Source: a virus
DNA length: 27,455 nucleotides
Strand: one strand, 5' to 3'
IMG/VR virus record: IMGVR_UViG_3300009076_000035
Location: 1 to 27,455 of that record
Position numbers and translations under genes: made by a program. The notes under the pieces were generated by a model. The model ran no database searches, was not told the DNA's origin, and was given only the letters and a program-made list of their open reading frames with translations. Below, in pieces: positions 1 to 27,455 of this stretch. Position 1 is the first letter of the stretch. The number at the start of each line of letters is the position of its first letter.

Positions 1-531
1 CTGCTACAGATTTGTTGTGGTGTTGTTTACAGCGAGGACGACTCAATTGTCATAGACAGCTCCTCGCGGTATAATACCCTTACTGATTTGCTGCAAGAGA
101 TAGGTGGGAAGGTAATAATCTTTGTGCCACTAAAGGGCGTACAGCGATGGCTTATAGAGAAGCTGCGCGGCGATGGCCACAGTGTGGAGCTTGTTAATGG
201 TGACGTTAGCTCTAAGGATAGGAATGAGATATTCCATAACTTCCAGCACACTGATGAGCCTAAGATACTACTGGCCCACCCCAAGGTTGCGGCGCATGGA
301 CTGACACTGACTGCGGCGAAGGATATTATTTGGTACGCTCCGATCTACTCACTTGAGCAGTACGAGCAGGCCAATGCAAGAATACGTAGACTGAATACGG
401 AAGGAAGAACTTCTGTGTGGCATCTCTACGCAACGAACTTTGAAGCGGAGCTTTATAGAAGGCTCCGAGCAAAGCAAAACACGTTAGCTGAGTTCTTAGA
501 CTTAGTGCGTGGTATTAATAGTAGTGACTAA
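1..531 (+). CDS. SNF2-type DNA helicase, C-terminal part (5' end outside window)
   Basis: Frame 1 is open from the first base, so this is the 3' end of a longer gene; internal TTG or ATG codons are not credible starts. The visible 176 residues form the second RecA-like lobe of a superfamily 2 helicase. A strand reading KVIIFVPLKGVQRWL opens the lobe. Motif V follows around KVAAHGLTLTAA, then motif VI around QANARIRRL, where the family consensus is Q-x-x-x-R-x-x-R. This is the usual layout of short phage SNF2-like helicases, which act on double-stranded DNA in replication or recombination. The DNA metabolism genes just downstream fit that role. The Walker A and B lobe is outside the window, so activity cannot be judged. 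The SNF2 family call is firm; the precise role is inferred. Confidence 0.85.
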   Translation: MLQICCGVVYSEDDSIVIDSSSRYNTLTDLLQEIGGKVIIFVPLKGVQRWLIEKLRGDGHSVELVNGDVSSKDRNEIFHNFQHTDEPKILLAHPKVAAHGLTLTAAKDIIWYAPIYSLEQYEQANARIRRLNTEGRTSVWHLYATNFEAELYRRLRAKQNTLAEFLDLVRGINSSD

Positions 532-548
532 ATTACTTGGAGAAATGT

Positions 549-932
549 ATGAACTATGAAACGGCAGCTGACCGATACCTAAAGGTCAGGAAAGAACTCG
601 ACGCGCTAGACAAAGAGTATAAGCAGCGCAAAGCCAGCATCAAAGAAAAGATGATAACGTTAGAAAACTGGTTTACTGTTAAGTCACAAGAAGATGGTCT
701 TTCATCTATCAAGACAGATGCGGGTACAGCTTATTGGTCAACACACCACTCAGCTACTGTAGCATCAAGAGAAGACTTATTTAACTTTTGCAGAGACAAC
801 GACGCGTGGGACTTACTAGAGTCGCGTGCTTCTAAGACTGCTGTTAGGAGTTACATAGAGGCTGCTGGCGAACCACCGCCGGGAGTTAATTTTAGTTCAG
901 TGAGTGTATTCAACTTTAGAAAAAACCAATAA
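549..932 (+). CDS. Conserved phage protein of unknown function in the replication block
   Basis: The protein has 127 residues if it starts at ATG 549, which has GGAG at 539-542 six bases upstream. A TTG four codons earlier (537) is possible but has no ribosome binding site. The N-terminal third is highly charged and helical (about residues 8-40), probably a coiled coil. The rest is a compact domain ending near GEPPPGV and a short hydrophobic/basic tail. This architecture, a charged helix followed by a domain with a PPPGV-like end, recurs in phage replication regions, but I know of no established activity. It follows the helicase by 17 bases and precedes the candidate SSB by 11, so it is probably co-transcribed and linked to DNA metabolism. 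Confidence 0.8.
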   Translation: MNYETAADRYLKVRKELDALDKEYKQRKASIKEKMITLENWFTVKSQEDGLSSIKTDAGTAYWSTHHSATVASREDLFNFCRDNDAWDLLESRASKTAVRSYIEAAGEPPPGVNFSSVSVFNFRKNQ

Positions 933-943
933 GGATTAGTATT

Positions 944-1834
944 ATGAACAACGTACAAGTACCAGCCCACATCGCCGCGCGTATCGCGGAACGTAACAAG
1001 ACCGGAGTTAAGTCATCACTTGCTGACGCTATCGTAACTACCTCAGCACCCAGTGTGCCACGTATCAGCATCCGTGCTGGAAAGTTTAGGTTAGTGGAAG
1101 GCGGCGTAGAAACAGTAGTAGGCGATAAGTTGGACGCTATTATTGTTGGCGTTAACCCTAGAGTAAGTAAAGTATTCTACTCCAAGGCATTTGACCCAGC
1201 AGCGGAAGACAAACGCCCAGCTTGTTTCTCTAGCGACGGCCTGCGCCCTGACCAATCAGTAGAAAGCCCAGCCAACGATAGCTGCGCCAACTGCCCAAAC
1301 AACGTACTAGGCTCTAAGATTCTGCCTTCAGGTGCTAAGTCTAAGATGTGTGCTGACCAGCGCCATTTAGCTGTCGTGCCCGCCGCAGACCCGCAGAAAG
1401 TCTATAGTTTAACTGTGCCAGTTAGTGCAATGCGCGCACTACGTGAGTACTTCACAGAGCTAGCTAATTATAACATCGGCCCAGAGGAAGCGATCACACA
1501 GCTTGGCTTTGACGAGCAGGCGAGTTATCCTAGGCTTCTGTTCAAGCAAAACGGTTATGTTCCAGAAAAAGCTCTTCCCCTAGTAGATACCTTGTTGCTG
1601 TCTGACGACACTAAGATTGCTATCAGGACTATGGCACCGAAGAGCGCTGGGCCAGCATTGACCGCGCCGCCAGCGCACGCCCAAGTAGCAGCACCGAAGG
1701 TGTCTATTCAGGACGATGAAGCGTCGGCGTACTATGAGCCAGCGCTAGACAGTAAGCCAGCAGAGCAGCCAGCAGTAGCGCCAGTTAAGCAGTCTGAAGA
1801 GCTTGAGATGAAGTTAGACAGCTTGTTCGACTGA
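944..1834 (+). CDS. Candidate single-stranded DNA-binding protein with Cys4 cluster and acidic tail
   Basis: The protein has 296 residues and starts at ATG 944, with AAGGA at 931-935. Residues 38-90 look beta-rich and could be the start of an OB-type fold. Four cysteines (C94, C114, C117, C136) sit in a loop rich in Asn, Pro and Lys and could bind zinc, as the C-x2-C and flanking cysteines of phage T4 gp32 do. After residue 230 the chain is Pro/Ala-rich and looks disordered. It ends in an acidic, hydrophobic-tipped peptide (SEELEMKLDSLFD), like the partner-binding tails of bacterial SSB and T7 gp2.5. Position between a helicase and a primase-helicase supports ssDNA binding. No family motif proves it, so the function is inferred. 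Confidence 0.6.
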   Translation: MNNVQVPAHIAARIAERNKTGVKSSLADAIVTTSAPSVPRISIRAGKFRLVEGGVETVVGDKLDAIIVGVNPRVSKVFYSKAFDPAAEDKRPACFSSDGLRPDQSVESPANDSCANCPNNVLGSKILPSGAKSKMCADQRHLAVVPAADPQKVYSLTVPVSAMRALREYFTELANYNIGPEEAITQLGFDEQASYPRLLFKQNGYVPEKALPLVDTLLLSDDTKIAIRTMAPKSAGPALTAPPAHAQVAAPKVSIQDDEASAYYEPALDSKPAEQPAVAPVKQSEELEMKLDSLFD

Positions 1835-1845
1835 TAACCCTAAGT

Positions 1846-1880
1846 ATGAGCCGATTAGCGAATCTAATCGGCTCATTTTT
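1846..1880 (+). terminator. Intrinsic terminator after the candidate SSB gene
   Basis: A perfect 13-bp stem (1846-1858 with 1864-1876) has a 5-base loop and a run of five T (1876-1880). It begins 11 bases after the stop codon of the gene at 944-1834. The next gene starts only 16 bases beyond the T run, so this is either a partial terminator inside an operon or a processing site. Confidence 0.85.
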
Positions 1881-1895
1881 GTCTGAGGATAGAGA

Positions 1896-4853
1896 GTGAA
1901 TACATTAGATTTTTTAAAGAGGGTATGCCCAGATCGGGATGCGATTGTAGTAACCCAATACAATAATAATAAAAACATTTTTTGGAACAGAGAAGTATTT
2001 ACTTACGCGGAGCTGGACGATGCCGCTGCTAACATGGCGCTTTGGGATAAGAACCCAGAGGCTACAATTTATTACAGTGTTGGCGCATTCGCTGACAACA
2101 TAGTTACTACGGATGAAGGCAAACAAAAGATTCGCCGTACCCAAGATAAAGCTACTTTCTTTAAGAGCTTATGCTTTGACCTAGACTGTGGTGGCGACAA
2201 GCCATATAAGACGCAGCGTGATGGACTCATTAAGCTGGCGGAAGTAGTCAAAGAATTAAAGTTGCCGAAGCCGTTGATCGTGTCATCTGGTATCGGTGCC
2301 CATGTATATTGGGTGCTGGACAAGTGCATATCTAAGCAGCAGTGGGTACAGGTGTCTAAGGCACTGAGTGCCGCACTAGCTTCCAAAGGCTTGGAGATTG
2401 ATAACTCTAAGATACACGATCCGTCTATGGTTCTGCGCCCAGTTGGCACGTTCCACAAGAAAACTTCAGACTGGAAAGAAGTTAAGGTGTTGCTCGACGA
2501 CGGCGTAGAACACGATGTGTTGCTGTTGGCAGGTAAGCTAACTGAGTGGATGGATACAACTCCACAACGCCCTGACCGGCCCCAGCGTAAGCGTAGTGCG
2601 ATGCTAGACGCGGTGCTCAACGAAGGCAACGACTTGGACATAGATTCCATAGCGGAACACTGTCAGCAGGTCAGGGCTATCGTAGAGAGCGGCGGAGTTA
2701 CCAACGCAGCGGGCGACCCAGTAGAAGAGCCACTATGGCGTGCGTCACTAGGGCTGGCTAAGTTCACGCCTGACCCAGAGCAAACTATCATACGTATCGC
2801 TGGCCAACACCCAGAGTTTGATCTAGAAAAGAATATGGAAAAGCTGGAGGGCTGGAATGCTACTGGCCCGACTACTTGCGCTACGTTCGCTTTGCATTGC
2901 CCCAAGGGTTGTGAGGCTTGCCCATACCAAGGCAAGAAGACTTCTCCGGCGCAGCTTAGTAGCACTGACGTGCAGGTTGTTGTAGTACAAGACGAATCAG
3001 GTGAAGATCAAGAAGTAGAGATTCCAATGCCTGAAGGCTACGTAATGCGTAGAGATCAAATCTACCATGAGATCGTAGTTAAAGACGAAGATGGAAACGA
3101 GACTAAAGATTGGGAGCTTACGAGCACTTACCCGATGTATATTGTATCAATATACTTTAGTCCTGAAGACCGGCAGACGTCGTTTACTTTGGCAATTAAA
3201 AAGCCACTTATAGGCTGGGAGCAGAACGACCACTTAGCAGCAGTGCTATCAAGTGCTGGCAAAGAGTTCTCTGGGTTCCTACTAGACAATCAGATATTTG
3301 GTTTGAAGTCGCTCAACCAACAAGAAAAAGTTAGAGGGTATCTTATGGACTACTTGCAAATGGTTCAGAGCCAAGTAGCTACCGGCTATGACTATAAGTC
3401 ATTCGGCTGGCAGAAAGACGGCTCGTTTATATGCGGGCAGCAGATCATTAACCCGCCGAACAACGCAACATCACGTCGTATTGTTGGCAACGCTGAGAGA
3501 TACAAGGAGCGCATCGTAGTCCAAGGCACCCGCGAGAAGTTCGTAGAGGCTATGGATATGCTGAACCTAGCAGGTACACAGGTGATCAGGACGTGTGCGC
3601 TTATCGCTACTACGGGTATCATCGCCAAACAAATGGGTATGGGCAGTAGCATTGTTTCTGTCTACTCAACGGACACGACAACTGGTAAAACGCTGTCGCT
3701 GCTTACTGTTAACAGCATGTTTGGTAACCCTCGCAGTCTTATACAAGGTAGGAACGACACTACAAACGCTATCTATGGTATGCGCGGCACGCTGAACAAC
3801 TTGCCTATGGCGATTGATGAGATCACCATGGCTGACGAGCATCAAGTAGCACAGATGGCTTACTCATTCAGTGAAGGGCAAGAGAAGACCACCATGACTC
3901 CCGGTCGCGATATTCGTCACCCTGCTGTGTGGGATGGCCCTACGTTTATGACTACGAACACTTCACTGATGAGCAAGTTCGATCAGGTGAAGCAAGAGTC
4001 CGAGCCATTGCGAGTCCGAGCGTTTGAGGTTCCACAGAACGATAGAACATTTGTATCTCTACGTGACGACAGTGGTGGCAAGGTGGCAAGTAACTACGCA
4101 GACCTACTGCTAGAGAACCACGGCTGGGCTTTCCCTGAGTTAGTGCAGGCAGTAGTCCACTTGGGTGGCCCCAAAGAAGTAGCGGCTAAAGGGCACGCAG
4201 ACTTCCACAAGACGTTTGGCTTTGACTTCGCCCCGCAGGAAAGGTTCTACGAGTCGATGATCAAGTCTGCTTGGACGATGGGTAAGATAGGTAGCAAGCT
4301 AGGCCTGTTCCCATTCGACGTTAAAGGCACGATAGAGTTTATGTTAGAGACTGTTACGAAGCTCCGCAAAGATACTGTGGATGCCAAGGTAGACGCTATT
4401 GATGTTATTGGCCAGTTTATGCAGCAGTACAACGACCAGATCATCGAAGTCACTCAGCCTTATGGTAAAGGCGGAAAGCCTATGGTTAGAGAGCCTGCCC
4501 CTCTCAAAGCCGTTATGCGAACGCAGTATGTGTACGATGCGAACAACCCGATTATGCCCGGCTCTACTTTGGCTATTAACAGGGCTGTGTTTAAGAAGTT
4601 CGTCAAGGAGAATAACGACGCAGAAGACCGCGTACTCCGTGAGCTGCAAAACATGGGTGCCTTGGTAGACTCCAACGCTAGAGTAACTATGTTCAAGAAT
4701 TGCAGAGGTAGAAACCCCGGTCAGGCGTGGTGTATACTTGTTAACCTAAACCACCCTAGGTTCATTGACTCTTTGTCTGGGGCGGACTTTAAGAAACAAA
4801 GTTCAGTGTCGTTGGCACTGCTTAACGGCTTACAGGATGCTTCCAATGGCTAA
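1896..4853 (+). CDS. Primase-helicase (AEP-like primase fused to DUF927-like helicase)
   Basis: The protein has 985 residues with a GTG start at 1896, preceded by GAGG at 1885-1888. The N-terminal part carries the three signatures of archaeo-eukaryotic-type primases: D95-x-D97 in CFDLDCGG, an S-G-x-G-x-H-x-Y-W segment with H136, and R181 in LRPVGTFHKK. A Cys cluster (C328, C335, C339, C342) follows and probably binds zinc. The C-terminal half is an ATPase: the Walker A region ends in TTTGKT (G597, K598, T599) and Walker B is MAIDEI (D641, E642). This resembles the helicase part of DUF927 and phage replication proteins. It would prime and unwind DNA at the replication fork. The glycine that usually opens the P-loop is absent (STDTTTGKT), though the GKT core is kept. 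The last codons overlap the HNH gene. Confidence 0.85.
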   Translation: MNTLDFLKRVCPDRDAIVVTQYNNNKNIFWNREVFTYAELDDAAANMALWDKNPEATIYYSVGAFADNIVTTDEGKQKIRRTQDKATFFKSLCFDLDCGGDKPYKTQRDGLIKLAEVVKELKLPKPLIVSSGIGAHVYWVLDKCISKQQWVQVSKALSAALASKGLEIDNSKIHDPSMVLRPVGTFHKKTSDWKEVKVLLDDGVEHDVLLLAGKLTEWMDTTPQRPDRPQRKRSAMLDAVLNEGNDLDIDSIAEHCQQVRAIVESGGVTNAAGDPVEEPLWRASLGLAKFTPDPEQTIIRIAGQHPEFDLEKNMEKLEGWNATGPTTCATFALHCPKGCEACPYQGKKTSPAQLSSTDVQVVVVQDESGEDQEVEIPMPEGYVMRRDQIYHEIVVKDEDGNETKDWELTSTYPMYIVSIYFSPEDRQTSFTLAIKKPLIGWEQNDHLAAVLSSAGKEFSGFLLDNQIFGLKSLNQQEKVRGYLMDYLQMVQSQVATGYDYKSFGWQKDGSFICGQQIINPPNNATSRRIVGNAERYKERIVVQGTREKFVEAMDMLNLAGTQVIRTCALIATTGIIAKQMGMGSSIVSVYSTDTTTGKTLSLLTVNSMFGNPRSLIQGRNDTTNAIYGMRGTLNNLPMAIDEITMADEHQVAQMAYSFSEGQEKTTMTPGRDIRHPAVWDGPTFMTTNTSLMSKFDQVKQESEPLRVRAFEVPQNDRTFVSLRDDSGGKVASNYADLLLENHGWAFPELVQAVVHLGGPKEVAAKGHADFHKTFGFDFAPQERFYESMIKSAWTMGKIGSKLGLFPFDVKGTIEFMLETVTKLRKDTVDAKVDAIDVIGQFMQQYNDQIIEVTQPYGKGGKPMVREPAPLKAVMRTQYVYDANNPIMPGSTLAINRAVFKKFVKENNDAEDRVLRELQNMGALVDSNARVTMFKNCRGRNPGQAWCILVNLNHPRFIDSLSGADFKKQSSVSLALLNGLQDASNG

Positions 4854-5106
4854 GAAACCTAGAGACTACAGGGCTGAGTACGACAAGTACCAAGGTACTG
4901 CTGAGCAAAAGAAGAACCGAGCTAAGCGCAACGCTGCTAACAAGGCGATGCGCGATGCTGGCAAAATCAAGAAGGGTGATGGCAATGATGTCGATCACAA
5001 GAAGCCGCTATCAAAAGGCGGCTCTAATAGTAAAAGTAATCTAGCGGTTAAGCCTAAGTCTAAGAACCGCTCGTTTGCTAGAACGAAAACCGGGAAACAT
5101 AAATAA
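4846..5106 (+). CDS. Small HNH-like endonuclease
   Basis: The protein has 86 residues from ATG 4846, overlapping the primase-helicase end by 8 bases; an ATG at 4837 is an alternative. The N-terminal 50 residues are basic and helical. The core reads DVDHKKPLSKGGSNSKSNL and is followed by a conserved NRS. This matches the short phage HNH layout, in which the D-H pair provides metal ligand and general base and N-x-x-x-N-L closes the beta-beta-alpha-metal fold. Such small HNH proteins can nick DNA during recombination or packaging. Here it sits at the end of the replication block, whereas packaging HNH genes usually lie beside terminase. Its target is unknown, and it could also be a degenerate homing-type nuclease. 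Confidence 0.75.
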   Translation: MAKKPRDYRAEYDKYQGTAEQKKNRAKRNAANKAMRDAGKIKKGDGNDVDHKKPLSKGGSNSKSNLAVKPKSKNRSFARTKTGKHK

Positions 5107-5122
5107 ATTTTTGGAGTTAACT

Positions 5123-5503
5123 ATGAAACTTAAGGTAACTATAGCGACAATAGCTATGACTGTAATACTTTCATCTACAAGCAACGCTGCCTGTACTTAT
5201 CGAACGGATAGCTGGGGCAATACTAATTATACTTGTGACGCCGGCAATGGCGGCACTTTACGCACCGACTCTTGGGGTAATACTCGGGATAGCGGCACCG
5301 GCCTTACTTACAGGAAAGATTCTTGGGGCAATACAAAAGCAAGTGACGGCACGATTTACCGAACTGACTCTTGGGGAAACACCAGAGGCAGTGACGGTAC
5401 AACTGCAAGGAAAGATTCTTGGGGTAATACTGTTATCACTGGCAAAAACGGCAGCAGAACAACCTGCCGCACCGACTCTTGGGGTAATACCCGCTGCAAT
5501 TAG
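5123..5503 (+). CDS. Exported protein with six DSWGNT repeats
   Basis: The protein has 126 residues from ATG 5123, with GGAG at 5113-5116. In-frame codons back to 5075 overlap the HNH gene and lack a binding site. The first 23 residues are a typical Sec signal: a lysine pair, a hydrophobic core (IATIAMTVIL), then SSTSNA, with cleavage likely after the NA. The mature protein is almost wholly made of six D-S-W-G-N-T units, each preceded by R-T or R-K and spaced 16-20 residues apart. Cysteine pairs bracket the first and last units and could form disulfides in the periplasm. Gram-negative bacteria carry similar repeat proteins of unknown role, which I recall only in general terms. It is probably an accessory gene, and no enzyme motif is present. 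Confidence 0.85.
   Translation: MKLKVTIATIAMTVILSSTSNAACTYRTDSWGNTNYTCDAGNGGTLRTDSWGNTRDSGTGLTYRKDSWGNTKASDGTIYRTDSWGNTRGSDGTTARKDSWGNTVITGKNGSRTTCRTDSWGNTRCN
5207..5491 (+). repeat. Six imperfect tandem repeats coding DSWGNT
   Basis: Copies begin at 5207, 5267, 5318, 5366, 5414 and 5474, giving spacings of 60, 51, 48, 48 and 60 bases, all multiples of three. The shared core codes Asp-Ser-Trp-Gly-Asn-Thr, with synonymous differences between copies. The array is therefore old or kept by selection on the protein. Confidence 0.9.
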
Positions 5504-5545
5504 ATCGAGGTTTCCCCTGACCTTTGAAGCTGGAGTGGTAAACTA

Positions 5546-6022
5546 ATGAAACTAACAGATAAAGAAATCCTAGACTTTGTAAAAGAAAACATAACAATAG
5601 TTAAAGACATGACAGGGCATATCGAAATAAAAGAAGTGCGCTGCTCCATTATTGGCGATGTTAATGGCCGTGTTATTGGCAATGTTAATGGCGATGTTAT
5701 TGGCAATGTTGGTGGCGATGTTTATGGCAATGTTTATGGCGATGTTTATAGGCATGTTCGTGGTAATGTTGGTGGCAATGTTTGTGGCGATGTTGGTTGC
5801 AATGTTGTTGGTAATGTTGGTGGCAATGTTTGTGGAAATGTTAATGGCGATGTTGCTTGCGATGTTGGTGGCAATGTTTATGGGCATGTTCGTGGTAATA
5901 TTTACGGCGAAAAGATGCTAGAGGAGGAAGAGTTACTTGATTGCTATATTACAAGCTACATTATTCCTCCCGAAACTGATGCTGCTGGCAATGTTGGCCC
6001 ACAAATAAAAGGTGTAAGCTAA
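5546..6022 (+). CDS. Tetrapeptide-repeat protein, probably beta-helical
   Basis: The protein has 158 residues from ATG 5546, with GGAG at 5532-5535. Residues 1-35 form a charged helical cap (KLTDKEILDFVKENI). Residues 36-119 are 21 uninterrupted units of the form x-G-[N/D]-V (IGDV, NGRV, IGNV, NGDV and so on) with no insertion. A regular glycine and valine every four residues suggests a stacked beta solenoid, reminiscent of the G-x-V-x-G runs of bactofilins. A short acidic C-terminal segment (EKMLEEEELLD) follows. Four cysteines lie inside the repeats. There is no signal peptide, so it is presumably cytoplasmic or in the virion. Its stop overlaps the next start (TAATG). The function is unknown. 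Confidence 0.8.
   Translation: MKLTDKEILDFVKENITIVKDMTGHIEIKEVRCSIIGDVNGRVIGNVNGDVIGNVGGDVYGNVYGDVYRHVRGNVGGNVCGDVGCNVVGNVGGNVCGNVNGDVACDVGGNVYGHVRGNIYGEKMLEEEELLDCYITSYIIPPETDAAGNVGPQIKGVS
5651..5902 (+). repeat. 21 tandem 12-bp repeats coding x-G-[N/D]-V
   Basis: 252 bases made of exactly 21 twelve-base units close to NNTGGCRATGTT. There is no length variation. All frames of this tract stay open because the unit contains no stop in any phase, which explains the long open frames on both strands here. Confidence 0.92.
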
Positions 6023-6399
6023 TGGTTTATATATTAAGCAGTAAAATGAAGACACCTGATGGAACAATACTAGAATCAAAGCATCGTCACGATTATGTGA
6101 CCCATACAGATGCCAACGGCAAAGAGTATATGCTAGATGGTGGCTGTGATTATGTTAGATGCTCTGCTAACGGTGATGAGGAAATGCTAACTGCCACCTC
6201 AGACGATAGCCATGAAGTGATAAGAGAAGTGGTCAAGTGGGGAACTTATGGTAAGAATGGTGATGAGACGCTGGTGCATGTAAAGATTGCTGATATGTCT
6301 ACACAGCACTTACAGGCTTGCTTAGATACTCAGAAAACCATGCGCCCAGCTTTGCGCAAAGTAATGCGAGATGAGCTGGAATATCGCAATGAAAGTTAA
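6022..6399 (+). CDS. Conserved phage protein of unknown function
   Basis: The protein has 125 residues. Its start shares one base with the stop of the repeat-protein gene (TAATG), so translation is probably coupled. The segment SKHRHDYVTHTDANGKEYM followed by DGG is distinctive. The rest has the pattern SDD-H-x-x-I-R and W-G-T-Y-G-K-N-G-D. Proteins with this overall pattern are widespread in phages of Gram-negative bacteria and have no assigned role as far as I know. It is soluble, has no membrane segment or signal, and has a single short Cys pair (about residues 42 and 47). It sits in an accessory stretch between replication and virion genes, which suggests an early host-takeover or regulatory job, but nothing in the sequence proves that. 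Confidence 0.78.
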   Translation: MVYILSSKMKTPDGTILESKHRHDYVTHTDANGKEYMLDGGCDYVRCSANGDEEMLTATSDDSHEVIREVVKWGTYGKNGDETLVHVKIADMSTQHLQACLDTQKTMRPALRKVMRDELEYRNES

Positions 6400-6565
6400 A
6401 ATACATAAGTTAATACAAGAGATAGTCGAGTCAGGTATTGAGTCTGGTTACAATAGGGCGCACAAACACACGGATGCGCCTACTGAAGAGACAATTAAAC
6501 ACTGCATCGAAGAGTACATAATGAACGGCTTTGATGAACACTTTACATTTGAACACGAGGAATAA
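6389..6565 (+). CDS. Small acidic protein of unknown function
   Basis: The protein has 58 residues from ATG 6389, overlapping the previous gene by 11 bases in another frame; CTGGA at 6376-6380 is the likely binding site. ATG 6371 would add six residues. The sequence is helical and acidic in its second half and ends FDEHFTFEHEE. The first half reads MKVKIHKLIQEIVESGIESG. It is rich in His and Glu and has no Cys, signal or membrane segment. I do not recognise a family. The tight overlap with the preceding gene suggests it is real and the last gene of the left-arm operon. Confidence 0.6.
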   Translation: MKVKIHKLIQEIVESGIESGYNRAHKHTDAPTEETIKHCIEEYIMNGFDEHFTFEHEE

Positions 6566-6572
6566 TAAAGAT

Positions 6573-6588
6573 ATACCATATATGATAT
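6573..6588. promoter_or_regulatory. AT-rich 16-bp near-palindrome, possible operator
   Basis: The sequence ATACCATATATGATAT is symmetric except for one base pair. It lies in the gap after the left-arm operon, about 25 bases upstream of the -35 region of the promoter at 6611-6639. It could be an operator, but no second copy was noticed. Confidence 0.3.
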
Positions 6589-6610
6589 GTAAGCCATGAT
6601 AAACAGTGAT

Positions 6611-6639
6611 TTCCGATCATAACCGATAGCCACTATAAT
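6611..6639 (+). promoter_or_regulatory. Sigma70-type promoter for the 22-codon gene
   Basis: A perfect -10 TATAAT (6634-6639) lies 17 bases after a weak -35 (TTCCGA, 6611-6616). The predicted transcript starts near 6646, about ten bases before the ribosome binding site at 6655-6659. A CCGAT pair (6613-6617 and 6623-6627) may be a regulator site. Confidence 0.6.
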
Positions 6640-6663
6640 GCCGCTTCAACTTACGGAGGCCTC

Positions 6664-6732
6664 ATGGTTCTTTACGGCATTATCATCACAGTAATAGGTC
6701 TACTAGCAATCGCTAAGCAAGACCTAACTTAA
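6664..6732 (+). CDS. 22-residue hydrophobic membrane microprotein
   Basis: ATG 6664 opens a 22-codon frame ending at TAA 6732. The binding site GGAGG (6655-6659) is one of the strongest in the window. The peptide is MVLYGIIITVIGLLAIAKQD plus LT: about 15 hydrophobic residues (2-16) followed by a lysine and a polar tail, as expected of a single inner-membrane helix with a cytoplasmic C-terminus. A promoter lies just upstream and a terminator hairpin starts inside the stop codon, so the unit is monocistronic. The role is unknown; small phage membrane peptides of this kind can act as lysis modulators, superinfection-exclusion factors or partners of host membrane proteins. The strength of its signals argues against chance. 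Confidence 0.65.
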   Translation: MVLYGIIITVIGLLAIAKQDLT

Positions 6733-6757
6733 AGCCTCTTAACTGGGGCTTTTTATT
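6731..6757 (+). terminator. Intrinsic terminator of the 22-codon gene
   Basis: An 8-bp stem with one G-U pair (6731-6738 with 6745-6752) has a 6-base loop and is followed by TTTATTT. It starts within the TAA of the microprotein gene. On the other strand it lies directly after the stop of the 37-residue gene, but that side has only a weak T run, so termination is best supported for rightward transcripts. Confidence 0.75.
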
Positions 6758-6866
6758 TCTTCTTATTTTTCGCTGTACGCTGTCCGCGTTTAGGCAAACT
6801 TTTCTTTAGGCATCTACCAGCTTTCTTACACTTAGTAGGGTGTGGGCAACCTTTACATGGTGTCAT
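6753..6866 (-). CDS. 37-residue basic Cys-rich protein, zinc-binding candidate
   Basis: The frame runs from ATG at 6866 to TAA at 6753, with GAGG seven bases upstream of the start, inside the end of the 84-residue gene. The peptide begins MTPCKGCPHPTKCKKAGRCL and ends in a Lys/Arg-rich tail. Cys4, Cys7, Cys13 and Cys19 (plus His9) give C-x2-C-x5-C-x5-C, enough for one zinc ion or for disulfides. About a third of the residues are Lys or Arg, so nucleic-acid binding is likely. It is the last gene of the late - strand block. Its position next to a second small basic gene suggests a packaged or late DNA-binding peptide, which is inference only. Confidence 0.72.
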   Translation of the reverse strand: MTPCKGCPHPTKCKKAGRCLKKSLPKRGQRTAKNKKK

Positions 6867-6867
6867 G

Positions 6868-7122
6868 TTATTTCCTCGACTTAGCGCCAGAGCACTTCCA
6901 ACGCTTACGTGATAAGTTATTCGGTGTATTGGGGTCGTTCTGCTTAGCTTTAGGCAAGCCCTTCTTTATGCCTAGGCTACGTGCGCAGTAACTATCACCC
7001 TTAGACGTGCCCGGTTTTACACGAGCGCCGCCGTCTTTCGCCTTACCTGCTTGGCCATAGCTAACCTTCTTCCCGCTAGCTGTGACCTTAACTTTCGCCT
7101 TGCCTTTTCTAGGGGTAGCCAT
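6868..7122 (-). CDS. Small basic phage protein, DUF6321-like
   Basis: The protein has 84 residues from ATG 7122, with GAGG overlapping the last codons of the 2042-residue gene. It is extremely basic, with Lys and Arg concentrated at both ends. The middle reads KPGTSKGDSYCARSLGIKKG, then NTPNNLSRKRWKCSG. The pattern S-Y-C-A-R-S-x-G-I-K and a final K-W-K-C-S-G recall short DUF6321-type proteins of marine phages, from memory and not by search. Two Cys (46 and 77) are the only potential metal or disulfide pair. It lies three bases from the big virion gene and one from the 37-residue gene. A nucleic-acid-binding role is plausible given its charge. Confidence 0.75.
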   Translation of the reverse strand: MATPRKGKAKVKVTASGKKVSYGQAGKAKDGGARVKPGTSKGDSYCARSLGIKKGLPKAKQNDPNTPNNLSRKRWKCSGAKSRK

Positions 7123-7124
7123 TG

Positions 7125-10100
7125 TTATTCCTCTAGCTTATAAAGTTCGTTTAGCTTGTCATATAAATCTGCTTGCAATTCCTGCATCGCAGCATTCATA
7201 CCTTCGTAGTCCGGGTTACCGCTACGGGTTTCTTCCCTTTTTATGCGATTCATAGCCTCACCAAAAGCGCGGGTTAACTGACTGCTTTCATACGACTTAG
7301 ACAACATCTCTTGCTGTACATTGTACCCGTCAATCTTAAGTCCTAGTATGTTGCCTATTAATAATCTAGCGACATCCTGTTTCCTGCCAGCAAAGTTGGT
7401 ATTGCCCTGAATAGCGTCTATGCTTTTTTCTATGTTGCTAGTTCTTAGCCAAGGTGGCGTAGCTACATTGAGCAGCTGCTCCCCTACGGTCATAACGTTA
7501 TCAAAGCTAGAGTCAGTCTCTTTGTATAGTTTCTCGCCTGTAAACGCGTCAACTCCACCAATGGAAGCGACGACAGCAGTTATAAACGGCCCGCCCGGTT
7601 GTAATCCTTGTGGCCACCAATCTATGCCCATAAATCCATTGTTAGTCGGCAGTCCTTTAACAGTAGAAGCCAAAGGTATGTAATCACCTAGCTTATAGTA
7701 CACAGGGTTGTTGTCGTCGCCAAAAGGCAAACGGATGTATGTGCGTAATCCGGGGATACCAAACACGTTCTCGTCAAGTTTAGCAGGGCCGCGACGGCGT
7801 TCTTCCTCATCGTCTCCTACTAGTGCAGACGCTGCCATATCAATCATGGCGTATCCTGCTAGAAGGTTTACAACTTTCCAAGGCTGGTGCAGAACAATGC
7901 GGCCCAGCACAGGAGTAATAGCGTACGTCCAAGACACAAACGGTAACCAAGATTGCCGCGCAGCTTTTACTGACTTAGAATCAATGTCATAGTCTAGGAA
8001 GTCTGTGCGCGCTCTACGACCGGCTGCCTGAAGCATCTCGTCTGTAACTACCCCATCGGTAGATAGGCTCTTAGAGTCGCCGACGTGCTTGATAAAAGAA
8101 GCGAGTCGGAACGCGTTATCTTCCGCCGCGTACAACTGGGTAGCTACGTCGTCGGTGTCTACTAGTTTCTTACCTAGCTTCCGCGTCAGCCTAGCTGCCA
8201 TGTTCCCTTTCTCAGCTTCAAAGTTTATAAAGGCAGTAACGCGGGTCATGGCGGACTCGTTGCCGTCAATCAGTAGGTTGTTTTCCGCGTTCTCAGCAAG
8301 CTCACGTTTTACTTCTACACTTGAGTAGTTGCCCAACATAGCGCCAGAACTCATAAAGACTTTCATCATCGCTAGTTCGTCAGGGGTTAAGGGCTTACCT
8401 TTGCCCGTCTCATATCTTGCCATTAGGCTAGCGGCTCTACCTAGAGTTTTTAACGGTATGTCGTGCAGCATTAGCAAAGTCACGTTGGACGCTATGTTAG
8501 TGACGTGTGTTCCGGGGTTGTAGATAGTCTTAGACTTCTTAAACGCTCGCAGCGCTTGGTTATAGCCCTCTACGTTAACAAGGGGGTTACGGTCGCTCAT
8601 ATCGTGCATAGCAGCGAAAACGGGGCCATGCACAATCTTACCCGCCATGTCACCATACTGCTCAATGTCTTGTGGGTATTGCACGAACTGGCCGCGCAAA
8701 CGTATTTTATCACCTAGCTGAGAAGCTTGAGCTACGCTAGCAGGTAAGCTCTGCCCGTCACCAGTTCCTATTTTCCCTGCAAACTCTGGGTAAGTAGCTA
8801 GTATGTCTTCTACAGTGTCAAACACTTGGCCAGACTCTTTACCTTGTATGGCCATAGCCTTCATAAAGTTCTGAGTAGCGTAGAAACTAGCTACGCCACC
8901 AACAGTGTTGCGCATAGCGTTAGTTATTGCGGATACTTTACGGGCATCCAAATTATCTTTGTAGTTGTTGTCCTGCGTGAAACGATAGTTGCCGCTGCTA
9001 CCGTCGTACTTCTTCATAGAGTACTCGCCTTCTTGCACCGACACGTTGACCTGCGCTCCCGCAGTGCTCATTTGTCCGTCTTGCAAGTCGTGCTTAGTCT
9101 TGCTGACCATAGTAGCGTAGCCGGGAGTGCCGTTTGTTGGGGTTACAGTGGCTTTATAAAAAGTTTCCCCGTCTAGAACTACGTCACCATTAGCGTCCGT
9201 CATTAGCAAATCGCTGTCTGATACTATGTCCACTTCCAGTGATACACCTTGCTTGCTTAGCTGTCTGCCAAGGGCAGTCATAGTCATAGCGTGGCTAGAT
9301 ATAGTTGACTGGTCGCTCACGTAGATTAACTTCTTAGTGAAGTCTTTGCCCGCAAACTCATCTTGAATAGACTGAGGTAAGCCTTTTATCATGCTGTCCA
9401 TTGTGTCTCGAACAATGTCCGCTTCTATCTTCAGGCGGTCGCCGTTAACCACGCCATCGAACGCAGTGGTATCGCCATCTAAGTAGGAGAAAATAGCCTG
9501 CTGCGTAGCAGTGTCACCTTTCTCAATGGAGCGCACAAGACGCTCTAGGTTCATATAGATTGTGTTCCGTTGCTCTTTATACGTTTTAAAGTAAGTAGTC
9601 AGAGACTCAGGAATCTGGAAATGCGCCGCCCACTTGGACATATACGCAGCGACCTTTGGCAGCTTCTTAGCTATTATTTCTTTCCTAGCTTCTATACTGC
9701 TAGCAATAGCTTCAGCTCTCGCAGGCCAGTTCTTACCGAAAAGAAAGCGGCTAGTAAAAGCATCGTATAAGCCGTCTTTAGCTTTAGTCGAAGAGAATAA
9801 ATCTCCTACAGGTTTGCCTGCGCTGTCTAAAGTAGCCACGTCGTTAAATTCAGACATGAACAGCTTAGCGCCGCCGACTGGTCTTATGTCAGCAAGGTTG
9901 TCCGTAGTCCGGGCCTTCTCTAATAGTGATAAAGAGTTCAAGACAACCCGCTCCGCTTCACCTTTGCCCGTAAGGAACGTCTGCACTAAACGAATAATGG
10001 TTTTGAACGCTGCGGTGAGTTGGTCGAACCAAGGCTGCGTAGCCGCAGAAGGGCTAGGATCAATCTCAGCTATAAGCTGACGGAAATCTCGCAGGGTAGA

Positions 10101-13100
10101 GCCGTAGGATATTAACTCCAAAGCGGCGTCGAGTGGGTTACCTTCGTTACGTAGTTGTTCTAACTTACCAATAACAGCTAACGCTTTGTCTTTATGGTCT
10201 TGGGGCATAGCTACGTCTTGGAACGCCTGTGTCTTGGAGAACGCAATTATGTTGTCCACAGATTTTTGCAAGTCTACTACGCTAGCTTCGGTAGGATTGT
10301 TGTACACATACCCCTGTAGCACCGAGTGCAACGCCTCGTGCAGTACTTGTTCTTGAGAAGCGTCGCGGTTCAGGTATACAGTATTAGTGTTGGGGTCAAA
10401 CTGCGGCCCAGTTACGTCGTTATCTACACCAACAAACTCAACTTGAACTGGGGCTTTGCCCTCATTCATTCGCTCTAGAACGTCACGGATACTTCTGCCT
10501 AGGGTAACAGCATAAGGACTAGGCTTGCCTTTCCAGCTAGACACTCTTTCTAGTACAGCGCTGAGTACGTCTTTGCCATCTTCTTTTGCTTCCGCCACTG
10601 TGGCTTCGAGCGGCGTAGGCTTGCCTTTCTTCATTTCAGCTTTGTTACCACGCGTAACAGTGCCGGACACGACATCTTTCTGGCCTAGCGTTCCGTCTTT
10701 ATACTGGCTAAACGCGGTGGATATTAGTGAGTCTATACTAGTATTTACTTTGCCTGCGCTGACAAAATTGTAGCCCGGAGTGAAGATAGCGCTAATTTTC
10801 TTGCGCATCGGGGCTTCTTTAATACTTGTCTTAGCGTTAGTCTCTTGGTCTACTTTAAGAGCACCTAAGATAGCGGACAAGTCTTTATCGCTCATTCCGC
10901 CAGCAGACGGGTTAAGCAGCTTTTTGAATGTGGCTTCTAAATCTCTTATCGCTTTGTTGTACTTAGCCTGCGGCCCTTCGCCTGCGGCTTTACGTTGCTT
11001 AGACGTGGTAGTAACACCGCCCACTGTAGACGTAACTCGCTTGTCTAGGTTACCAGCTTGGTTATTAGCAATAGTCGCATACTTAACAACGTCCAAGAGC
11101 ATCTTGTGGATACCCTTCATTTGCTCGCTGTTTGCAGCGGTAGCTTCTTTGTTAACGTACTCTGGGTCTGTAGCAGACTTACCAGCGTTGCCTATTCTAG
11201 GGGCAGGGTATAGGGCAGGGTGGCGGAGCATTATCGCAATCGCTTTGTGAACGCCGTCAGCCAAAGTCGGCGCGCCAGTAGCCTCGCCGGTAGTAGAATC
11301 CACTTCAGACTTTAGGATGTTTCTTATCTCTACGTCCATAACTGCGGAGTCTTGCTCGGTTACAACGACGGACTCAAGCTCAGCTTGTTCAGCAGCGGAC
11401 ATCTCAGAGTCTATTTGATCCTGTGTCTGAGATACTTCTTCTACAGGTGCAGTATTTGTTTCCCGCGCTAGAGGTGACGCCTGTGTTTCTTCAACAGGGT
11501 CTACGACTACGTCCTCGAACAGGTCACTTTGTATCTCTGGTTCGGCTTTGTTAGACACGGTTAAATCTGTTTCACCCTGAACTTCTACCGCTGCTTCTTT
11601 AGGCGCAACTTGCTCGTATACGTTAGGGTCGCCCTCTTGCAGTGCAGCTAACTGGCGCTCTGTAATTTCACCTGTGAGCGTCGCTTCACCTTTATCGTTT
11701 ACCGATATAACTTTTAGTGCATTTTTGAAGTCTGCCAGCTTTTCTCTTGCTACAGCAGCTTCGGCTGCGCCGTTAACTTGTTCCGCAGTGTCTGCGATTT
11801 GCTCGTCGAGAACACGAATCTTTTCAGCTTTGTTTAGCGCCATAGCTTCGCGTAGTTTTTTAGCTCTGCGCTCAGATGGTTTTGTTTTCTCTTGCTCAAA
11901 AAGGTTATCTGCTTGCACGCCTGCCCTAGTACGCTGCAACATTTCTAGTCGCTGGGCTAAAACTTTCTTTTGACCACGCTTTATATTGCCAAACTTAGCA
12001 ACGGTAGCTTTTAAGGAAGCAGCGAAATCTTGTTGCGGCCCAGTAGCGAAGTCAAAAGAAAATTGGTCTTCGTCTAGTACAGGCGCTTGCTCTGCTTGCT
12101 CTGCTGTCTGTTCGATGGAACCTATGTTCTGCGGCGCGCCAGCCTCGTCATACTGCCCAGCTAGTGGGTCGTTAAGGTCTAAGTTTTGTTGAAACTCTGG
12201 TTGCCGTTCTTGTACAGGAGTGGGGGCATTGCCCGCCAAGTCTGTCTCTCCCAGTACGTTAGTTTCTACTTTCTTAGGTGCGTCTATTCTTCGTTGCCCA
12301 ATAGCAGATACAGCACCGCTCATAGAGCCGCCTGTTAATCCACCAGCTACAGCGGCGTTAAGGAATCCAGAGCGCATTTCTTCAGCGGTAGCAGTGCCGT
12401 CAATGCCAAACTCCATACCCGTTTGTGCCACTTCAGTAGCAGCTTCTGTTACAGAGCCTACAGCGCCAGCTTTACCAAACCTAGAAACCGCGCCACCTGT
12501 GTATCCGCCAGTCTTAAGTCTAGCTACGCCAGTAAGCGCAGCAGGCACAGCCGCTTCAGCTAAGCCGTAAGGAACAGCGCCGAGTAATGCCTTCCAAGGA
12601 TCAGGGTCACCATCAGCAGCGGAGGATTCATATAGAGAGCCAAAGCCAAGGCCAGTACCTACCATAGTAGACTTAGCTAGTGCCTCACCTTGTGCGAGTG
12701 CTTGCTTGCGAGCTGCGAAACTAGCACCTTGCTGAACGCCACCACCACCTAAAGCTCTAGGGGCTATAGCCGCTAACCTAGTTAAGCCAGCAGCGGTGCC
12801 AGCCTGACCTAAGCCCGGAAGTGCCTGCGCTGCCATTACAGTGCCCATAATAGGCAACTGCTTACCGATCTGGTACTGCGCGTAGTCTATATAGTCACCT
12901 ACGCCTTCTAAGTCTTCTACGCGATCTAATCCGGGCTTGCCCGCTAGATACGACTCATAACCTTGTCGTTCCGCTTGGCCACGCAAGTACTCAGAAGTGT
13001 CTTCCGCGCCTACAATGTCTGCTATACCAGCGGCAGCACTTGTACCAAGCATCTGCACTACGTCTACGCCAGAAGAAATACCCGCAGCCAACTCACCACG

Positions 13101-13253
13101 GTCACGGCCTGTAGACACGCCAAAGTATTCCGCAACGTCCTGCGCGTCTTTGCCTACCTGCTGGCTGTAATCTACTACTAGCTCCGCATCGGAAGCCCCT
13201 TTCATTCTAGCAGGAGCTATAGCCCGCAGTTGTTCTAAACTAAATATAGACAT
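7125..13253 (-). CDS. Giant internal virion-type protein with HExxH motif
   Basis: This 2042-residue protein starts at ATG 13253. The N-terminal 80 residues are helical and charged. A Gly/Ala-rich hydrophobic stretch (about 80-330, with PIMGTVMAAQALPGLG) could insert into membrane. Acidic Glu/Gln-rich linkers follow (about 390-650). A zincin-like motif lies at H972-E973-A-L-H976 in EQVLHEALHSVL. The C-terminal part holds FVSWTYAITPVLGRIVLHQP near residues 1770-1790 and resembles domains of large polyvalent phage proteins (LPD38-like). Proteins of this size and place in podoviruses are ejected with the DNA and build a channel across the envelope, as T7 gp16 does. I saw no lytic transglycosylase motif. 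The ejection role is inferred; the peptidase is a candidate. Confidence 0.75.
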   Translation of the reverse strand: MSIFSLEQLRAIAPARMKGASDAELVVDYSQQVGKDAQDVAEYFGVSTGRDRGELAAGISSGVDVVQMLGTSAAAGIADIVGAEDTSEYLRGQAERQGYESYLAGKPGLDRVEDLEGVGDYIDYAQYQIGKQLPIMGTVMAAQALPGLGQAGTAAGLTRLAAIAPRALGGGGVQQGASFAARKQALAQGEALAKSTMVGTGLGFGSLYESSAADGDPDPWKALLGAVPYGLAEAAVPAALTGVARLKTGGYTGGAVSRFGKAGAVGSVTEAATEVAQTGMEFGIDGTATAEEMRSGFLNAAVAGGLTGGSMSGAVSAIGQRRIDAPKKVETNVLGETDLAGNAPTPVQERQPEFQQNLDLNDPLAGQYDEAGAPQNIGSIEQTAEQAEQAPVLDEDQFSFDFATGPQQDFAASLKATVAKFGNIKRGQKKVLAQRLEMLQRTRAGVQADNLFEQEKTKPSERRAKKLREAMALNKAEKIRVLDEQIADTAEQVNGAAEAAVAREKLADFKNALKVISVNDKGEATLTGEITERQLAALQEGDPNVYEQVAPKEAAVEVQGETDLTVSNKAEPEIQSDLFEDVVVDPVEETQASPLARETNTAPVEEVSQTQDQIDSEMSAAEQAELESVVVTEQDSAVMDVEIRNILKSEVDSTTGEATGAPTLADGVHKAIAIMLRHPALYPAPRIGNAGKSATDPEYVNKEATAANSEQMKGIHKMLLDVVKYATIANNQAGNLDKRVTSTVGGVTTTSKQRKAAGEGPQAKYNKAIRDLEATFKKLLNPSAGGMSDKDLSAILGALKVDQETNAKTSIKEAPMRKKISAIFTPGYNFVSAGKVNTSIDSLISTAFSQYKDGTLGQKDVVSGTVTRGNKAEMKKGKPTPLEATVAEAKEDGKDVLSAVLERVSSWKGKPSPYAVTLGRSIRDVLERMNEGKAPVQVEFVGVDNDVTGPQFDPNTNTVYLNRDASQEQVLHEALHSVLQGYVYNNPTEASVVDLQKSVDNIIAFSKTQAFQDVAMPQDHKDKALAVIGKLEQLRNEGNPLDAALELISYGSTLRDFRQLIAEIDPSPSAATQPWFDQLTAAFKTIIRLVQTFLTGKGEAERVVLNSLSLLEKARTTDNLADIRPVGGAKLFMSEFNDVATLDSAGKPVGDLFSSTKAKDGLYDAFTSRFLFGKNWPARAEAIASSIEARKEIIAKKLPKVAAYMSKWAAHFQIPESLTTYFKTYKEQRNTIYMNLERLVRSIEKGDTATQQAIFSYLDGDTTAFDGVVNGDRLKIEADIVRDTMDSMIKGLPQSIQDEFAGKDFTKKLIYVSDQSTISSHAMTMTALGRQLSKQGVSLEVDIVSDSDLLMTDANGDVVLDGETFYKATVTPTNGTPGYATMVSKTKHDLQDGQMSTAGAQVNVSVQEGEYSMKKYDGSSGNYRFTQDNNYKDNLDARKVSAITNAMRNTVGGVASFYATQNFMKAMAIQGKESGQVFDTVEDILATYPEFAGKIGTGDGQSLPASVAQASQLGDKIRLRGQFVQYPQDIEQYGDMAGKIVHGPVFAAMHDMSDRNPLVNVEGYNQALRAFKKSKTIYNPGTHVTNIASNVTLLMLHDIPLKTLGRAASLMARYETGKGKPLTPDELAMMKVFMSSGAMLGNYSSVEVKRELAENAENNLLIDGNESAMTRVTAFINFEAEKGNMAARLTRKLGKKLVDTDDVATQLYAAEDNAFRLASFIKHVGDSKSLSTDGVVTDEMLQAAGRRARTDFLDYDIDSKSVKAARQSWLPFVSWTYAITPVLGRIVLHQPWKVVNLLAGYAMIDMAASALVGDDEEERRRGPAKLDENVFGIPGLRTYIRLPFGDDNNPVYYKLGDYIPLASTVKGLPTNNGFMGIDWWPQGLQPGGPFITAVVASIGGVDAFTGEKLYKETDSSFDNVMTVGEQLLNVATPPWLRTSNIEKSIDAIQGNTNFAGRKQDVARLLIGNILGLKIDGYNVQQEMLSKSYESSQLTRAFGEAMNRIKREETRSGNPDYEGMNAAMQELQADLYDKLNELYKLEE

Positions 13254-13264
13254 TGTTCACCCTA

Positions 13265-13270
13265 ATTATA
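13265..13270 (-). promoter_or_regulatory. Possible -10 box upstream of the giant virion gene
   Basis: On the - strand TATAAT at 13270-13265 is followed by TAGGG and the start codon 11 bases further on. No good -35 is seen at 17 bases. A TAGCAA-CA-TTGCTA dyad (13275-13288) lies just upstream and includes the stop codon of the 513-residue gene. It could be an operator or simply part of the coding sequence. Confidence 0.3.
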
Positions 13271-13285
13271 AGTGTAGCAACATTG

Positions 13286-14827
13286 CTAGAGACTGCGTAA
13301 ACCACTTTTTTCAAGCGTCCGTTGCGCGGCATACCCCCGTTGCGCCGTGTACGCTGCTTGTATAGCCGCTTTAAGCTCGTCACTAACCTCCACACTGTCA
13401 AGCTGCTCTGGGGTAAACTCGGTAATCAGAGCTTCCGCCTCTTTGTACAGTACTTGCTTTTTGGCGTCTGCCTCTGCACCTTCGGCAGTTTTGCGCTGAA
13501 GCCCTTGCCTAAGAGCGGCTATACTATCCGCAGGAGGAGGAGGAGGAGCCGTGCCATCGCCGCCATCGCCGTAATCTCCACCGGGGGTCATTGCGCCTGA
13601 GTAAACGACCCCTGCGGCTTTATATATTTCAGCGATAGCAGCTTCCTGCTGGAGTGGTTCCATACCCCGAAACATAGGGTCGGCCTGCAATTTGCCAAGG
13701 TTGTCTATGAGCTTCTCTCTAATGCCCCCATCCACTGCTGCAAGATCGGCGTTAACTTTGGCGTATTCTATGGCCCCATCCGCAGCCGCTGCGCGCTGGG
13801 TTTTAGCCGTGTTGGCTAGTGACTCTATGGCAGCGCCGTACCCAGAAGCTAAATTACGCAGGTTTGTTTCAAGCTCCGCCGTAGAGCCGAACTCTGCTAA
13901 ATCCCTAACTTTTTCGCCGGTCTCAGTGTCGAACTCGGAAAGGACTAGCTTACCGCCCACTTGCTCGTAATCAAAGTGCCTGCCCGGAGTTATAGAGTCG
14001 TCTTTTTTATGGAGGTCAACCAGACCATCTAAGTTTAGCTCCGCAGTTTGCAGGGCTAGTTGCTCTTGTTTGCGCTTGGCAGCTTGCTCTGAGATGTTAT
14101 AGAACCCTGTGACATACTCGTTGCCAACTGCGGGGTCTATACCGTACTTAGAGTACAGCTCACCTATATTTTCTGGGGTTGCTTCCCCGCTAGCTAATGT
14201 TGATTGTAGTTCACTAATGCCTTTTTTCTGCTCAGCGTCTTCGGTTACCTGTTGTTGCGCTTGGGCGAGTTCAAATTGGCTTCTTTGGTCTGCGGTATTT
14301 GCCGCACGGGTATCAATCGCGAGCTGCTCTCTTGCCAGACCTGTTGTTGTATCAAACTGTTCCTGCCCTATGTCATAGCGTTGTTGGTCTAAAGCCTGCG
14401 AAGCAAGCTTGTCTGCTTGGTCGGTAAGCCCAGCACCTCTGTATATGCTTTCTCTAGCCCGCAGCTGGTCTAGGACGCTCATTGGCGCTTCAACTCTTGT
14501 CGGAGCTGGCATAGGGCTTTGTTGTGGCGCAGTACCTGCCTGTGCCGGAGCTAATCCCATACCCGCAAGAGTATTCGGCGCTTGTGGCATCGCGCTCATG
14601 TTTTGGTCTGGGCCAGCGCCTATACCACCGTTGTTAAACGCAGCTTGTACGTTAGAGGTGTTCTGGGCGTTTTCCTGTTGTTTCTTGTACGCTGCGGCTT
14701 GCTCGGCCTGCGCGGCGTCGAACGCAGAGATTTCCTCTGCGACCAAACCTTCTTTTCTTCTAGCTCTGTTCGCGTTTACAGCTTCACCGAGCCTAACGCC
14801 TGCTGCCATTCCAGATGCCCAACCCAT
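13286..14827 (-). CDS. Internal virion-type protein, Ala/Gln-rich
   Basis: The protein has 513 residues from ATG 14827, with GGAGG seven bases upstream and a one-base overlap with the S74 gene stop (TAATG). It begins MGWASGMAAGVRLGEAVNAN, a Gly/Ala-rich start that may touch membrane. Most of the rest is predicted alpha-helix with very high Ala, Gln and Glu, broken by a low-complexity part near residues 60-115 (Pro, Met, Ala) and a GDGGDGT-PPPPPP linker near 425. No catalytic motif is visible. Its place immediately before the giant virion gene matches the pair of core proteins (T7 gp15 and gp16) that leave the capsid with DNA. The assignment rests on order and composition. Confidence 0.65.
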   Translation of the reverse strand: MGWASGMAAGVRLGEAVNANRARRKEGLVAEEISAFDAAQAEQAAAYKKQQENAQNTSNVQAAFNNGGIGAGPDQNMSAMPQAPNTLAGMGLAPAQAGTAPQQSPMPAPTRVEAPMSVLDQLRARESIYRGAGLTDQADKLASQALDQQRYDIGQEQFDTTTGLAREQLAIDTRAANTADQRSQFELAQAQQQVTEDAEQKKGISELQSTLASGEATPENIGELYSKYGIDPAVGNEYVTGFYNISEQAAKRKQEQLALQTAELNLDGLVDLHKKDDSITPGRHFDYEQVGGKLVLSEFDTETGEKVRDLAEFGSTAELETNLRNLASGYGAAIESLANTAKTQRAAAADGAIEYAKVNADLAAVDGGIREKLIDNLGKLQADPMFRGMEPLQQEAAIAEIYKAAGVVYSGAMTPGGDYGDGGDGTAPPPPPADSIAALRQGLQRKTAEGAEADAKKQVLYKEAEALITEFTPEQLDSVEVSDELKAAIQAAYTAQRGYAAQRTLEKSGLRSL

Positions 14828-15783
14828 TACGCCACCTCCACTTGTTTCATTTCCATGCCGAGCATGTTGTAGTTCACCGCATAGAAACCGTCTTCAGTAA
14901 GTGCAACTGCTTCCGGCATAAAGTTAAGAACTTCCTGAGCCATAACACCTTCATACATAGTGCTGTCAGGATCGTTAATGTAGCTGAAGTGGTATAGGTT
15001 AAGTCCTGTGTAAGCGTCTTTGCCAACCTCAGAAACGTTTTCCTTGAGCCGCATATCGGAAGGGTACATAGTCGCACCGGCTCCTACTAAAGCACCCATC
15101 ATCTCGCCTTGTGCTTGTAGCCCAGCAGAGAAAACACTTGCCTGAGTACTTGCCATGTTGCCGTAAGTTTGTCCTGCGCCTGCTAGACCAGCTTGGTAGT
15201 TGTTACCAGCGGATTGGGCCACGTTTGATGCTTGAGAACCAGCGTTAGTAGCACCACCGTAAGCAGCGGTAGAAGCTCCTGACAACCCACGGCCAAGACC
15301 AGCGGCGTCTAACTTACGCGCATAGCCTAACTGTTGTGCTTGGTTACGAGCGCCAGTCATACCCTGCGCGCGCATAGCAGCTTCTTGTAATTGAGTTTGT
15401 AAACCAGCACCACGAGCGGCACCAGAATTGGGGTTAACACCTCTGGCTGCTTGGAACCTAGCGTTAGACTCCCGAGCCGTACCAAACGCCCTTGCGGCGG
15501 CGGCGCTAGCCTCACCAGCTTGTGTCTGGCGGTAAGCCTCGGTGTCGAAGTTTTGCGCGTCAGCAACTAACCCTTGTTCAAGAGGACGGAAGGTTTCTTG
15601 CTGATACTGGTAGTAGTCAGCTGCCTGCTCCATCTGTTGATCTTGCGCGGCCATCTGCTGCCCAGCAATCTGCTGAACAATGGGCTTCATATCTTGGTAC
15701 TGCTGCTGCGAGAATCTTAACTGCTCGCGTGCAACTCTTTCCATTCCCGAATAGTCGGGAGCCGGTTGACTTTTACCACCCAT
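14827..15783 (-). CDS. Virion protein with C-terminal S74 chaperone domain
   Basis: The protein has 318 residues from ATG 15783, with AGGAG overlapping the end of the GNAT gene. Residues 1-90 are rich in Gln and helical; 90-235 are Ala/Gly/Gln-rich and repetitive. The C-terminal 77 residues carry the peptidase S74 signature: S242-D-M-R-L-K247, then LYHFSYI, the E-G-V-M-A-Q-E-V segment and a closing AVNYNMLGM. In this family the Ser-Lys pair cuts the chain just before the serine and releases an intramolecular chaperone that had helped a trimer fold. The domain is usually on tail spikes and fibres; here it follows a helical Ala/Gln-rich protein next to the internal virion genes. Confidence 0.8.
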   Translation of the reverse strand: MGGKSQPAPDYSGMERVAREQLRFSQQQYQDMKPIVQQIAGQQMAAQDQQMEQAADYYQYQQETFRPLEQGLVADAQNFDTEAYRQTQAGEASAAAARAFGTARESNARFQAARGVNPNSGAARGAGLQTQLQEAAMRAQGMTGARNQAQQLGYARKLDAAGLGRGLSGASTAAYGGATNAGSQASNVAQSAGNNYQAGLAGAGQTYGNMASTQASVFSAGLQAQGEMMGALVGAGATMYPSDMRLKENVSEVGKDAYTGLNLYHFSYINDPDSTMYEGVMAQEVLNFMPEAVALTEDGFYAVNYNMLGMEMKQVEVA

Positions 15784-15786
15784 AAT

Positions 15787-16215
15787 TTATGACTCCTGAA
15801 GCCAGCGACAATTTTTTGGCCATAATACTAGTACCATCATATCTGCGTTAGGGGCACCATCCTTCATAACGAACTCTTCTACGAAGCCTAGGTGCTTATC
15901 GAACTTAATTGTGTCAGGCTCGTTAGTTGGTACAAGCCCAGTTATTCTCTTTAGTTTGCATACGTTAAATGCGTAATCGCAAACTGCTTTGAAAAGGGGT
16001 ATGATCATACGATTAGGTTCTGCAATGGCTATGTGGACTGTGGCGTTAGACATGTTGTAGTTGTTTATCACAACACCGGCGGTTACCCGTCCTTCTTTCT
16101 CAACGCCTAGCGCGTAATAATCGCCCCAGCTGCCCTCTTGCTCTACCTGAGAAGCGACCCATTTGCCGAATCGCTCCTTATCGTCGTATACTACTCTACC
16201 GTAATCAAAGCTCAT
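15787..16215 (-). CDS. GNAT-fold acetyltransferase-like protein
   Basis: The protein has 142 residues from ATG 16215; the binding site is poor (a GGCGG close to the start). The order of elements fits a GNAT fold. A beta strand pair (YYALGVEKEGRVTAGVVINN) comes first, then a hydrophobic strand and an arginine-containing loop around residues 60-72 (VHIAIAEPNRMI), where acetyl-CoA would bind. A helix with Cys and Phe follows, then RITGLVPTNEPDTIKFDKHL with the closing LGF. These short GNAT proteins are common in tail-gene neighbourhoods of T7-like and marine podoviruses, with no known substrate. The pyrophosphate loop is not the classic Q/R-x-x-G-x-G/A, so catalysis is uncertain. Confidence 0.72.
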   Translation of the reverse strand: MSFDYGRVVYDDKERFGKWVASQVEQEGSWGDYYALGVEKEGRVTAGVVINNYNMSNATVHIAIAEPNRMIIPLFKAVCDYAFNVCKLKRITGLVPTNEPDTIKFDKHLGFVEEFVMKDGAPNADMMVLVLWPKNCRWLQES

Positions 16216-16230
16216 GCCGCCAATTATGCC

Positions 16231-16680
16231 TTATATTGGAGATGTTGGCCAGATTATATCATTTAGATCAGTAACTTCCGAGTTGTTTGCGGGCACATCC
16301 CGCAATGCCTGCCGATACGCTACCCACTCGGCTTTTTTCTCATCGGTTAGAGGGCTGTCTGGGAATTGCGTCCAGTCGCTCATAGAAAGTCGTACGTCGC
16401 GTTCTGCCCGACCACGTGCCATAATCCAAGACTGCACGACGAGCTTCTTGTCTTCGCTTTCTACCCACTCGCCATTCTCCCACACGCAAAAGTTATTAGG
16501 CGCAGCGGCTCGGGTCGCCCAAGCCGCGCCGTCCCAGTAATCTAACTGCATGTCTAGCACACGGATAGAGTCTAGACAGAGGAACCCGTCCTCAGTAGTG
16601 CCGTGTTCTGGCCAAGATTCCGCCGTCCTATACTGGCTTATTATATTGCCGCTGGCGTCCACTCTTAATTTTAAAATCAT
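16231..16680 (-). CDS. Tail fibre assembly chaperone (Phage_tail_APC-like)
   Basis: The protein has 149 residues and its start overlaps the stop of the fibre gene by four bases (ATGA). The C-terminal third carries the typical motif SDWTQFPDSPLTDEKKAEW followed by Y-R-Q-A-L-R-D and a WP near the end. This motif marks small phage proteins (Phage_tail_APC, PF16778) that assist folding or attachment of tail fibres or tip proteins. The N-terminal half is beta-rich with several tryptophans (YWDGAAW, VWENGEWV). Its place directly after a fibre gene is the usual arrangement. Confidence 0.82.
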   Translation of the reverse strand: MILKLRVDASGNIISQYRTAESWPEHGTTEDGFLCLDSIRVLDMQLDYWDGAAWATRAAAPNNFCVWENGEWVESEDKKLVVQSWIMARGRAERDVRLSMSDWTQFPDSPLTDEKKAEWVAYRQALRDVPANNSEVTDLNDIIWPTSPI

Positions 16681-17663
16681 AACCCATCTCCAAATTCTAC
16701 TACAGCGAAGGCTGCTTTTGTTGTGTAATTAGTGGACAAAGTAAAGTTGCCCCCGCCGCTAGTCCACGACAGCGAGATGTTGTTGTTAGAAGCCCAGTTG
16801 TACTTAGCCGTCCAGTAATTTTGGTAGCCAATTATTTTAGCTAACACAGTAGAGTTCATGCGGCACCACCGTTTGGTGGTGGAGGTAGACAAACTTCCCA
16901 GCGAGAAAGTAGACGCTGTGCCAGCTGTGCCGCCAGCCCAGCCCTTAGCGAGTATAACCTTAACCGGGCGGGTTCTGGAGTCGTACGTTGTGAACGAAGT
17001 TAGCGGCTGCGAAGGTGTGTACCGGAAACTTGACGCAGTTTGCCCTTGCAAGCCGTAGTCAGTAGTGCCTGCTAGGAACTTACTAGGTCTGGCGTCGCTT
17101 ATGGAACCCCATTCCTCTGCGGAGTTGGCAACGATAACTTCAAACGTGTTCGTGCCGCTTGCGTAGTCTAACAACGTGAACGATTCTCCGCCCCCTACTA
17201 TAGAAAACACTCCTGAGTAGCTAGCGGACAGTGGGCGCACATAAAAAACTGGTCGAGCGATGTAGTATTCCACCGCGTAAAAAGTTCTCGCCGCTGAAGT
17301 ACCTCGGATACCCGCCACAGATTTATCAAATGAAAAGTATGTTAAGCCATTTTGCGACCCTGTTTGGCCTGTAACGAAATAATCTACCCCGCCCACTACC
17401 ATCTTGTGTCCGGGGAGTATTACTTGGGGGTTTTCTTGTGGGAACGCCATCTCCTTATTAGTGTAGGCAAGGTTCAGCGATGTACTGTTAGTGCGCGAGT
17501 AAGGGGGGCCTTCGTACGCTTTGTCGCCACCCGTACACCACGAAGGTGTATAGAACGTACCCCCGCTAACCACGGTGGCGTAATGCGAAGCCATCTCTAC
17601 ATAGTTGGTGCTGTTAAAAACGGTGCTCCCATTAGAGTCTAGGACTTCTATCCCATAGCTCAT
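16677..17663 (-). CDS. Tail fibre or tip protein
   Basis: The protein has 328 residues and its start overlaps the preceding gene by four bases. It opens with MSYGIEVLDSNGSTVFNST, a start shared with the next gene upstream. The body is beta-rich with high Ser, Thr, Gly, Tyr and Phe, as in receptor-binding parts. It ends in a beta-strand run (TKAAFAVVEFGDGL). There is no coiled coil or enzyme motif. Followed by an assembly chaperone, it is a good candidate for the distal, host-contacting part. The C-terminal third is where variation between related phages would be expected. Confidence 0.68.
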   Translation of the reverse strand: MSYGIEVLDSNGSTVFNSTNYVEMASHYATVVSGGTFYTPSWCTGGDKAYEGPPYSRTNSTSLNLAYTNKEMAFPQENPQVILPGHKMVVGGVDYFVTGQTGSQNGLTYFSFDKSVAGIRGTSAARTFYAVEYYIARPVFYVRPLSASYSGVFSIVGGGESFTLLDYASGTNTFEVIVANSAEEWGSISDARPSKFLAGTTDYGLQGQTASSFRYTPSQPLTSFTTYDSRTRPVKVILAKGWAGGTAGTASTFSLGSLSTSTTKRWCRMNSTVLAKIIGYQNYWTAKYNWASNNNISLSWTSGGGNFTLSTNYTTKAAFAVVEFGDGL

Positions 17664-18055
17664 AAGGCTTTACCAACAACATAAACGTTATATGTCTCTG
17701 TGCGGGCGTCAAGGAATGAGCACGGCCTAGGGTCACCGAATATGGTGTAACATCCAGAGTTGTTAGTGAAGCTAATAACCCCTGCGGAAACATACGCTTT
17801 AGCGAAACTACCACCGTTGTCGAACAGGCTAAACCCCGCAGGGATTTCCTGTATTATATAGTTATCATCTAAGTCCTGCTGGGAAGTAACTCCGGGCAAG
17901 CTGTATTGAATAGAAGACGGATAAGTACTGCCACTAGCGGAACCCGGCTGCAACGTTATACTGACCGTATCTATCTTAATTAACGAGTTAACTATCTGAC
18001 TAGTGTCTATTATAGTTTCACCGTATTCGTCGAACTGCTGGAAGCCATAGCTCAT
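17660..18055 (-). CDS. Short tail-tip protein, related by N-terminus to the following fibre protein
   Basis: The protein has 131 residues; its start shares one base with the stop of the giant fibre gene. It begins MSYGFQQFDEYGETIIDTSQ, matching the MSYG-x-x-x-x-[D/Y]-x-G-x-x-x-[F/I] start of the downstream protein, so the two are probably duplicated N-terminal domains with different bodies. Short phage tail proteins annotated as DUF6453 start in the same way, from memory. Beta-rich composition with a Cys pair (CYTIFGDPRPC) suggests a compact domain. It probably decorates or caps the fibre. No function is proven. Confidence 0.65.
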   Translation of the reverse strand: MSYGFQQFDEYGETIIDTSQIVNSLIKIDTVSITLQPGSASGSTYPSSIQYSLPGVTSQQDLDDNYIIQEIPAGFSLFDNGGSFAKAYVSAGVISFTNNSGCYTIFGDPRPCSFLDARTETYNVYVVGKAL

Positions 18056-21000
18056 TACGCAAGATTCCCTAGCTTAACCCTAAGTGTGTTAGCCGAGTCG
18101 TAGACTTTAATTACGCCTGCTTCTATCTCCATACGCTCTCCGGTGGTCGCGCTCTTAATAGCAAACGAAGGTGAAACGCCCGCGAGCGTTACTTGGCTGG
18201 CATCTATTGTACCAGCGGTTATCTTGCTTGCACCGAGGTCTTGTATCTGCGCGCTAGTTATAGTCGCGATCTTAGCGTCTAGAGACCCAGTGGATATACG
18301 GTCTGCGGATATAAAGCCTGCGGTTATTTTGTCAGCGTTTAGTGAGCCTACCTTAGCGTTAGTAACAGCTAAGTCACTGATCTGTGCAGTGTCGATAGCG
18401 GCTACGCCGATCTGTGCAGTGCCGATAGCACCGTTCTTAAGAAACGCTTGGTCTATGTAAACACCAGCAGGCACGCTAACACCATTGAGTGTAGTAGTCG
18501 CGGTAGTAACTACGAACGGTATTACCTCGCTGCCAGAAGAAGACGCAATAGCAAACCTATCTGCTGACACGATAAACTCAGAGAACGGCGTGCCGTTAAC
18601 CAGCGTACTCGCTAAGCCGAAACCCGACACGTATCCGTTATTGTCTACTTTAACTGTGTACTGCGCAGACAAACCATTTATAGACTCCGCCGCTGTCTCT
18701 ACGGCAGAAGTGTTTTCTCCGACTGTGGTGGACAGAGCGCTCACATCACTGGCGGTTGAAGTAACCACGCCATCTATGGCAGAAACATCAGTGGTTAGGG
18801 TGTTTATATTTGTTGTGTGCCCCGCGACTGTCGAGTCGGTAGCAGCAAGCCCGGCGGTTAGCCCGCTTATGGACGTGCCTTGAGAACTTATAGTGCCTTC
18901 CGCGCTTGAAACGCGAGTATCTACGGCGTCGAGGGCGGTGCTAGTAGCAGCTATGGTACCCTCCGCAGTGGTCAAGGAATTTTGTAGTGCCGTAACAGCG
19001 CTGCTCGTGCTGGTTATAGTGCCTTCCGCTGCGGTTGTTCGTGTGTCTAGCGCCGTTACGGCGTTGGCGTTGGCTGTAGTTTCCCCATCTAGCGTCGTAA
19101 CACTGTTTTCTAGGGCAGTGATGTCCTGCTGCGCGGAGGTTATGTTTGTGGTGTTTATTCCTACTGCGCTAGTTAGTGACGAAACCGCTGAACCAGTAGC
19201 TAGACGGGCAGTGCCGTCTGCGTTAAATACTTCACCTTCTAGAGAAGTGATGTCCTGCTGCACAGTATCTATGTCACTGCCGTTGGTTGTAACTACGTTT
19301 GTTAGGTTAGTTAGCGCCGCGCCGGTAGCTAGACGAGCAGTGCCATCGGCGTTAAACACTTCACCTTCTAGGGAAGTAATGTCAGTTTGCGCGGTGCCAA
19401 TACTAGTGCCCTGCGTAGTTACTGTGTTAGACAGCGTGGTGACAGCGGAGCCAGTAGCAAGGCGAGCAGTCCCATCGGCGTTAAACACCTCTCCTTCCAA
19501 GTCGGTTATGTCCGACTGCGCAGTGCCAATACTAGTACCCTGCGTAGTTACTGTGGTAGATAGCGTGCTAAGTGCCGCGCCAGTAGCTAGGCGAGCAGTG
19601 CCATCACCGTTAAACACTTCACCTTCAAGGGCGGTTACATCAGATTGTATTGTGCCTATTAGCGCACCCTGCGTCGTAGCCGTGCTCTCTAAGGTATCTA
19701 TATCGGAACCTTGCGTTACTACGGTACTCGATAACGTACTGACCGCTGTACCAGTAGCGAGACGCGCAGTGCCATCGGCGTTAAACACCTCTCCTTCGAG
19801 TGAGGTAACGTCAGTCTGCAACGACCCGATTGTTGTGCCGTTAGTTGTAACTGTGTTGGTCAGCGTGCTCAGGGCGGAGCCAGTAGCTAAGCGAGCAGTG
19901 CCATCGGCGTTAAACACCTCTCCTTCGAGTGAGGTAACGTCAGTCTGCAACGTACCAATGCTATCACCTTGAGTAGTTACGGTGTTTGTCAATGTGCTGA
20001 CCGCTGCGCCAGTAGCTAAGCGGGCAGAGCCATCCGCGTTAAACACTTCACCTTCAAGCTCAGTAACGTCAACCTGTATCGCCACTATTGTAAGGCCATC
20101 ACTAGCCACTGTGTTAGACAGCGTACTGAGTGCCGCGCCAGTAGCTAAGCGGGCGGTGCCATCGCCGTTAAACACTTCACCTTCTAAGTCGGTTATGTCC
20201 GACTGAGCGGAAACTATTGTAGTGCCTTGGGTCGCAACAGTGCTCGATAACGCGCTAACCGCTGTACCAGTAGCTAAGCGGGCAGTGCCATCTGCATTAA
20301 ATACTTCACCTTCTAACGCAGTAACGTCTGACTGAATAGAAACAACAGTGCCGCCCAGCGCCACAACAGTGGTATCTAGCGTGTTGAGTGCGGTGCCTGT
20401 TGCAAGGCGACTAGTCCCGTCGCCATTAAAAACCTCCGCGTTTAAGGCAGTGACATGTATTTCGTTGGCCGCAACACGAGGGTCGTCTAAGGCGACCCAT
20501 GTAAGGCCTGAGCCTTGGTCGATGTACGCATATACTTTGTTGTTGTCATCACTATCATACCAACGACTAAACTCCGCTATGGTTCCTGTCGGAGCCGAAG
20601 CCTGCACAAAAACCGATGTAGAACCCGATACTAAATCCGCAATAGCGCTTTGGATGTTGGATACGTTAGTATTTAGCGTCGTAACCTCGCCGTCTATCGT
20701 ATTTACTGTACTGCTGAGCGAAGATACAGACGAGTTTATGTTAACTACAGACGCGTCTACAGTACCTAATCTTGTTACTAAGTTGTCGCCTGTGTATGAG
20801 CTTACATACCCAGTGTATGTTTCGAGCAGAGCTACTAAGTCTATCTCGTCCGACAAAGCTGTGGCAAGTTGCCCTTGTGTAATAGAGTCAGTAAGAGTAT
20901 CAAGCAAAAAAGCTATGTCCGGCGCGGTAGTTGCAAGTAACCCAGACACGGCGTTGAACGGCCCAGTAGTGCCTTGTGTGTTAACGTTTCTCGCCCAGTA

Positions 21001-21453
21001 GTATCTACCTTTGCCGCCGCCTATCTGGTCAGTGGTAACACTACCACCCGCTGTATCTAGCAGAGCTGCGGTCGAGAGGTTATCGAGCGACGACGGTAGT
21101 ACGTAATCCGGGTCGGTGTCAGGCAGTAACGTGTCATACGTAGCGGACGCCCACACTTCTGTGTACGCGTGGTTGGGGTAGCTGATGTTATCCCAAGTCA
21201 ATATGACATTGCTAAACGCCCCTGCCGCCGATAAGTTTGTTACTACAGGAGGAGTAGCTAGCGCTGGCCCGTCCAGTATGGGAGTACCTTTGTTGTCTAT
21301 TAGGCCGAATGCCTCTAAGTCCGCCCGAGTCATTACCGTGCGTGAGCCTGCACCATCAAGAACACCGCGCAGCCGGTCTAAAAATATGCGGAGGTCACGC
21401 GGTATATCCGAAGTTATAGCGGGCAGTGCCGTGCTAGGTTTAGACATTGGCAA
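18055..21453 (-). CDS. Giant tail fibre with ten 43-residue coiled-coil-type repeats
   Basis: The protein has 1132 residues and starts at ATG 21453, with GGAGGAG seven bases upstream; its first 14 bases overlap the nozzle gene. Residues 1-60 are the presumed attachment part, and a fibronectin III-like domain follows (about 65-165, with FSNVILTWDNISYPNHAYTE). A long heptad-like Ser/Thr/Val region leads into ten repeats (about residues 336-780) built on LEGEVFNADGTARLATG. Then comes a coiled-coil run of T-S-S-x-V-T-A-L units. The C-terminus has ADKITAGFISADRI and SKITAGTIDA units and ends as lambda gpJ-type fibres do. It is probably a trimeric receptor-binding fibre or tail-tip protein. Confidence 0.82.
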   Translation of the reverse strand: MPMSKPSTALPAITSDIPRDLRIFLDRLRGVLDGAGSRTVMTRADLEAFGLIDNKGTPILDGPALATPPVVTNLSAAGAFSNVILTWDNISYPNHAYTEVWASATYDTLLPDTDPDYVLPSSLDNLSTAALLDTAGGSVTTDQIGGGKGRYYWARNVNTQGTTGPFNAVSGLLATTAPDIAFLLDTLTDSITQGQLATALSDEIDLVALLETYTGYVSSYTGDNLVTRLGTVDASVVNINSSVSSLSSTVNTIDGEVTTLNTNVSNIQSAIADLVSGSTSVFVQASAPTGTIAEFSRWYDSDDNNKVYAYIDQGSGLTWVALDDPRVAANEIHVTALNAEVFNGDGTSRLATGTALNTLDTTVVALGGTVVSIQSDVTALEGEVFNADGTARLATGTAVSALSSTVATQGTTIVSAQSDITDLEGEVFNGDGTARLATGAALSTLSNTVASDGLTIVAIQVDVTELEGEVFNADGSARLATGAAVSTLTNTVTTQGDSIGTLQTDVTSLEGEVFNADGTARLATGSALSTLTNTVTTNGTTIGSLQTDVTSLEGEVFNADGTARLATGTAVSTLSSTVVTQGSDIDTLESTATTQGALIGTIQSDVTALEGEVFNGDGTARLATGAALSTLSTTVTTQGTSIGTAQSDITDLEGEVFNADGTARLATGSAVTTLSNTVTTQGTSIGTAQTDITSLEGEVFNADGTARLATGAALTNLTNVVTTNGSDIDTVQQDITSLEGEVFNADGTARLATGSAVSSLTSAVGINTTNITSAQQDITALENSVTTLDGETTANANAVTALDTRTTAAEGTITSTSSAVTALQNSLTTAEGTIAATSTALDAVDTRVSSAEGTISSQGTSISGLTAGLAATDSTVAGHTTNINTLTTDVSAIDGVVTSTASDVSALSTTVGENTSAVETAAESINGLSAQYTVKVDNNGYVSGFGLASTLVNGTPFSEFIVSADRFAIASSSGSEVIPFVVTTATTTLNGVSVPAGVYIDQAFLKNGAIGTAQIGVAAIDTAQISDLAVTNAKVGSLNADKITAGFISADRISTGSLDAKIATITSAQIQDLGASKITAGTIDASQVTLAGVSPSFAIKSATTGERMEIEAGVIKVYDSANTLRVKLGNLA
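19112..20447 (-). repeat. Ten tandem 129-bp repeats in the tail fibre gene
   Basis: Each unit codes 43 residues that start LEGEVFN[A/G]DG[T/S]ARLATG and end in a 26-residue heptad-like stretch. Copy six is 14 residues longer, from an internal duplication of the heptad part. Two adjacent copies (around 19772 and 19901) are nearly identical over more than 40 bases, which suggests recent expansion or gene conversion. Confidence 0.9.
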
Positions 21454-23041
21454 GCTCCTCCATTGACTGCGCTATGTTAGCGCCGAATACTTCACTGGTT
21501 CCGTTAAGTTCTACCTCCCAGTCTCTAGCAGTCATAACAGGCAGGCGGAATGGGAATCTATTTTGTACTGTTTGCGTGTGCAGCAACGCGCCGTCCGCGT
21601 ATACCTTAGCAGTGACTGGGTAGGTTTCCGCTTCCACTTGTGCGCAAGACATTCCAAGCGGCCTAGGCATAGTGAAAATCTTAGACTTCCAAGTGTACGT
21701 CAGGTTAGAGCCTTCGCCCCACGGCTTAACCGCCCCTAATAAATGCAGGTATAACTTATCGTTCCGCAGAGACTGATACCCAGCGGTAGCAGTAAGGGAA
21801 GACAGCGCGAACTCTCTAGTTGTCAGGTCGAACACAAAACACCCAGTAGTAGAGCCGTTGTTGTAAAAGCCAATGTACTTATTGTCTTGGTGGTATGCGT
21901 GTACGCTCGTCGGGTCTATCTGCGTCTGCCACTGGTCGTAGGTGTACAAGGACTCCGTGATTATTTGCGAACCGCCGGGGGTCAAAGCTACCAACCCATC
22001 AGGGCTACAGTAGATAACGTAGTTGTTAATGCTGACAATACTACGCTTAGAAACACACGCTTGCTCGATGTCGGACTTAACAACCACCATAGAATCAGGG
22101 TGTGAGCCTTGTATAAGGTAAGGAGTTCCTTTTGTAAGAACCGCCAACGTGGTGTCCATACGACCGAAACCAACAACAGGGTGGTCTATAGTCTGTCGAT
22201 ATAAGTCTGGCCAAGCGTGGGGCACATAAGGCTCACAGAAGTAAACATCTCTACCAACAAAACCAGCCATGATGCCATTAGGCAAGTTAGTAAGCCCCGC
22301 CATGTCGTCTGGAGGCGTTAGCCAGCCCAGCGATGGAATTTCCTCTGCTAGTAACTCGGGGTCTACATCGTCGGCAAACCCAGAACCTATAGCTGTAGCA
22401 AGCGCTACTTCAGAGGTAAATAAGAACGTGCCAGAGATGGATCGGTAAACTCGTACGTGTGTGGCCGCATAGCCAGTGCCGGGGGCTAAAAACCCAGTAA
22501 GAGTAACAGTTTGACCGGGATACACGTCTACAGAAGTAGTGCCTGCGGCTGGAGCGGACTCTATCTCTCTACCTCCGATCTTATACACGTAGGTGTAAGT
22601 ATACACCCGAGTTTCCAGTGCTAGGTCAGCAGAGTTACTTGGTACGGAGCCAAGCGCGGTTGATAGCGCAGCGGAAGGCCGGTCTAGCCCCATGTGTATA
22701 GGACTGCCGACGGCAGCGGCGTGGATAGCTTTAGGGTAGCCATCGCCTGTGTAGAACGTCCACTCCTCAGTGTCACCGTTGATCTGGCCGCGAGCCACGT
22801 CTACGTCAGTATCCCAACGCAGCCATCCTGCGGTTTCGTCAGTGGAGTCCTGCCCAAACTTGTATATAGTTTGCGTTGTGCCGACCACAGTTTGAACGGA
22901 AGCCCCTAGGCCTTTCAAAGGTTTAAGGGAGCCGGTGAACACACCAGCGTTCAAAGACTGTTGCGCCTGAGTAGGTTTTAGCGCGCGTGGAGGCGTTTTC
23001 GGTGATATGCCTCCGAAGCCCCCTATCTTAATTCCAGCCAT
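21440..23041 (-). CDS. Tail nozzle-like protein (P22 gp10 / T7 gp12 functional analogue)
   Basis: The protein has 533 residues from ATG 23041, with AGGA at 23053-23050. It is beta-rich throughout. The core resembles the nozzle or stopper proteins of short-tailed phages: a segment GRDVYFCEPYVPHAWP, then GFGRMDTTLAVLTKGTPYLI, then a Cys-containing strand and YCSPDGLVAL. That pattern (repeated blades with P-Y-x-P-H-A-W-P) looks like a beta-propeller. The protein would form the hexameric tube at the tail end that the DNA leaves through. No membrane segment or enzyme motif is seen. An inverted repeat and a -10 box lie just before the start and may regulate it. Confidence 0.7.
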   Translation of the reverse strand: MAGIKIGGFGGISPKTPPRALKPTQAQQSLNAGVFTGSLKPLKGLGASVQTVVGTTQTIYKFGQDSTDETAGWLRWDTDVDVARGQINGDTEEWTFYTGDGYPKAIHAAAVGSPIHMGLDRPSAALSTALGSVPSNSADLALETRVYTYTYVYKIGGREIESAPAAGTTSVDVYPGQTVTLTGFLAPGTGYAATHVRVYRSISGTFLFTSEVALATAIGSGFADDVDPELLAEEIPSLGWLTPPDDMAGLTNLPNGIMAGFVGRDVYFCEPYVPHAWPDLYRQTIDHPVVGFGRMDTTLAVLTKGTPYLIQGSHPDSMVVVKSDIEQACVSKRSIVSINNYVIYCSPDGLVALTPGGSQIITESLYTYDQWQTQIDPTSVHAYHQDNKYIGFYNNGSTTGCFVFDLTTREFALSSLTATAGYQSLRNDKLYLHLLGAVKPWGEGSNLTYTWKSKIFTMPRPLGMSCAQVEAETYPVTAKVYADGALLHTQTVQNRFPFRLPVMTARDWEVELNGTSEVFGANIAQSMEELANV

Positions 23042-23044
23042 AGC

Positions 23045-23093
23045 GAAAGTCCTAGGGTAATAGTCCGCTAATTATAGTACAGCTAGGACTTTC
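23045..23093 (-). promoter_or_regulatory. Inverted repeat holding the ribosome binding site and a -10 box
   Basis: Perfect 11-bp arms (GAAAGTCCTAG at 23045-23055 and CTAGGACTTTC at 23083-23093) are separated by 27 bases. On the - strand the second arm contains the AGGA of the nozzle gene (23053-23050), and TATAAT (23076-23071) lies between the arms. A transcript from upstream could fold and hide the ribosome binding site; one started from the inner -10 box (start near 23064) would lack the first arm. There is no T run, so it is unlikely to terminate. Confidence 0.5.
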
Positions 23094-23096
23094 AAT

Positions 23097-24257
23097 CTAC
23101 AGGCGCACGTTTGGTGTAACCGTCACACGAAGACATTCACCAGTCTCGTTATGGTAGGTTATGGCGTGTGCTGCCCGCCAAGAGGTGTAGCCGCCCCTAG
23201 TACTGTACGCATCTCTAGAACTTAGCGTTGGGTGCCGCTCGACAATAGCGCCGCCGCCTTCAGCCATGTCTTGCTCAGTATGGTGGTAGTGCCCAGTGTG
23301 TATGTACGTGTATTCCGCGCTGCCCCACATCTGGCGATACCTAGGCTCACTCGCAAACAAGGCGGGTAGACTGCGGTTCTTTACTTTGTGGCCGTGGTGG
23401 AAGCCGATCATTATTTTGCCGTGAAGATACGCGTAGAACGGAAACTCTGTCTGATCTACTTCGATGCGTTCGTTGTTGGCGAATATCTTCGCGATGGCTT
23501 TTCTTATCCATAGACTAGAAACCAAGTCGTGGTTGCCTTCGCATATAATTACTCGCACGCGGCTGTGCTTACCAAGTAGCAACTCCACAGCACCCATGAT
23601 GAAATCTAAGGATAGGTCAACCAGATGGCCAAACCTAGTAGACGCATCGAGTACGTGCTTAGAAGCTGGAGTAACAGCGTCAAGGCCATCCCAGTGCAGG
23701 AAGTCACCTTGGATGTTGAGTATGCCAAGCTCAGAGTCAGGAGAGCCTTGGATCATCTTTTGTATAGCAGCGACTGCCAGTTTGGAAGCGATGTCGTGAT
23801 CCCAAGCATCGCCGGACTCAGGAGCGTAGGCGTACATGCCCAGATGGTAGTCCGTGAGGGTGTAAAGCGTTAGGAGGTCAGCGTCTTTTAGCCCGCTGTG
23901 TGGGATTATCGGGGCAGGCTTCCATACGTACTCGTCCAGCGCCCTAACCAAAGTTTCTATCTGTTGGACTTTATCTTGCTCTTGGATGTGCCATTGCACG
24001 CCAATAGAGCCGTCTTCTTTATAAAGCGTAGATACGCGCTTAGTAGCAAAGCCCGCAGCAGTGACGTGCGTCAACCCTGCTTCAGGTGCCATGCCCGCTT
24101 TGGCCGCAATAACCTTTATGCGTCGAATTCGTTTCTTAAGTGTGTCAGCTTTAACACCTAGAGCAGTCGCTGCTTTAGTGTACGACCCGTGCTTAGTGTA
24201 AGCGTTGATCGCGTCTGTCTGTAACTCAGTTAGACAGTAATCTAGTAAGTGTTCCAT
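23097..24257 (-). CDS. HTH-metallophosphoesterase fusion
   Basis: The protein has 386 residues from ATG 24257, with AAGG seven bases upstream. Residues 10-48 form a helix-turn-helix (TKHGSYTKAATALGVKADTL) of the type in DNA-binding small terminases and sigma-like regions. From residue 130 the calcineurin-like signatures appear in order: D136-x-H138, G-D185, G-N242-H243-D, the H287-H288-G-H290 segment, and H320-x-x-H323. All metal ligands are present, so a phosphodiesterase or nuclease is likely. Related phage proteins join an N-terminal HTH to this fold. It lies among virion genes and could process DNA ends or act on phosphodiesters in host takeover; the substrate is unknown. Confidence 0.82.
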   Translation of the reverse strand: MEHLLDYCLTELQTDAINAYTKHGSYTKAATALGVKADTLKKRIRRIKVIAAKAGMAPEAGLTHVTAAGFATKRVSTLYKEDGSIGVQWHIQEQDKVQQIETLVRALDEYVWKPAPIIPHSGLKDADLLTLYTLTDYHLGMYAYAPESGDAWDHDIASKLAVAAIQKMIQGSPDSELGILNIQGDFLHWDGLDAVTPASKHVLDASTRFGHLVDLSLDFIMGAVELLLGKHSRVRVIICEGNHDLVSSLWIRKAIAKIFANNERIEVDQTEFPFYAYLHGKIMIGFHHGHKVKNRSLPALFASEPRYRQMWGSAEYTYIHTGHYHHTEQDMAEGGGAIVERHPTLSSRDAYSTRGGYTSWRAAHAITYHNETGECLRVTVTPNVRL

Positions 24258-24287
24258 AGTTGTACCTTTAGGGGAAACTAGTCACTT

Positions 24288-24587
24288 CTATTGTAAAGGT
24301 AAATTTAACTTAGCCATAACGCCAGTGACCATTAGACCTATAGCTATAAATATAACAGCACCCAAACCCTTCTTAGCTAGGTCGGTCTTAAGCGACACCC
24401 AAAAATCTTCTTGGCTTCTAGCCGCGCGGATAAGTGCTTCGTGGTGTGCCCTATGACCATCGGCGTCTATTTCACCGAGAGAATTACGTGGAAACGCGCG
24501 GCCTACCGTCTTCATATCTACAGATATTTCAGCTAAAAGCTCTTGGATTTTATCCAGCTCTTGTTTAGTTTCCTGATCCATAAACAT
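24288..24587 (-). CDS. Small protein with C-terminal membrane helix, holin-like candidate
   Basis: The protein has 99 residues from ATG 24587, or 97 from ATG 24581; neither has a clear binding site. Residues 5-30 are a charged amphipathic helix. A linker with DADGHRAHHEALIRA follows, then a C-terminal membrane helix (about residues 74-92, LGAVIFIAIGLMVTGVMA) ends the protein. The layout of helical domain, D-x-x-G-H-R-x-H-H-E-A motif and one transmembrane helix recurs in small phage proteins sometimes called putative holins. It is distant from the endolysin, which already has a holin beside it, so the role is uncertain. A divergent promoter lies upstream. Confidence 0.65.
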   Translation of the reverse strand: MFMDQETKQELDKIQELLAEISVDMKTVGRAFPRNSLGEIDADGHRAHHEALIRAARSQEDFWVSLKTDLAKKGLGAVIFIAIGLMVTGVMAKLNLPLQ

Positions 24588-24607
24588 ACCATGCGTTGGT
24601 TTTAAGA

Positions 24608-24616
24608 ACTATAGCA
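24608..24616 (-). promoter_or_regulatory. Extended -10 promoter, leftward
   Basis: On the - strand TGC-TATAGT (24616-24608) forms an extended -10 box. Transcription would start near 24601, fourteen bases before the 99-residue gene, and could feed the late virion block. The spacing to a -35 box is not convincing. Confidence 0.45.
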
Positions 24617-24631
24617 TACGTATTATTTTAG

Positions 24632-24640
24632 TGCTATTAT
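24632..24640 (+). promoter_or_regulatory. Extended -10 promoter, rightward
   Basis: TGC-TATTAT (24632-24640) is an extended -10 box placed to start transcripts near 24646, ahead of the two-gene cassette. It forms an inverted pair with the leftward box (ATAGCA-N15-TGCTAT), so the two promoters share their -35 space. Confidence 0.5.
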
Positions 24641-24695
24641 CTTGCTTCACTATCTAATTTAGTGGCTAATTAACTTAAAAGAAAGAGAGAACTTT

Positions 24696-24923
24696 ATGAG
24701 TGAAGCTCAAGAGAAAGCTATGATTACGCTTGACGGCGTAGAGTACGTTGTAGAAGATTTACCGGATAACGCTAAGTACTGCCTACATCAACTAGAAGAC
24801 ATTGCAGGGCAAACCCGCCAAACCCGCGCTAGGTTAGACCAACTAGCTATGTCTGAGAAAGGGTTTATTGAGCGGCTAAAGGTAGAAGTAGTCGCTGAAG
24901 AGGCTGAAGAGGTAGCAGAGTGA
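24696..24923 (+). CDS. Small acidic protein, DUF6447-like
   Basis: The protein has 75 residues from ATG 24696, preceded by the purine-rich AAAGAAAGAGAGA. The sequence MITLDGVEYVVEDLPDNAK near the N-terminus, followed by a helical, charged stretch and an acidic end, matches the pattern I recall for DUF6447, a short phage family of unknown role. The C-terminal half (KVEVVAEEAEEVAE) is a run of Glu and Ala/Val and probably disordered or coiled. Its stop overlaps the GTG start of the next gene (GTGA), so the two are translationally coupled. Both are on the strand opposite to the surrounding late genes. Confidence 0.72.
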   Translation: MSEAQEKAMITLDGVEYVVEDLPDNAKYCLHQLEDIAGQTRQTRARLDQLAMSEKGFIERLKVEVVAEEAEEVAE

Positions 24924-25270
24924 CAGACCACAAGCTAACCTTGAACGACTGGGAAAGGCTGCGGATAGAAATACCCGCAGTCGAACCCAGTAAAGGGCCA
25001 ATAGACGAGTCCTTAATGCAGGTGTATATAGATATGGCAGAAGTAGAGAGTGATGCTATAGACCCAGACCACTACAAGTCTGGAGATATTGAGTGTATTG
25101 ATGCAATTAAGGAGTCCATGTCTAATATTGCATACAAAGGATACCTCAAAGGCAACTGCATGAAATACCTGTGGCGGTACGAGAGTAAGCACCCTGATAA
25201 GCCCTTACAAGACTTACAGAAAGCTGGCTGGTATTTAGCTAGGCTCATGGAGACCGTGAGCGACGAGTAA
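24920..25270 (+). CDS. DUF3310 domain protein
   Basis: The protein has 116 residues from GTG 24920, a start set by overlap with the previous stop. The DUF3310 signature is complete: DPDHYKSGDIECID (residues 48-61), then the GYLKGNCMKYLWRYE segment (74-88) and DLQKAGWYL (98-106). This domain is frequent in phages, where it is sometimes called a nucleotide kinase-like protein, but no enzyme activity is established and no P-loop is present. The conserved H-Y, G-N, K-Y and R form the core. The N-terminal 40 residues are an added acidic part. The hairpin that terminates the cassette follows 10 bases later. Confidence 0.85.
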   Translation: MTDHKLTLNDWERLRIEIPAVEPSKGPIDESLMQVYIDMAEVESDAIDPDHYKSGDIECIDAIKESMSNIAYKGYLKGNCMKYLWRYESKHPDKPLQDLQKAGWYLARLMETVSDE

Positions 25271-25280
25271 CTAGTGTATC

Positions 25281-25304
25281 GGCCTACTCCGGTAGGCCTT
25301 TATT
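25281..25304 (+). terminator. Terminator of the two-gene cassette, embedded in the endolysin 3' end
   Basis: A 7-bp stem (GGCCTAC 25281-25287 with GTAGGCC 25292-25298), a four-base loop and TTTATT give an intrinsic terminator for + transcripts. The same bases hold the stop codon and last codons of the convergent endolysin gene. Confidence 0.75.
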
Positions 25305-25721
25305 CCACAGGTCAACTTCCGCAATACGACGCCTTGTAAGCCCAGCTAGCGGCCTACCATTAACTTTGTCCCACCTAATTAGCTGTGCGGGCACTGCTTC
25401 GTAGTCGCCTGAGTTAAGAACCCGTAACAGCGTAGACTCTTTAAGGTTAGTCGGCCCTAGGTTATACGTAAAGCAAATCATCGCGTCGAACTGACACTGC
25501 GTCAGGGGCACGGTTACTAAGTTATTCACGTACCGCTCAAATTCATATAAGTCAGACTTTAGTAGTAGCTCTGCTTTAGCTTGGGTACATGTATCGCTCT
25601 CTGTTACGTCTCTCGTGTGGCCGTATCCTATAGTCCATACACCGGCGCTACATCTGTACGCAGTTAGCTCGCAGCCTTCGAATGATTTTATAAGGTCGAT
25701 GCCTTCTTGAGACGTGTTCAT
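25284..25721 (-). CDS. Endolysin, GH24 muramidase (T4/P1 lysozyme-type)
   Basis: The protein has 145 residues from ATG 25721, sharing one base with the holin stop (TAATG). It cleaves the bond between N-acetylmuramic acid and N-acetylglucosamine in peptidoglycan. The catalytic triad fits the E-8-[D/C]-5-T rule: E15 in SFEG, C24 in AYRCSAG, T30 in WTIGYGHT. Cysteine at the second place is known in the P1 Lyz type. The remaining landmarks (FDAMICFTYNLGP and GLTRRRIAEVDLW) are normal. There is no N-terminal signal or SAR helix, so export depends on the holin directly upstream. Confidence 0.93.
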   Translation of the reverse strand: MNTSQEGIDLIKSFEGCELTAYRCSAGVWTIGYGHTRDVTESDTCTQAKAELLLKSDLYEFERYVNNLVTVPLTQCQFDAMICFTYNLGPTNLKESTLLRVLNSGDYEAVPAQLIRWDKVNGRPLAGLTRRRIAEVDLWNKGLPE

Positions 25722-26098
25722 TACTTTTTTCCTTTGTCTTTTAGCCTCTCAGCAGTACGCATAGTACCTAGGCCCAACATGCCGAGTAGTACCGGCAACA
25801 TTACAGTCGTGTCCGCTTGGGGTATAGTTATCTCAAATGCAGCAGCCAGCGGTGAGATCAGAAAATTCACGGTAAAACCGGCAACGCAAACCCACCCGGT
25901 TGCTGGCCTCCAGCCCGATTGGAACCAGTTTCCTTTGGCTTCTGCGGTGTTGAGTTCGATTTGCGCCAGTGCAATACTCTGCGCGTGTTTCTCTGACATT
26001 GTTGCAAGTTCGTGAGCGATCTTCTGTTTGGTATCCGCATCAGGTATAAACTTATCCAGTAATTTAGTTGCTGGGCCTATTAAGGACATTATGCTCAT
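25721..26098 (-). CDS. Holin, GTA-type 3TM-like
   Basis: The protein has 125 residues from ATG 26098, with GAGG eight bases upstream and a four-base overlap (ATGA) with the preceding gene. An ATG 28 codons further upstream lies inside the neighbour and is less likely. Residues 20-55 are a charged helix (HELATMSEKHAQSIALAQIE) ending in the N-x-x-E-A motif. The segment FQSGWRPATGWVCVAGF starts the first membrane helix (about 66-88), and a second runs about 98-113. This is the pattern of the holin family named for gene transfer agents (GTA_holin_3TM). Its place immediately before the endolysin supports a pore that lets the enzyme reach the wall. Confidence 0.82.
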   Translation of the reverse strand: MSIMSLIGPATKLLDKFIPDADTKQKIAHELATMSEKHAQSIALAQIELNTAEAKGNWFQSGWRPATGWVCVAGFTVNFLISPLAAAFEITIPQADTTVMLPVLLGMLGLGTMRTAERLKDKGKK

Positions 26099-26571
26099 TG
26101 TGAAACCTCTATTATAGACGAGAATATCGCGTATACCGCATATGACATGGCGGCGATTACAGTGAAACCAACTGAGTTCCATAAGAAATTTTTGCGCCTA
26201 CGGGCTTGGGCGTAGAGCACTTTCTCACGCTGCTCTCGTATGCTCCTGCGCATACCTAAAAGCTCTTGGTACGCGGTAGCCCCATAAGTGTACATAAGTA
26301 ACTCCCGCAAGTCTTTCTCTTGTTGCTGGATACGCTTGTTATTAGCAAACATCTCCATAGCTTCCTGCTCAATAGACCGGGAGGCGACTATCCGCCTAAA
26401 CAGTGGGGGGTTTTCTGCCTGCCGTTTAGCCTCATTGAAATCGCTCACGGCTCCGTACCACTTGCCTACTTGCCCCAGTGTGTCTTCGATCTCGCGGCCA
26501 GCAGATACCATCTTCTGTACCATTTTAAAGGCACTGGTAGCCATAGCAACAGCAGTAATAGGATCAATCAT
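26095..26571 (-). CDS. Lysis-cassette membrane protein of unknown function
   Basis: The protein has 158 residues from ATG 26571, with AAAGG nine bases upstream and an 8-base overlap with the previous gene. It begins MIDPITAVAMATSAFKMVQK, a start seen in several marine phage proteins of unknown role. The long middle is charged and helical (residues 45-125). A C-terminal membrane helix spans about 131-153 (WNSVGFTVIAAMSYAVYAIF). The arrangement of cytoplasmic helix bundle and C-terminal anchor, next to holin and endolysin, makes it a candidate spanin-like or holin-partner protein. No lipobox or signal is present, so a standard two-component spanin is not supported. Confidence 0.65.
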   Translation of the reverse strand: MIDPITAVAMATSAFKMVQKMVSAGREIEDTLGQVGKWYGAVSDFNEAKRQAENPPLFRRIVASRSIEQEAMEMFANNKRIQQQEKDLRELLMYTYGATAYQELLGMRRSIREQREKVLYAQARRRKNFLWNSVGFTVIAAMSYAVYAIFSSIIEVSQ

Positions 26572-26767
26572 AGATAATTACCTTTGTTGGGTCTACAAAA
26601 ACAGGCTTACAGTAAGCGTGTACGGGGGTGTGGTACTTACGTCGGGTTCCTTGTATCGTTAGTTCTTCCGCATACCAGCGGCACCGAGCCAAACCTTCCC
26701 AGTAGCTAGTGGCGTTCGCGTCAACTTCACCGTCGAGAAGAACAATTAGTGCGAATACCAGCTGCAC
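26564..26767 (-). CDS. Small conserved phage protein with hydrophobic N-terminus
   Basis: The protein has 67 residues from GTG 26767, with AGG eight bases upstream, starting two bases after the preceding stop. The first 11 residues (MQLVFALIVLL) are hydrophobic but short for a membrane helix, and an acidic stretch follows. Then come SYWEGLARCRWYAEEL and, near the end, HAYCKPVFVDP. The two cysteines (in LARCRW and AYCKP) recur in similar small proteins of marine phages, as I recall, and could form a disulfide if the N-terminus is a signal or anchor. The function is unknown. Its overlap with the lysis-cassette membrane gene suggests co-expression. Confidence 0.68.
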   Translation of the reverse strand: MQLVFALIVLLDGEVDANATSYWEGLARCRWYAEELTIQGTRRKYHTPVHAYCKPVFVDPTKVIIYD

Positions 26768-26769
26768 TT

Positions 26770-27455
26770 CTAGTACCTAGGCGGCTTATGCGGGTAGTTA
26801 ACAAGCCCGTCAGTGTCGGGTACATAGTCGGCAGGGAAATCTGGCAAAACTACATATGGGGGCTTTTCCGCAACAGCTCTACCCTCTGCAACCACCCTGT
26901 CATACTCAACGCCAAGCGCGTCCATCCAATCCACAGTACCCCAGTCCTCGTCTCTTCTGTTCGCGTAGCAAACTACGCCATCTAACCTTTGGTCATACAC
27001 ATACGTTGGGTAAAGCTCGTGCAGGTGTCGTAAATCAATATCACCTTGGCTCCATGCGTACTTCAAGTTGTTGTACTGCATGGTGTCTTCACCAACCAAT
27101 AGGTTGGGATCAAACGAAAACTCTTCCGAAGTAGCTTTCTTGGAGAAGAAGGTTAATCGTAAGTGATGCTCCCAGTTGTTAATGTAGGTGTGAGCAAAAG
27201 AAAACACCTTAGTGTGAGCTTCGTTAAGCCGCCTTGAGTACTCATCAGAGACTGGGATGTATATCCCTGCTAATGTATCCTGCCAAAACTTATAGTTGTG
27301 CATGAATGTTCTGTAGGCGAACGCAGGTATGGTTACAGGGTTAAGGAATTTCGGCGCACCTTTATATTCTTCTGATGCGAGCAAGCCAATTTGATACTCC
27401 AAAGCAATCGCGTCTGGTGGAGATTCGCTTTGGGCTATCTCATTATATAGCCACA
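26770..27455 (-). CDS. Phage protein of unknown function, 5' end outside window
   Basis: The frame is open to the right edge (a TTG at 27402 is possible, but the upstream codons read WLYNEIAQSESPPDAIA with no stop), so the gene most likely begins beyond the window. The visible 228 residues are rich in Tyr, Trp, Asp and His. Recognisable stretches are PVTIPAFAYRTFMHNYKFWQ, then the RRLNEAHTKVFSFAHTY segment and a Pro-rich end (NYPHKPPRY). No catalytic motif or membrane segment is seen and I do not recognise the family. Position ahead of the lysis cassette, on the strand of the late genes, suggests a virion or assembly protein. Confidence 0.65.
   Translation of the reverse strand, partial: WLYNEIAQSESPPDAIALEYQIGLLASEEYKGAPKFLNPVTIPAFAYRTFMHNYKFWQDTLAGIYIPVSDEYSRRLNEAHTKVFSFAHTYINNWEHHLRLTFFSKKATSEEFSFDPNLLVGEDTMQYNNLKYAWSQGDIDLRHLHELYPTYVYDQRLDGVVCYANRRDEDWGTVDWMDALGVEYDRVVAEGRAVAEKPPYVVLPDFPADYVPDTDGLVNYPHKPPRY

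Follow-up and report, generated by a model that had tools for sequence, protein, structure and literature searches.

A phage-carried gene encodes a putative exported six-hairpin protein of an apparently undescribed repeat family

Results

Gene content of the locus

The window, that is, the whole stretch of DNA analysed, is a virus record of 27,455 bp. On its plus strand a helicase fragment, a DUF927 primase-like gene and an HNH gene are followed by the DSWGNT gene (5123-5503), which begins 16 bp past the HNH-like gene (4846-5106), and the minus strand carries tail, virion, lysozyme (PF00959) and holin (PF11351) genes (Table 1). The next gene on the plus strand (5546-6022) encodes a 158-aa protein that consists mostly of a GNVxGDVx repeat (a 12/24/48-bp tandem array), with a weak PHROG similarity to a family of baseplate hub/tail lysozymes (phrog_430); a tblastn comparison with phage records gave no match. 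On the minus strand, a 1132-aa fibre-like protein (18055-21453) contains 43-aa (129-bp) tandem repeats with LEGEVFNADGTARLATG, and a 2042-aa protein (7125-13253), probably an internal virion protein, was without a match at E 1e-10 among the 50,697 phage records searched.

Table 1. Coordinates of the DSWGNT gene, its elements and the genes upstream of it in the window
Feature	Position	Strand	Basis or remark
DUF927 / primase-helicase-like gene, replication block	1896..4853	+	profile matches
HNH-endonuclease-like gene, directly upstream	4846..5106	+	Pfam HNH 3.5e-4, just below curated cut-off; PHROG 4590 4e-21
Ribosome-binding site (RBS) GGAG	5113..5116	+	6 nt upstream of ATG 5123
Exported-protein gene (export predicted), 126-aa product	5123..5503	+	stop codon included; ORF and homologues
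Signal peptide, residues 1-22	5123..5188	+	predicted signal peptidase I cleavage, after SNA and before A
Mature domain (residues 23-126), 12 strands paired in six hairpins	5189..5500	+	AlphaFold2 prediction
Cys24...Cys38, inferred disulfide staple, hairpin 1	5192..5236	+	symmetric about Trp31
DSWGNT unit 1	5207..5224	+	sequence
DSWGNT unit 2	5267..5284	+	sequence
DSWGNT unit 3	5318..5335	+	sequence
DSWGNT unit 4	5366..5383	+	sequence
DSWGNT unit 5	5414..5431	+	sequence
Cys115...Cys125, inferred disulfide staple, hairpin 6	5465..5497	+	symmetric about Trp120
DSWGNT unit 6	5474..5491	+	sequence

The product of the DSWGNT gene consists of a signal peptide, MKLKVTIATIAMTVILSSTSNA, and, past the predicted cleavage, a mature domain of 104 residues that begins with ACTYRTDSWGNTNYTC and ends with CRTDSWGNTRCN. 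The signal combines a basic n-region and a hydrophobic core with a signal peptidase I site of the AxA type (S-N-A followed by A). Six DSWGNT units, all exact, are found at residues 29, 49, 66, 82, 98 and 118, and there are four cysteines in all, Cys24/Cys38 and Cys115/Cys125. A first-pass annotation had described a Sec signal, six DSWGNT units and terminal Cys pairs, all of which are confirmed in the sequence, with export itself predicted from the signal. As the same architecture recurs in relatives from phages, plasmids and genomes (37-83% overall identity), the ORF is not a product of chance, and a real gene with a six-unit product is confirmed.

The same annotation could name no function for the repeat family, and a name is indeed lacking in Pfam, PHROGs, NCBIfam and PADLOC, in none of which the window protein had a significant match. 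PADLOC defence models likewise matched none of 44 members, and no paper on a DSWGNT-type motif was found in the literature.

Distribution and genomic setting of the family

A search of bacterial and phage genomes for the repeat, as the first-pass annotation had proposed, returned relatives in phages, plasmids and, rarely, bacterial genomes: six phage records (including Yersinia phage fHe-Yen8-01, Enterobacter phage phiT5282EW and Pantoea phages LIET2 and Nafs113), 9 plasmid records, 64 uncultivated-virus loci and 25 bacterial genome loci. The gene is thus carried by phages, as first described, but is not specific to them. The smallest plasmid carrier is an 8.7-kb plasmid of Acinetobacter lwoffii; related 12-15-kb plasmids with relatives come from Escherichia, Enterobacter, Serratia, Yersinia and Klebsiella, and further plasmid carriers from Aeromonas and Alteromonas. 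The 12-15-kb plasmids of these five Enterobacterales genera (L022, L023 and L024) have in common the family gene, a recombinase and a set of proteins most of which are hypothetical; in Pfam, little was matched by ten neighbour proteins of Yersinia plasmid pYe4449-2, with no hint of function.

All named bacterial hosts of the family are Pseudomonadota. Besides the centre genome, a relative was present in 1 of 368 Gammaproteobacteria sampled (a partial match) and in 1 of 288 Alphaproteobacteria sampled. The alphaproteobacterial member (L111), detected with a profile instead of the motif, likewise has six units, all with Phe, and both Cys pairs. The family is apparently undescribed and common to phages, plasmids and some bacteria. 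In a Methylophilus MAG, a small, putatively exported protein with three YQTDSFGNKQYHK-like units (L050, 2305-2595, minus strand) is encoded 3.4 kb from a DSFGTT gene; its match to the family profile is weak (E 2.5e-5), and from its sequence it may represent a cousin family.

Outside the window's lineage, the family gene is located beside DNA polymerase A and a PD-(D/E)XK nuclease, or beside helicase/clamp/methylase genes. In one phage group it lies a few genes ahead of terminase and portal, so the replication-block setting is not universal. Within a lineage the neighbours are conserved, and none recurs across the whole family; the copies on the chromosomes of three Vibrio species are flanked by the same genes. 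Between matching neighbours, the related phages fHe-Yen8-01 and phiT5282EW carry strongly different variants (L017 5004-5381 and L019 4953-5291), which suggests that the gene is exchanged as a cassette. The description of the locus as lytic-type agrees with a 33-kb record that encodes the identical protein and has no phage integrase. An integrase is present in two other carrier records, and temperate phages therefore also carry the family gene.

A virion-associated protein whose export is merely incidental would accord with a phage-encoded gene and with the hairpin repeats contained in phage fibres. Such a role is highly improbable, given the clear signal peptide, the members on plasmids and chromosomes, and the fHe-Yen8-01 record, in which several products are labelled 'particle associated' but the homologue only 'hypothetical protein'.

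Signal, export and N-terminal variants

By a check of composition and pattern, a strong hydrophobic core is present in 66 of 69 family N-termini and an AxA-like site in 68 of them, and we infer that the window protein is exported via Sec. A bacterial lipoprotein was ruled out, as the cleavage site of the window protein (S-N-A-A-C) has no lipobox ([LVI][ASTVI][GAS]C); a lipobox-like string occurs in 2 of 69 relatives, within the hydrophobic core.

Short signals are found in the window, plasmid and bacterial members. In many uncultivated-phage members, an RBS-supported start lies 27-48 residues farther upstream and puts a cytoplasmic stretch (for example, DKIKEAHATADRLL) ahead of the hydrophobic segment, and a stretch resembling this extension is part of a 76-aa protein whose gene adjoins the family gene in another group. 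To judge from the sequence, the extension could serve for membrane anchoring in those phages. An EAxATADxxL-type motif was also noted both in the 76-aa neighbour protein, which has a C-terminal hydrophobic segment (L088, 716-946), and as the added cytoplasmic part of DSWGNT proteins from other phages (L008, 2914-3021), as if two modules were joined or split.

These variants, namely a cytoplasmic segment with a membrane-spanning stretch in many phage members and a similar segment in an adjacent protein, together with the predicted export, would suit a periplasmic factor that times or regulates lysis, such as an antiholin-like partner. Such a function is nevertheless improbable: the lysozyme and holin genes of the window are about 20 kb away on the opposite strand, and plasmid and chromosomal members have no adjoining lysis genes.

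Three regularities of the repeat region

Over 70 complete distinct sequences, regularities were counted in unit number, cysteines and turn residue. Exactly six units are present in all 70, the sole exception being a sequence cut by a contig end. Tandem repeat arrays usually change copy number readily, so a count that is always six points to a structure tolerating no other number. The linkers between units are 10 to 15 residues long and often alternate (GSDGSTY / DNxGNSW, or spacings of 20, 16, 20, 16 and 20), which suggests that the proteins may be built from three double units.

The Cys pairs of the repeat region flank the first and the last unit only, and none occurs as a half-pair (70 of 70); both pairs are present in 62 proteins, the last only in 6, the first only in 1 and neither in 1. 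Each pair of the window protein has a Trp (Trp31 and Trp120) exactly at its centre, which is the geometry required for a disulfide across a two-stranded hairpin and thus argues for intra-hairpin disulfides; that the cysteines of a pair are gained or lost jointly supports pairing inside each terminal hairpin. The Cys pairs seen earlier at both ends belong to the first and last hairpins and thus probably staple these rather than closing the chain.

In 66 of 70 proteins the six units share one turn residue X (D-S-X-G), which is Trp, Phe or Leu, and the four mixed sets are YWWWWW (twice), FFFFLF and FWFFFF. Clustering at 75% identity gave 18 clusters, all uniform in turn residue (10 Phe, 5 Leu and 3 Trp), and identity of the turn residue is 0.98 within a protein as against 0.38 between proteins. 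On a maximum-likelihood tree with the turn residue masked, in which columns are few and many forks are open, the set as a whole has to switch at least seven times; the exact number is soft, although bootstrap counts per state are similar. Each of the six turn positions taken alone requires six to eight changes on the same tree. Codon identity of the motif, at 0.35-0.56 within a gene, is about as low as that between genes (0.21-0.50), and such differences between units of one gene argue against recent homogenisation of the units at the DNA level.

Uniform turn residues might also be a product of gene conversion or re-expansion of the array instead of structural constraint, as tandem repeats are prone to conversion and one close phage pair differs at five of the six turn residues (FWFFFF in L077 versus YWWWWW in L082/L083). 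We consider this unlikely, for synonymous codons are scrambled within genes (for example, Vibrio Leu CTA TTG TTG TTA CTG CTT), Ser codons are divided between AGY and TCN within genes, and re-expansion would permit a change in unit number, which never occurs. We conclude from these sequence patterns that selection keeps the six turn residues alike, for which mutual contact or one shared partner would be the simplest explanation; the six residues probably work together.

Predicted fold and comparison with known repeats

With the mature alignment (A3, 44 sequences) as input, AlphaFold2 predicted six hairpins made up of 12 short strands (mean pLDDT 87.2, pTM 0.64), and the same picture was obtained with the signal peptide included. 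A Foldseek search of the mature model against the PDB gave no match at E 0.001 or better, and the nearest among the listed matches (the CPAP TCP domain, OspA mutants, Rhs proteins, beta-trefoils and a designed protein) were all below TM 0.5. Fold prediction, also proposed in the first-pass annotation, has thus yielded six hairpins and no confident match among solved structures.

The best Foldseek E-values (0.011 to 0.04) were those of the eukaryotic CPAP/SAS-4 TCP domain, at a TM-score of only 0.26-0.28. This domain is a freestanding beta-meander of antiparallel strands and type I turns without a hydrophobic core, and binds a proline-rich peptide (PMC3776556). In contrast to what is predicted for the window protein, it has about 20 strands and neither signal nor disulfides, and there is no sequence kinship; we regard it as a helpful analogy rather than as a homologue. 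The highest TM-score among the listed PDB matches (0.48, probability 1.00) was that of the de novo designed protein ZZ4 (PDB 9lx4), with an rmsd of 7.0 and an E-value of 0.03, which is a design and not a natural family. A predicted phage protein, A0A8S5LE51 (Podoviridae sp. ct4s49; its name 'YfaZ' is an automatic label), reached TM 0.50, probability 1.00 and E-value 2.9e-3, with 20% identity over 131 columns, and from this comparison of models is possibly a remote relative.

The LURP-one/tubby barrel 1zxu (TM 0.52 with the signal-helix model) was dropped, as it was absent from the 50 matches shown for the mature model. A beta-trefoil lectin, with 12 strands and threefold symmetry, was rejected because trefoil matches in Foldseek had a TM of only 0.20-0.29, yet the alternating linkers of some members hint at three double units, so that the predicted model may conceivably be wrong.

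Sequence comparison with the PDB gave nothing significant: the E-value was 0.019 for the DUF903 lipoprotein 5cai and no better than 0.16 for Rhs proteins. The YD / RHS repeats (PF05593, TIGR01643) are hairpin repeats with a D-x-x-G-[NR] turn that resembles the turn of the family, and the RHS repeat model scored 24.3 bits in member L028 (cut-off 22 bits) and 19.8 in member L017, with no match to the window protein at E<=1 (Pfam). YD arrays, however, are long, variable in number and build large shells, whereas the family always has six units in about 100 residues and putative terminal disulfides. A long RHS-type array that forms a shell enclosing a toxin or core domain was rejected for the 126-aa, six-unit window protein, every relative of which is small. 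Choline- or cell-wall-binding repeats (PF01473-type) were rejected as well, with no Pfam match in the window protein or the members, and scattered weak matches of members other than the RHS repeat (T6SS_Vgr, Nucleoporin_FG, LPXTH substance) were treated as compositional. Taken jointly, the hairpin fold, the disulfides and export are very probable, and far safer than any claim of function.

Discussion

Tentatively, the window protein may be a phage-carried, Sec-exported member of a six-hairpin family that acts as an early periplasmic accessory against competitors. The mature 104-residue domain would consist of six consecutive beta-hairpins, with the turn of each at D-S-X-G-[NT], and hairpins 1 and 6 would each be stapled by a disulfide of their own. 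The six turn residues (Trp in the window protein) would come together in a single surface or cluster, and this would account both for a unit number fixed at six and for a residue type conserved as a set. Probably made alongside the replication genes, the protein would reach the periplasm or cell surface by export and might there, at a guess, bind a component of the envelope or of an invading phage and shield the infected cell from competitors.

Both the binding partner and the role in superinfection exclusion are guesses. Receptor masking and superinfection exclusion, which the first-pass annotation had put forward, are hypotheses with indirect support from the position of the gene in the replication block and from its presence in phages and plasmids. 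The preference for exclusion draws on this presence, on the location among replication genes, away from those for lysis and virion, and on the predicted export of a disulfide-stapled protein, features which resemble T4 Spackle, an early, signal-bearing, disulfide-containing periplasmic protein that causes superinfection exclusion (PMC7677548). Spackle is also small when mature, but it is alpha-helical and unrelated in sequence, and the analogy is a functional one only. The long cytoplasmic N-terminus of several phage members is unaccounted for by an exported exclusion protein, and the Vibrio chromosomal copies with the same neighbours make a purely phage-competition role a misfit for some members.

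Nearly as likely as a superinfection-exclusion accessory, though itself doubtful, is an envelope or secreted protein that benefits the host (by surface attachment, carbohydrate or peptide binding, or stress protection) and is cargo of mobile elements. It would suit the small plasmids, including the Acinetobacter one, which also carries toxin-antitoxin genes, and the stable neighbours of the Vibrio copies; furthermore, the repeated aromatic or aliphatic turn residues could make a binding ladder, and the LytA choline-binding domain and actinohivin are among the weak fold matches. However, the occurrence is very patchy, at one further genome (a partial match) among 368 sampled Gammaproteobacteria and one among 288 sampled Alphaproteobacteria; moreover, several phages, like the window, place the gene among replication genes, and no lectin or wall-binding family model matches.

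For the exclusion accessory, an example of a target, by analogy with the TCP domain, would be a proline-rich periplasmic protein such as TonB. That a compact six-hairpin fold with an obligate Trp, Phe or Leu set acts as an exported binder excluding competing phages or elements is, when put together in full, a long shot.

Of all phage accessory genes, those for small exported proteins are some of the least understood. The occurrence of this family in several phage lineages, on plasmids and on chromosomes makes it probable that its members are of general use in Gram-negative envelopes. Its fixed six units, with switching among all-Trp, all-Phe and all-Leu sets, are unusual among tandem repeats, which commonly vary in number, and the rule that the residues are kept as a set offers a sharp handle for structure work on the family.
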